The notes under the pieces are model-generated. The model was not told where the DNA came from. It did no database searches and saw only the letters and a list, made by a program, of their open reading frames with translations. From NCBI GenBank assembly GCA_039111635.1, contig JBCAQO010000001.1, positions 1,240,001 to 1,304,000 on the forward strand: 64,000 bases of DNA, given 5' to 3'. The position numbers were made by a program, and so were the translations under genes. This document shows, piece by piece, positions 1-64,000 of this stretch. Source of the DNA: Heterobasidion occidentale. Lineage: Eukaryota; Basidiomycota; Agaricomycetes; Russulales; Bondarzewiaceae. The stretch's first letter is position 1. Each line of letters opens with the position of its first letter.

Positions 1-295
1 TGATGATGTCCAACATTGTCCGGACCGCGAGTTTGCTGTATGCCTGATATTCAAGCTTGGTAACCACCTTCCCTGCAGCAAAACGTTGTCTAAGACTCAG
101 ATGACACAAATGGCAGCTCAACACACCCTTGAAAGAGTTACGCGTCGTGCCAATGAAGACCGCAGTCGCGCCCGACGCATCATCTCCTACAGACCCGATG
201 ATAGCCTCGGTGTTCAGGCGCTCGTACGTTAAGACGCATGTGCTCCCTGGCGTCTCAAGACGGGCTTCCACAGATGCAGAATGGGTTTCGGACAT
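1..295 (-). CDS. MOCS2B: Molybdopterin synthase large subunit (MoaE/MOCS2B), 5' part only
   Basis: This is the N-terminal part of the large subunit of molybdopterin synthase, which transfers sulfur into precursor Z during molybdenum cofactor synthesis. The start codon lies at 295-293 on the minus strand. Exon 1 (295 to 127) encodes a segment ending in the family motif FIGTTR-N-FKG. An intron with GT at 126 and AG at 74-73 follows, and exon 2 resumes at 72 with KVVTKLEYQAY, then runs off the left edge. The order (LTYERLNTEAII, then a D-x-x-SGA loop, FIGTTR, K-V-x-x-LEYQAY) matches MoaE. The active-site lysine region and C terminus are outside the window. It shares a 228-base divergent spacer with the next gene. 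Identity is confident; completeness cannot be judged. Confidence 0.85.
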   Translation of the reverse strand, partial: MSETHSASVEARLETPGSTCVLTYERLNTEAIIGSVGDDASGATAVFIGTTRNSFKGVLSCHLCHLSLRQRFAAGKVVTKLEYQAYSKLAVRTMLDII

Positions 296-523
296 CCTGC
301 TAGTTAATAAGCCGATGTCGAGGCAAACAGTGTCCAGCGCGCTACAGGTCGACCATCAGGCTAAGTCACGCTCTCGCAAGAGGAACGAAGGAAAGCTTAA
401 GGGACTTTGCGTTTCTCACGCTCGGGGCTGTCGTCCCCGCCTGGCATTTCCCGCCGAATCTTTGTTCAGGCCCGGCGGCATTCGAGATTTTCTCGAGTTC
501 ACGAATCCGACGATCTGCGCACC
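296..523. promoter_or_regulatory. Short divergent promoter between MoaE and the pseudouridine gene
   Basis: The 228 bases between two head-to-head start codons must hold both promoters. I see no clear TATA box and no conserved motif I would name. Confidence 0.4.
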
Positions 524-3500
524 ATGTTGCGCGCATCAGTCCGTGGTTTCTCCACGTTCTCGAGGCTGAGGGATGCGTATCCGGCAAGCTTGACGCGCGC
601 GCTCGACCGCGGCGCGTTGATCGACATTCATCCCGAAGTTGCAGACGCTCTTGCCACCAACAAGCCCGTTGTCGCGCTTGAGACGACGATCGTCACCCAT
701 GGAATGCCATATCCTGTCAATCTCGAGACAGCCAGGTCCGTTGAACGCAATGTGCGCTCGACCGGCGCCATCCCTGCTACTATTGGTGTCATTGGCGGAC
801 GCGTCAAGATAGGGCTTGAGCCTGTGCAGCTGGAGTATTTGGCTGATATCAAGACAAATCCTTCCTCTGTGAAGCTGTCGCGTTGGGATCTTGCTGCAGC
901 GATTGCTCTCAAGAAGGACGGAGGCACCACTTGCAGTACCACCTTGATGTTTGCTGCCTTGGCAGGAATAAAGGCATGTCGTTACCTCTAGTAACACTGT
1001 GTCTGTCAGGGAATTAAATCATCTGTGGCGAAGGTGTTTGCGACAGGAGGGTGAGACAACACATTTTTTGATAATTCACCGTCACCTGACATCTCGCGCA
1101 TGCATTCATCATTCCGAAAAGCCTGGGAGGCGTGCATCGAGGCGGAGAAAATTGTGACTGATTTTGTTCTGCTCTTGAAAGACGCTCGTACTTATTTGGC
1201 TTTGAAGCTTTGGACGTGTCGGCTGACCTGCAAGAGCTCACGCGTTGCCCTGTTGCATTGGTATCTGCCGGCGTCAAGTCTATACTGGACATTGGAAGGT
1301 CAGCTTGAACCCTTATAAATATGCCAGCAGCGCGTGTGAGTGTTTAACATTTTGTCACGCGCAGGACCTTGGAATACTTGGCAAGTCCCTCATGACGCTC
1401 ATGAACAGCTATTGGTTCTGAGTAGGTATAATGACATTCAGGAACTCTCGGTGTCCCTGTATTCACATATGGGAAGACAGATGACTTCCCCGCGTTCTAC
1501 AGCACCCGGAGCGGCTTTAAGGTGAGCACAAAGTTGCATGCACCGTATCCTGTGCCTCATCTGGTGCTGCTTCGCATAGAGTCCATGGAGAGTGGATAGT
1601 CCACAAATTGCCGCTGATGTCCTATGTGCGTGTCTCCTTGTGTGAAGTTGGGGAATATTTTGATCCGAGAGCTTCCCTGTAGACACACAATGGAAGCTCG
1701 GTATGAGTAACGGCGTTCTCTTTGGTGTACCCATCCCCGAGACGTACGAAGCCGTCGGGGAGCGGATACAGCAGGCCGTGGAACAAGCTGTCAGAGAGTC
1801 GGAAGAAAATGGGGTATCAAAGCGCGGGAAGGAGGTCACTCCCTGGCTTCTAAAGCGCGTCGGAGAGCTCACCCAGGGCAAGTCCTTGGCTAGCAGTAAG
1901 CGTATCTTTTGATTCTAGTTTTCGCAACTCATGCCTTCTCTGCGGTGACAGACGTTGCTCTGATTGAGAATACGGCCTTAGTAGGAGGCCAGATTGCGGT
2001 CGCCTATGCAAAGTTGGCAGCGGAGAAGCCGAAAGGAGATGGTTCGAATGTGAGGACCTGATAGCTGTTGTATTTTTGCCATACTCGATCCGAAACAAGG
2101 CTCGCATTTCAGAACTATCCTGTTCCGCCATTGCCTGTGAAAACCTCAGAGCCTAGTGGGCAAGCGCCGTCAGCATCTCTCATAGAAGAGCAGCGGCTGC
2201 GAAGCTGCTCGTGGTTGGATCCGCCGCCGTAGATATCACTTCACAGGCGTCTGTCTCAAGCCAAACCGGTGGTCTACATTCACGACTCCTGGCAGCGTTT
2301 CCGTATCCTTGGGTGGAGTAGGGAGAAACATGGCAGAAGCGGCTCATCGTATTATGATGTCGCAATCCACAAGCTCTTCCTCCACAACGGTTCTCATCTC
2401 AGCTGTAGGCGGCGACTCATTTGGCCGTTTACTCGTCGACGAGACGGGCCGGATAGGTATGCGCACTGATGGCTTAGTGCGCTTAGAATCTAGCAGGTCC
2501 GCGGTATGCAATATAGTCCTGGACAGTGATGGAAACTTGGTCGGGGGCGTCGCTGATATGGATATTATCAGCTCGTTGAAGCCTGAAAAAGTGAGTGCCT
2601 ACAAACTGAAGGGAACAGCGGAGATTGACTTCTGTTCCATGCAGGTCCTGGAGTACATCCAGAAGCATAAGCCATCACTTATCGCCATCGACGCAAATGT
2701 ATCGTCCGATGTGCTCAAGTCCATCGTCATATACGCAAACGCCAATGGCGTAAAAAGTGGGTCGAAACTATTTATCCTCTCCTTCGTTTATTCACGCCGC
2801 CTCAGCTTTCTTGTCAGTCGTCAAATCCCTTCATGAGCCTTACATGATAGCTTGACTTATCTATAGTGAGCCTACCTCGGTGATCAAATCAACGACCATC
2901 CTGCCTGCAATTGCTGCCTCCTTACAGACCTCGAACTCGACTCTGGCTCCCATCACATTTGTTTCCCCGAACCTGCTCGAGCTCAGCGCCATTTATAATG
3001 GCGCATCTAACGAGCCGCACGAGCTAACAAGTCATCCTAAGTGGTGGGCGGCCCTCGACGGGCTGTCCCTAGGAACAGAGTTCCGCATGTCTCTTGAGCA
3101 GCTCGCGCGCTGCAGTGCCAGCGATGAAGACTCTAGCAAGGGGACGTTGGCCTTTCTCGTCGACCAGGGCGTGGCTCAGATGGCTACCAATCTTTTGCCA
3201 TTCTTCCAGCACCTCATAATCAAGTGTGGCCCCCTCGGTGTCATTCTCGCGATGCGCATTCCCACAACCGGTGGATCTCCCTTTGCGCTCGAACGCAGCA
3301 ACCCTCGCCGTCGATACATTGTTGCACATGGAGCATCGGAGACCGTCGTCTTCAAGCATTTTCCTGCTCTCACCTTACCCCAAAACGCGGTCTTGAATGT
3401 CACGGGTGCCGGTGACAGTCTAGTTGGCGCCATTCTAGCAGCCATCGCCGAGAACCAATATATGTTCGAAGACCCGCGGTCTGTGGACATGGCCATTAAT

Positions 3501-3584
3501 AGGGCACAAAGAGCGGCGATAAAAACTCTTCAGAGCCCTCTTGCTGTCTCTTCAGCACTCTCTACGCTCGATTTGGAGTTATAG
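524..3584 (+). CDS. Bifunctional pseudouridine-5'-phosphate glycosidase / PfkB kinase fusion
   Basis: The protein joins the two steps of pseudouridine breakdown. Its N-terminal half is a PsuG (indigoidine synthase A-like) glycosidase and its C-terminal half is a PfkB-family kinase that would phosphorylate pseudouridine. Glycosidase signatures are VVALETTIVTHGMPYP, PATIGVIGGR and GGTTCSTT (exon near 524-980), with LVSAGVKSILD and TDDFPAFYSTRSG in later exons. Kinase signatures are GGVGRNMAEAAHR near 2310 and the catalytic GAGDSLVG near 3405. Several short introns interrupt it. The chosen start at 524 gives a basic, Ser/Arg-rich leader (MLRASVRGFSTFSRLR) that looks like a mitochondrial presequence. 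The same fusion order is known in fission yeast and other fungi. The stop is firm; internal exons are read by eye. Confidence 0.9.
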
Positions 3585-4114
3585 CCATGGTTCTCAGTAC
3601 AGATACAAACGCGCAAGCTTAGTCGCCTCGTCTCGCTGCTTATATTCTCAGCAACGATGGCAATCACCGCACGATGCCTTAGTAGGGCTCTGTACTTGCA
3701 TGTATCCTCTGTCGCGAATATATATGAGACGCACAGCTAATTCCTGGTGTGGGCTCAAGGGTTCAGGATGGGTCGCGAAAAAACATTGTCGAATTTCTTG
3801 AAATTTAGTGATTGGTTCACACGGCCGCCTATACCCACCGTCGTCTCCCGAATTCTGCGATGGCCTCATTATTGATATCATTCCGAGTATTGACATGGCA
3901 TCCTCAGGTGTTCGTCTGCTGTACCAAGTAACTATTGCGAGTGTTGGAAAACAGATTCAGTTGAACTTGGGAAATCAATTGATCGACCACAGACAACTTC
4001 TGCCCAGACTTGCAAACTGACATATCCGGTGAACACAGATGAGAATGCAGGTCGTGCGTTATAGCGACATTAGATTACATTTTGCCACAAAGTAAAAATC
4101 AGATTACAAACTCG
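3585..4114. other. Convergent intergenic region
   Basis: This spacer lies between two genes that end towards each other and should hold both 3' untranslated regions. Small open frames here have no recognisable protein. I see no repeat or RNA gene. Confidence 0.5.
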
Positions 4115-6735
4115 TCACATCGCGAATCCAGCGTCTGCAGACGTTGGATGCTGGGGTAACGGCCCAACTCGGACATGCTCCCTTGCCAGTCGCATGCGCT
4201 CCTTGGTGGCTACTCGTTCAGCCCTCTGAGCACTCTTGATCTTCTGCGCGTAGCGAGACTGCGTTTCCATCGTCAGGACCTGTGCCAAGCGCCGGAATGC
4301 GTCCACGTACCTGAGCACCGTGCTTCAAGCGAGTGATAATATTTGCAGCCTCCCCTTTCGTCATTCGGTTCAACTTGTCCAGAGCCTCTCTCCCTTTGTC
4401 ATCCGCATCGTCGGGAACCGTCGTGCGTACACGCCATCGCTTGCTGATCACCGCCTTTTGATATTCTGAAGCGGGCTGCATTCGCCAGCGCGCAGAGCGC
4501 AGAACTCTGAATACATACGGGTTATGACGAATGCCTACATCACAGTGAGAACACGCACCCCAGAGCCGCCTGACCCCTTAAGATCTGGTTTGAGATATAC
4601 GTGTCACATCCCCGGATGGCGATGTCGAGAGACTCAGCCTTCAAAATCTCCTTGCTCATGCGGAAAAAGGGCGCCTTGGTATGTTTGCCCGCGCCGAAGA
4701 ACATCACCGGGGAAAAGTGTGCCCGGAAGTAGCGCTTCAAGTCTGGGTTTGTGATAAAATCGTCCTCGTCGGTGACATCGACGGGTTCAATTCGAACGTG
4801 TCCCTTGCCAAGGCATTCGAGGACGTATATGTCGTCGCCACAGCCAACCCACGAATTTCTGCTCAATTGGGCGATGTGTGGTGGGACCCCCGACGCTTCG
4901 TTGACCAAAGAAAAAGGGTTCTCGAAGTCAATATAGGTGACGGTCGTGGGATCTGGAATGTCGTCCGCAGTGTCCATGGAGAGCTGCGCTCCGTCTAATG
5001 CTATCTGCGCATCCGCGTGCTTCTCCAAATCGTCTGTGGTCATGTCTATACACACAATTTTGAGGTATGGACGACATCGCGGCTGGGGGAACCTTACTGT
5101 CAACAACCTCAGAGGGATCCAGGCCAAATAGGGTCGGCGTGCAAACGACGCCAGGGATGCGGGTTGTGATATCCACAAAGTCGATGATATGACAGTCGAC
5201 CTTTCCAGTAGCAGGCGAAAGTCGCATGCCGCGGCCGATCTGTACAAAATAAGAAGTCGCCTTGCAGAGCGATGATGGAATGTACCATTTGCGCAAATAC
5301 ATTTCGCGAGCGTGTGGGTCGAGCAACGATCACGCAGTCGATATTCGGGATATCCGTCCCTTCGGTGAGTATCGCTGGTGGGCTGTGAACAAAGTGCGAT
5401 TTGAAGAGGACGTAGATGCGTACCACAGTTGAGAAGTACTGGGAAAACTCCAGCTTTGAACCCTTCTATCAAAGCCCTTCGCTCTGCCATGGGCGTACCA
5501 GAATGGACATATCGCGCGTCGATTCCGGCCGAGCGAAAGGCCTGCGTCAATTGGCCTACATGAGCCAAGTTGACGCAAAACACGAGGGTTGATTTACGCT
5601 CCGGCGCTGAGAACGCGAAGAGCACTCAGTTTATACGCTCGACGTCGTCGAGATGGGAAGTAGCTACCTGCTCTGTCCAGCCACGACTGAACCACGAGCC
5701 TGTTCACGGTGTCCGTGTTGATGACTTGCGCCAGACTCGTAGGGTTGAAATCACCCGTTCGAGAGCTGACGGTGACGGCCTTGAGATTGATATTCGCTCG
5801 CACCGTGGTAAAACGTACATTGCAAAGCCTGCGACACATTTTCTGATCAACACTCCAGCTGGAACGCGCAACGAAATGGGCATGGACACGTACCACTGCT
5901 CCTTGATCATCTCAAGGAAGTCACGGTGATAGACAATACGTTTGAACACGGAACCAAGCGCGAGGCCATCATGCCTACTGAAAGTCGCGGAGAACCCGAT
6001 GATCGGGATTGTGCCGGGGACGGCCTGGGGGAGGCTGCAGGGAAGACTTCTGGGCTGGGGATTGTGGAATCGAAATACGCCAAAATGCGTCGATATCTGT
6101 GGATAATGTGAGGCACTGAGGATAGAGCACCACTGGACTCACTCACGACGGCGCAGCGGCATGATGGGCTTCGTCCACTACGACTGCCTTGAGATACTTT
6201 GGACTGAACTTGGCCAGTCGAAGAGGTTGGAGGAGCGTCTGATAGGTCGCGATGGTCCTTCATCGCGTCAAAGTATGTACCCCAAACATATGAGATGCCA
6301 GCTGCGACGACGATGGAAGAATTCAACTCACACATCAGCCAGCCCTGAGGCCTTGTGCTTCACGCCCTGCTCGATTTCCACCTTCCAATCCGGATGTAAC
6401 CTCTCAGCCTGAGCCGCAGCCTGCTGCGCAAGCTCGATACTGTTCACGATTACGAGCGCACGCGTCGCCTCGGGCCGCTCATCTGAAGGCAAGATTCGAG
6501 AAAGCAGGGAGATGAAGACGGCGGTTTTGCCTGAACCGGTGGGCAAGGAGACACCGATGCGCGAGACGCCAGATTCCAGTGTCTCGAGACAGGCCTCGAG
6601 ACAAGTTTCTTGATATGGTCGAAGGGTTATAGGAAGGGCTTTGTGTGAGTTATGTCTGACCGCCTTGGATAAGGGAGATATCGTCGCCCTGGGTTGAATC
6701 TGGGAGAGCAACCATCCGCTCCGCCAGAACGGCAT
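4115..6735 (-). CDS. Irc3-like mitochondrial DEAH/DEAD helicase
   Basis: This is a superfamily 2 helicase of the Irc3 type, which acts on branched DNA in mitochondria of yeast. From the start at 6735 the leader is basic and lacks acidic residues, as expected for import. Motifs in order: [11 protein letters not shown], Walker [15 protein letters not shown], motif [11 protein letters not shown] (minus strand near 6165), [15 protein letters not shown], motif [21 protein letters not shown], and motif [22 protein letters not shown]. The C-terminal tail has a basic stretch and a TKGEAANII segment. Introns separate most motifs; one donor follows LLNC and its acceptor precedes AILTEG. The stop is at 4115-4117. 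Family assignment is firm; mitochondrial location is inferred from the leader and the relatives. Confidence 0.88.
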
Positions 6736-7125
6736 GAATGACGGTTCGTTGTCAACAGGATCAACTCAGATTCTTCTGGTATTTGTTAAGCAGATGGATC
6801 TACTGGCAATGTAGAACCTGGCCAACTTGGCTGACCGCACAGGATGCTTGCGAAGACCTTCGGGTCTGGCCCATCACCTAGCTCACACTCGCCATAGGAT
6901 CACATTCACATGCGGATTGCCCATGAAGCAGATTGCATTTCATATGTACTGCAACTTTGCAATAGAGAACTATTCACCCCAGCTCGGGACAGAGGCAAGA
7001 CGATAATAGTAGGAGATATAATCAAAGAGTCTATTGAAAGATGTCGTAAACCAGGAGATGAACATGCGGAATCAATGCAACACCACGCGTCCCGTGCGTC
7101 ATGACCGTCTATCGGCCACAAGCAT
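6736..7125. other. Spacer between helicase start and carrier stop
   Basis: About 390 bases hold the helicase promoter and the 3' region of the ADP/ATP carrier. I see no further gene. Confidence 0.5.
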
Positions 7126-8467
7126 TTAGCCGGATCCTAAAAGACAATCAGATACAACGTAGTTCACAAAATGCTGAACACATACCACCGGAGTAGACCT
7201 TGCCGAACATGACCTGCTGGAGCTTGTCGTAGAGCGACAACACACCGGCACCAGCAACACCACGGAGGATGTTAGCACCAGCACCCTTGAAGAGCGACTT
7301 GGTACCCTCCTTGGCAACGATCTGCAAGGCATGTAAGTACGGTTCGTGTTAGCGAGAGGCGAAATACATACCTGCGAACCGGCATCGAACATAGACTTGT
7401 AGTGGACGCCACCGCCGGAGGTCATCATCATGCGACGACGGATAGTGTCAAGAGGGTAGGAAGCAAGGCCAGCACCGATAGTAACACCCCAACCGAGCAA
7501 GAAGGAGGCGAAGAAGGAACCCTGGAGCGAACCGACAAGAACGACAGGCTCTGTGATGCTACCGTCAGCGCGCATGCAGAGAGTAAAACGACATAAGACG
7601 TACTAAGCGAATCGTAGACACCGAAGTAGAGACCACGGTAAACGATGATGCCAACAACCGAGGGAAACAAATCCACGGTAGAGACCAGGCAATACCATCA
7701 GACGCGAGGTCTTCCTGTAGACATCGACTAGACCGTTGAATTGACGAGCTCCCTCCACCCTTGCGGACTTGGCATCGTTAGCGAGACGGGTACGTGCGTA
7801 GTCGAGGGAGTAGACGAAGAGCAAGGAGACGATGCAACAGCAGCACCACGGACCAAGGCAACGTTGCCAGCGAACCACCTCCAGTAACCCTCAGACTTCT
7901 TGAAGCCGAAGAGGGACTTGAAGTAATCCTCTGATCTTGACGTCAGTGGATTGAAATAACGGATCAGTCACGCGACACGTACTGAAGGCAAAGTTCAACG
8001 CCTGCGTTGGGAAGTAACGGATGACGTTGGCGGTGTTACCACGCCAGAGAGAGAGGAGCCCCTCATCCTTGTAGGTACGAGAGAAGCAATCGGCGACGCC
8101 CTTGTAAGGGTGGGAGAGACGACCTTGCTTGATCTGCACGAGGTGTTAGAATGGTCTGAAGTGCCAGCTCAAACACAACACGCACCATCTCATCCTGGTT
8201 CTGGACCAAAAGCTTGATTCGCTCAATGGGAGCAGCAGACGTCTTCGCAACAGCCTAAAGGACACCCAACACGCTGTCAGAGCGATAGAACACGCGTGAA
8301 ACAAAGTAACTTACAGCGGAGACACCTCCCATCAGGAAATCGACTGAGACGAGTGCCAGGTCAGAGCGCGTTCAACCACAAACACGACCCGCTGGCCGAA
8401 TGAACAGAGAATAAAACACACTAGCGAAGTCCCTAGGGCTCTTGACCCTCTTTACTTCATCGGCCAT
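7126..8467 (-). CDS. Mitochondrial ADP/ATP carrier
   Basis: This is the inner-membrane exchanger of ADP and ATP. It begins [15 protein letters not shown] at 8467 and shows the three carrier repeats: [39 protein letters not shown], and [17 protein letters not shown] with the RRRMMM signature unique to nucleotide carriers. At least four introns are present. The last coding exon is only 11 bases (7136 to 7126): a GTATGT donor follows YSGG and the AG acceptor precedes GATCC. Between 7660 and 7830 the conserved frame breaks at about four places (near 7665, 7689, 7710 and 7826), each by one base, several of them in or next to short runs. I read these as sequence errors, though a decayed copy is possible. 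A CCAAT box and a transposon lie just upstream. Confidence 0.93.
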
Positions 8468-8615
8468 TTTTTGGAGCGGAGGAAGGAAGGGGAAGGAGAA
8501 AGTGAGTGGTGGTGGGTGATGGGCAAGATGCAGAAAGGCAGAAAAAAGTTTCGGGTGTCATAAAGCCCTCGGATAATTCCGAATTCTCCCTAACTCCGCT
8601 TCCGGCCACTCCGTG

Positions 8616-8620
8616 ATTGG
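8616..8620 (-). promoter_or_regulatory. CCAAT box upstream of the ADP/ATP carrier
   Basis: On the minus strand the sequence reads GCCAATCAC about 150 bases before the carrier start codon. CCAAT is the binding site of the fungal HAP complex, which commonly activates respiratory genes. A five-base match could be chance, but its position and the gene's role fit. Confidence 0.4.
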
Positions 8621-8659
8621 CTCCGGCCCGACATTACCTAAATCGTAATACAGCCCTCC

Positions 8660-8667
8660 GCGCCTCC
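8660..8667. repeat. Left 8-bp target site duplication
   Basis: GCGCCTCC directly precedes the left terminal repeat and is repeated exactly after the right end at 10102-10109. Eight bases is the usual duplication length of hAT and P-type DNA transposons, among others. Confidence 0.85.
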
Positions 8668-8700
8668 AGGCCCCGTGAAGCTCCTATAAGGGTTTCCCGG
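8668..8700 (+). repeat. Left terminal inverted repeat (33 bp)
   Basis: It is a perfect reverse complement of 10069-10101. The match ends after CCCGG, where the two sides diverge. Confidence 0.9.
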
Positions 8701-8842
8701 GAAATTAGCATATTTGAGGGCGAAAATAGGCCAAATCCTTCCCCATTTTTTGCATATTTCTGGGTTGATTTTGCACCATGTTTCCCGGTTGTTAGCATAT
8801 TTGTGCCCGATCTAGGTCCGGTTAGGCCTACGGCATTTCCCG

Positions 8843-9763
8843 ATGTTTTCTTTTGTCAAGTCGGAGTACATTCTCTCCCTCGCCGAGAGTGCAATTCTTT
8901 CTCAAGGCAAGCTCTCTATCAAGCAGATGTTGATTGCTCGTCAATCCCATCAGTCAGTAACCTCGGTAAAGTCCCAACGGACCGTCATGCTAGATCCGAA
9001 ATTTCAGCGCGCAATTGAAGATACGGAGAAGGAGATGGAGGGAGCTGCTGCGAAGGCGAAGAAGATGACAATTCGAGAGGCTTCGCACCATGTTCGACTA
9101 GCACAGGATACTGACCCGGAGTTCTGAAAGCCAAAAACGGATCGCGAGCTCCATTGGCAAGAGACCGTGAGGTGGGTTCTCCTCGTCTTGTCATCTGGTA
9201 AGTCTATTTGATCATTTGAGGGACACTTGTTGATATTGCTGGACAGACATTGTCCCGAACCTCCCTGCAAAGAATGTGAATGCCGTACACAGCCTTCGTA
9301 AAGGCTCTTATGTGGTGATGAAAAACAAGACAACGACAGGCGCTCGTTTCTATATTGGTGAGGTCCTTGATATCTACAAGAAGGGTGCCAGTAAGCGGCA
9401 TTGTTCCATCGACACGGCTGTCTCCACGACAGGTCTATCGTATCTCTTGCTTCGTGTGTATCTGCCTATGACTTTGGTAAGTCATATCCTTATAATTCTC
9501 TGACAGATGATCCTAATCTTTCATAGTCGCATGGACTCTTTACCGTTGGGAGCTCCGATGAGTTGGAGTCCGATGAGGAGTCAGCTCTAGGCCCCGGAAT
9601 CTCAAGTTCCATTCCTTCTTTCTATTTTTCATGTCTCGACAACCGGACCGAGCTGCACACTCACGCAAAGGCTTCCCACATGCTGTACCACCTTGGTTCC
9701 AAGGCACTGGTTGGAGACCAGCGAGACTTAATGTGCTTGACACCAATAGCAGGATCAAGATAG
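8843..9763 (+). pseudogene. Broken gene fragment inside the transposon
   Basis: One translated frame runs from 8843 to a TGA at 9125-9127. The same frame continues past that stop to a good GTAAGT donor near 9199, with an acceptor CAG near 9246, and resumes as PNLPAKNVNAVHSLRKG followed by a segment containing GSYVVMKN and FYIGEVLDIYKKG. Further exon-like pieces reach 9763. The pattern is a spliced coding fragment with an internal stop. It resembles the C-terminal end of a larger basidiomycete protein that I cannot name. It could be a captured host gene or the remains of a gene from an autonomous parent element. Confidence 0.5.
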
Positions 9764-10068
9764 AAAGCTCTCACACGATCTAAGGTGAAAAAGGTGATTT
9801 TGGCACTGCCCAAGCCTGTAACTCCTGGAGATCAGATAATAGCACAGTAGAAACATTGTCATGTTCATTTTATATCGATTCTTTGTTGTTTGCGAGAGGA
9901 ACTCGACGCCGCAGGGGTTCTGTTTGCTAATTTACTTGGTCTTGAACAAAGCGTGACAAAGCGTGACAAATATGACAAATTGTGACTACCCTTCCCGGTT
10001 TTAGCATATTTCATGGGCGAAATGTCCAAAAAGTTAGCATATTTCTGACTGATTTTGGGGTATGTTGA

Positions 10069-10101
10069 CCGGGAAACCCTTATAGGAGCTTCACGGGGCC
10101 T
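10069..10101 (-). repeat. Right terminal inverted repeat (33 bp)
   Basis: It is the perfect inverted copy of 8668-8700 and is followed immediately by the second GCGCCTCC target duplication. Confidence 0.9.
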
Positions 10102-10109
10102 GCGCCTCC
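10102..10109. repeat. Right 8-bp target site duplication
   Basis: GCGCCTCC is identical to 8660-8667. The flanks therefore record a single clean insertion. Confidence 0.85.
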
Positions 10110-11556
10110 ACATCCCAGATTGGCAGCGTCCCGTGGGGTACAACCTCGCCCATCGAACTGTGGGCAGCATTGATCTCCTAGAGCACACCATTTCTTCCCT
10201 TGTGGTTCCATGTTCCCCTATGTAAACAAATCAGAACGAATGAAAGCTGACATCTCGACTATCAATCCAGAAATTTTGTCTCTTAGGTAGCACACGATGC
10301 ACACCGTAGGTGGGCGCCGCGAGAGCACCTCCCCCGGCTAAACAACGACTACGTAGAAAATATTGTGTGCGTGCGTCGTTTGACTCACTATCATAGGGGG
10401 ACACCCTTGCAAGTTGTGCGTCGGCCAATCGAAACGACGCTTCCGGTGTTGCGTCCATTTCCGAACATGACGTGCTCGCCAGGGAGCTCCCTCTAATCAC
10501 AGGTAGGAACCCATGGATCACGAGCCCTGTCCGCTGTCCAAATCGGAGGCGTCTTGCACAGCGCTCAGCTTCGAGATATGACTGCGGCATTGCTGTCGGG
10601 CAGGCCTCTTATCGAAAAAGTAACAGGTTGTCTATGACAGGAATATGTTGACAACAACATATCGGTTGATTTGCAGCTTATCTCTCTGATCTCGACCTTG
10701 CCCTTCAGACCTGCACTCTATATATTGACCACAGTGAACGTCCGCACTAGGGAGCCGATGTACACCTGTCAACAGTCATCACAGCGCTTCCCTCCAGCTT
10801 CTGGTTGTTCCGCTCAGTCACCTCTATGCTGTGCTACTTTGAACGCAACCTCTTCAACTTGAGTCATTTTTTGGTGTCAGGCAATGTCCTTCGAGGTTTC
10901 TCTCTCGCATTTAATGACCGTCATCTGCGTCGTCCGGCCAAATGTAATCCTCGTTTCCTAGATGTCTACGGTCATCGCGCGCGCCTTGCGTGAATATCGT
11001 GCCTAATTACATGTATCTCGGAACGCGTGGTACATCAGTCCGGTGGATCTTTACAGTGCATGTACGGCGCGCATCAGGCAATGCAGTGTACCATGTTTGT
11101 GTGAGAGGGACTCAGATTATTACTCTTGTGGACCACCCTGTTTCGAGTTAACTTAGCGTTTGACCTCTGGTATAATATGTATGATAGAATTGTCTTGAAT
11201 TATGTGCATCTTGTGTTTCATGTCACTGGGACTGACACGACACAAATACCCTCTGCATGACTGCATATCGCGGTGTCACCTCTCTAGATGCCATCGCCCG
11301 TGTACATCATGTAAATGCTACAAAACCCCCACAACATGACAAGATAACCCGTTCGTAATTACGCGCAGCTTGACCCGCCCACCAGGCCGCATAGCCGAAC
11401 CAGAGAAAAAGGAGAAGAATAGTATCTGAATACGAATGGTACAGTTCACAGGGCACGATTATGGCAAAAACGGCCTAGCAGTAAAATAGAAAACCGAGCA
11501 CCCCAAGATGTACAAACTATATCGCTACATCAGTCTGGTCAGCACACCCAAGACTA
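10110..11556. other. Long spacer without a supported gene
   Basis: This 1.4-kb stretch between the transposon and the SUMO ligase stop holds only short open frames. The largest is a 119-codon minus-strand frame at 10231-10590 with no recognisable domain. AT-rich sequence near 11200-11550 probably includes the 3' untranslated region of the next gene. Confidence 0.4.
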
Positions 11557-14218
11557 CTATCGCCAATCCTGATATGGATGACGTGTGGGAGGGGAGTAGT
11601 AATGGTGACGAGGACTGGATGTTGGACGAGGCGGTGGAAGTTGGTTCGGCGGATAGAGGGGCGAGGTGAACGCGGACGGGTGCTGAGGGATCCAGGGTCG
11701 TGCTGGACGTGGGGAATACGGGTATTGACTTGACGCGGAGGGCTGGCGCTGGTAAGACGAGCCGTTCATGTACGGGCTTCCCCCTATATTACTACCAGTG
11801 GCGGAGGAGGTGGAGGCAGAAGTGTTGACATTACCATTGACACTTCGCATCACTCCGTGCAGCGATCCATCCGTATCCATGCGGGATTTCTTCCATATCG
11901 GCTCCGTCGGCGAGGGCATCTCGTCAACGGCTTTCCGCTTCCCCGATGGGTGTGCCGGCGGTTCAGGCTCGTCGTCAGAGTCGAGAGTGAGGTCGATGAT
12001 CTGAGATCCAGGCGGCGCGGATTCTAAGGAAAGGTTGGATGATTCGTCGCGGCAAGAAGGTGAAAGCTCCCTCTTCACTCGGCCTTCATCCTCGTCGTCT
12101 GAGTCTAGCACCAGCACCGCGTCGCCGTCACGAGGGCCCCACATCCCCTCCTTTATAGCAGAACCGTTGGGGGGAAGCTCCGGACTGTGAGATCTACTCT
12201 GTTTGATGGGCTTCGCCGGTGATGGAGGCATGCTAACGGGTGTGGCTGCGACTGGCTTATGGCTCTGCTTCCAACCTGCAGATGCATAGTTGTCGTCGGA
12301 TGTGTGCCATTCGCCATCGGCCTCTACCATGACATCCTCCACAGTATCAGGGGTTGTTTTGAGGATCTCATCAAAATACCTTCATCGAGATTCAAAAATC
12401 AGGACACACGTAGATGCACGCATTTGACACGGACAGACGTACCCATCCACGATCAGATCCTCATGATTGATAGTTTTATCACAGACCGGACACATCCAAG
12501 TGGTGGTCTGCTCATTGACACTATACCACGACATCGCATCGAAGCATTGTGGATGTACACATTGCGCCGCCCGACATGGCGTAGTAATTCGCATGTAACT
12601 CAGCTGATAACAAGTATGTGAGATGTAGTCAGTTTTGAATGACAAAAAAGGAGACGCACGGGACATTTCAACGACATCTTCTGGGGACCAGCGACGATGT
12701 CGTCATCGTCCGAGACTGCCTGCTTCACTGTGCTCGTGTTTAGATATGAATTAGACGTTAGAAATGAGAGAGGGAACAAACTTTTCGCCAAGATATCTGT
12801 CTTGCTCTTGTACTTCCCCTTCACGAGCCTGTCGATCAACTGGTCGACGTTCGTGACTTGGACCAGCATTACCGCAATATAATATTTCTATACCATATTC
12901 AGTGAGTCTTGCGCGGGAATCCTAGAACCACAATTGCGCGTACCTTGGGTGGCGGAGGCTGCTGATTGTTGTTCGTCTGATTGTTCACATATACCATCTC
13001 CACCTTGGTCGAGGCACCGGGGACCATCTTCACCAACTTGGTTAGATCAGCGGGCGGCGCAGTGCCAGGTTTCTTTTTCAGCCCCTTCATGTTGGCGGTA
13101 ATCTGGTTTTGATTCACGCGAACTTCACAGGTTGGCGGAAATTCGATTGGGCATAGTGCATTAGTTTGACGGAAGGCGGCGGGGGACAAGGAATAGTAGG
13201 ACGACGAAGTGCAGTAGAGACGCAGCTGGTATTTCGTGCTGGAGAGGAAAAATGAATGCGGTTTTCTGGTTCGAGCATATATGCGTACCTTGACGAGGTG
13301 AGCTTCAAAATCTGTTCGTTATTCAGAGTGAACGAAACGATCTGCTGCCGCCGATCAGCTTGGCTTGTGGATTCTGCATGCGAGCGACGCGGTCAAGAAA
13401 GCATTATCGATAGGGTGATCCAGGCCGTACCGGGGCATTCCACGACACTAGACACGAGTTGGTCAACGTGGAAGAAAGGAGACGATCTAAACCGGATAAC
13501 TGAGTACCGAAGCCGTGTGAGCGCGATGCGAGGATCAGAAACAGGAGACGAGCGCTTACTGGGGCGGGCCGCGGATAATGATGTGCTAGCACTAGGAGAC
13601 GGTATGGAAGAGGGATTTCGGAGAGTTGAAAAGGAGTCATAGCGGGGGATGCTGGAGCCGGCGGACGACACGGAGTAGACGGAGGCTGCAGAGCCAGGCA
13701 TGTACTTTGGAGGGTTCGCGATGGGAGGTGGGGCATAGGATGAGCCGGCAGCTTTGAACCTAGAGTGAGAGTATGAGCGAGGGTCGACGTAGTTGCTCGA
13801 CCTGCGCATGTTGTGTGTGATGAAGGGAGAGGGCAAGTAGTGTGTGGCACGCCACCAGGGGGGCGCCTGACTGATGGCAAGATAGAAGTGGCTGGCTTAC
13901 ATTCCTGTGTCCCGCACCTGGTTCAACACGATCCGACCAGCATTCCACCTATCAATATTGCCTGTATTTTTCCAGCCATCGAGGATGCCGAGGACGCGAT
14001 CGATGAGCTCCTGCTTCTTTCCAGACTTGCTGAGGACTGTGCAGCAGACTTCGTTGAAGCCCGTAATGATCTGCTTGAGCTTGTCCACGGTATTGTATCG
14101 GACTTTGACCTTTGAGCTCTGTCGCAAGCCACGCGGCGATCTGTCTGGTGCCGACACAACAAGCACAAAAGGGGGAGACACGCACTTCGAATTCAGCCCA
14201 AGGGTCTGCGGTCGACAT
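11557..14218 (-). CDS. PIAS/Siz-type SUMO E3 ligase (SAP, PINIT, SP-RING)
   Basis: This nuclear E3 ligase should transfer SUMO from the E2 to target proteins. From the start at 14218 (MSTADPWAEFE) an intron leads into a SAP-type DNA-binding domain (YNTVDKLKQIITGFN to the RVLGILDGW helix). A serine-rich linker follows, then a PINIT domain with FPPTCEVRVNQNQI and LTKLV. The SP-RING comes next, with MSLKCPLSYMRI, PCRAAQCVHPQCFDA and WMCPVCDK, so the expected Cys/His ligands are visible. The acidic tail has two SUMO-interacting motifs, VLVLDSDDEDE and IIDLTLDSDDE. The joint between exon 1 and SAP uses donor GTGCGTGTC and acceptor GCGACAG. It is divergent from nudC, 176 bases away. The domain order is diagnostic. 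Confidence 0.92.
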
Positions 14219-14394
14219 TGGGCACTCTTTGAGGCGACTGGAACGAGCAGAGACGGATCGAATCGAGCCCAACCTGTCGCCAAAACTGCTCGCGACCTCA
14301 GAACAGCGACCAGCCACAGCCGTACACACGCGTAAACATTCGTAAGCAATCCCGCTCCGTCACGTGCCTCTCCCCCTTTCCTTCCCACCACGCC

Positions 14395-15305
14395 ATGTCC
14401 GCCGCAGAAGACGAGTACGACAAGCTCTCCCCGGAGCAGCGCGAAGCAAAGGACAAGGCTGACCGCGATCGCGAGGCCGCAGAGCAAGCCAGTGAGCCCA
14501 TCGTCCTGTCTGCCTGCACGCACACACATATCGGTGCATCTAGCCCTCCCATACACATGGAAGCAGGAGCTTGGAGACGTTGACATCGTCGTCCCCGTTC
14601 CCAAGGGCACGCGCGGTCGCGATCTCACCGTCGTCCTCCAAAAGAAGAAGCTCAGCGTCGGACTCAAGGGAAAGGAACCCATCTTGACCGGTGAGCTCTG
14701 CAAGGAGATCAAGCTCGAAGATAGCACATGGACCCTCGGTATGCGTCCTTGGAACGCTTCCCGCAAATATTTATCTCTGAAAGACCTCCAGAAGACCAAC
14801 AGACTGTGGAGATTCACCTCGAGAAGGTCAACCAGATGCAGTGGTGGGAGAACGTCCTCACTCATCACCCAAAGATCGACACCAAAAAGATACAGCCGGA
14901 GAACAGCAAGCTCAGCGATCTGGACGGCGAGACGAGGTACTTTTCTCCTTTCACATATCCCATGGATCGCGCTCTAATATCGACTACAGAGGTATGGTGG
15001 AGAAGATGATGGTAAGATCCGTACTCCAACGAATAAAGTACGCAATCCCTTCTGACCACGCTGTCGCCAGTTTGACAATCAGCAGAGAGTAAGTCTTCCC
15101 GATGATTTTTTACTTCACACTCTGACGAATGTATCCTAGCAAATGGGCAAGCCAACTTCCGATGAGCTCAAAAAGCAGGAGGTAAGGACGTACAGCTCAT
15201 GCAGCTCGGTTATGCTCACAGATACCTTGCCCTCTGTTACAGGCTCTCAAGAAGTTCCAGGCTGCGCATCCGGAGCTCGATTTCTCCAATGCGAAGATCT
15301 CGTAA
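14395..15305 (+). CDS. nudC: NudC nuclear movement protein (CS domain)
   Basis: NudC is an Hsp90-linked co-chaperone that stabilises the dynein regulator LIS1 and is needed for nuclear migration in fungi. The start [15 protein letters not shown] is followed by an acidic/basic helix, then an intron (donor after EQA). The p23-like CS domain begins [14 protein letters not shown] and continues through [41 protein letters not shown] and HPKIDTKKI. The C-terminal signature is [20 protein letters not shown], ending [12 protein letters not shown]. At least five short introns are used. All family landmarks are present in order, so identity is firm. Confidence 0.95.
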
Positions 15306-15351
15306 ATTGTTTCTTGCAGAGAGGGGAAAGTATATAACCTGTATTTGTTTC

Positions 15352-17929
15352 TCATATATCCGGTGTATCTCTTATCCTTACGCCTGAATCAAAGTGGATT
15401 CGTTTCGCTGGGGCCATCGGCAATGGTAGCATTTCAACGGCTTTGAAAGGAATGTTATGCAAGGCAAAAGACATGGAGTAAGAGATTCTAGCAAGATCAA
15501 ACTTTCCGTCTCTTTCCAATTCCCCTTCCGTCGCTGCGCTTTTCCTCTTTACACTCTCAACGAGACTCTTCAGGGTCTGTTTCTCCGTGCCCTCCGTCGA
15601 CGACGACTTGACATCTGCCCCATCCCCATCTCTCAGTTTCTGACGCTGCCTCTTCGATCGCTCCTGCAACATTGAAGCCATCGCCTTCGTCTTTTTGAAA
15701 CTGTCGACCATCGTTGTCAATGAGTTCATAATGACAGCGGAAAGTTGAAAAGGAGACGCACTGGGGATTGCTCGGATCGATAGCAAAGGTTGGATCCTCG
15801 TGTATCGCCTTGAACCGCTCATCTTGAACGTCGATCGCAAAGTCTTCCTGCACCTCGTTCTCTGCTTCTTCCCCTTTCTTCCCCTTTTTGCCCTTTCTGC
15901 CCTTCTTTTTCTCTGCCTTCACCACGGCTTTCATGTTGAAATGCTTGGGTTCCGCATCAGGCTTGTCGGGACCGACTAGTAGAGTGAGCTCCTCCGTAGT
16001 GGAGGGCTTCCGCGCCTCATGGATGTCCTTCTCGTCGCCCCCTCTCCTGTCGGACTTGCCCTTCTTCTTACCCTTCTCCTTCTTTAGCGCCACGATTGCC
16101 TCACCCTCTTCATCCTCGCTACTGCCCTCTTCAAAGAACTCATCACCTGCCAGGTTACCGGTGCCTGTCGATTTTGTCTTCGACTCGCCTGCGAGGCCTC
16201 CCGCACTCTGTTTCACCTCCTCCTTCCGCTTCTTTCGCTTTTCCTTCATCTTTCGCTGATACTTCTCAAGCGTCGTCTCGTCTCCCTCTTTCGTCCCGCT
16301 CAACGCCGGCATGAACGTCACCTCCATGTCCACATCGCCCTTGTCCTCGCCGTCGAACGCGCCTCCGCCCCAGCCCTCAGGCATGTCCTCGCCCCCTCCA
16401 CCAAGGAGCAGCGCCCGGAGCTTGTCGCGCTCCATCGCCTTTTTTCCCTTGTCCTTTGCGTTGCCGTCGGACTCAGACTCGGAGCCCGAGGAGGACGCAA
16501 TAAAGGCGTGGAAGTCGTTCTCCTCGATTTCTTTCCGCGACAGGTTCCGCCGAGTGACGCGGTCGCGGTCGGGATCGTCCTGGTCCCACGTGAGTTTTAC
16601 TTTTGAGTGACGAAGGGCCTGAAGACGACATCAAAGACTCATATTACTAAAGGCCGGCAGAAAGGCGAGAGAAAGCTCACGTCGGTGACGAAATCGAGAC
16701 CCTTGTAGCCCGTACCCAAGTCATCGCCGAGGGCTTCGTCTCTGTTTGCAAAGTAAGAAAATGAAAAACTAGATGAATAGCTGTGAGCGTAGATACCGAG
16801 GCTCCTCCTCGAACATCATGTCGTCTGGCACGAAACTCAGATCAAATACATTTGCAGAACGCTCGAGTTCAGTTCCCTGCAGTTCATTATAAAGATGTAC
16901 TGCCGCCGGTACCGTGTCGCACTCGACGATCGCATAATAATAACTGATAGATTCACTCGGTTTAACTTATGTAGGTACATTGATGGTGACAGCGACGACT
17001 CACCGTAGTCGTTCGAGTTGGTACTTTCTGAGCGCGTCATCGTCGTATTCATTCGCATCGCCCGTCTCATAGATATTTGTCTCGTTGATATCTTCCTCGT
17101 CCAGTTCGACTTTCTTTTTGAAAAGGTCCACCGGCGGACCTTCTCTCTCCTCTCGCTCCAACCTTTCTTTCCCAAACTGGCTAGGATAGACGCGAACGCT
17201 ACGCACGTTACCGCGAACAACGGGCGCAGAGTTTTTCGATGATTTTGACGAGGACGCGACGACGGGTAAAACGACCGAGGCAAAGATCCTGTATAGATGA
17301 TTGGCGCGCACATAGTCCCAATCGAGGTTGACAACAGCGAGTCGACGCGTCCGAGGCACGTCTTCTTCTTGTTCTTCGTTGGCTACTTCAGCTGCTTTGG
17401 AGTAGGCAGCTGCCTGAGCATCAAGGTCGGCAAAATTAGTCTCATCAAGGTCAACTTCAAGATCTTCATCACTGATGCGGATGGGTTTCGACGGGTCACG
17501 ACCGAGTGTCACGACCCCGCCCGAGTCGCTTTCATCGTCGGAAGCTTTATCGCCGTCGTCCTCGTCGGAGGACTCGAGTAGAGCCTCGCCGCGCGCATAA
17601 TCAGGACCGGCTATGAGCGGCTCTTCATCCTCTTCGTTTTCCAAGCGATAGAAGCGGCGCAGGTTGTCTTTCTCATGCGTATCAGCCAGAGCACGGCCAT
17701 ACTTGTCCACGCGATTGCCTGTCGAGCGCCGTGAAGGGTCGCATCAGATAGATGCAATGAGCGGGATGTAACATAGAAGTGTCGCACCGCCTTTGCCTTT
17801 CTTCCCCTGTTTTTTGTCGTCTTCGAAGATGCTCTTGAAGCGATCGTCGACGACAACCTTAGACTGGTGTTTCTTTGGACGCCTGAAGCGTGGATCGGAC
17901 TTGAGACGGGCAAAGCGAGGGTCAGACAT
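15352..17929 (-). CDS. ESF1: ESF1 pre-rRNA processing protein (NUC153 domain)
   Basis: ESF1 is a nucleolar factor required for early 18S rRNA processing in the small-subunit processome. The start at 17929 (MSDPRFARLKSDPRFRRPK) is typical of the family, and VVVDDRFKSIF follows. Next come long acidic tracts, the conserved core RRLAVVNLDWDYVRANHLY, RVYPSQFGKERL, a region reading FVPDDMMFEEEPRDEA, and KVKLTWDQDDPDR. Lysine-rich linkers lead to the C-terminal NUC153 block QDERFKAIHEDPTFAIDPS and FKKTKAMASMLQERSKR, then LKSLVESVKRK. The frame stays open for about 50 unusual codons beyond that point before the stop at 15352; this tail may be an intron or a lineage-specific extension. It ends only 46 bases from the convergent nudC stop. 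Confidence 0.92.
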
Positions 17930-18087
17930 GGGAGGAGAGGTGTACGTGCAGCAGCCAATCAGGACACGGAGAGGCCAAAAGTGAGCGTGGGAAAGGGGAC
18001 CTCGGGGGACATTGTCCTGGAAACGATCACGTGGCGGGCACTACATCATTTGATTCGGTGTTCGTTTCTGGCTCTTAACCAGGCTCT

Positions 18088-18190
18088 CTCTCTTCCCTTC
18101 ACGCCCCTCCCTTCTTCTCGTCAGTCCCCTTCCCTCCCTCTTTCTCTGTCGTCGTCCAGCTCACTTTTCTCTTTTTTCAGTCCTTTCCTC
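18088..18190 (+). promoter_or_regulatory. Pyrimidine-rich promoter tract of the repeat-peptide gene
   Basis: A long run of C and T with few purines lies 110-215 bases before the start codon at 18303. CT-rich tracts just upstream of the transcription start are common in strongly expressed fungal genes. The tract falls within the 373-base divergent spacer shared with ESF1. Confidence 0.4.
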
Positions 18191-18302
18191 GTTCATACCG
18201 CACAGGCCGCAGGACGACCTCTGAATCATTCTTTCCAGCCTCGATCGGCACCTCTCCACCTCTTGACTGTCATTTAACGCATATCCATTCATACCCGCCG
18301 CC

Positions 18303-19021
18303 ATGTTCACCTCTCGCATCTCCGTCCTCGCCACCTTGGCCGTCGTTTTCGTCAGCCAGGTTGCTGCTGCTCCTATGCCAATGCCCTTGAAGTTCCGGAT
18401 GGGAGTACGTCCTTCATTTTGATGCGATGCTGGCTTTATAAATAGATTTATCCCCTCTATCAGCATGCCATCGGACAGCGTGAGCTCGGTCCTCTCGACA
18501 CCATTCCCGCGTACATCAAGCGGTCTCCCGCTGACGTCAACACCATTCCTGCCGAGGCCGCGACCAAGTCTCCCTCCGGTGTCATAGAAATGTACAAGCG
18601 CGACGATATCCCTGAGGAGGTCCCGACGAAATCTCCGTCAGGCGTAGTCGAAGTATACAAGCGCGATGACGTCAACACCATTCCCGCCGAGGCCGCAACC
18701 AAGTCTCCCTCGGGCACTTTGGAGATGTACAAGCGCGACGATGTGAACGCTATCCCGGCCGAAGCTGCGACCAAATCACCGTCTGGAGTGCTCGAGATGT
18801 ACAAGAGGGAAGACGTCAACGATATCCCCGCTGAGGCTGCGACCAAGTCCCCCGCCGGCGTTATCGAAATTTACAAGCGGGCCGATATCAACGAGATCCC
18901 CGCTGAAGCCGCAACCAAGTCACCGACAGGTGTGCTGGAAGCGTATAAGCGTGACGATGTGAATGCGATCCCCGCTGAGGCCGCGACCAAGTCGCCATCG
19001 GGTGTCCTCGAGATGTACTAG
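18303..19021 (+). CDS. Secreted repeat precursor with Kex2-type sites (KEP-like)
   Basis: Exon 1 (18303-18404) encodes a hydrophobic signal peptide ending near QVAAA, then a short Pro/Met segment. The intron has donor GTACGT and acceptor TATCAG, and exon 2 is 18464-19021. The 219-residue product has a propeptide ending IKR, then seven related units divided by Lys-Arg. Units 3-7 share IPAEAATKSP and nearly the same ending, with LEMY most common. Every unit ends in tyrosine before Lys-Arg, and the final unit stops directly after that tyrosine. Cleavage by a Kex2 protease and trimming by a Kex1-like carboxypeptidase would release peptides of 19-24 residues. No cysteines and no CaaX end are present, so it is not a typical basidiomycete lipopeptide pheromone. 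The architecture matches Kex2-processed repeat proteins described across fungi. The role is unknown. Confidence 0.9.
18524..19018 (+). repeat. Seven tandem peptide-coding units
   Basis: Unit limits including Lys-Arg are 18524-18601, 18602-18664, 18665-18736, 18737-18808, 18809-18880, 18881-18952 and 18953-19018 (the last without Lys-Arg). Units 3-6 are 24 codons each. Unit 2 is shorter (21 codons) and lacks the AEAA core. Unit 1 has 26 codons and starts SPADVN. Confidence 0.95.
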
Positions 19022-19372
19022 ATGGTACGTTATTCACGAACCGTCCATGATATCTGTTTGTTTATCATGTTCATGATAGGCGAAGCGGATGTGATATGAG
19101 CGTCCAGTCTCTTGTTGGTGGCTGGAAGGACACTGGTTTTTCTCACTTGCGGATGTTCTCTTCTTCCTCCTTCGGCTCCATTGTTTGCGTAGATTCGCAT
19201 CCTTTTGTCGTTCATTGTCGTCCTTGGAATTAGAGCGATTGGAGACTGGGAGCTGGAGATCATTCGACTGCGTGAATATTCAGATGTCGCGAAAGAACGC
19301 TGCGATATACATGAGATGTAAGATGACAAGGCTAGTGAGACAAGCTACAACGAATGAGACGCATGGAACAGC

Positions 19373-21399
19373 TTAGTCTGTCTTGTTTACCCAGACCCAT
19401 ACAGCTCCTTGTTCTCCTAATGCAATCACTACCATCCGGTCAACGCTCATACATGCTGCCTGGATGCTTTCTTTGGCTTCTGCTCCCAATTTGCTCTTCC
19501 CTTTCAAGTTTTCAGTCCCAATATCCCATCCTAGCCCCTCTTGCCATATCTTCTCGTCCTCCCCGCTGCCCTCGTCCAGCCGGATCCGCTTGGTCATCTC
19601 CACCACCTCAGGTACATCAAGCGGAAATGGGGGCGGTGCGCGTGGGGCTAAGTCGCCAGCGTTGATGACACGGACAGTGTCCAGAAGCGGGACGAGGATC
19701 AGCGGATCATGGCGATTCGACCTAGTGGTTGGGTCTGTAGATGGCGAGCTGCAGACGGCGAGCTGTATGGAAGACGGTGGAATTCTCTGGGAAAGCTGTG
19801 GATAGGGAAGGGGGACAGTGGATAGTATCTTGAACGACGCTGAGGGAATGTACAATGAGTCGCAGGCACTTGCCTGTTTTAAATGAGACCTACCGCTCTC
19901 TTGATAATCCTAGATGCATACCACGAGTTCACGAGAAGGAATCAATGTTAGTCAAGCCTTGATGGGGGATGCAAGCTTACCGAAGTGCATCCTCTGAGCA
20001 CATCCTGGACGGGATGGTGGGGGAAAAAATCTGTCTGCACTCAACCATTGCCACACCACCATCTCACCTGCTTCTTCTTGCCAGTTTTGTTTACTCACCC
20101 GCAGGAGTATCGGGGCGCTATGCGTCAGGAGTGTGTCGTAACCTATCCTGCAAGCAAAAGAGTCGAATAAGAATTTCTTGGCCGTCACAATGCAAAGGAG
20201 AGCGGATGGAGCGGACCAATTAATGGACAGCACGCGGGACCTGTGGACGCAAGAACTGCTGAAAAGTGGTTTGTCTTCTCGAACAATAGGCGGGTTTTTT
20301 TCCATGACTGGTGGCGGTACGCGCCATATTTTCACAACTCTGTCTAACTGAAAGACCTGGCATCAGCGTCGGCGCGTCGATTACCTAGCGATAGCCTCGC
20401 AGATGATCGACACAGATGCTCACTCCGCATGTCGCGATGATGGGGAGGGTTGGATGGAATGCTGAGCCCAGCACGGCAGCCTGGTGGCCCCCACTCCTAC
20501 CCGCGCACAAGACAGCCACGCACCGCCCGCGATACTGGCCTTCAGGCTCTGTCATGTGGAGAGCATGTGCTGCCCCAGCCCTGTTGGGACCTTCACCAGG
20601 CATCCACACGGGATTATTGGGCTCTTGATTAGGCGAGAGAGTGAGGTCGTAGATACGCGCGGTGAAGTCGCGCGAGGTGGTGCAGAGCAGGTTGGGTGTC
20701 GTCGGATGCACCGTGATCGACGTGATCGCCTACGATGAAGCCTATGTCAGCGAACCAGAGTGAGGGACAAGAGGAGCATGAGAAACACACGCCACCATGG
20801 CCGCGTAGGTAGCCTGCAATTTCGTTGCTGCGTATGTCGACGATGTAGAGCATAGACGTACAGCTGAACACGATAAGAGGGTTCAGGGGATGTTCGCGAT
20901 TTAACGACCAGCAAATGCATTTGATGTCCTCGTTCTGTTTCTGTATATGATGTTGCCTTGCTCATCAGCAATCAAAATATAAATGCGGGGTAATTTGGAG
21001 GATTTACATTGATATCTTGAAGGGTCAGTCGAAACGGGGAACGTGGGGTTGGCGCCAAAGCTTGCAGAATACAGACACTGGCAACACTCCCAACTGCCAC
21101 TGTGCCAGTCCACTGTTGCACCAATTTTCTCCATTGAGGTTTGATTTGTGGAGTGTTATGGCGTCCGCCCCATAGTCTCTCGAGGGAGTCCTCCTCCCAA
21201 GGAAACAAAGCGATACAGTGGCAAGGACGCTTCCTCTGGCTGATCTGTTAGCAGGAGTAAATGCGACAGAAAGGCCGCTGCATCTAGGAGATATGGAACA
21301 GACAGTTAATTTTTGCACGAGTTCGAAGCCATGAGGTCGTCCATGATTTCTATACCATGGGTTCGCAGTGGCATCTGCTTCCGTATCGACGCTTTCCAT
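19373..21399 (-). CDS. EED/ESC-like WD40 subunit of Polycomb repressive complex 2
   Basis: This seven-bladed WD40 protein resembles EED, the PRC2 subunit that reads H3K27 methylation. The visible order parallels EED: CICWSLNREHPLNPLIVF, IVDIRSNEIAGYLRGHGG, ITSITVHPTTPNLLCTTSRD with ARIYD, GHQAAVLGSAFHPTLPIIATCG followed by VKIWRVP, a REDKPLFSS loop, VHRSRVLSINW, and an ending near IQAACMSVDRMVVIALGEQG then VWVW. The insertion before GHQAAV is longer than in animal EED. The stop at 19373 is firm. The start at 21399 (MESVDTEADATANPW) is the likeliest but not certain, because the first blades are split by introns I did not fully resolve. A different WD40 family is possible; the order of landmarks favours EED. 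Confidence 0.7.
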
Positions 21400-21647
21400 C
21401 GAGGAAGACTGAGGGAATCAAACAGATTAGATACGCGTCTGCTGATTCAAATCCAACGATGTTATACGCGATGTACACGGTGAAAGTGACTGGGAAAGAA
21501 GGAGTGTAAGTTTTGACAAAATTCCGGACGCACTGAGTCGTTGGAGGTGGTCAACAAACGATCGTGGCCAAAAATGGCAAATCACCGTCTCGCGGCCAAC
21601 TGTTCGCTTGCTCGTCACCGTCGTTCGCCGTCGTCGCTCCCTCCAGC

Positions 21648-22268
21648 ATGTCTTCCGACTCATCATCATCTCCGCCTATAGACACTCCCGCGTTTGAGAA
21701 CAAGCCGACCGTCCAGTACGCCGCGACCGTAGGCCTGCAGGCGGGCTTGGTCGGCGCCTTTGTCAGTGCTGTCCAGAACGCGCTCGGCACGCATTCCAAG
21801 GGTGCAAGCGGATTTTTGTCGAGGAGCGGCGGGACCATCGGCTTCTTTGGTGCGCATCTGGATACTCGACGCCAGCTGCTTGAAAGACTCATGACAGGGT
21901 CGTGCTCCCGAATGGACGTACAACAGCTGCCATGGGCTCGACGTTCGCTTTGACCGAGTCTATCGTGGCCAACCAGCGTCAGAAGGACGATGCACTCAAT
22001 GGGGTCGCTGGTGGATGTGCGGCTGGATTTCTGGCTGGTATCAAATGTGAGCCCTGGTTTTGCGCCGTCGACACTCCCTGCTGAACGCTATCCAGCACGT
22101 TCACTGCCCGTAGCAGTTGCATCATGTGCACTCATTGGCGTAGCGGTTGGGACGTTTGACTACTCAGGGCAGTCACTCCGGGGTGATACTGCATCGATGT
22201 CCGTGGAAGAGAAGCGTCGGCGATTCTTCAAGCAACCTCAAACGACTCCTGCTATTGCTGAAGATTAG
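21648..22268 (+). CDS. Complex I subunit of the B14.7/NDUFA11 type (Tim17 family)
   Basis: This small inner-membrane protein belongs to the Tim17/22 fold and matches the accessory NADH:ubiquinone oxidoreductase subunit known as NDUFA11 or B14.7. The start is MSSDSSSSPPIDTPAFENKP. The first membrane segment is AATVGLQAGLVGAFVSAVQ. After SRSGGTIGFF an intron (21850-21926) joins directly to AAMGSTFALTES, giving the family motif TIG-F-AAMG. Then come RQKDDALNGVAGGCAAGFLAG, a second intron, and a final segment LPVAVASCALIGVAVGTFDY. The tail is charged. Four short hydrophobic stretches rich in glycine agree with the family. It starts 248 bases from the divergent EED-like gene. Confidence 0.85.
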
Positions 22269-22516
22269 ATTGTATAAAACTCACGCTCTATCGTGATTCT
22301 ATCTTTTTATTCTTCATTGCAGACATCTTGAAACGGTATGGTCAAGACGACGCTCAAAGGTATGATGGAGAGATCTGAACGTGCATGGCTGGATTTCATC
22401 CGCTGGTCATTCAATGTCGCTTAAGGAATTTCCTATGTACATCCTCCCAGCATAGTGTATGTAAACTGAACATCAGACCCAGGCCGTAGGCTTGCCAAAC
22501 GTTGTTCACGAAGGGG

Positions 22517-25330
22517 CTATCTGCAGCTGACATCGTCGAGCGACTTCCTCCATGACGGCTTCCGAATGTCGCTCAACAAAAGTTCTCCAATCTGGAGCTG
22601 TCTGGCAATGATGCTATATCTTTCGTCAGCGGGAAGAATATGTAGAAACCAGAAAAGACTCACCAGCCGCGTTAGCAGAGCCCAAACTTCCTCTTCCCCG
22701 CCGTCATCGGCATCTGCGGAAGAAAGAAATCCAACAATAGCTTCGAAGTCAACTCGAACCTGCGTGCTATCTAAGCTGTCGTCGAGGACAGAGGCCGGGA
22801 CGGATGTGGGGGCAAGAGAGGGAGTAGGAACGGACACAGGCGCCAGCGGAGCTGTAGCCACGGGCTCAACATTAAGCTCAGTAGCAGGCGCAACGGTATG
22901 AAGGTTAGGTCCAGGATTAACAACAGAGACAGGGTCCGAGGTGGAAGGCGCCTCATCGTGCTTTTCGAATTCTGGAAACGAATTTACCATCGGCTCTTCA
23001 GCAAACGGCCCTTCATCGCCCACATGATCGTCTTCCCCCAACAGTTCGCGAACACCTTGTATATCTTCATCGGTGTCGTCGTCATCATCATGAGATATGT
23101 GGTCATTACCATTATGAACTATGTCCTCTTGTGGAGGCCGAGATGTGGCGCTGGTCTTGGCCTCTTCCCATATACCCCTCTTGCTCATGGTTTGTTGCCA
23201 CGATCGGGGTGATGCGGCATCTGTAAATATAGAGGCCGAGTGTTCAAAAGTTTTGAGAGCATACATGACCCAAAGCGGCGCACCTTCACGCTGAGCTTGA
23301 TGCATGCATCCACCAATGAGGTGTTGGGATCGATTTCCATGAGTCGACGGAAATACATCCGCGCATAATTTACTTCTGCATCTGTAAAATAATACTTTCC
23401 GCCACTCATCTCCTTCGTTTCCATCGGTGGAGCAGGGGTAGGTGACCGGTCTCGGTGCAATGAGGGTGTCTTTTGCTTTGTCTTCTTTTGCCTGCCCTTC
23501 GGTTTCGCTTCGGATGGCTTGGTAACCTTGTCCTGGGCAAGCTTTGGTTGGCGACCTCTTTTCTTTTTGGCCGAAGATTCGTTGAGCGAGTATTCCTCAG
23601 GATCGAGCAAACGCCCTTCCGCGATACAGTCATGCACGAAACTGCCTAGAACGACAGGCGTGCCGTGACGCTCAGCCTCGCCACGCAAACTGTGGTATGT
23701 CGTTGAGCGCACACTGAGGACTGCATAAGCTGCGACGGCGATGTCAGCAGTGATGATCCCGCCGTTTTTCTGACGTACGTGACGTCAACAAGATCAGCAA
23801 AAGCGGTGAAGGATCTGCTCACCTTGATGGATATCACGATCTCACGCCTGTTTCGGATATCGATCTGCACGAATATACGCAGAGGACCATTGGCCACTCT
23901 GAAAACGCCTTTTTCATCTCGCCTGGTCTGCGCTTCCTTGGGTGGAAACGTCGCAGATGGTGTGGATGCACTTGAATATAGAGAGGGCGGTCTATCGGAA
24001 GTAACTGGAGGTGGAAGAGGTCGCGAACGTGTCAATGGCGATTTGCGACGGTGCAGACGTGAAACTTGATCAGACTTTTGTTTGCATTTTGATTTCGATG
24101 ATGGTGCCGGGCGAAGCAGAGAAGCGGGGCTGACAGAACGGCCCTTGCGTTTCAGCGAGGGTGTCGGTGGTTCTTGAGACATGAAGATATCTTCAATATC
24201 ACTACCATCCGAACCATTGTCTGGAAGCTGGGGCTGAGCAGGTGATGGAGCTTCTAAAAGCGGATGCTGTGAAGATCCAGCGATGGCTAGTGGGCTTGTA
24301 TAATTCTGTATATTCGGAAATAAGAAGGGTGTGACGTTGGCTGTTGAGGAGGATGCTGAGACAAAGATGCATGGACAGCTTGGAGCTGTGTAGTATCAGC
24401 ACCCTGTTGACGGGCAAGGTGTATAGCAGACTCGACCAGCGAAATGACAGATGGAGCCTGCATCATTGGATTGGGATATTGGAACTGTGGATTGAGCCCA
24501 AACATGTTCGGGATGTGTGCAAAAGGATTAGAGGGTGACAGCTGAGGGAACATGTTGTGCATTGGAGGATAATTGTGGTTGATGAAAGGATGCTGGGGCT
24601 GGGGCTGGAGTTGAGGTTGAGTCTGGGACTGGGACTGAGGCTGGGGCTGGGGCTGGGGCTGGGACTGGGACTGAGGAGGGTGCATTTTCGGCTGAATATG
24701 AGATTGTGTGGACGGAGGCTCAGTTGTCTTGATGCTGCCAGGGGGTCCCGAGGGGGTCGGTCGAGGAGTGGGCAACGGACTTCTTCATAGATGAATGAGT
24801 AGCTTTGACGATACAGAGGAGACTTGCTTACTTTTGGATCTCCTCAGCATACTCGTCCTCGGAATAGATATCTTCTCCGTCGTCTGAAACGCGGAAACCT
24901 CCCCAATCATCGTCTTCAAGCAACAGTCTCCTCTGGGCCACACATCTGCGAGCCCATTGATAGCCTAAGACAACTTTATTCGGATCGGCGGCCCAGTCGC
25001 ATACGAATTGCCTGCCAGATCTTGAATCGGCATCCACCAGGAGAACCGACGCGTCTTTCGGAAAGCGGCATGGTTCTGCTCCGTGATTCTGAGTAGGATG
25101 CCAGATCAGGTCAGAGACTGCCACATTCAATGGTGATGAGAACAACAGACACGGAGGGTGCGGATCAACTTTGGCCTGTTCTCAACACCGCTGATATCCA
25201 AAAAGATGCTCAGTGCTGCACCAGAAGAATCGACAAAGAGACGCATGTTCTCTGTAGCAGGTTGTATTGAGAGTGAGTGCTCCATGATGACTGACGCGAG
25301 CGCGCCACCCGTTGACATTGTTGAATGCAT
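22517..25330 (-). CDS. BRCT protein with Myb-like domain, possible telomere/DNA-repair factor
   Basis: The N-terminal BRCT module begins near MRLFVDSSGAALSIFLDISG and continues through ASVLLVDADS, VVLGYQWARRCVAQRRLL. A Pro/Gln-rich linker follows. A second BRCT-like module contains LRIFVQIDIRNRREIVISIKKNGG and VVLGSFVHDCIAEGRLLDP. A basic region leads to a Myb-like segment, FTDAEVNYARMYFRRLM with IKLSVKMPHHP and SWQQTMSK, resembling the helical domain of fungal Rap1-type proteins. The acidic C terminus ends at 22517. Two in-frame start codons lie at 25330 and 25318; the second has the better context. A telomeric or repair role is inferred from architecture only. A separate Rap1-like gene lies at 32535-34438. 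Confidence 0.7.
24592..24678 (-). repeat. Gln/Pro/Ser low-complexity tract
   Basis: Imperfect six-base repeats (CTGGGG, CTGGGA on the plus strand) encode alternating Q-P and Q-S on the minus strand, within the linker between the BRCT modules of the gene at 22517-25330. Such tracts change length by slippage. Confidence 0.8.
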
Positions 25331-25639
25331 CCGCGGGGTTCAAATTTACACGCTCGAGAGTCGAGACAATCCAACAGCCAACGACTTCCAATTGTTTCAA
25401 CAAGACTCATCCCCTATCTCTGCTTTATTCAGGTGACTCCTGGCACACTTCGCCTCACCCATGAGAAGTTCACTCAAACCCCGAAAGCTTCAAACTAATT
25501 TAGTTGACCTCATTTCATATCTGGGCAAAAGCGCCGCCCATAGAGAACATGTCGATTTGAAAGGGAGGCATGTTGTCATGTCATAGCAAGGAAGAAAAGT
25601 AACACATGATGCAAGGAAATAGACAGCGACAAAAATCCT

Positions 25640-26186
25640 TCACCGGTAACTAGAAACAAGAAGACGCTCAATCGGTGTTGAGTGTCAATAGCATAAAGGA
25701 CGAACCTCTTCTGCCTGCGAGCACGAGCACCAGCACCACCGAACTTCTTGGGCTCCATCCGTCTTGGGTCCGCGATCAAGAGAGTTCGGTCGTACGCAAC
25801 TAGCTTCTTCTTCAACTCGATAGCGCTGTACGCATCAACGTACTTTGCGTAGTAGGCAACGATGGCCTTGCTGATGGCTTGGCGGATGGCGTAGACCTGG
25901 GAAGTGTGTCCACCACCCTTTACGCGCACTCGAATGTCGACGGAAGCAAAGGATTCCTCGCCGGCGACGAGAATGGGCTCATAGACCTTGAACCGGAGAA
26001 TCTCTGGCTGAACGAGGTTGATGGGAGATCCGTTAATACGAATCAGGCCCTTGCCCTCACGGGCGTGTGCGACCGCCGTTGCGGTCTACAGTAATGTTAC
26101 TCGTTTCATATGCGGGAAAGTGGAATTCAATCAGAACACACCTTCTTTTTACCGAAAGTCTGAACAGCCTTAGTTGTTGACGCCAT
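25640..26186 (-). CDS. RPS16: 40S ribosomal protein S16 (uS9)
   Basis: This small-subunit protein contacts the P-site tRNA with its C-terminal tail. The start at 26186 gives [20 protein letters not shown], followed by [50 protein letters not shown] and the ending [18 protein letters not shown]. The last residues come from a 10-base terminal exon (25649 to 25640): a GTTCGT donor interrupts the Ser codon after QK and the acceptor TTTCTAG restores TAC CGG TGA. Without that intron the frame would read on for about 30 false residues. Invariant YR-stop is recovered exactly, so the model is firm. Confidence 0.97.
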
Positions 26187-26622
26187 TTTTTTCTAAGGGA
26201 GAGGGGGCCGGCTCAGCTTGGTGGGGGAGCTAGAGGCGAAAATCAAGGTCAATTATCTGAGTTGTGGATGTGAGGAATGTCCGTCCGTCATCCAGACCAG
26301 TGAACAAGCATCCAACTCAAATCTGGTCGGTTTCGTCCAAACAAACGAGAAAATGCGACCTCCCAGCGTTCGACAGACGTTCACAGAAATCAATAGCAAA
26401 GACTCACCCTTCTTGCGGTCGTTAGTTTGTATCGAGCGGGTGTGTATACGACGGAGCCCTTGAAGACGGCCCATTATGCCGGTTTCTCACGATATTATTA
26501 ATTATGTAATTAAACGTGACATTGTGGTGACATTAGCTTTATGTATTAGTAGAGATTAGTAGACTTCTCCACGTTCACTTGAGTCCTCTGCGCCTTGGTG
26601 CACTAGATCTCTTCAAAACAGT
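26187..26622. promoter_or_regulatory. Divergent promoter shared by two ribosomal protein genes
   Basis: The cytosolic uS9 gene and the mitochondrial uL4 gene start head to head across 436 bases. The half nearest the uL4 gene is AT-rich (around 26480-26560). I see no motif I can name with confidence. Confidence 0.45.
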
Positions 26623-27587
26623 ATGTTGGCTGCTAGCAGGCGATCGCTCGGACAGGTAAGTCATTTTGAAAAGTATTCTCATCCAACTACGCTAACTGTG
26701 TTCCGAAAGTCGTCGCGGTTTTCCAACCGCAGACTCACGACTGCAGCCATAACTGCTCAGGGACACGCTTGGCTCACTCTTGACGATAACCTGCTCAGCA
26801 TGCGCACCCCGTTCCGTTGTGCACCTGTCACAGGTATGCATTCTGTTTCAGCGCGAAAATCTGTCTTCACATTTGAACGATTGCGACAGCCCTCCCGATC
26901 ACGCAACCAATATATGTTCCCATGTCTTCTCTTCTCCATCCTCGCAAAGATGACGATCCATCCGACAAGCTAGTCGAGCTTGGACCCAACAGTATTTGCT
27001 CATCCATCCGTCGCGACATCCTGCACCTCTGCGTAGTTCACTTCCTGGATTCGTTACGACAAGGCACTGCGAGCACGAAGACGCGAGCCGAAGTGCGCGG
27101 TTCCGGTCGCAAGATTCGTCCTCAAAAGGGTAGTGGTATGGCACGTCTGGGTGATGGTCAAAGTCCCATGCTGCGAGGTGGCGGCGTCGCTTTCGGACCC
27201 AAACCGCGAGACTTCAGCACCAAGCTTCCTCGAAAGGTTATCCAGATGGGTATGCGGGTAGCGTTAAGTGCTAGAGTGAAGGAGCGTAACCTTCGTGTTG
27301 TGCAGAGTCTGCAATGGCCTGGGACGAAGACAAAGGGTATGGCGCAGAGGCTGAAGGAGCTTGGTTGGGAGAAGACCTTGTTCGTTACGGGGCAAGAGAC
27401 TGTCCCTCATGGATTGGCCTGCTCTAGTAACAATCTCCTCAAGGCAGAGACCGTCACTGTCAAGGAGCTGAACGTGTACGACATCGTGAAGTGGCCGCAG
27501 GTCGTCTTGGATGTCGATGCTGTAGAGTGGCTCGAGCAAAAGTTGAGTAAGGCGTTGGGTGCAACTTCGTCTTCACTGGTGCTATAG
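26623..27587 (+). CDS. MRPL4: Mitochondrial ribosomal protein uL4m
   Basis: This large-subunit protein lines the exit tunnel of the mitochondrial ribosome. The start MLAASRRSLGQ lies before an intron with GTAAGT donor; the leader is basic and fits mitochondrial import. The mature part shows the uL4 signatures [45 protein letters not shown] then RGGGVAFGPKPRDF and LPRKVIQMGMRVALSAR. The C-terminal half follows the family to DVDAVEWLEQKLSKALG. Two or more introns split the 5' part; the long last exon holds most of the domain. Confidence 0.93.
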
Positions 27588-28246
27588 GTCGTTCAACGTT
27601 CTTTTCATTATACTATATTTTCACATATGATATGAGGACCGCCCGACGACCTTGATCCGTATTGTCACTCAATATTCAATCCTTAGGTCTTTCAGCGAGT
27701 CGACATCCAAGCTCGAGGTCTGTCAATGTCTCGTCTGTCCGTCTATTCAAGTTTACCTTGGGCTCATGTCTCAGAGAGCTAGATCTTTGAGTAACAACCG
27801 TGTGTTTTCAACCATCATACAGACAGTTTGGCTGAACTAGCCTATCTCGCAGTAATTCGGACCCTCGGATTTGTCTAGACACTTTTCACTAAATATCAAT
27901 TAATTAACGGCCTTTTGCTTGTGTGAATAGATAGATAATTCCATTTATTGGTGGCTGTGCAGGTCGTTTACGACCTATGTAGCTACCCGTACTCGTATGC
28001 ACTATGTAATGTACAGTACTCGGTCGGTGTGCAAGGGTGGTATTGTATCGTGAATTAGTGCGAGTAACCATAGGGTTGTGCTTGTGTGAATCATAACCCT
28101 TACGGTAAATAAATTCAGCATGACTCGATCACATGCTCGGGACACGTCGCGCTGCGCGTGATCACAGCGTGATCGCTACTCTGTGACCCTTCCTTATACC
28201 TCCTGCATCGAAGCGTTTCCTTTACACCATCTCTTAAAGCTCAAAT
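27588..28246. other. AT-rich intergenic region upstream of RAD51
   Basis: The first half is AT-rich and probably the uL4m 3' region. The phrase CTTGTGTGAAT occurs twice (near 27918 and 28081). The last hundred bases form the RAD51 promoter. I see no RNA gene. Confidence 0.45.
28158..28174. promoter_or_regulatory. Palindromic GTGATCAC / GTGATC site in RAD51 promoter
   Basis: GTGATCAC is a perfect 8-base palindrome and is followed after three bases by a second GTGATC half-site, about 75-90 bases before the RAD51 start. It may bind a dimeric regulator; no known factor is claimed. Confidence 0.25.
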
Positions 28247-29538
28247 ATGTCCCAAGAATCTGAGGTACCTCAAGAAGGAGGGAGAGGAGATTCAAATATC
28301 TGGACCACTTCTCATCAATAAACTTCAAGAAGCTGGCATTCATGCACAAGATATCAAGAAACTGGCAGACGCCGGTTTCCACACTGTCGAGGCGGTCGCG
28401 TATACGTCCAAGAAGAACCTCATTAGCATTAAGGGAATATCAGAGCAGAAAGCAGAGAAGATCTTGGCAGAAGGTATGTACTTGTCAGCTGAGCGCTCTT
28501 GGTCTGGGTGACGCCATGAATACTTTGTAGCACAAAAGATTGTGCCTCTCGGCTTCCAAAGCGCCACTGAAGTACACGCCCGGAGGTCTGAGCTCGTACA
28601 CATTACGACGGGCTCAAAGAACCTCGACACATTATTGGGAGGTACGCATATATGTTGGCAACCAGTGCACGCCATCAGAGAGCTTACTACCTGCAGGCGG
28701 GATTGAGACCGGCTCAATCACTGAATTCTTTGGGGAGTTCCGCACAGGGAAATCGCAAATATGTCATACAATCGCTGTGACATGTCAACTTCCGGTCGAT
28801 ATGGGGGGCGGCGAGGGCAAATGCTTGTATATCGACACCGAAGGCACCTTCCGTCCCGTGCGCTTACTTGCCGTTGCGGAGCGGTACGGTTTGAACGGAG
28901 AGGAGGTACTGGACAATGTCGCATATGCAAGAGCGTACAACGCAGATCATCAGCATCAACTGCTCACGGCTGCCAGTGCCCTCATGTCGGAGTCTAGGTG
29001 AGTGTTTCCGTTCTCGCGATGGATGCTGCACTCAAACACCAATCAAGATTTTGCCTACTTATCGTCGATTCAGCCACTGCGTTATTCCGAAGTGACTATC
29101 TTGGAAGAGGAGAGCTGGCTGCTCGCCAAGCTCACTTGTCTAAATTTCTACGAGGCCTACAAAGACTTGCTGATGAGGTACAACTGAGCTGAAGCAGCAC
29201 GATCCGGTCCTGCTGATCTTCTTTGCACAGTTCGGAATCGCAGTCGTGTTCAGCAACCAGGTGATGTCCACTCCCGATGCAGCCGCTGGTCCATATGCGT
29301 CAAATGAGAAGAAACCTATTGGTGGCAACATTTTGGCACATGCTTCCACTACACGGTAGGCCTGATTTTTCTGTAGAAATGGCAGTATGTTTACGCTCTA
29401 TTGTCTAGCCTGCAATTGAAGAAAGGTCGTGCCAATACCCGCATCTGCAAGATCTATGATTCACCCTGTCTGCCGGAGTCGGAGACATCGTTTGCAATTC
29501 TGCAAAGTGGTATTGGAGATCCAGAAGAGGAAGAGTGA
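28247..29538 (+). CDS. RAD51: RAD51 recombinase (apparent one-base frameshift near the start)
   Basis: RAD51 forms the nucleoprotein filament that drives strand exchange in homologous recombination. The N-terminal helix-hairpin-helix region is visible as [20 protein letters not shown] and [15 protein letters not shown]. The core shows Walker [20 protein letters not shown], Walker [16 protein letters not shown], the [12 protein letters not shown] multimer region, loop 2 [11 protein letters not shown], and [20 protein letters not shown], which marks RAD51 rather than DMC1. Five introns fit with good GT-AG ends. The natural start [10 protein letters not shown] at 28247 is out of frame with the domain; one extra base in the G/A-rich run at about 28272-28285 would explain it. 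No other in-frame ATG lies close upstream. Confidence 0.95.
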
Positions 29539-29799
29539 ACGGTAGCTCTGATACTCACCATTACCACCCTCCTTGCCGGACTATTCATAGACTGTATTCT
29601 GTAATGTCCGAAGACTTCAGTGTAAACGTATCACACAATTATCAAGGATTTCTGCTGGGGAATGGTGGAGGGTTTCTTTGAACAGACATCGAAATCTCCG
29701 ACTTTACATGATGCATGACGTCTGGCGAAAGTAGCAATCTTTTCAACTTGTCACTGGGGTACAAATGGAGACAATTATATCAAGCACACGCAAACGCCC
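29539..29799. other. Convergent spacer RAD51/RPB8
   Basis: The two genes end towards each other here. Nothing else is apparent. Confidence 0.5.
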
Positions 29800-30401
29800 T
29801 CACTTGCGTAGCAATATGTATACAAGGATCTCCCAAGAACTATGCTCGTCATATGGCGGAAAGATCCTGTCAGGGACATGAGCAGCCCCCCAAAAGACGC
29901 ATATGCAGTCCTATGGCAGGAGAACGATCAGGCAAGTACGATTGATAGAAAAAGAACAACATACACGATCTCAGCCGTGCCAGAATCAAACGATATACCT
30001 TGCCGTACATCACATAGTCATAGTCTTCTTCAAGTCCTCTGCGACCTTTACCATCTGGTCGCCAGACATTCCTATCCTTGTCTTCCTCTTCTACCGTTAT
30101 CCGTTCCTCCTGTACCCCCGACAGCGGGACCACCTCGGGCGAGGGAACTCGCCAATGCCATAGCCAGTGTCTGACCATTTTCAAGAGGGAAAAGCTCGAT
30201 ATTATAGTCTAGCGTCAAGTCCATATCGTAATTTTTGGAGTGGGCGTGTAGTCGTGACACTGTCGAAGATGGGCCATTTCAACGCAAGCTGTGATCGGCA
30301 TACAGCTGAAACTTGCCTCGGTCGAATTTCTTGCCCTCGGGATCAATACTTTTAATCGTGAAGATGTCGTCAAAGACAATGTTTGATGATGCGGTTGTCA
30401 T
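29800..30401 (-). CDS. RPB8: RNA polymerase I/II/III shared subunit RPB8 (RPABC3)
   Basis: RPB8 is a shared subunit of all three nuclear RNA polymerases. The start at 30401 gives MTTASSNIVFDDIFTIKS then IDPEGKKFDR, an intron, and VSRLHAHSKNYDMDLTLDYN. A variable loop rich in Gly/Thr precedes EEDYDYVMYGKVYRFD. An intron restores TAYASFGGLLMSLTG-FRHM, and the end reads VYILLRK-stop, as expected. The last segment is in a different frame from the exon before it: the break lies at about 29815-29830 (GGGAGATCCTT on the minus strand) and needs one base added or two removed. With no intron able to bridge it, a sequence error is likely. Confidence 0.92.
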
Positions 30402-31013
30402 TTTGATTGATTGGACGAACGATACAGAGCAAATAATGTTACAGAGGGGGTCGGTGGAAGTCTCTCGGTAGCGGGAAGGAGGACTTAAACCATTTATTTA
30501 GGTCCATCAGTTATACCCTTAAATTATTGCCATTCTATTATTTATTCGTCGCCGACTTATTCTTTTCGTGCGCGATCACTTGTTGAAACGTTGAATTTTG
30601 CTAAACTTTTGCATACTTTAGCGATATATTTGCATGTACACTCATATTCAGGATCTCGAAAGAGTTTATGAGGCGATATAAGAGCAAGGCTAGTTTCACT
30701 TCGTCTCCCGCACAGCAATAAACACCATGTTAGCTATGGGGAGATCCAAGAATCAGACCAGGATACTGTTGCGACGACGATGAGACCTATGGAGGGTCTA
30801 GATTCGAGAGCAACTGGTCTGCAGCCCTGGCTGGGGCCGTGGGGCTGTCAAACGGCTTTCGCCGCCTACAGGATGTCTCAGAAACAGAAGGAGAACATGG
30901 CTGCTACTACAACGCACCTCTCCCCTGCAGCAGCGGAGGGAAATGATCCGAATAAATCTGGGTGTTTGGGAAGTGGTGACTCTCTGTCAAATAAATTCGT
31001 CAGGGAGAGATAG
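30402..31013. other. Intergenic region upstream of RPB8
   Basis: About 610 bases separate the RPB8 start from the stop of the kinase gene on the same strand. The region near 30490-30660 is AT-rich. Short open frames carry no recognisable protein. Confidence 0.45.
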
Positions 31014-32257
31014 TCAGAATTCTGTAACGACGAACGTAAAGTAAGGATGTTGCAGAGCTTCTTCCGCTGAGATCCTACGCTCAGGGTCGTAGGTCAGTAA
31101 GGATATGAGCAGGTCGATGCCTGCCGCGGTCATGTACTGGAATCTTTGGCGGAGCTGGTGTGGCTGTGGTGAGGGCAGTGTGATAGTTTTTGCCAACGGC
31201 AGGGATGAGTACTCCGGCCAAGAATTGTTGGTTGGTGGACCAAGGAGCTTGAATATCATTGATAGCAGCTCGATTTCACCTTTGGCCTGGAAGAGCGGCT
31301 CTTGAGGAGAAGTTCAGCGAAAATGCAGCCAACAGACCACATGTCCACGGCCGTCGAGTATGATTTAGCACCTAAGAGGATTTCAGGAGCTCTTTGAGGA
31401 GAAATCAGAGAACGAAGGCATTTGAGATACAAATATATGCACCTGTACCACAAAGTGACAACAAGCTGTGTAATCCTCCTACACCGATTGGATCGCCGTA
31501 TCGTCTGGCAAGGCCAAAGTCTGCCACTTTGATTGTGCCACGATTATTCATGAGTAGATTGCTGGTCTTCAAGTCTCGGTGAAGGATCCACATTGAATGG
31601 CAATGAGCGACAGCCGATAGAAGTTGAATCATGAGCGTCTTGATCTCTGATTGCAAGAACGGGGATGGCATCAGGGTCAACAGAGTCTTGAGGTCGTGCT
31701 CAATGAAGTCCATGACGATGAAAACCCTTGAGAACAGAAAAGGAAAAAGTATGATATATTAATCGGGATGTAACTTACTACACGTACTGGGTCAGGGTGT
31801 CACCAACTACTACCTCCCGAATGCCAACGACGTTCTCGTGGCGACAAGTCATCAACGCATTGATCTCGCGCAGGGCAGTGATAGGAAACCCATGTTTCTC
31901 CTCATCGAGCTTTAACTTCTTCAGAGCCACGATGTCTCCAGTTTGTTTTTCCTTCGCGCGGAAGACGACACCGTACGACCCTTCCTCGATGGAGTTTAAT
32001 CTCTCATAGCAGTAGACCGAGCGTGATGGTATGAATGGTGGATGGTATGTTCTCGGGGGAACGAAGAGACTGTGATTCGACCGTGGTCTGGATTGCGAGG
32101 AGGGTGATTCTGTGCGACTAGGTGTTTGACATTCGCTGCCGATAGCTTTGGGCTTGGCTTTCCGCTTTAAGATTGGCTGGCGCACAGCAGCCTCGTCGTC
32201 CTGATCATCTTCGTCCCATTTGGAGCGCTTGCGAAAGGGTGTGGGTGAACTCGACAT
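31014..32257 (-). CDS. CDK10/CDK11-type cyclin-dependent kinase
   Basis: This Ser/Thr kinase belongs to the CDK10/CDK11 (PISSLRE/PITSLRE) branch, linked to transcription and splicing. A charged, Ser/Pro-rich N-terminal region precedes the domain. Landmarks are [24 protein letters not shown], the cyclin-binding helix [80 protein letters not shown] and the ending EALQHPYF. Conserved sequence changes frame twice by one missing base: at about 31470-31473 (between GGL and QLVVTLWYR) and at about 31299-31302 (between LLK and EPLFQAK). I regard both as likely sequence errors, but they would truncate the protein if real. Confidence 0.9.
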
Positions 32258-32534
32258 GAAAAAGTGGGATCATAAGACTTGGCAATCAGAGCGAGTGTGA
32301 CCTGCTGCGACTGAAACGTGACCAGTAGTAGTACGACTATATGACAGGCTCTGCTGCCAACAAGGCGAAAAAGCTGTTGTTTAAACCGGAAATAGTTGGA
32401 AAAGATAAGCATGGTGTCGAGCCACAACATCTGTATCGTATACATATCTGACACCCAATAAGTAGTAGCTATCAATAAAAAGAAACTCGAAGCCACATCG
32501 CCCATGCTTACACCTGGCAATCATACAGTGCAAT

Positions 32535-34438
32535 TCACAGCAACTCATCATCGACCATCTTCATCAAAACCTCGCGCATCCTCTTGAATCGTGCATGTGT
32601 ACGATCCATTGCACCGCAGCGATCATAGTACTCTTGCACCTCGTCCACGGTAAAGCGGAATTCCTGAGCAATGTTGAGGATGCTCTGATCAACTAGGTGC
32701 ATGGTCTGCATGCCATTTGGACCCCCGTGCGGCTGAACAGGAGCTGGGATAGGACCCTCACTGATGAAAGCGTAGTCAGCTTCTATATCATACATGAGAA
32801 AGTGGACTCACTCAGTCCTCTGCCTCTTAGAAACGCCGTTTTCGAGGCCATCTTCTTCGCTTGCCCTTTTGGCCCACGCAGGAGGAGGCGCGTTGCCAAC
32901 TCTTACAGCCCAATCGGCCTCGTCGTCTTCCATTTCTTCTTCTGCAGGGCTCTTACTCATTAGCATGAGCCCGGGAGGGACATTAGGATCCATAGGACCT
33001 CCCACTGGACCTGCTAGGTGATGCATGTGCGGAGGGGGTGCGTGCGGGTGTCCAGGTGGCGGGGCATGGGCATACATACCCACTGGCACAGGAGCGAGAC
33101 CTGAGAGACCTTCGTGGTGGTGCGCATCCTGACCAGGCATCGGCATGGCCATGGTAAGGTGCATGTGTCCGCCCCCGTTCAAGAAATCGTCATCGGGTGC
33201 CGCTGAACCTCCAGGCGCGTTCTTGCGCTTTCGGCTGCGTTTTTGCTTCTCCTCTGGTCTACGCACGTAGCCGTACTGGCCCTTCTCTCCAAGAAGAGGT
33301 TTCTTCTGCTCCACGATCGCTTGGATGATGACGTCCAAGCGCTGCGAGTTCTTCTTGTAGCGCTCGCGCCAGGACTGCCAGGTGTGCCGGCTGACCCAAG
33401 CAAACTCAGGTTCACTAGCCTATTCAGTTTGAATCAAAAGATTAAGCAGTGAGATGCATAGGGATCAAAAAGCATCCATACTTGTTCGCATAATTGCTGG
33501 TAGAGCCTGTTTCCTGTTCTGCCACCAGTCTCCTTGTAAGGAATCTTAGCGGCAATCCAGTTGCAAAGATGCTCCTCGTCCTCTTCAGTGAACTGGGTTC
33601 TCCTGCAAGGTCACCGGTCAGTCGCTGGAGCAAATGCCCCTGAATTGTGGACCACGTACTCCTCGCCGGGACGCCTGCCGCCTGGGTTCTTGTATACGAG
33701 AGGAGTGTACAGCACGGTGCCCTTTTCAACGCACTTTTTCACCCAGAGATAGGATTCGACATATTTTTCGGGAATCCCTTGGTAGCTCTTGACAAGGTGC
33801 TGGAAGACTTCCGTGTTGGGGTCGGCCAGAATGACCCGCGCCGATTGAGCTGAGGCTGTCGGATCTCCACCAGAGTGCTAAATCCAAGCAGTAAGCCATC
33901 GCGGCACGCGCGCAAAAGAGTAGGTGATGGGGGCAAAGAGTGGCAGCGCACCATGACCCTTGCGCTAAGCGCCGCTCGAGCATTGACGTTGGCGATGCTC
34001 GAATCGATATGAAACTTTATCGGCTCTCCGTTGATAACGAATATCTGCTTCAACAACATGCCCGCGATCTTGCATGCCTCTACGTAAGAGTAGGGTACGA
34101 AATGCCTGTCCGGACGCTCAGCGCTGCTCCAACAAAGACGCAGTCGCTCGGCCTCTGGGGTGCCAGGCTGGATGAGAATAAAGCCTTGCCGCGGGACTTT
34201 GGACTCTACTCGACCTCCAAGGGACTTGGTGATTCAAAGCCTCAGACATTCGAGTACGAAGAGCTAGAAGCATGAAACGCACGGTGATGGTCTCGCAGAG
34301 CTCTGCTTGCATCTCTGTTGATAGATCTTTTTGGATAAAAAACTTGATAGCCATGCCATTCCGGTCTTGAAATATGGGCTAGAAGACGCCCATGCATGAT
34401 CAGCTTGAAAGCTACATGAGGAGAGACGACTGTACCAT
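32535..34438 (-). CDS. Rap1-like protein (BRCT repeats plus Rap1-type Myb domain)
   Basis: The start codon at 34438 is followed at once by an intron (donor GTACAG, acceptor TTCTAG), so exon 1 contributes only Met; exon 2 begins PIFQDRNGMAIKFFIQKDL. A BRCT module contains RHFVPYSYVEACKIAG, and a second BRCT-like module contains ARVILADP and EKYVESYLWVKKCVEKG. The Myb domain reads TQFTEEDEEHLCNWIAAKI, GNRLYQQLCEQ and HTWQSWRERYKKN, the signature of Rap1 Myb domains. Basic and Pro/His-rich linkers follow, and a C-terminal helical segment ends at 32535. Rap1 proteins act at telomeres in yeasts; in this lineage the role is inferred. A second BRCT-Myb protein lies 7 kb away. Confidence 0.82.
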
Positions 34439-34651
34439 GGTGGTCTGGTTGACTACAGAGGCGTCCAGAGTGCTAGAATAAGGTTGGGGGTAAATTCCCT
34501 AAAACAAGGTTAGGGTGCAGCCACTTCCATTCCCAGTGGCACAGCTCGGACAAGTTGATATTTTGTTCTCGCCTCATCTATCGTTCAAAGCTCGTGTATA
34601 TTCATATCGCTACATAGGATAGTCATGGGTACCAAAACGGAGGTACACCTC

Positions 34652-36526
34652 TCAGATTTCCAGCACCTTTCCTGGGTTCATGATTCCCCGCGGGTCGAAC
34701 AGCTCTTTAATCTTCTTCATTAAATCCACGGCGACCCCGCTTTTTGAGTAGTGGATAGCATGCGCTTTCATGGCACCAAGGCCATGTTCTGCGGATATGG
34801 AGCCATTGTAGGAAGCTATCGGTGGTGACGACAGCGATGAGCATTGGCCAACAAATAAGAGCGGTGTCACATACCGACGAGCTCATACACAAAAGGTTCA
34901 AGAGCAGCCTCAATCTCGGGAGTATATGCAGCGGCGACGATATTGAGGTGAAGATTGCCTGGTGAGCGGTTTCGGTGAACATGACACATGGAGAAGAGCT
35001 AGGGGACTTACCGTCGCCTACATGTCCGTACCCGATAACATGCTTCACAGCGTCCTCGTGTAGCAGCCCCTGTTTCCTCAGGTGCTCACGCACTATGTCC
35101 ACGACGTCCTTGAATGATGCTAGGGGAACTGAGATGTCGTACTTGTAAGCCCTGCCCTCTTTGGACACAGCCTCCGTTACGCCCTCACGCAATCGCCAGA
35201 GTTGTGCAAATTGAGCTGGCGACTGCGAAACGACGCCGGTGGTAATGAGCGGCTCGTCCGCATCCATGAGAGTCTCGAGGAGTGTGTTGAGTTTCTGAAA
35301 GAAGCCAGTCAGCCATAAGGAAGATGAAAAGCAATAGGCGAAGACGATCTACCTCTTCATCGTGTTCCCTCTTTCCCCCACTTGTCTCCAGCAGGACAAA
35401 GCATTCCGCACCATCGATTTCACTTTCACTAAGCGCTTTTCCCTGGCCGTGCTTCACAGCCAGCTCGTATGCTGTTTGGTCAATGAACTCGAATGCAGAA
35501 AGAATTTCGGACAGGTGTTGCTTGGTAGTTTTGAACAGCGGGAGGACATTGTCGAACTTGGGCAGCGCGAGGATGACATTATTCGTCGCCTGTGGTGCAG
35601 GGGGAGTTGCAATCGAGACCCCGGTAATGATGCCTAATGACCCCTCTGCTCCGATGAAGAGCTGCTTGAGGTCATAGCCTGGAGGTGAGATGCTCAACGC
35701 GGAGATAAGTGGGAGGTAACGCAGAACGGACCTGTGTTATCCTTGCGGAGCGTAGATAGGTTCTCGAGGATGCTGCCGTCCGGCAAAACAACTTCGAGGC
35801 CCAAGACAGACCCATGTAAAGAGCCGTACCGGAGCAACCGGAGCCCCCCCGCGTTGGTAGCGACATTCCCACCAATTTGACAGCTGGAATTCCATGACCA
35901 TCAAGAGGGTTGTACAATGCATTCTTGGACACACCTTCCCTTCGCTCCTAGATCCAAGGGCATGATGTGATTGTGGGGAGCGATATACTCGGACAGCGAT
36001 TCCAAAATGCATCCCGCATCGGCTACCAAGGCACCTGCAGGACTGCTCATTCAAAATCTCCAAAAAAGCAGAGACGGGAAAATGAGATGTACCAACCTGA
36101 CACAGGGTCAAACGACCGCACCTTGTTCATGTTTCCCAAATTGATGATGAGCTCGTCACCGACGGGCACGCTACCGCCCACAAGTCCGGTGTTCCCACCT
36201 TGCGGGACGACGCCTATCCTGTGCTCATAACACCACTGCATGATCTTGCTGACCTGCTCGGTCGTCTGTGGTCGCAGCACCGTGGTTGCACGACCATGAT
36301 ATTTTCCCATCCAATCATTGTTGAATGGCTCTAGCTCAGAAGACGGTAGGGATGATGGGGCGAGCGTGGAAAGGATGGCAGTCTGCGGGAGAATTTTGGA
36401 AAAGTGGGCAATATCCTCGGGGGCGACGGGTTTGAGCGGCTTTCGGGATGCGCTCGGGGCAGATACATGGGCCCACCGTCGTGCAGAGAGGGTGATCCGC
36501 CGCGGAACTGTGCGTGTGGAGAGCAT
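34652..36526 (-). CDS. FAD-linked D-2-hydroxyglutarate/D-lactate dehydrogenase, mitochondrial
   Basis: This flavoprotein of the D2HGDH/Dld2 type oxidises D-2-hydroxyglutarate (or D-lactate) to the keto acid. The start at 36526 ([19 protein letters not shown]) is a clear mitochondrial leader. The FAD-binding PCMH domain shows [74 protein letters not shown] and [14 protein letters not shown]. The C-terminal oxidase half has YGHVGDGNLHLN and [13 protein letters not shown], and ends [11 protein letters not shown] at 34652. The full family length is present across several introns. Substrate choice between D-2-hydroxyglutarate and D-lactate cannot be decided from sequence alone; the resemblance is to D2HGDH. 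Confidence 0.9.
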
Positions 36527-36713
36527 GTCGCAGAGGGGGACTGGCAGAGCCGAGGGGCGTGACCCGACTCGATGAAAGGTTGCGCACGTGCTGCGATCGC
36601 GAAGTCCAACTCCCTGGCCTCCTGGCAGTGGCGCGTGCCGCGGCCACTCCTCCATCGCTCGCACCCCTGCTTGACTGTGATCCTGGATTCACGCGCGCTA
36701 CTGGGAGTCGACC

Positions 36714-39700
36714 ATGCCGGCTACCAAAGAAATCATCACAATTAGCAGCGATGAGGACGAGGTCGTCATTGTAGAGAAGGATAAACAGGTCATGATCATC
36801 TCGTCTGATAATGAGGCAGAGGATGGCTCTAGGGGGCATACAATCATGCCCCAATCCCATCGCTCTTCACGCGCTCGTCTCTTAATCTCAGGGGCATCTC
36901 GCACTCCAAACATTGATAGACCCTCGGGCAGTAGCACAAGAGGAGATTCCAGTGCGCGTGATCCCTGCCAATCCAGAACTCGAGACTGACATGCTACTAT
37001 CAGCCCCCTCATCGTTGCAGGCAATGCAGAGGACGCTGGAACATGCTCAGAGGCTCAAACGCACACATCCCGAGGGCAGCAGCTCTGCTCTCAACGCTAA
37101 ACGCGTCAAGAGTGAGCGCATATCGACATCCCGGTCGTTCAAAAACGAAACGTCCATCGCGTCTCATTCAAACTCAAAGCGCCCTCGGACTGTTGTTCCC
37201 GAGATCATAGAATTGAACGATAGCGACGCCGAGGACGTCGTCCCACCACCGGCGGTAAGTAGGCTTTCTGATCTGCAGAATAAAAATGAGACGTGTCTGG
37301 TAGCAGCGCAAACGGTCCAAGCTGGAGCCAGCCGCGTCGATTCGACTCTCAGGTTCAACAACACTCAAAGCACGACGACCTGGCAAAGTTTGGAAAGCCG
37401 AACTAACTGCAGAACCATTGTCTGAATTCGAAGACGATATTGACTACGACACTTGTCATCCGGGACTCACTTACCACAGCAACCCAAAGGTCATACTTCT
37501 CATGTTACTCCCGCTTCTCAGTCTGATTGGCGCGATCTGTAGTGGAAAGAGCCTACGAGACCACTTTGGATCGACTCGGATCCTGTTTCACTCACCTCAT
37601 CCATGTCCGAACTTTCCATGATGCACACAACATCGCGTCCCCGACCAAAGAAGCTGCACGGCAATCTCCCCGTCCAATCCTTCTCGTGGAAATCAAAACC
37701 CAGTCATTACTGGCATTGGAATGCGGTGAGTCTGCCAGATTCGGATAGCAGATGGTCGGCCGATTAAGTGCAGCTTGAAGGTTTCAAAACTACAGCCGTG
37801 CCATCCGACGTCCTATCGTCCACTACATATGGGCGAACGAGTGTACAACCGACGGCCCAACACGATGGGAAATTTTACATCCTCCTTACGCGAGAGTCTT
37901 CATTTTGATGCGCTGCAGCTGTCGGCGTCATTTAAGCAAGCAGGTGGTCGTGAGTCTCTTCTTCCCATCTCTTCTCGAATATGTCCTTATGCACGAGGCA
38001 GCTATCAGCAGAATATCGCAGATTCCCGGTTTGGTTGCAATTTCGAGCCATACCGTGGGAGGCCATGCAGAAGACGAGGAAGACACTGATCGTGAGACAA
38101 TCTCCTGTGTGGCATCGGTGTATGACACTAAGTCCTCTATATAGCGCCTCCACCTGACCCGCAAAATCGAGAGGGTAGCTTGCAACTATTCCGCAACGGA
38201 TCTAGTAAGGCCTCCATCGGAACGTGAAAATTATGTTTTGTTGACTTGTTGTAAAGACAGTATTGTGCGTACACACGACGGGGTGGTTTCTCGAACCATA
38301 GACAACCAAGGTGCTGCTCTGAGCTATCCTCATGACTTGGTACTGATATCGAAGATAGTTGTAACCCTCCCGAAATACTTCACTGTAACCGATGTGCAGT
38401 TCGATCCACACAAGTACGCATCGCCTTCCCCGCTTCTTGTCAGTCTGTTGTTCAATGTGACCTGGCAGCAAGGGACATATGGCATCGTCCGGGCATGACT
38501 GCACTGTCCGTTTCTGGAGCTGTGAAGACGGCATCAGCCCTGGCATGCAAAGTAAGTGCTCGCAGATCCGAGTCGCAGACGTCTCTCACATGCGCGTGCT
38601 GCCAGTGGAATTCAAGGACGTCCCCCACGAGCTCCACTACCACCCGGACGAGCCGATTCTAGCCGTAACGTGCCACGACGGGTGAGCCTCCTTCCCCCAG
38701 CCGCAGGACGCGCGGGTGCTCACTCGCGCCGACGCAGCTGCGTGTACCTCTACCGGAACCCCGGCGAGCGCTCGACCGACTCGGTGCTGCACATCGCGCC
38801 CAAGGCCGCGCACCAGTCGGCAGGTGCGATGGTCTGGGGCCGCGAACGCACGCAGCACGTCCTCTTCGCGTCCTCGGAGCCGAGGGACGCAGACGACGAG
38901 ACGGGCTACCACCGCGCGTTCGACATCCACACCCAGAAGCAGCTGTACGAGCTCGACGCCAAAGAGGGCGGGGACGCCATGGCGATCGACCCAACCGGTG
39001 AGCGCGCCGCCCACGTCTCGCATGTCCGCGCTCGCGCTCGCGCTCACGCCACATCCACATCTCCCCCCGGCGCCGCAGGCTCGACGCTCGCGCTCTTCAC
39101 GCTCGGCCCCGGCGCCTCGCACGTCCTCCGCCTCTTCGACCTACGCGCCAAGCGCGCGCGGCGCGCGTGCACAAAGCCGCGCTCGACGCGTTCCGCTTCG
39201 CGCGCGGCGCGCCCGCGTGCGACGGCGAGGTGACCGCGGCCGCGTTCAGCCCGGACGGCGCGCTGCTCGCGGCCGCGCGGAACGACAACCAGCTGCACGT
39301 GTACGACGCGCGCTTCCTCGCGCGCGGGCCGCTGCTGCGCTTCTGCCACTGGGGCGCGGAGCGCTGCGCGCCCGGGAACCGGTTCGGGGTGACCGAGGCC
39401 AAGTGGGTGCGCGGCTGGGGCGGGGTCGGGCTCGGGCTCGTCAGCGGCGGCATGGACGGTGAGCAGGCACTGCGGCCGGGGCGCGGCGGGCGGGTGGCTG
39501 ACGCGGCCGTGGTTTGTTTGCTTTTTGCTGCAGGGTGCGTGCGGCTGTGGGACGTGCGCCTCTCGGACGAGACGCCCGCGAACGGCACGGTGCTCGCGCA
39601 GGTGGACTACGACATCAACGCGTTCTCGCTCGGGGACGTCTACAGCGGCGAGAGGCCGCTCGTCGTGTGAGTCGCCCGCCGTCTCTCCCGACGGGCCTTG

Positions 39701-39793
39701 TTTTGCTGACGATTTGGCTTGCTCAGCGGCGACAGCGGCGCTGGCGTGTACGTGTACGACCGCACGGGGCGGATGGAGAACCTCGTGCCATGA
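36714..39793 (+). CDS. Large WD40 protein with SUMO-interacting-like motifs
   Basis: I do not recognise an orthologue outside basidiomycetes. The N terminus (MPATKEIITISSDEDEVV) and IIELNDSDAED resemble SUMO-interacting motifs, a hydrophobic core next to acids and serines. A Ser/Arg-rich nuclear-looking region follows. WD40-type blades appear further on: FDPHKYMASSGHDCTVRFWS, ELHYHPDEPILAVTCHDG, LALFTLGPGASHVLRLFD, VTAAAFSPDGALLAAAR, GLVSGGMDGCVRLWDVR and GDSGAGVYVYDRTGRME. Many introns split the 5' part. Base composition changes sharply within the gene near 38560: the last third is extremely GC-rich. The start at 36714 has a good context and sits 187 bases from the divergent D2HGDH start. 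Confidence 0.75.
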
Positions 39794-40829
39794 CCTTACC
39801 GCAAATAGCCTCTATCAACTAAAAGTATACTTCATGAATGTCTCCGTTCGACCGTTGTCTTGTAAACCTCGCACCAAGTTGTACATCGCTGTCGTTATCT
39901 CCCATCGTCTACTCCAATATATTCAAAAGTACCAAATCCACAACAATAATCATACAGTACAACTACACAAAGCAACGTGCGATGTACATGTATCCCCCCG
40001 CGTGAATCAATCACACCGCGACACCCAGCGCACAGGGCACGCGCGCACGAGGCCGCGCGGACGACCCGCAGGCCGCCCGCGCGATGGCGAAGAGGGGACT
40101 CGGTCGATGTAGGCTGCTTTTTGACCCCTTCGAGCCACCTGACGCGGGCGCCGACTCGAGAGGCTTCGAAAGAGCCGAGCGCGCGCTATACATACGTACG
40201 CACTATACACACTTCACTTGACTTACGGGGGAGGGGGAGCCCGGGTCACGGGTGCGACCCGCTCCCGAGGAATGGAAGCCTAGGGCTGGTTCGCGCGCTT
40301 CGCAGGCGGAAGAGCGCGTTTGAGCCGCGGACCGCGGTGCTGGAATCGCGCGTGCGTCGCGTGACCGCGCAGGGACGTCGGAGGTCGGAGGCCGGAACAA
40401 ACATATCGTTATTATCATTGGGGCTACACAGGACTGGCATCGCCGCCCAAGGGATGTCAGCGACCGGAACGACGACGCGCGAGAGGGGGGAACGCGCACT
40501 CACCTGTCTATATATTCTACGCGGCGAGAGCGAATGTGCGCCGGCCACGAGCGCGCGTCGGCGAGCCTGGGTCCCCGCGGAGGCGGCGCTCGTGCGGGGA
40601 CGGGCGGGGGGCGGGTGGGTCGATGTGGGCTGCACATTGACCTCTCTGGACCATTGCTGGCGCGGTCCAGGAGGCTTCGATGGAGCCGGGACGAGAAGGG
40701 GGTCTGTGGCTGGGACGATAACGGGCGAGCAGCGGACGGGACGATGCGTGGTATTGGTAGTACAGATGCGCGGGTAGTGGGTACAGAGTGCGAGGAGAGC
40801 AGATCAGCGTAAATAGGGAGAAAAAAAGC
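39794..40829. other. GC-rich convergent spacer
   Basis: The 1-kb region lies between two genes that end towards each other. It is GC-rich from about 40010 onward, so open frames are long on all strands by composition alone. None shows a recognisable protein. Near 39830-39970 an AT-rich stretch probably marks the WD40 gene's 3' end. Confidence 0.45.
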
Positions 40830-41550
40830 TCAGAAACCTGGTGAAAGCGAGATGGTCAGCGCGCGCGCGGGGGAGGGGACGTGTGCGCGAGACACGCACA
40901 GCAGTCGCAGTCGAACGGACAGAGCGGGGTGTCTGTGCAACAAGGCAGCGTGAGCGTGAGCGCGGGAGGGATGGGAAGGAGCGGGACGCACCGCCGCCGG
41001 CGTCTTGGATGCCGAGCTCGTCCTCTTTGTAGATCGCGAAGCCTTCCTCGGTCTTGCGCCCTGCACGACGAGGACGACGGCAAGGAATTAAAAAAATTAG
41101 AAGCCAAGAAAAAAAATTCGTCGAGGGCGAGGGCTTACGGGGGCCGGTGCCGCGCGAGTCTTTGAAGCGCGCGTCGTCGTCCTTGAGGGCTTTGGACGAG
41201 GGCTTTGATGGAGGCGCGGCGGGCGTGGGTTTAGACGACGCCTTTGGGCGTTTGGCGGCGGGGGCGGGGAGAGTTGAGAGCCGGGCGGAGGGATCGAGGA
41301 TGGTCTCGACCGAGGGGCGTTTATGAGGCTTGGGGACAGAAGAAGAGGAGGAGGAGGCGGCGGGGGCGTCTGGGTTTACATCCGCCGCGTCGTCGCGCTT
41401 GCGTTTTTTGTCTTTTTTCTTCTTCTGTTTGGGGGCGGGGAGCGACGGCGGGGGAGCGGCGGGGGCGGAGGAAGACGCGGACGAGGAGGTGGAGGGGACG
41501 GGGCGCTTGGCCTTTGAGGAGAAGATGAGGTCGATTTCGGAGGGGGGCAT
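40830..41550 (-). CDS. DUF1764 family protein
   Basis: This is a small basic, probably nuclear protein of the eukaryotic DUF1764 family, whose function is unknown. The start at 41550 reads MPPSEIDLIFSSKAKRP. A long Lys/Ser/Pro-rich middle includes KQKKKKDKKRKRDD. The conserved C-terminal block is ARFKDSRGTG, RKTEEGFAIYKEDELGI and GGDTPLCPFDCDCCF. Two introns break this block. A third donor (GTGCGT) follows the first T of the last Cys codon, and an 8-base terminal exon (40837 to 40830) supplies GT TTC TGA, restoring the invariant final CCF. Without it the frame would read on for 14 unrelated residues. Confidence 0.88.
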
Positions 41551-42026
41551 GGAGGAAGATTTTCGGATGGGGGAGGGGGCGCGTGGGTCGACCAGGAAAA
41601 ATGCGCGTCACGGGGTGACTCGGGTAGCGTCACAGTGTGACGGAATTAGATCGAAGGGGCGGCGTCTGGACGGGGCGTGCGACGGGGGTGCGTGCCTGCA
41701 GTTAGATAAGAAGAACAGCGAGGAGAGCGAGAGCGATGCGTTGACGACGCCGCCGGCGACGAGGACGAGGCCGGTGTGGGAGCTGGGAGCGTGGGGATGG
41801 CCCGATCGGGTGGATGAGGACGCGCCACCGGCGATTGTCACGCCCACGACGTCGAGGCAGCGCCGCAACGAGCGAGAACTACCCGAATAATCGGAATCAG
41901 AGCATGTCGATCTTGTGAGTCCCATTTTCGCCGCCTCGCCGCGCGCAGTGCCGTGTCCTGAGCCCGCGCTGCAGCCCGCAGCATGGAAACGGGCGCCCGG
42001 GGGCGTTCCAGCCGCCACCGCCGCCG

Positions 42027-44948
42027 ATGACGGCGACGACGACGACGACGGCGACGATGGGGTTCGGGGTGGCTGGGGCGTCGGGTGCGGGGGTCGGGGG
42101 CCACGCGGGACTGCTGGTAGACGGTGTGGGGATGGGGGGCGGGGGGATGTTTGGGCTGGACGCGAGCGCGGCGGCGAAGCAGATGGCGGCGCTGACCGCG
42201 GCGGGGATGGCGCGGGTTGCGCAGAGCGGGCGTGGGATGGGAGGGCACGGGGGCGGGCCAATCTCGGGGCCACTGCTCGGGGGAATCGCGTCCGCTGATG
42301 GACGGGCGAGCAGCCAGAGCCAGAGCCAGGCACAAGCACCGCTACACGACACCATGGCCGCCCTCCAGCCCCGCCCGCCCCCGCAGCCGTCCATCAACCC
42401 CATCAACCCCATCAACATCCCCGCCTACCGCAGCAAGCACCGCCAGTTCCTCTCCTCCCTCGCAGGCATACACGCCGCACGCAACACCCCGCTCCCCCCC
42501 GCACTCACCGGCATCCCCAACCCCGCATTCGACCCCCTCCTCTCCTCCTGGTCCCTCCTCGACCCGCACCCCACAGAGCCCGGCTCCATCCGCCTCGCAG
42601 GCAGGCTCGTCGACCTCTTCAAGCTCTGGACAACCGTCCACACCGCAGGCGGAGGCGTGAAGGTCAGCGAATCGCTTTGTCTCTCCAACACGTAACCCCG
42701 CCTCCTCACCCCCCACTCCCCACCCCCAGTTCACCCAGCAGGGCCTCTGGCCCTCCGTCCTCCCCGTCTTCGACCTCCCCGACACCCTCCCGCCCCCCAA
42801 CTCCCAGCAGTCCGTCGCAGAATTCCTCGGCCAGGTCTACATGGCCGTCGTCCTCCCCTTCGAGGACGTCTACCGCAGGAACTCCCGCGAGCAGCAGCAG
42901 CGCGCCCTTCAAGCCGCCGCCGCCCAGGGTGCCCTCAATCCCCAGCAACAGCCCTTCCCGTCCCCCATCCAGCCCCGCGTCCCCTCTCAGCCCATCCTCC
43001 CCTCCGTCGCCTCTGCCCAGCCGTCGCCACAGCTCTCCCGCCAGCTCTCCGGCTCCACGATCCCCGGGACGCCCCAGCAGTCCCTCACCGCCCTGCCCCC
43101 CGTCGACCTCAACCCCGGCCCGCCCCTGCTCCCTATGAGGCCAACGCCCCCTTTGATCCAGACCTCGAATCCCGCAAGCGCAAGATGGAGCCCGAGGACG
43201 AACAGAAGCGGACGCGTCAGAAAACATGTGAGTACCCTCCCCCGCCCCTCGCCCACGCCCTCTATCCGCTCACAACGGCGCCTGTCAGCGGAGCCGCCCG
43301 ACCCCATCTTGGTAAGCCCCTGTCCGTCACTGCCCCGCGACCGAGCCTCACCGTGCCCACCGTGCCCCCCAGTCCGCCCTCGACCCCGAGTCCGCAGGCT
43401 CAGCGGGCGCCCCCGCCGGCGTGCTCCCGCAGCCCTCGCCCTCGACCCCCGCCCGCGGACAGCCGCAGCGCCGCAAGATCGAGTACGTCCCGACCGTGCG
43501 CGAGATCGGCTGGGGCGGCCGCGACGTGCCCGCCATCGCCGAGGAGCACGCCCGCGCGAGCACCCGCCGCATCCTGCGCGACCTCAACGAGTGGGGCAGC
43601 ATCGAGGTCGACGCCCTCGCCATGAGCGTCCGCTCCCGCATCGCCACCGAGCTCAGCTACGCCCTCACCACCCTCACCATCCTCTCCACCATGCGCGGCG
43701 CGAACGGCAACGGCTTCTCCGCGAGCATCTGTCCGGACCTCATCGACGAGCTGCTCGACCTCGTCGCGGACGTCGCGCTCGGCGGCGTCGAGGCCGAGCC
43801 CGCCGACGCCGAGGAGGGCGAGGACGCCGCGGAGAAGACCACGACGCACAAGGAGCTCGTCAACAAGGTGCTCGAGGACGGCAGCCGCCCGTTCGCCGCG
43901 CTCGACCGGAAGCAGGGCGCCAAGCCCGAGGAGCTCGGGCACAAGCAGCGCCCGGGCGACCTCGTGCTCGCCGTGATGAACATCCTGCGCAACCTCTCGG
44001 TCTTTCCGGAGAACCAAGAGTTCCTCGCGCGCCACGAGCGCGCGCTGCCCTATGCGCTGCGCCTGTGCGGGCTCGGGCCCGCGCTGCAGCCCGTCTCGCC
44101 CGCGCTCTCGCTGACGGACCTCGTCGCCGTCCGGCGCGACACGCTGTACCTGCTCGTCAACCTCGCGCCGCACGTGCGCCTCGCGCCCTCGCTCTCCGCG
44201 CGCCCTCGCCCACGGCCGCGCGCCTCGCGCAGCGCACGTTCGCGCTCGTGTCGTCCTTCCTCGTCGACCCCTTCGACGCGGTCACGCCCCTCGAGCTCCT
44301 GCGGCAGTCGGACATAGTCCCGGCGGGCCCGTGCACCCGCCGCCGGCGCTCGTCGACGCCGCGCTCGAGGTGTTCACGCGGCTCGGGCAGCCCGACGCGA
44401 ACCGGCGGGTGATCGCGCGCGCGGTGCCGCTCGCGTGGCAGCGGCGGCTGTTCGAGGCGCTCGTGCACCGGATGCCGCTCGCGGAGCCGGACTTTGCGGT
44501 CGCGCTGCAGGAAACCTGGCTCGCGTACGTGGCCAAGGTGGTGATGGCGCTCTACGCGCTCGCGTTCCTCGCGCCGCCGCGGCTCAAGGCGGCGCTGCGG
44601 GCGGACCGCGCGCTGGACGCGCCGCGGGTGCTGCTGCGGCTCGTGCGGCGGTTCACGGTGGCGGTGCCCGACGCGCGGCGCGGGCACGCGCGGGGGTCGG
44701 CGCTGCGGGCGACGGAGGCGCTGCGGGCGCTGGACGAGGAGGAGGACGCGTTTGACGGGGCGCGGAGCACGGCGGGGCCGGTGCTTGCGTTTGGGGTCGG
44801 GTACGGGGAGGTGGGGGAGGACCGGGTGGAGACGGGGACGGGGCTGCTGGGGGGGTTCCAGGACGAGGTGGTGTTTGAGATCATGATGGCGAAGGATATG
44901 GAGAACGACATGTTCAAGGAGCTGGACAGCCTCGCGCGCGTGGGATAA
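42027..44948 (+). CDS. SWI/SNF subunit Swi1-like (ARID domain)
   Basis: This protein matches Swi1/ARID1, the DNA-binding subunit of the SWI/SNF chromatin remodeller. After a Gly/Ala/Thr/Gln-rich N terminus, the ARID domain runs from YRSKHRQFLSSL through LAGRLVDLFKLWTTVHTAGG, LWPSVLPVF and VAEFLGQVYMAVVLPFEDVY. A Pro/Gln-rich linker follows. The Swi1 C-terminal domain starts RKIEYVPTVREIGWGGRDV and continues SIEVDALAMSVRSRIATEL, VMNILRNLSVFPENQEFLA and DLVAVRRDTLYLLVNLAPH, ending at 44948. The frame shifts by one base near 44198-44203 and again near 44326-44331 inside this conserved region; both look like indel errors. The first ATG is uncertain because the 5' end is low-complexity. The gene is very GC-rich. 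Confidence 0.85.
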
Positions 44949-45182
44949 GGCGTGTTATTTATGAAGCTTGTTTTTTTTTTTTTGTGTGTGTCGCTGTATA
45001 TACCGTATAGTAGTAGATGAATATGTTGTGTGGGGGATCTAATCTACGGTACGGGGGCGGCATGCATATCTGATAAGTGTGGATCGAGGGTGCGCCGAGG
45101 ACAACACCGCTTTCTCAGCATCTTGTATCAACAGCCTTCCTCGTCTGTACTCACATCCTCGCAGCCTCCTCGCAGCCTCGCC

Positions 45183-47400
45183 ATGTCCTCCGAGCTGCCG
45201 CCCACGTACGAGCGGGAGTGCCCCGAGGGCGACGCGTCGGACGTGTCTGGTGCGCCGCCGCCCGACGAGCCGCAGATGCTGATCATGCCCGCGACGGACG
45301 CGCTGCGCTTCCAGCAGGGCTACCTGGGCGCCGACGGCGAGCGCGCGGCCATCGAGGGCGAGCTGCAGGTCAAGTGCGCCCAGCCCAGCCGCTGGCGAAA
45401 ACTGTCCGTGCTGCTGTCCTGCGTATTCCTCTCCTCTTCCGCCCGCTGACTCGAACCCCTGCCCCCCATCAAGCACCATGCACCTCCGCACAACAGAGTC
45501 CACCGCAGAGCGCACCATCGAGCTCGCGCACACCGCCATCGTCCTCTACGACGCCGACGCCGCCGACGACCCCGAGGCCCCGTTCCCGTCCTCGTTCCCG
45601 TTTGCGATCCCGCTCACCGCGGACACCCCGCAGTGCATCCACACGCCCCAGTCCGCCCTCGCCCACGTCCTCTCCGCGACCCTTCACCCCGCTGACCGCG
45701 CCGCGCCCCCGCTCACAAAGGCGCTCGCCGTCCACACCCGCCGCTTCAGCTCCCACACCCACACCCCCGCCATCGCCCCCGTCACCCGCAGCATAGACGC
45801 CCCCGCCCGCGTCGACGTCGAGGTCCCCCGCACGACGTTCACCGCCCGCGAGCCCGTCCCGATCTACGTCACCGTCCCGTCCCCGAGCAGGGAGCTCGTC
45901 GTCCAGGGCGGCCTCCGCCTCCGCAACATCAAGGCCGAGCTCGTCCGCACCGTGCGCGTGCGCCAGGGCGACCCCAACGACGGCCCCTGCGCTGACGAGA
46001 GCGAGGGCGACGACGACGACGACGACGAAGATGGCGGCCGCCTGCCCCTCGGCGTGTCCCACGAACAGGCCACCGAGCCCTCCTCGTCCTCGTCCCAGCC
46101 CACCGCGCCCCGCCGCGCCCCCGCCGCCGTCTACAAAACCGTCGTCTCGCGCTCGGGCGCGCTCTGCCGCTTCCACACCTCCCTCCCCGTCCGCCTGCGC
46201 TTCGTCCTGCACCAGTCCTCGCCCGCCTCGTCCCCGTCCGACCCCGCGCGCCGCTCCCCGCGGGCGACTTTGGCCTGCTCGACAGCGACGCCGAGTGCGG
46301 CTCCATCACGCAGGCGACGCTCCTCCACAGCGTCGCCTTCCGCCTCCGCGTGCACGTCACCTTCCGCAACATGGCCACCCGCACCGAGCACGTCTCCACC
46401 CTCGCCCTCCCGCTCACCTTCCTGCCCCCGCCCGCGCCGCTCCCCGAGCTCGAGGCGGGCATGGACTCCGCCTACCACAAGAAGCACGACCGCCCCCCCG
46501 CCCGCACCGTCCGCGGCGACGACCCCGACGCCGCGCCGCACTACGAGGAGGGCGAGGCCGGCCCGAGCGCCGCCGTCGTCGTCGCGAGCGGCGAGCCCCC
46601 GCCGTTCGAGGAGCGCGACGCACCGCCGTCCTTCGCGGAGGCCTCGACGTCCTCGCGCCTCCCGACCTTCCTCGAGTCGGAGCAGGAGATCTACGTGCCC
46701 TCGAGCAGCGACGACGGCGACGGCGGCGGCCGCCACATCGAGCCGCCGCCGCCGTCCCTGCCGCCCTCGCTCCCCGCGCCGCAGCCGCGCCACGTCATCG
46801 CCGGCGAGGGCGTGCTCTTCGGCTTCCCCGCCTCCGCGCACTTCGACGGCCACGCGGAGGACGTCGACCGCACGGGCGCGCCGACGCCCCCGCCGACGCT
46901 CGAAATGGCGACGCACGACCCAGACGTGACAGGCCTCGCCGACCTCGACCTCGACCTCGACATGGACCTCGCCCTCGACCTCGACCTCGACGCGCCCGGC
47001 ACCCGCGCCATGCAAGCCCTCGGGCTCGGCATCGCCCTCGAGCAGCGCGAGGACACCACCGCGCACGGCCCCCCGCCGCCCCCGCCGCCCCCGATGGACG
47101 ACCCGTCCGACCCGCCGCCGTCCATCCACTCCGAGTACCGCTCGCGCGAGGGCGTGCCGCACCAGATGCCCGGCGCACCCGGCGTCGTCGCCGCCGCCCC
47201 CGCACCGCCACCGTCACCACCGGCACTCGCCGCCGCCGCCGCTGCTGCAGTCGCCGGCCCCGGGCGAGGGGGGCACGCCGGCGTCGGCGCACGCGCACGC
47301 GCCGCCGCCGTATCTTATCCCCGATGATGAGGACGGCGAGGGCGGGCACGAGCACGTGGCGAGGCCGCCGCCGTACGTGGACGTGATGCACGAGCACTGA
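45183..47400 (+). CDS. Alpha-arrestin with PPxY motifs
   Basis: Alpha-arrestins are adaptors that bring Rsp5/Nedd4 ubiquitin ligases to membrane transporters for endocytosis. The N terminus carries LPPTY directly after the start, and the C terminus carries PPPYLIP and RPPPYVDV, three PPxY-type ligands for WW domains. The arrestin fold is seen as IEGELQVKC, TIELAHTAIVLYD, FPFAIPLT-DTPQC, VPRTTFTAREPVPIYVTV, LVVQGGLRLRNIKAELVRT, LCRFHTSLPVRLRF and RLRVHVTFRNMATRTE. A variable acidic, Ser/Pro-rich tail follows. Conserved sequence moves between frames near 46255 and near 47200, by introns or small indels. The stop at 47398-47400 follows VMHEH. Confidence 0.82.
46937..46996 (+). repeat. Asp-Leu coding repeat (GACCTC)n
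   Basis: Near-perfect GACCTC hexamers encode alternating Asp-Leu within the arrestin tail. It is a simple-sequence tract likely to vary in length between strains. Confidence 0.75.
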
Positions 47401-47724
47401 TGGCTACTGATGGGGGTCCGGTCGAGGCGGTGCAGGGGTGCGATTCTCGTAGATCGCGGATCGTTGAGGCAGTCAGCCAGCAGTTTGTTTTTTGTTGTTT
47501 TTTGTTGTTTCGAGTATAATGCATGGACTCGGTGTGGTCAGACAGAAGACCAGCTCTAGGAGTCCGGGGGTCATAAAAGCAGATTACATGTGACGAAGAG
47601 CGTAGGGCGGAGACCATGTATATAGAGATCACATCACAAAAAAAGAAAGCGGCCGGAAAGAGTCAAGAGACGAAAGCGAGGAGCCGGTGAGAGCGCGGCT
47701 TGGAAGGTATGTATCGGGCGCAGC

Positions 47725-48873
47725 TCAGCAATTGCATGCGTCCTTGCCCTTGGGCTGGTTCTCGTCGAGGTTGACGCCCTCCGATGCGCCACCTGCGCGC
47801 CCACCGCCGGCGCCTGGTCGGCCTGCGGTACCACGCGAAGACGCCAATATATGCTCGATCGGGATCTTCTTGGCTGCAGAACGGCGGCCGCATCAGCGCA
47901 TCAGCGGCGCAACCATCAAAGGGAAAAAACGGACCTATTTCGGTGAACACCTCGACGACGCCGTCGCCCGTCTTCGCGCTCGTCTCGAAGAAGAGCAGGC
48001 CGGCCTCCTGCGCGTACGCCTGCGCCTCCTCGCGGGGCACCTGCCGCAGGCTCTCCGCATCGCCTGCGCCCGCGGCGGCGGCGGCGCGGCGGCGGCCTCG
48101 CCGGGGGTGGCGGTCGCGTCGTCCGCTTCGTCCTCCGACTCGCCGGGGGCGCCGCTGCCCGACGCGGCGGGCGCGGGCTGGACGAGGTCGAGCTTGTTGC
48201 CGGCGAGCGCGATGACGATGTTGGGGTTCGCCTGCCGCTGGAGCTCCTTGACCCACGTCTTGGCCTTTTCGAGGCTTGAGGCCTTGGTGACGTCGTAGAC
48301 GACGACGGCGGCCTGGGCGTTGCGGTAGTACATGGGCTGCGGGGGCGCGGGGCGCGGTGGGCACGGTGCGATCGGGAGCGGGGGGAGGAGGGGAAAGGGG
48401 AGGGGGAAAGGGGAGGGAGGGGGGTGCTCACTGCGAGGGAGTGGAAGCGCTCTTGGCCGGCGGTGTCCCAGATCTCATAGCGCAGGACGCGGTCCTCGAG
48501 GCGGCATTTCTGGGTCAGGAAGGCGGCACCGATGGTAGGCTCTTTGTTGGCTTGGAACTCATTCGAGACCTGCGTGCGCGGCTCGTCATCGGGGAGGGGG
48601 CAAACGGATCAGCAAGACGCACAAAGCGGAGGACGACGGAGGATTTGCCGACTGCGGCCTCGCCTGCGTGGGACCAAACATCAGCATTCTGCCTGAACGG
48701 GGTAAATTGGTGGAAGAAGAAACGTCGAGCGACGAGGGCTGCGCCGTGTGCGCGCAGGGAGCGCATTTCCACGCAATTTCGAACGTCATCCTGGGGCTGG
48801 CTGCGGACTCACCGAGCAGGACGAGCTTGACCTGTACAGATTTGTCGGCTGAGCCTGAAGCAGCGTCGGCCAT
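47725..48873 (-). CDS. Rab5-type small GTPase (Ypt5/Vps21)
   Basis: Rab5 controls fusion of early endosomes. From the start at 48873 ([20 protein letters not shown]) the G motifs are GEAAVGKSS, switch [38 protein letters not shown] and ETSAKTG. The end KDACNC has the two cysteines for double prenylation. Between GNKLDLV and the [17 protein letters not shown] helix there is an Ala/Pro/acidic insert of roughly 35-40 residues. Several introns, one directly after the P-loop, fit GT-AG rules. Family is certain; which Rab5 paralogue cannot be told. Confidence 0.92.
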
Positions 48874-50472
48874 GGGTGGATATCGACAGCGGAGGGGATG
48901 GAGAGAGGATGGCGATGATGGGGGCGGAGCACAGCGGTGGCCAGGATGCCCGCAACAGTTTGCGCGTTGTTTACCAGCCGTGCCTATTCGGGCCGAGTGG
49001 CGCTCCCCGCTCTCCTCCCATCGACGACCACGGCGCACGTTATCCTCTCAGCTCGCCGTTGTGTACCCCATAAGAGTCTGCTTCATACCCATCGGATGGT
49101 TCAGAAATTGACGCAGGGTTGCCGCAACTTCTGTCTCCTTCTCTCCAGCGAACTGCCGTTCGACGATGTGCACGGGCAGATAGCGCTGGCCCCCAGGACG
49201 CTGTGCTAGTCTCCCAAAGGCAGGACTGCTGACGATTTCCCCTCGACCTCAGATATGGTCTATCTGGCCTCTCATTGATCACACTGTATGACCGTTGAAG
49301 CCGGTTTGGTTCTCTGGGTCGTATGTTATCACTCATAATCATGGCCCTCAAGTCAAATGTCCTTCGGACGCGTACATCACCATGGCCTCTTATTTGTTGA
49401 CTGGCGAACGGACGACGCTCTGAGGCCTCCCGGCTACCTTCTTGGCTTTTCTTTCAGCGAGTCATGTCGTCCGATCCTCAACCCGCCTGTGTCCCTTCTC
49501 ACGCACCTTCGAAACATGCTATCATGCCAGCCTCTGATTGAGCGGCCCAAGGCGCCTGCTGCCCTTTTTGGCCTCGAATCACACCGGTCAACGGGCTGTG
49601 TGACTTCGCGGCTATGAAACCGCCTCGTATGCGGTATGCTTGCCGTGCGGTGACGGTGTCGAAGTTCTCAGAAGGCAACATACCTCTGCCGGCATGCCGA
49701 TGGATGTGTCGTCTTGCGCGACGGCAGGAGGGCTTCTCAATCACCTGCACGATCGTAGAAGTGTCAAACACATCAGCATTCGAATATCTGGTAGGATTCT
49801 AGGGGTGGCGCATATATTGTGTGGTTCAGACCCAACCCAGGATACCCGGTCGATGCTATACAGTACGCCCAGTTTGTGTGTATCTAGCATATGTATGCTG
49901 ACTAGATGCTCGCCCACTGGGCGGTGCATCAAACACTCTAAAGAGAAAGGAAGATACGCCAGGGTCCATGCTTGGCTGCCGATCCGGCATCATGGACTGT
50001 TCATTGCCGTGCAGCAACGGCGAATGTCGAACGAAGCTCTCTGCCGAGTCTACCCAATCGCGAAGTTCATCACGCATCGAGTGAAGTCGGGTGATAGATG
50101 AATCAAGGATCGGGTACCGGCCAGGGTGGGCTTCGCAAGGTCAATGTTGGTGCCCAGAGTACAGCGCTTACGGCTGATAGAGATGGTGGATGATTTGCGT
50201 CCGACATACTTTAGAGCCTCCGAGGCGAATGGTCGATATATATCAGGGGCAGCTGCCTGGAAAGAAAACTTGTTGACCTGTAAAACGCTCGAGCGGGTTG
50301 CCGACGGGAATTATCAGAATGTGATTGGCGGTGATGAGCGATGAACCTGAGGGCCGCTGGCGGTGAACTGAAGCAGAAGGCGCGCATGACCAATTGCGAT
50401 AATGCGGGGTACCCCGGACGATGTGGGGTAATATAAAGCTCTTGGCGCAGACTCCCTCTCGCCCATCTCATC
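48874..50472. other. Long intergenic region
   Basis: The 1.6 kb between the divergent starts of Rab5 and the acyl-CoA synthetase returns to moderate GC content. Only short open frames are present, none recognisable. No repeat, RNA gene or transposon ends were seen. Confidence 0.45.
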
Positions 50473-53220
50473 ATGGCCTTTCGTGCGTCGCGTTTCTCGT
50501 CCACTTTCGCTGATGTTCTGACACGTCGCCCTCAGAATCGCAAGCAGCGGTATTCGAACCCACGCCAGAGAGCATCCCCCCGGCCGACGCCGACCTCGTC
50601 CTCCGCATCCCCGATGGCCTTCCGACCAACATCCATCCCTTGGTGAACATCTCTTCTGCATCATCCTCTCGACCCTCTCTCACCCAAACACGCAGAACCC
50701 TCTCCTCTTCCTCCTTCGAGCCGCCCAACTCTATCCTGACCACTTGGCTCTCGCCCATCCAGACGTCGAGTCCCCCGTGTTCTATTCCTATTCCGTCTGG
50801 TGCGTGGGCTGCGCCTCGTCGTGCCCTGTGCCAGCCCTGAAGTTCACACACCCCACAGGGCGCAACGCGTCCAGAACTTTGCCTATGGCCTTATCCACGC
50901 CGGCATCCAACCTGGCGACCGCATAGCCGCCGTAGCCCCCAACTCGTGCGTGCCCCCTTTCTCCCCCGCAACGCCTCCGTCCTGAAGCCCACCGAGGCCC
51001 ATGATAGCAGGTCTCTCCGCCTGCGCTCTCCGCTCCGCTTTGACGGCTCACCGCGCTCACAGATGCCCTCCAAGGCGTGATCGGCGCCCGCGCGATCCTC
51101 ACGACGATCAACGTCCGCCTCACGAAGCCCGAGGTCGACTACATACTCGAGCACAGCGGCGCCAAGCTCATCTTCGTCGACCACGAGTACGCTCACCTCG
51201 TGCAGGGCGCGAAGGCGCGCGTCATCGTCTGCAGCGACACGGGGCGCGTCGGCGATCCGTACGAGCAGTTCCTGAACGCCGGGAGAGCGTTTAGTCAGGA
51301 ACGGGGATGGGCAGGCTTGGAAATGGACGCGGACGAGAACAAGCCGCATTCGTTGAATTATACGTGAGTATTCGACCGTGTTTGGGGCTTTCGACGTGCG
51401 CGACTGAGGCTGCTATCAATAGCTCGGGGACTACGGGGCGAGTACGTATTTTGGGACCAACATGTCGATGTCGTGCTGAATTCGTCTCGTTTTTAGCCCA
51501 AAGGTGTTCTAACAACCTTGAGAGGTATGCGTTATATACTTCTCGCCACAAGGCTATCTGAAGACCAGCGCTCGTTGCAGGGACATATTTGGCTGCAATT
51601 GCAAACGCCTATGAGACACAGTACGTCGCCCTTTGGGCCGTCGAAATTAACCTCTATTTAACCCTGCGCGTTTTCTAGAATGAACAAGGAGTCCACATAC
51701 CTCTGGTATTTTCTGCGGCGTGATTGAAATAGCACAACTCTGATCGGTGCTGAGCGCAGGATCCTCCCCATGTTCCATGCAGCAGGCTGGACGTACCCGT
51801 GGGCGATCACCTTCTCCTTTGCGACCCAAGTAAGCGAGCAATATTTTAATAGACAAGTGACGGGCGTCATACTTGATCCGCAGATAACCCTTCGGTCCGT
51901 CAATTACCCTCTCATATGGAAACACCTGCTCCATTCGAAAGTCACACACTATTGTGGTGCGCCGACCGTCCAGGTGGGTTCCTTCCGTCGAGGGCGTCTG
52001 AAGTTCTGCTCATGGTGTTTCATCCCTTGCAGATTGGGATCGTGAACGACGTCAATGCTAGGAGGGTCGACCATCCTGTGATGGCTATCATCGCAGGAGC
52101 AGCACCGACGGCTCATCTCATAAGAGAGTTGGAGAAGAAGGGCATAACGCCGGTGCACGTATATGGATTGACGTACGTCCTATCTGCATTCATCGAGTCG
52201 CGACGTCATGCTGAAACCGCACCGTCCTTGTCCTTTGCCAAAATTCGATCAGCGAGGTGACCGCACACGCCGATTGCGACTACGATGGGATGAACTCACG
52301 TATCTTCTAGACGTACGGGCCCCTCACCCGCAACTACCCGCAGCCGTCCTGGTCGTCCCTCCCGCTCGACGAGCGCGCCAAGCTCACGTCCCGGCAGGGC
52401 CACGCCTTCGTGACCTCCCACCCGGCGCGCGTCGTGCGCCTCCCGAGCGAGCTCCCGGCGGGCGCGCCGCCCGACACGCTCGTCAACGTCCCGAGGGACG
52501 GCAGGACGCTCGGCGAGATCGTCATGCGCGGCAACCTCGTCATGCACGGCTACTTCGCCGACAAGGACGCGACCGCGCGCGCGTTCGCGGGCGGGTGGTT
52601 CCACTCGGGCGACCTCGCCGTCTGGCACCCGGACGGGTCCATCGCGATTCAGGACCGCAGCAAGGACATCATCATCTCGGGAGGAGAGGTGCGCCGCCAC
52701 GAGCCCCGCACGCCCTACATCGTCCGTCCGTCCGTCTGACCAAACCGTTTCATCCCGGACCTCGCAGAACGCGTCCAGCCTGGCGATCGAACAAGGTCAG
52801 AGCCGCCGCGCGGCGCCTACTCGATACGGTGCACGATGACTGACTTCCATCGCAGAGCTGTCGAGCCACCCCGACGTGCTCGAGGTGTCCGTCGTGGGCC
52901 GCGAGCACCCGCGCTGGGGCGAGCGCCCGATGGCCTTCGTGATCCTCCACGCCGCCGCCGCGGCGCGCTGGGCGGGCAAGCACGGCCACTTCGCGGACGC
53001 GCTCAAGAAGCACGCGCGCGCGCGCCTGCCGGGCTTCGCGACGCCAGAGTGGGTCGAGGTGGTCGAGGAGCTGCCCGTGAGTAGCCATTACGCCAGGCGC
53101 AGTGGCCGCTGCGACGCTGACCCGTGCGTGCATGCATTGTAGAAAACATCGACGGGCAAAATCCTCAAGACGGCGCTCCGCAAGCGCGCGGCAGCGGCGG
53201 CGTCGTCCGCCAAGCTGTAA
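50473..53220 (+). CDS. Peroxisomal AMP-dependent acyl-CoA synthetase-like enzyme
   Basis: This enzyme of the ANL superfamily should activate a carboxylic acid as an acyl-adenylate and pass it to CoA. From ATG at 50473 an intron (GTGCGT to CCTCAG) joins MAF to QSQAAVFEPTPESIPPADAD. Motifs: FAYGLIHAGIQPGDRIAAV, GARAILTTINVRLTKPEV, the AMP-binding loop YTSGTTGRPKGV, LPMFHAAGWTYPWAI, VHVYGLTETYGP, GGWFHSGDLAVWHPDG, IQDRSKDIIISGGEN and KTSTGKILKTALRK, including the adenylation lysine. The C terminus SSAKL is a type 1 peroxisomal signal. About ten introns are used. Chain-length or aromatic substrate is not readable. Exons from 52310 on are far more GC-rich than those before. Confidence 0.9.
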
Positions 53221-53894
53221 TCTGCAGAAAGCTGGATCAGGAGAGACATGCATCAGGGAACACAGGAGGTAGAAGCGCGGGAGGCCCTCGACTCGTCTGT
53301 GGGAGGCCGTCAGCGGAAGTGAACTAACCGGTCGGATCTTTTGGAGTTTCTAATGTAACATCTATTGTATTGCATATGATGTAGAATCGTCATCCGTTGC
53401 TGATGCGGGACGGTATCATGAGTAGGTACTGCACACGGAGAATAAGATATGGATTCTGATAACGAAGACAATGATGTGAGAGAGTGAGGGAGCATGCGGA
53501 GAGACAAGAAAGGAGGAAGGAGGGAGGGGGAAAAGACAAATCGTGGCGGAGAGAGCCTACGAGAATGGGGAAGAAAAGGAAAGGGGAGAGTGAGAGGATG
53601 AGAGTGAAAACGAAAGAAAATAATGAGGCGATAAGCGGAAATATGAAAAATTACGGGGGAATGCACGCGTGACAAGAGCCGGTGTAGGATTCGTGGGGAC
53701 ATGGCCGACATGAATGGAGTTGAAGGTATTCACGAGATCAAGAAGAGATGGCGATCTGCTGCTGCTGCGAATAAATAGTGACATTATTTTGAGAGTGGCC
53801 CGACCGATTCAGGCCCTCCGCCGTCCAAGAACTGCGCCCGCGCGTGCAATGGCATGTACTGTACATACAGCTCCAACTCCAGCACGGCGGTACA
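53221..53894. other. Convergent spacer with polypurine tract
   Basis: The spacer lies between two gene ends. From about 53473 to 53640 the plus strand is strongly purine-rich (long runs of A and G, with several G triplets). No gene is supported. Confidence 0.5.
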
Positions 53895-56800
53895 TTACGA
53901 CGTGACCAGCGGGCACAAGCGCAGTATCCGGAACGCGACGCCGCTGCGCTCGCAGAGGTAGATGTTGTCCCCGCGCCTCCCGAGGAAAATAACCTCGTCG
54001 CGCGCGCGCTCCGCGTCGCGTCCCCGAGCTCCGGCCGCCCAGGAGACCGCCCGGGGCCGGTGCTGAGCTTCTTCGCCGGTGCCCCGAGGCGGTGCGAGTG
54101 GGACTTGGGCGCGAGCAGCGAGGTGGGCGCGTGCGCGGACGGCGTCGGGGAGGACACGGGCATGCCGATCTTCCAGATGAACGGCGCGCGGCGGTTCACC
54201 TGCGAGGGCGCGACGGCGAACTGCGGGAGGGCGCTCCTCGAGGCGTCGGCAGGACGGAGGAGCGCGTCGCTGAGGTCGACGGCCTCGAGGCCGCCCTGCC
54301 GCATTGCGACGAGCACGGAGCGGTCCTCGACGTCGAAAGCCTCGAGACGCTTCACGTCGCCCATGCGGCCGGTGAGCACCGTCGATGACGATTCATCGTC
54401 CTGCTCGTCTGGACTCCACATGAACCGACCCTTGAGCACGGACCGGCCGCGGCCGTCGACGATGACGGTGCTGTGGCCTCCGCGCGATGAGAAGAAGAGA
54501 GCGGGAGGACCGAAGATCTTCGGCTGCGAAAGTAACGAGAGTGGTTGGAGGAGAGGCTTTCCCTCCGCGACGATCGGTATCGACTCTGCAGGGAACGTGC
54601 GAGAGGGCGATGGGCCAAAGGGCTGAGATGGGTCGACGCTCTGTTGACGGAGATCCTTGAGGAGAACGTATTCGACGTCCTCTTCCCGCCGTACTGGGAG
54701 ATCGGTGGGCAGCAGCCCGTCCCGATACCATGCTTGCATCAGGGTATGTTTCCAAGGACCTGAGGGTGCATCACAGTCAAAAAATTGCAAGACAAAAAAT
54801 TTGAACTGGATCGCCCTTACCGTGAACAACGCCCTTCGGGTCGCGATAGAACCACTTGGACGGCGCCGAGGGCGGTGGCAGCGGCAACCCTGGTGGCGAG
54901 AACTGTACCTGCGACAGGTCGATATCGCTGCTTCCGTTCACCTCCGGCTCGTGCTCCGACCGGTATTGCAAGAAGTCGGGATACGTCGGTGGAATCACGT
55001 ATTCGTCCGCGATCGAGGCCAGCGGGAAATGAGGTGCGAACGATAGCTGCTGGAACGTCGTGTACGGGCCCATCTGCGCCGTCGCAAGGGCGAAGAGTTC
55101 CTCCGTCTGCGGCAGCGCAGGCGGGTTCGTCGTTGCCTCCACAAGTGGCGGTGTCGGGGCTCCATTTCCCGCCGAGACAGAAGAGCGCACGACGGTCGTG
55201 GCAGGTGTGGTCGACGGCGCGGGAGTCTGCCCAGCCGGGTCCGTTGGGAGAGACGTTGATGTCGACGTCGATGACGGCACCGAGACCCCGATGCTGACAT
55301 TGACATTCGTAGACTCTTCTGCTTGCGCTGCAGCGTCCGTATCGTTTCCTGCACCCAGAGGGTCCTCGTTACGAAGCTCGCGTGCACGCCGGCGCGCCGC
55401 CCTACGCTCTGCGCGGCCAATGCGGACTTCGCGCACGCGCACGGTGGCGGGCTCGAGGCCGAACACGTTCTGGGAGAAAACAAGGAAGACCTCGACAAGG
55501 TCGTCACCCTGGAGCTGCAGCTCGAGCGAGCGCGGCGAGTCGGGCAGGATGAACGTGCGCGAAAGGCCGAGGGCGGTGCGATACGTGCCCGCGAACAGTT
55601 CCACCTTCTCTCCGTTCTCACCGCACAAGATCGCAAGAAAGCTGTCAAGCCATGTGAAAAAAAAACCCCCGCGCACGATCAGTAACGAGAAAACTTACAA
55701 AGAAGAATAGGAAAAGAAGAACGCAACACTGACCTCTTCTTTGACGTTTCCACAGCCTTGATCATCAGCGCGCCCTTGGTCCCAGGCAGCTTTACGTATT
55801 CCAACTTGGGTGCCGGGGCTACAACTGCTGTTGGCGTCCCGGACGATTTTCGTGCACCGTCCGCCTGCTCCACGCGCTGCACCTGCTGGTGCATGCTGTC
55901 CTCCGACCTGCGCGACGCGAACGCGTTTCCGATGATCCGCGACAAGAAACGCGAGTGGGAAGGCACAGGCGCAGGAGCCGGGGGGCCGTCAACGGATCTT
56001 GCCGCCCGCGTGGACGGGGATGAGGACGGGCGCGGCGATTCGGGAGGTGGCGGTTGGGCGGGCGGTGGGTGGAATGTAGACGAGTGCGAGCGCGAAAGGA
56101 GAGTCGTGCTGCGCGCGCGCATTTCTGGCGGTGCAGCAGCAGTGGGAGTAGCAGATGTTGGCGAAGCGATAGTCGTACTGTTCCGTGATAACTGCGGTTG
56201 AGATGACGAACCCAGCGCCGGGAGAGGCTGAGACTGGGAGGTCATAACTGACACCGACATACTGCGTCGCTCCTCCATGGACGACGACGAGGAGGGCGTA
56301 AAAACATTTCCAAGGACAGACCACCGCCGCCTGCGCGAATTGTTCGCTTGCGTATCCTGACTAAGGCGTGTGCGGAAGCTAGGTGTCTCGGCAGATTGAG
56401 GGCTTGCAGGAACGTCGTCATCACCCGTTGCGACGGGATGTGAGGCCGTGATCATGATGGGCGCTTGCACCCGGCGGGAACCCGGGGGCGGCACATCAGG
56501 CAGCCGGCTCTCGGACAGGGCCTCCGCAAATGTGATCTGTTCGTTCGTAGGCGTCCTCTGGTCCTCGTGCGTGCCCTCGTCGTCGCCTTCTGGCGTCGCG
56601 GGCTCATCTCGCTCGTCCATGCGTGATGCAAGAGAGCCCATGGAGGACACGGCACCCGCGGAAGGCGATGTCGACAAGGCTTGTCGGAGTGTTATCAAGG
56701 TCGGTGTCGGAGAGGGTGGAGCGGTGGTAGCTGAGGGTACACGCGGAAGCATGCTGAGGTCCAGGTTGGCAGGACGTGGCCGTCGCACGGATTGGGGCGT

Positions 56801-58521
56801 CAACGTACTAGAAGACAGTGGGCGAATGGGTGGAACCGCGGACGAGGAGGCGGCCGCCATCGCACTAGTGCGCTCGTCGAGCGCCTCGCTCCCGCTCGTG
56901 CCGGCAGCGACGACATTGATGGCCTCGTCGTCGCTGGACCCGCGACCCTCGACCCAGTCACCCTTAGCGTCTGCATCGTTTTCGTAGTCTCGACCCACGA
57001 CGGCGGCGTCGGTGTTGCGGCGGGTGATGGACCCCGCGAGGACGTTGCCGACCGAGGTGCGGCGCTCCCGCGGAGTGTGCGCAGAGACGGGGCTACGTGG
57101 ACGTCCGGGGAGCGGGAGACTGCTGTAGGGTGGCGGGGGCACGGACGGGACGAGGGCCGGCGGATGAGGTGGCTGAGGCGGACTCTGCGGGGGCGTGGTG
57201 CGGATCTTCCTGTTGGTTGGGGCCGGGGCCTTGGCTGGAGAGGCCGAGGCGGTCGAGGGGGCGGAGGACTTGCGGGCGGACTTGGATCTGGCCGAGGACG
57301 AAGGCTGTCCGAGCTTCTCTCTCGATGGCCGGTCAGAAAGCCCGCTGTCCCGCGAATGAATCCCCCTTTTGGACTCCTCCCGGCGAGCCCGGTCTTGCTC
57401 CCTCCGCACCTCCATGTCCAGCCGCCACTCTACCGCCTTCTTCACCTCCTCCAGCGCATACACCCGCACCCCGTCCCGTCGCCCGGCGATGGCTACCAGA
57501 ACACCCCGGTGTTCCATGACGACCACGCTCTTGAAGCTCACGCGACGTATCAGCGCATACGGCTGCGGCGCAGGAGGCGAGACGAGCGGCAGCACGTCCA
57601 GCCCTTGGGCATGGCAGAGGAGTAGATAGTGCGGGGCTAAGAACGCGCCACTAGCGGGCGGTGTACTGAAATGTGATGGAGCGAGATTGCTGGTCAATAC
57701 CGAGAGGCTCAGGCCGAGCTCTTGCAACGTGGGTGGAGGGAGAGATGGCGGTGGAGTGGTGGGGCGTGCAGTGAGCGCGGGAGACGATGACCGTGAGGCG
57801 AGGGTAGAATGGTCGGGCGTGGGTGCAGATGTCGAGGGCTGTTCGTGAGCAGGCGCAGGCGGGCGAGGCGAGGGAGGGGGCATGTGTTCTCGTCGATGGA
57901 TGAGGTTAGAGAAAAACCCTGAGAGGCGACTCGAGGATCGAGGCTAATGATATTGATGAACATGCCTGATGGCAACAAACGCAAACGAGAGACAAAAAAA
58001 GGCAAGACGTACGTCAATGGCGAACCCGGTCGCTGACGTCGCGTGCGAGTCGAGGGCGTGAGGGGCGTGGTAGACGACGCGCGAGAAGGCCTGGAAGATA
58101 GTGTGTGCATGTCGTCCGCGGAGGCTGCGAAGGACGAGGCGGCGCTTGCTGTTTGGGGACGGGGTTCGGGGCTCTGAGGCTCTGTGATTTGGACGGTCGG
58201 AAGAGACTGTACGCTCGCGGCATCAAACGCGCGCTGCACGGGGCTGGTGGCGATCGGCGATGGGCCGTCGAGGGTGGTGTCGAGGTCGGGCGGGGAGGAG
58301 GCTTTGTTCACGTCGGCAGAGGCAAAGTTCTGGGGTTTGAGGGTGATATCCTCGTCGTCCGCCTGGTCAACCTCCTCAATTTCCCTGCGCAAGGCTTCGA
58401 CGCCTTCCAAGGTCTCGGGGGCGTCACTCCATGTCTCCTGACCGTCGTCGAGGTCGGCGGTGTGGTGTGAGTGGACGTGCTCGGTTGGAGACAAAGTGTG
58501 GAGCACAGATTCTTGGGACAT
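53895..58521 (-). CDS. Large CNH-domain protein with embedded GYF domain
   Basis: From MSQESVLHTLSPTEHV at 58521 a disordered acidic N terminus leads to a split citron-homology (CNH) region. Its first part includes LSLSVLTSNLAP, FLAPHYLLLCHAQGLDVL and IRRVSFKSVVVMEHRGVLVA. A very long Ser/Pro-rich insert follows. The second CNH part is SFLAILCGENGEKVELFAG then TFILPDSPRSLELQLQGDD. A GYF domain comes next: WFYRDPKGVVHG, an intron, then GPWKHTLMQAWYRDGLLP with DLPVRREED. GYF domains bind proline-rich ligands. The C terminus adds a propeller-like segment ending RDEVIFLGRRGDNIYLCE and VTS-stop at 53895; a frame change in the CG repeat near 54001-54010 separates it from the preceding exon. Treating this as one gene is an inference from unbroken continuity. 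Confidence 0.75.
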
Positions 58522-59867
58522 GAGACGGATATATTTGCTCAAACCCGAGGAGGGGATTTGAAGGATGGAAGAGACCAATGGCGTCGAGGGGTATGGAGGG
58601 TATTACGGGCTCGGCTGAGGTAGAATACAGGGCAGACAGACTATTACCTGCCAATATGCGTTCGGAGTGTCGTCCTCATTCGCGCCACACTCCGCTGCCG
58701 CCCGTCTCGGTCAGCGATTATGTCACATCCGACCTGTGTCTCAGTTAGACACCGGCCAGCTGTTCCCCAGCATCGACAACAGCCTGCCTGCGTCAGCCTC
58801 AAGGCTTTCAGTATCCAACCCATCATCCTATTGAAGTCCAACCTCATCTCGCTTTCGTCATTCGTATTATTAGCCTCATCCGCCCGCTCCCACCAGTTCC
58901 TAGCTTTGTGAATCCTGAAGTGGTATCATCAACACAGCCGAAGGCAAATCTGACCTTTCCTGATTCTTCGCAACACTTTGACAAGGCACACGAGGGCGAG
59001 GACTACAATCGTTGTGCCTTTGGACCCTGTTGAACTCCCATCGAGTTGGGCCTAGATGATTCTAAAATCATGGATAGATGCCAGTGTACTTTGTTCGGGT
59101 TCAAAATCCCATGACCTGATCGGATCCTTTTAGACCGACCTGCAAATGCTCCAGGCTCAAGGAGGGTCTTGGACACCTATGCCTCCGCCGCCCCCAGCCC
59201 AAGGACACTTATGTGTAAAAACAGCGCAAAGAGACGGCGAACGGCATATGCCTGTTGTAATCAACAAAGATGCAGCAACCGTGTTCAGCAGCAGACTGCA
59301 GCAGAGCAACATCTCCGATTGGAACAGCTCGCGCAGTCGGAACAATCACGGTCGATGAATCACGATGCGATAGGGACAAGACGCCGTTGTTGGATACGTC
59401 GAACTTCTAAGCACTGATCCATTGATTTCATGGCCGCCGCACACGCTTATCTGATCAGCTGGATTGAAGCACTTGTGTTCGAAGCCGTCCACCGTCAAGT
59501 GATGTCGATGCGTTTCAATTTCGGACTCCACCTTTCCAAGAGCAAGCTGGGAGAACCCTCGGGCTCGATGACCTCGGATCAACTCAACGTGACGGAGGCG
59601 TGTTGCCCGCGGTTACCTTTGTCTGTGCGCGATGAGTTTTCCCTAGTCAGTCTGCGAAGGGGACAGGCCATTCGACGCGACGGGCGCGTGCGAGATACGC
59701 GAGGACACGCGTGACGTCATTACTTGTGTCACCTGCCGCGGCATACAGGAGCTCCGCGACCAATCTCATTCCCATCCTCAGACTCCCAACGCCCTGAAAT
59801 CTCCTCATCTCATCTCATCACCCACCATAGCCACAATCACAACCACAATCTCCTCGAACCACATACC
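58522..59867. other. Divergent intergenic region
   Basis: The 1.35 kb between the starts of the CNH-GYF gene and the formylglutathione hydrolase gene holds only short open frames without recognisable proteins. The final 150 bases before 59868 are CT- and CA-rich, like a fungal promoter. Confidence 0.45.
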
Positions 59868-61304
59868 ATGTCCAACAGCCCCCTCGAAAAGCTCTCTTCT
59901 AACAAGGCATATGGCGGCCAGATCGTCAAGTACAAATTCAAGGCGAGTCTGCACCTCCCCCTTCCGCCCATCACTGTCTCCTTTCTCCCTTATCACCATC
60001 GTCGCTCTCCATTCAAGCTTCAAGTCTCACCGACACCGATCTCACCGATCTAACATCATGTCCTCACCTCTACGCCTGTATTCACGCTCGACGTACAGAG
60101 TGCTGCGCTCGGCGGGCTCGACGCCAACTTCAACGTCTTCCTGCCAGCTGCCGCCGTTGATGGCAAGGAGAAAGTCCCACTCCTTGTCTATCTCGCCGGA
60201 CTTACCTGTACTGAAGACCATGGGTGCGTCGCTTCCGGATCTCAAGCTGAGATCAAGTGCGGACTTTGACCTTGCTTTCAGGCCCAACAAGGGCGCGTTC
60301 TTGAGCACAGCAGCTGAAGAAGGCATTGCGATGTTGTTCCCTGACACCTCACCCCGCGGCGGAGGTGTTGAGGGGGAGGACGACGACTGGGACTTCGGCA
60401 CAGGTCAGGCTTAAGCTCCTCCGCGCCCCCTCCGATCATCGTTATGTCCTTTGAGGCTATATCCCTGATTCCCTAACATGTTTATTCCAGGCGCGGGATT
60501 CTACCTCAACGCGACGAATCCGAAGTACTCCACCCACTACAACATGCGCACGCACGTCACCCTCGAACTCCCCGAAGTCCTCGCCGATGCCGGCCTTCCT
60601 ATTGTAAGTATCACCTCTTTCTTGTCCTCACTCACGCCTACATCAATTCTCCTCATAGGATCTCTTGCGCCAATCCATCTTCGGCCACTCTATGGGCGGC
60701 CACGGCGCGCTCACGCTCTACATCTCCACCGCGACGCACCAATATCGCTCCGCCTCCGCCTTCGCGCCCATCTCCAACCCCATCCATGCTCCCTGGGGCC
60801 AAAAGGCATTCGCGGGCTATCTTCAGGGCGGCATCGCCGAGGCCAAAGAGCTCTACGACGCGACGGAGCTCATCTCGCGGCGCACCGAGCCCGCACACAT
60901 TCTCGTTGACTACGTGCGTTCTCCCATCGTCGGGCCCGCGTCTGCCAGCTGTTGTAGATCCTTATCTGCGTTGGTTTTGTAGGGTACTGCAGACCAATTT
61001 TATAAAAACGGCCAGCTGTTGCCTGAGAACTTCGTCAAGGCCGCGCGCGGGCCGGGTTCGACGAGTCGCAGGTGAAAGTGCGGGAGCAAGAGGGTTACGA
61101 CCACAGCTATTATTTCGTGAGTCTTATCTAGCCGCTGCGGAACTTACACGCATTGGTATCACAACCTGACGCCGAGCGGCACAGATTTCAACCTTCGGTC
61201 GTGACACGTCCAGTGTAAGTAGCAGCGATGTCTTCGTTGGATCACTAGATGTGCTGATTTTTGACTCTCTTCGGGCAGTTCACGCAAAATTCCTGAAGGC
61301 GTGA
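59868..61304 (+). CDS. S-formylglutathione hydrolase (esterase D)
   Basis: The enzyme hydrolyses S-formylglutathione to formate and glutathione, the last step of glutathione-dependent formaldehyde detoxification. The start [20 protein letters not shown] is followed by [46 protein letters not shown] and [16 protein letters not shown]. The nucleophile elbow is [12 protein letters not shown], then [39 protein letters not shown] and the catalytic His in [11 protein letters not shown]. The ending is VHAKFLKA at 61304. Six or more introns are present. The frame breaks by one base near 61048-61053 (a G/C run, in KAARGAGFDES), probably by loss of a G. All catalytic residues are present. Confidence 0.92.
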
Positions 61305-61622
61305 AAATGTACCACGTAGGAAGCAGGCAGCACCGAGTGCAACGCCGCAGAAGTCTGCATTTATGTGTATTTGTTCCTCGAATGTAAGTTAACAAAGGTG
61401 AATAACATCTACGTCATCGCATCATCGCATCCGGGCACAGACCAAGATATATCATGGCAACTGAGTCTCAATCACAGCAATGAGAAAGGGGCAGCAGCGA
61501 AGATGCAGCAGGACAAAACGGAGACCTGTACACGAGCCGTTGAGAATGAAACGCAACGACGCAAGCACCGAGCAGCAGGAGGCCAACAGCCAGGACCAGC
61601 AGAGGAGAAGTCCAAGCTCAGC

Positions 61623-63890
61623 TCAGTCGATGTCGGCAGCGATCCGCGTCGCGTACGCCTTCTTGAGATCCTCCAGCTCCGAGGTGATCCACTTGCTCTC
61701 CAACGCGAAGCCGACCGTCGCGCGGTGCAGGTGGTTGTACATCAGCAACCGTCCTACAAGAGCCTTCGCTACTTACGCCCAAGATGAGAGCACCAAGCAA
61801 CAAACAAAGACAATGATAAGTCAGCTAGACGTTAGGAAGAGCTATCTTCTCCGATCATCAGCCGGTAGCGGGCTCTCTCGGCGGTGTCGAAATTAAACCT
61901 ATCATGTGATGGAAGTTGGAGTGCGGACGATGACCTACCTTCTGGCAGTGCGTCCCAGATGCGCCGGGGGAACGGGACCTCTTGATCCACGATACGTTTC
62001 TTCGTCAAGGCCTCACTCTTGTCCGAATTCTGAGATAGCCAATGGCATAAATCACCCTCATCCGCGTCGACTGAGTTGTCTGCAAACCCGCTGACGCGAT
62101 CAAATGGGTGCCAGCCACTATGTCCATTTCCACGCAACAGTCCATTCCGATCAGTAAATATGAACACAACAAAAAAAACAGACAAAATTCGGACGATGGA
62201 CTGGACTTACGAGAGCATGATGTACAACACGATCCCCGCACTCCAACAGTCTGCCGGCATACCGACGTAACCGCGGTCCTTATGTTCGAGTGCGAGGATA
62301 CCCTCCGGCGGGAGGTACGGAACTGTGCCACAGACGTTGAGGGTCTCTTGATACGCTTTTGGCCGGGCGAGTCCAAAGTCCGCGATCTGGATGCGTGGGT
62401 ATGATCCCGGTGCATAAAGGAGGATGTTCTCGGGCTGTGGAAGTGCTATCGGTCGTCGTCTAGGCAAAAGATGAGGAAGGTTTACCTTGATATCTGTGAA
62501 TGAAGATGTAATCAATGACCCTTCTGCATGATCACGATGCTATACTTACCACGGTGAGATATCATCTTGTCGTGAAGATATTTGAGCCCCGTAAGGAGCT
62601 GATACATGATATATTTTGCTTCGCCTTCGGGCAGGCAACCATTGCCGTCTCGGTTTCTTTGACTGACCATATAGGTGAAAAGGTCGCCTCCTGTGCACAG
62701 CTGAAGAAATATATGCCTAGAAATGCTGGTCAGACGGTACGCATTTTATACGACACATACTTCCTACAAAAAATGACCATCCTCTTCAACAGCCACAACT
62801 TGATTGATGTTCGGCTGTGAGGTATTTAGCAATTTAGGAGAAATGACCAGCAAGGGACTAGCTGACATGATTCAGGGCCAAGAGGATGCGTGTTTCGTGT
62901 TTCACTTTGACTATATTCGTGGTTTTAGTGACCCTGACCGATTTGCACGCGAATTGTTTATTTTCAGATATATCTATGGCGAGGTGAACAGTCGCGAAAC
63001 TGCCGCTCCCTAGACAATGGGACGAGACCTGAAACTTCCCGATTCTCTGAAGGCCATTTCATCAAGACAATACATTGTAAGTGAATCCAATACTTGCCTT
63101 GAGCAAAGGCTGAGTGGGCGGAGTGGCCTCGAATACGTTGGTTTTACCCTTCGCCTTCCAAAGATGGACACATTGGAATACTTCGTCCAGACGACGGTCA
63201 ATAAACATGATTCTGAATAGGGAGGGAATTTTCACTTTTTGATGGCGTAATCTCAAGCAGATCGCCGTGCATTAAGAGTACAGTGGATTGTCGTATCTTG
63301 ACTCCATTGAGCTGGATCCCGTTGGTTGACATATCCTCACAGATGCAGGTAGCTTAGTGCGCATACAGTCTATCCATAATTCACTTAAAACATACCTGAC
63401 ATGAAACGATGACCCCTCCTGAGCCCGACTCGACCCTGAAGTATACAATCAATAATGATAACAAGCTGAGGGCACGTCACTAGCACGAACGCGTATATTT
63501 TGCAATGGATGTTCGAAACGTAGATATCCGGTATAGTATACGTGCTGTAAATAGTAATCAAACAATGGTCAAGAGCAGATGACATAAAAGCACATACCAG
63601 GAGATGGGATTTCGACCAATGATCACGGGTTTGTTGAGACTTAAAGCGATAGCTAGTCAACGGGAAGGTCAGGTCAGTTGGGAGACACAGCTGCTCTTGA
63701 CGGTCATAAAACCTTCTCTACTCCCTCTGACTTTTGTAGTGCCGACGAGCTTTGCACATATATGCGGCGGCTTGGAGGATTTGGAGGTCCTGATGTCAGA
63801 TCTCACCGAGGTTTGATCATGCAATTTAGGAGTATCTTGTGGGGAAATGTCTGAGCTAGAATATTCGCTCGAGTACATGTCGCTTGACAT
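61623..63890 (-). CDS. Chk2/Cds1-type checkpoint kinase (FHA plus kinase)
   Basis: The layout, an N-terminal FHA domain followed by a CAMK-type kinase, is that of Chk2/Cds1/Rad53, which signals DNA damage and stalled replication. From MSSDMYSSEYSSSDISPQD at 63890 a Ser/Thr-Gln-poor leader precedes the FHA core: SNIHCKIYAF and DMSTNGIQLNGVKI. The kinase shows LGSGSFATVHLAID, FACKS, GDLFTYM, KYIMYQLLTGLKYLHD, then SHRDIK and PENILLYAP joined across two introns, DFGLARPKAYQETLNVCGT, PYLPPEGI and CWSAGIVLYIML. The C-terminal helix ends DLKKAYATRIAADID at 61623. Introns are numerous and short. The upstream ATG at 63992 would add an unrelated leader, so I prefer 63890. Confidence 0.88.
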
Positions 63891-64000
63891 TTTGAGCTTC
63901 TAGAGCTGTTTGAAATTGCCCAAGATTCGTGCAAGTTGTGGTAGTGGAGACAACTAAAGTGCCTGCCGCTTTGAAAGTGCTTTGAAGCCATCCCATGCGT
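63891..64000. other. Right edge, upstream of the checkpoint kinase
   Basis: The last 110 bases are probably promoter or 5' leader of the kinase gene. Nothing more can be said before the edge. Confidence 0.4.

Follow-up and report, generated by a model that had tools for sequence, protein, structure and literature searches.

A gene on the forward strand of Heterobasidion occidentale contig C1 encodes a precursor of seven Tyr-ended units with Lys-Arg between them and, judged by its sequence, this precursor is a new member of the peptide family of Coprinopsis cinerea KEP 497993. The window, by which we mean the whole 64,000-nucleotide stretch of DNA that was analysed, covers positions 1,240,001-1,304,000 of C1 in a 45-Mb genome of 159 contigs, and coordinates given below without a contig name refer to it. 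That the precursor belongs to the same family as KEP 497993 and releases linear peptides is in our estimation quite probable, and the chance that these peptides have the role of an extracellular signal is about even. What is new is this member itself, its missing pyroglutamate start and the recurring end of its propeptide. The relatives from one tremellomycete and one ascomycete are likewise new with respect to the C. cinerea study (Vogt et al. 2022; PMC9769878), the available text of which does not mention them.

Gene model and repeat units

The precursor gene consists of two predicted exons (18303-18404 and 18464-19021, plus strand) with a product of 219 residues. The ATG lies at 18303, and the 34 codons of exon 1, joined in frame to exon 2, encode a signal-like N terminus (about residues 1-23, MFTSRISVLATLAVVFVSQVAAA) and the start of the propeptide. 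This N terminus is hydrophobic and ends in AAA, the signal peptide being called by eye. The 59-nt intron at 18405-18463 (GTACGT...TATCAG) is a prediction, with 17 GT-AG pairs that would preserve the frame. The chosen intron retains the entire signal-like segment, and the resulting leader aligns over its full length (54 residues) with that of P0029, one of the relatives described below. Since the array of units lies wholly inside exon 2, it is independent of the choice of splice junction. The remainder of the propeptide occupies 18464-18523 in this splice model and ends in GPLDTIPAYIKR, so that PLDTIPAYIKR stands upstream of the seven-unit array. A first-pass annotation, made from the sequence alone, had described a propeptide ending in IKR, which agrees with the YIKR of the gene model.

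The seven units follow one another on the plus strand, the first six each completed by KR. Unit 1 (SPADVNTIPAEAATKSPSGVIEMY, 24 residues) spans 18524-18601 with its KR, unit 2 (DDIPEEVPTKSPSGVVEVY, 19 residues and the shortest) 18602-18664, and units 3 to 6, of 22 residues each, 18665-18736 (DDVNTIPAEAATKSPSGTLEMY), 18737-18808 (DDVNAIPAEAATKSPSGVLEMY), 18809-18880 (EDVNDIPAEAATKSPAGVIEIY) and 18881-18952 (ADINEIPAEAATKSPTGVLEAY). Unit 7 (18953-19021) repeats the 22 residues of unit 4 (DDVNAIPAEAATKSPSGVLEMY), and the stop codon (19019-19021) comes directly after its Tyr with no trailing Lys-Arg. Tyr is C-terminal in all seven units and Lys-Arg is present at every junction, just as the first-pass annotation had described. 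Its expectation that all copies would share an identical C terminus is also borne out for this precursor without further trimming, and its figure of 22 residues for the predicted peptides is right for five of the seven units and wrong for unit 1 and unit 2. The KEP class (Umemura 2020; PMC7329392) is defined by layout and not by descent, as at least three near-identical repeats with Kex2 sites between them; as described there, and as far as tested, the window precursor with its seven units fits this definition.

The units begin, in order, with S, D, D, D, E, A and D; the first two residues are SP in unit 1 and DD, DD, DD, ED, AD and DD in units 2-7. The predicted peptides are acidic, with a net charge of -2 to -4 and GRAVY values of -0.07 to -0.47, and contain no Cys; indeed there is none in the whole 219-residue precursor, as had been noted earlier. 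Their calculated M+H values are 2278.09 (units 4 and 7), 2310.08, 2302.14, 2260.13, 2448.20 and 2060.01. When the units are compared over their 18-residue cores, with all pairs pooled, pS is 0.72 and pN is 0.13. Synonymous differences are therefore near saturation while non-synonymous change is rare, which indicates that the repeats are not fresh duplications and that the peptide sequence is being kept. Tandem Repeats Finder describes the array DNA with a period of 72 (72% matches, score 287) and with a period of 144 (75% matches, score 390).

When exon 2 was modelled with AlphaFold2 using 18 of the 29 relatives, the mean pLDDT was 48 and the pTM 0.20, with no confident fold for the array. A Pfam scan of the precursor returned nothing above the cut-off; its matches, the best at 19.7 bits against 22.9, carry unrelated names and were taken as chance. 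The same applies to a solved-structure match of part of the array to FLS2, with a best E of 0.72. Rfam at gathering thresholds and a tRNA scan found nothing across the window.

A conserved core and its relatives

The core of the window units, IPAExxxKSxxGxIxxY, matches C. cinerea KEP 497993, and the earlier view of the peptide as one that is not recognised is therefore not borne out. To limit circularity, the test profile drew its 67 units only from the window and 13 proteins. Against this profile the C. cinerea core reaches 38.4 bits, compared with a maximum of 16.3 bits in 100,000 shuffles, and the remaining 80,626 stop-free 17-mers in the six frames of the window give at most 7.4 bits. Set against unit 1, the C. 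cinerea core is identical at 11 of 17 residues. In C. cinerea, mass spectrometry detected pyro-QIPAELPTKSINGNIEPY of KEP 497993, which is absent from the knock-out, and the products are described as linear (PMC9769878). KEP 497993, its agaricomycete homologs and the window precursor have in common the repeats between Kex2 sites and the core IPAE..TKS..G.IE.Y, and the window precursor is predicted to share secretion and the Tyr C terminus found in vivo in C. cinerea. The window units differ from KEP 497993 in starting with Asp, Glu, Ala or Ser and not with Gln, and hence in having no pyroglutamate cap. They also carry an N-terminal extension such as DDVN, their Tyr adjoins Lys-Arg directly, and they form an array of seven units of which five are of one length. 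A literature search found no paper with the string IPAEAATKS, and none with IPAE at the start of a word together with basidiomycete and Kex2; in the available text of PMC9769878, IPAE sits inside longer strings.

Searches with increasingly broad queries extended the family. The window protein alone, with scoring limited to the 7,993 candidates with most words in common, yielded 4 relatives. A profile of the window and these first 4 yielded 13 from 7,994 scored candidates, and a chimera of natural cores, which held the published C. cinerea peptide and cores from the hits themselves, yielded 29 with the earlier 13 among them. Named relatives come from Termitomyces, Hymenopellis radicata, Lentinula edodes, L. 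lateritia, Desarmillaria tabescens, Amanita muscaria, Serendipita vermifera, Mrakia frigida and Rhypophila decipiens, and the other 20 of the 29 from contigs of about 0.9-2 kb. Mrakia is a tremellomycete and Rhypophila an ascomycete, the lineages of four named relatives having been checked, and the searches thereby extend the core beyond the agaricomycetes. The R. decipiens protein (P0027; 103 residues, E 2.4e-5) contains three cores, IPAEVAVKSDASGKAVPF, VPAEVATKSDVNGNAVPF and IPAEVAVRSGADGIPVPF, and its occurrence in a sordariomycete may reflect old inheritance, transfer or contamination alike. In the literature as available to us, the family has one precursor with peptides found in vivo, that of C. 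cinerea. The member in the window is very regular and lacks the pyroglutamate cap.

A pattern script located 129 units across 30 proteins, of which the window's is one. Its fixed nine-position pattern (at least seven hits, with E/D at position 4 and Y/F at position 17 obligatory) was composed after the C. cinerea peptide had been seen, which is a small leak. With per-protein weighting, the core frequencies are 88% for I1, 90% for P2, 89% for K8, 77% for S9 and 97% for G12, a conservation that is partly built in because the relatives were picked by their cores. E4 reaches 98%, Y17 88% and F17 12% at the two positions where the finder requires E/D and Y/F. The exact end at the core Tyr is shared by 21 of the 30 proteins, the window's among them; the other nine end differently, P0029 stopping mid-core and others closing, for example, with KRTI, GRR or RRD. 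In 85 of the 129 units a single residue separates Tyr/Phe from the dibasic site; in 16 there is none, in 1 there are two and in 2 there are three, while 4 units have no near site and the remaining 21 are terminal. The Tyr-Lys-Arg junction of the window is thus the minority form, and a bare Tyr end would need extra trimming in most of the relatives' units. A Gln start is present in 74 of 109 scorable family units and absent from all seven window units.

The leaders show likeness as well. That of the window is identical to that of P0029 at 24 of 54 residues (E 1e-13 for a single comparison). With patterns that were composed after inspecting the leaders, V[IL]GVR-like leaders were counted in 14 of the 30 proteins, Serendipita included, and [IV]-x-x-Y-[IVM]-KR upstream of the array in 6 of the 30, namely the window and five relatives, of which Termitomyces is one.

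Beyond KEP 497993, the Ustilago repellent peptides and alpha-factor-like precursors that had been named for comparison hold as analogies, but they are not the closest relatives. Ascomycete alpha-factor precursors share the pro-region, the tandem peptide copies and the Kex2/Kex1 logic, and differ in giving no sequence match among the relatives found or in Pfam. The window precursor is also without their repeated STE13 X-Ala/X-Pro spacers after Lys-Arg, only unit 1 starting with SP. Basidiomycetes use a-type mating pheromones, and the available text of the same source (Le Marquer 2019; PMC6339444) mentions Rep1 and names no motif of the present kind. Type G-1/P-2 of Umemura, described as Tyr-rich, present in 49 genera of two phyla and without DUF3328 near by (PMC7329392), may be the window's peptide family.

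Proposed processing and possible function

The proposed route begins with the precursor being cut after Lys-Arg by Golgi kexin, after which Kex1 would trim the cut peptides. The products would leave the cell as linear peptides, 19-24 residues long and with Tyr at the end. Once released, they would likely act as an extracellular signal. The genome has one P_proprotein match, on contig C2, whose catalytic exon best matches yeast Kexin 1ot5 (E 1.8e-71) and then furin; there are also 28 Peptidase_S10 matches, a family-level count, and three adjacent DPPIV_N matches. Taking the layout together with the C. cinerea data, secretion and cleavage in this species are very probable. The first-pass annotation is partly supported. 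Its repeat precursor of Kex2 type with a linear product holds, as do the shared Tyr end and, as far as UstYa/DUF3328 matches go, the lack of a modifying enzyme near by, but the peptide is not an unknown one.

There are several possible explanations for what the released peptides do. We prefer an extracellular signal, since the peptide sequence persists across great distances whereas spacers and the number of copies change. Agaricales, a tremellomycete and one ascomycete have almost identical cores, as if these were read by a conserved partner, and several copies per precursor would raise the dose, as in alpha-factor; a signalling role is the weaker inference that both suggest.

The main rival to a self-signal is that the peptides are processed in the same way and act outward on competitors, predators or a host, which is possible but to our minds doubtful. 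The conservation of the core across orders, classes and two phyla argues against it, as typical effectors are fast-changing. In favour of outward action, axenic cultures of the C. cinerea knock-out of KEP 497993 grew and fruited without a phenotype, and the authors of that study prefer a function in the biotic environment (PMC9769878). However, synthetic C. cinerea peptides had no antibacterial activity against any of the five bacterial strains reported in that study.

It is very unlikely that the peptides are structural or surface-active components of the wall like the Ustilago repellent Rep1. Rep1 is a secreted basidiomycete precursor with Kex2-cut repeats, and the window precursor is predicted to have the same general build. 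The predicted products are nevertheless acidic and not hydrophobic, with the charge and GRAVY values given above and no Cys, so that the surface option raised earlier is not favoured in the sense of a surface-coating repellent; the two are set apart by these properties. Nor is the pattern of E4, K8, G12 and Y17 demanded by bulk hydrophobicity, and the counterparts of C. cinerea are present in culture fluid, mycelium and caps (PMC9769878).

A dikaritin-type RiPP, in which the core Tyr would be cross-linked by a UstYa oxidase, is suggested by the Tyr-ended Kex2 repeat precursor and by 19 UstYa matches in the genome, on the five contigs C2, C7, C10, C11 and C14. We regard it as extremely improbable, given that none of the 19 UstYa/DUF3328 matches lies on C1 (in a first-look search that may miss split exons), compared with a mean distance of 3.09 genes reported by Umemura (PMC7329392), and that the C. 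cinerea products are linear (PMC9769878). The earlier remark that no modifying enzyme is adjacent is supported to this extent. Equally remote is an uncut repetitive secreted protein with incidental Lys-Arg: cleavage in this species is indeed deduced, but Lys-Arg stands at every junction, the stop codon comes straight after Tyr without a trailing Lys-Arg, 21 of 30 proteins have the same end, no confident fold was obtained (mean pLDDT 48) and C. cinerea contains the free peptides (PMC9769878).

For an extracellular signal, a peptide kept so widely should have a conserved partner. A genome search for the STE2 family gave one match below the cut-off, from C8:2947791 onwards (23.7 bits against 27.2). 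For the spliced 7TM model of 400 aa, Pfam at E up to 1 reports STE2 and nothing else (E 9.6e-5, with 22.2 bits against a cut-off of 27.2), over profile positions 35-191 of 280; the protein has six clear hydrophobic segments and a seventh by eye. At the same limit its reversed control had no Pfam match, and a block-shuffled control had two unrelated matches (E 0.16 and 0.19) and no STE2. Comparison of the C8 protein with solved structures gave no STE2 match. Paralogs lie at six other places in the genome, C4:1591183 and C8:3161792-3162793 among them; the paralog scan covered the other four (three partial), and with the same E limit Pfam matched none of these. A 2025 survey describes STE2-class receptors as confined to Ascomycota (PMC12842992). 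With one weak match in five, the STE2-like protein as a putative receptor of the peptide is only a lead. A bolder hypothesis, which we hold to be rather unlikely, is an ancient peptide hormone of the Dikarya: one 17-residue signal would be used by mushrooms, basidiomycete yeasts and at least one ascomycete and be read by a conserved receptor, perhaps a divergent STE2-like 7TM protein of the kind reported as missing from basidiomycetes, in which an alpha-factor-like system would then persist for a non-mating use. The most constant positions, E4, K8, G12 and Y17, are the residues to alter in binding or response assays, and if a receptor is found, the role of basidiomycete Kex2-repeat peptides becomes directly testable. 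As a separate observation, 19 STE3 pheromone-receptor matches form a tandem array at C7:1175596-1197518, as in an agaricomycete mating locus; together with the leader type, this array points to an agaricomycete. A search for 5.8S rRNA gave no match.

Genomic setting

A six-frame genome search with the array found the window locus and a copy on contig C130 (27.9 kb), both with E 2.7e-98, besides a single weak match (E 0.04); no second gene of the same kind was found in this search beyond the C130 duplicate. C130:9779-13347 pairs with window positions 16953-20521, and over these 3.57 kb there are 31 substitutions between the two, along with three indels of 2 bp each (18252, 18351 and 20016). Of the substitutions, 28 fall downstream, within 1,500 bases, and 2 upstream, within 1,350. 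Within the gene, the C130 copy has a single substitution, synonymous, at 18790, and its exon 1 lacks 2 bp (18351-18352), a deletion that shifts the frame inside the signal-like segment. We take this copy as the other haplotype of the locus, with the deletion being either a null allele or an assembly error.

The upstream neighbour, divergent on the minus strand at 15560-17929 with approximate exon limits, encodes an ESF1-like nucleolar protein (Pfam matches to NUC153 and RRM_ESF1). Its likely start at 17929, minus strand, reads MSDPRF, which we take to be the beginning of an ESF1 protein. The downstream neighbour, convergent on the minus strand at 19376-20729, is part of a likely WD40 protein (Pfam WD40 at 20388-20729, 27.3 bits, cut-off 27), and its frame 19376-19909 gave no Pfam match. 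Other genes of the window have Pfam matches to the ribosomal S9/S16 and L4 families, Rad51, FAD-linked oxidase and pfkB kinase. The scan covered 20 of 97 open frames (at least 90 codons, overlaps removed), 8 of the 20 being without any match; as far as looked, the surroundings are housekeeping, with no biosynthetic cluster among the frames scanned.

Elsewhere in the genome, UstYa clusters at C14:269686-364307 and C7:2417409-2423783 are possible dikaritin-type gene clusters. Upstream of the precursor ATG, window positions 18200-18274 read AQAAGRP...RSAP in another frame, and residues 31-55 of P0029, upstream of its Met, read AQAAGRP...RNSAP; given this resemblance, the stretch is probably 5' untranslated DNA that has been conserved in a related fungus. 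At 24592-24676, the window contains a tandem GCTGGG-type repeat (period 6/36) in a 165-codon open frame on the minus strand.
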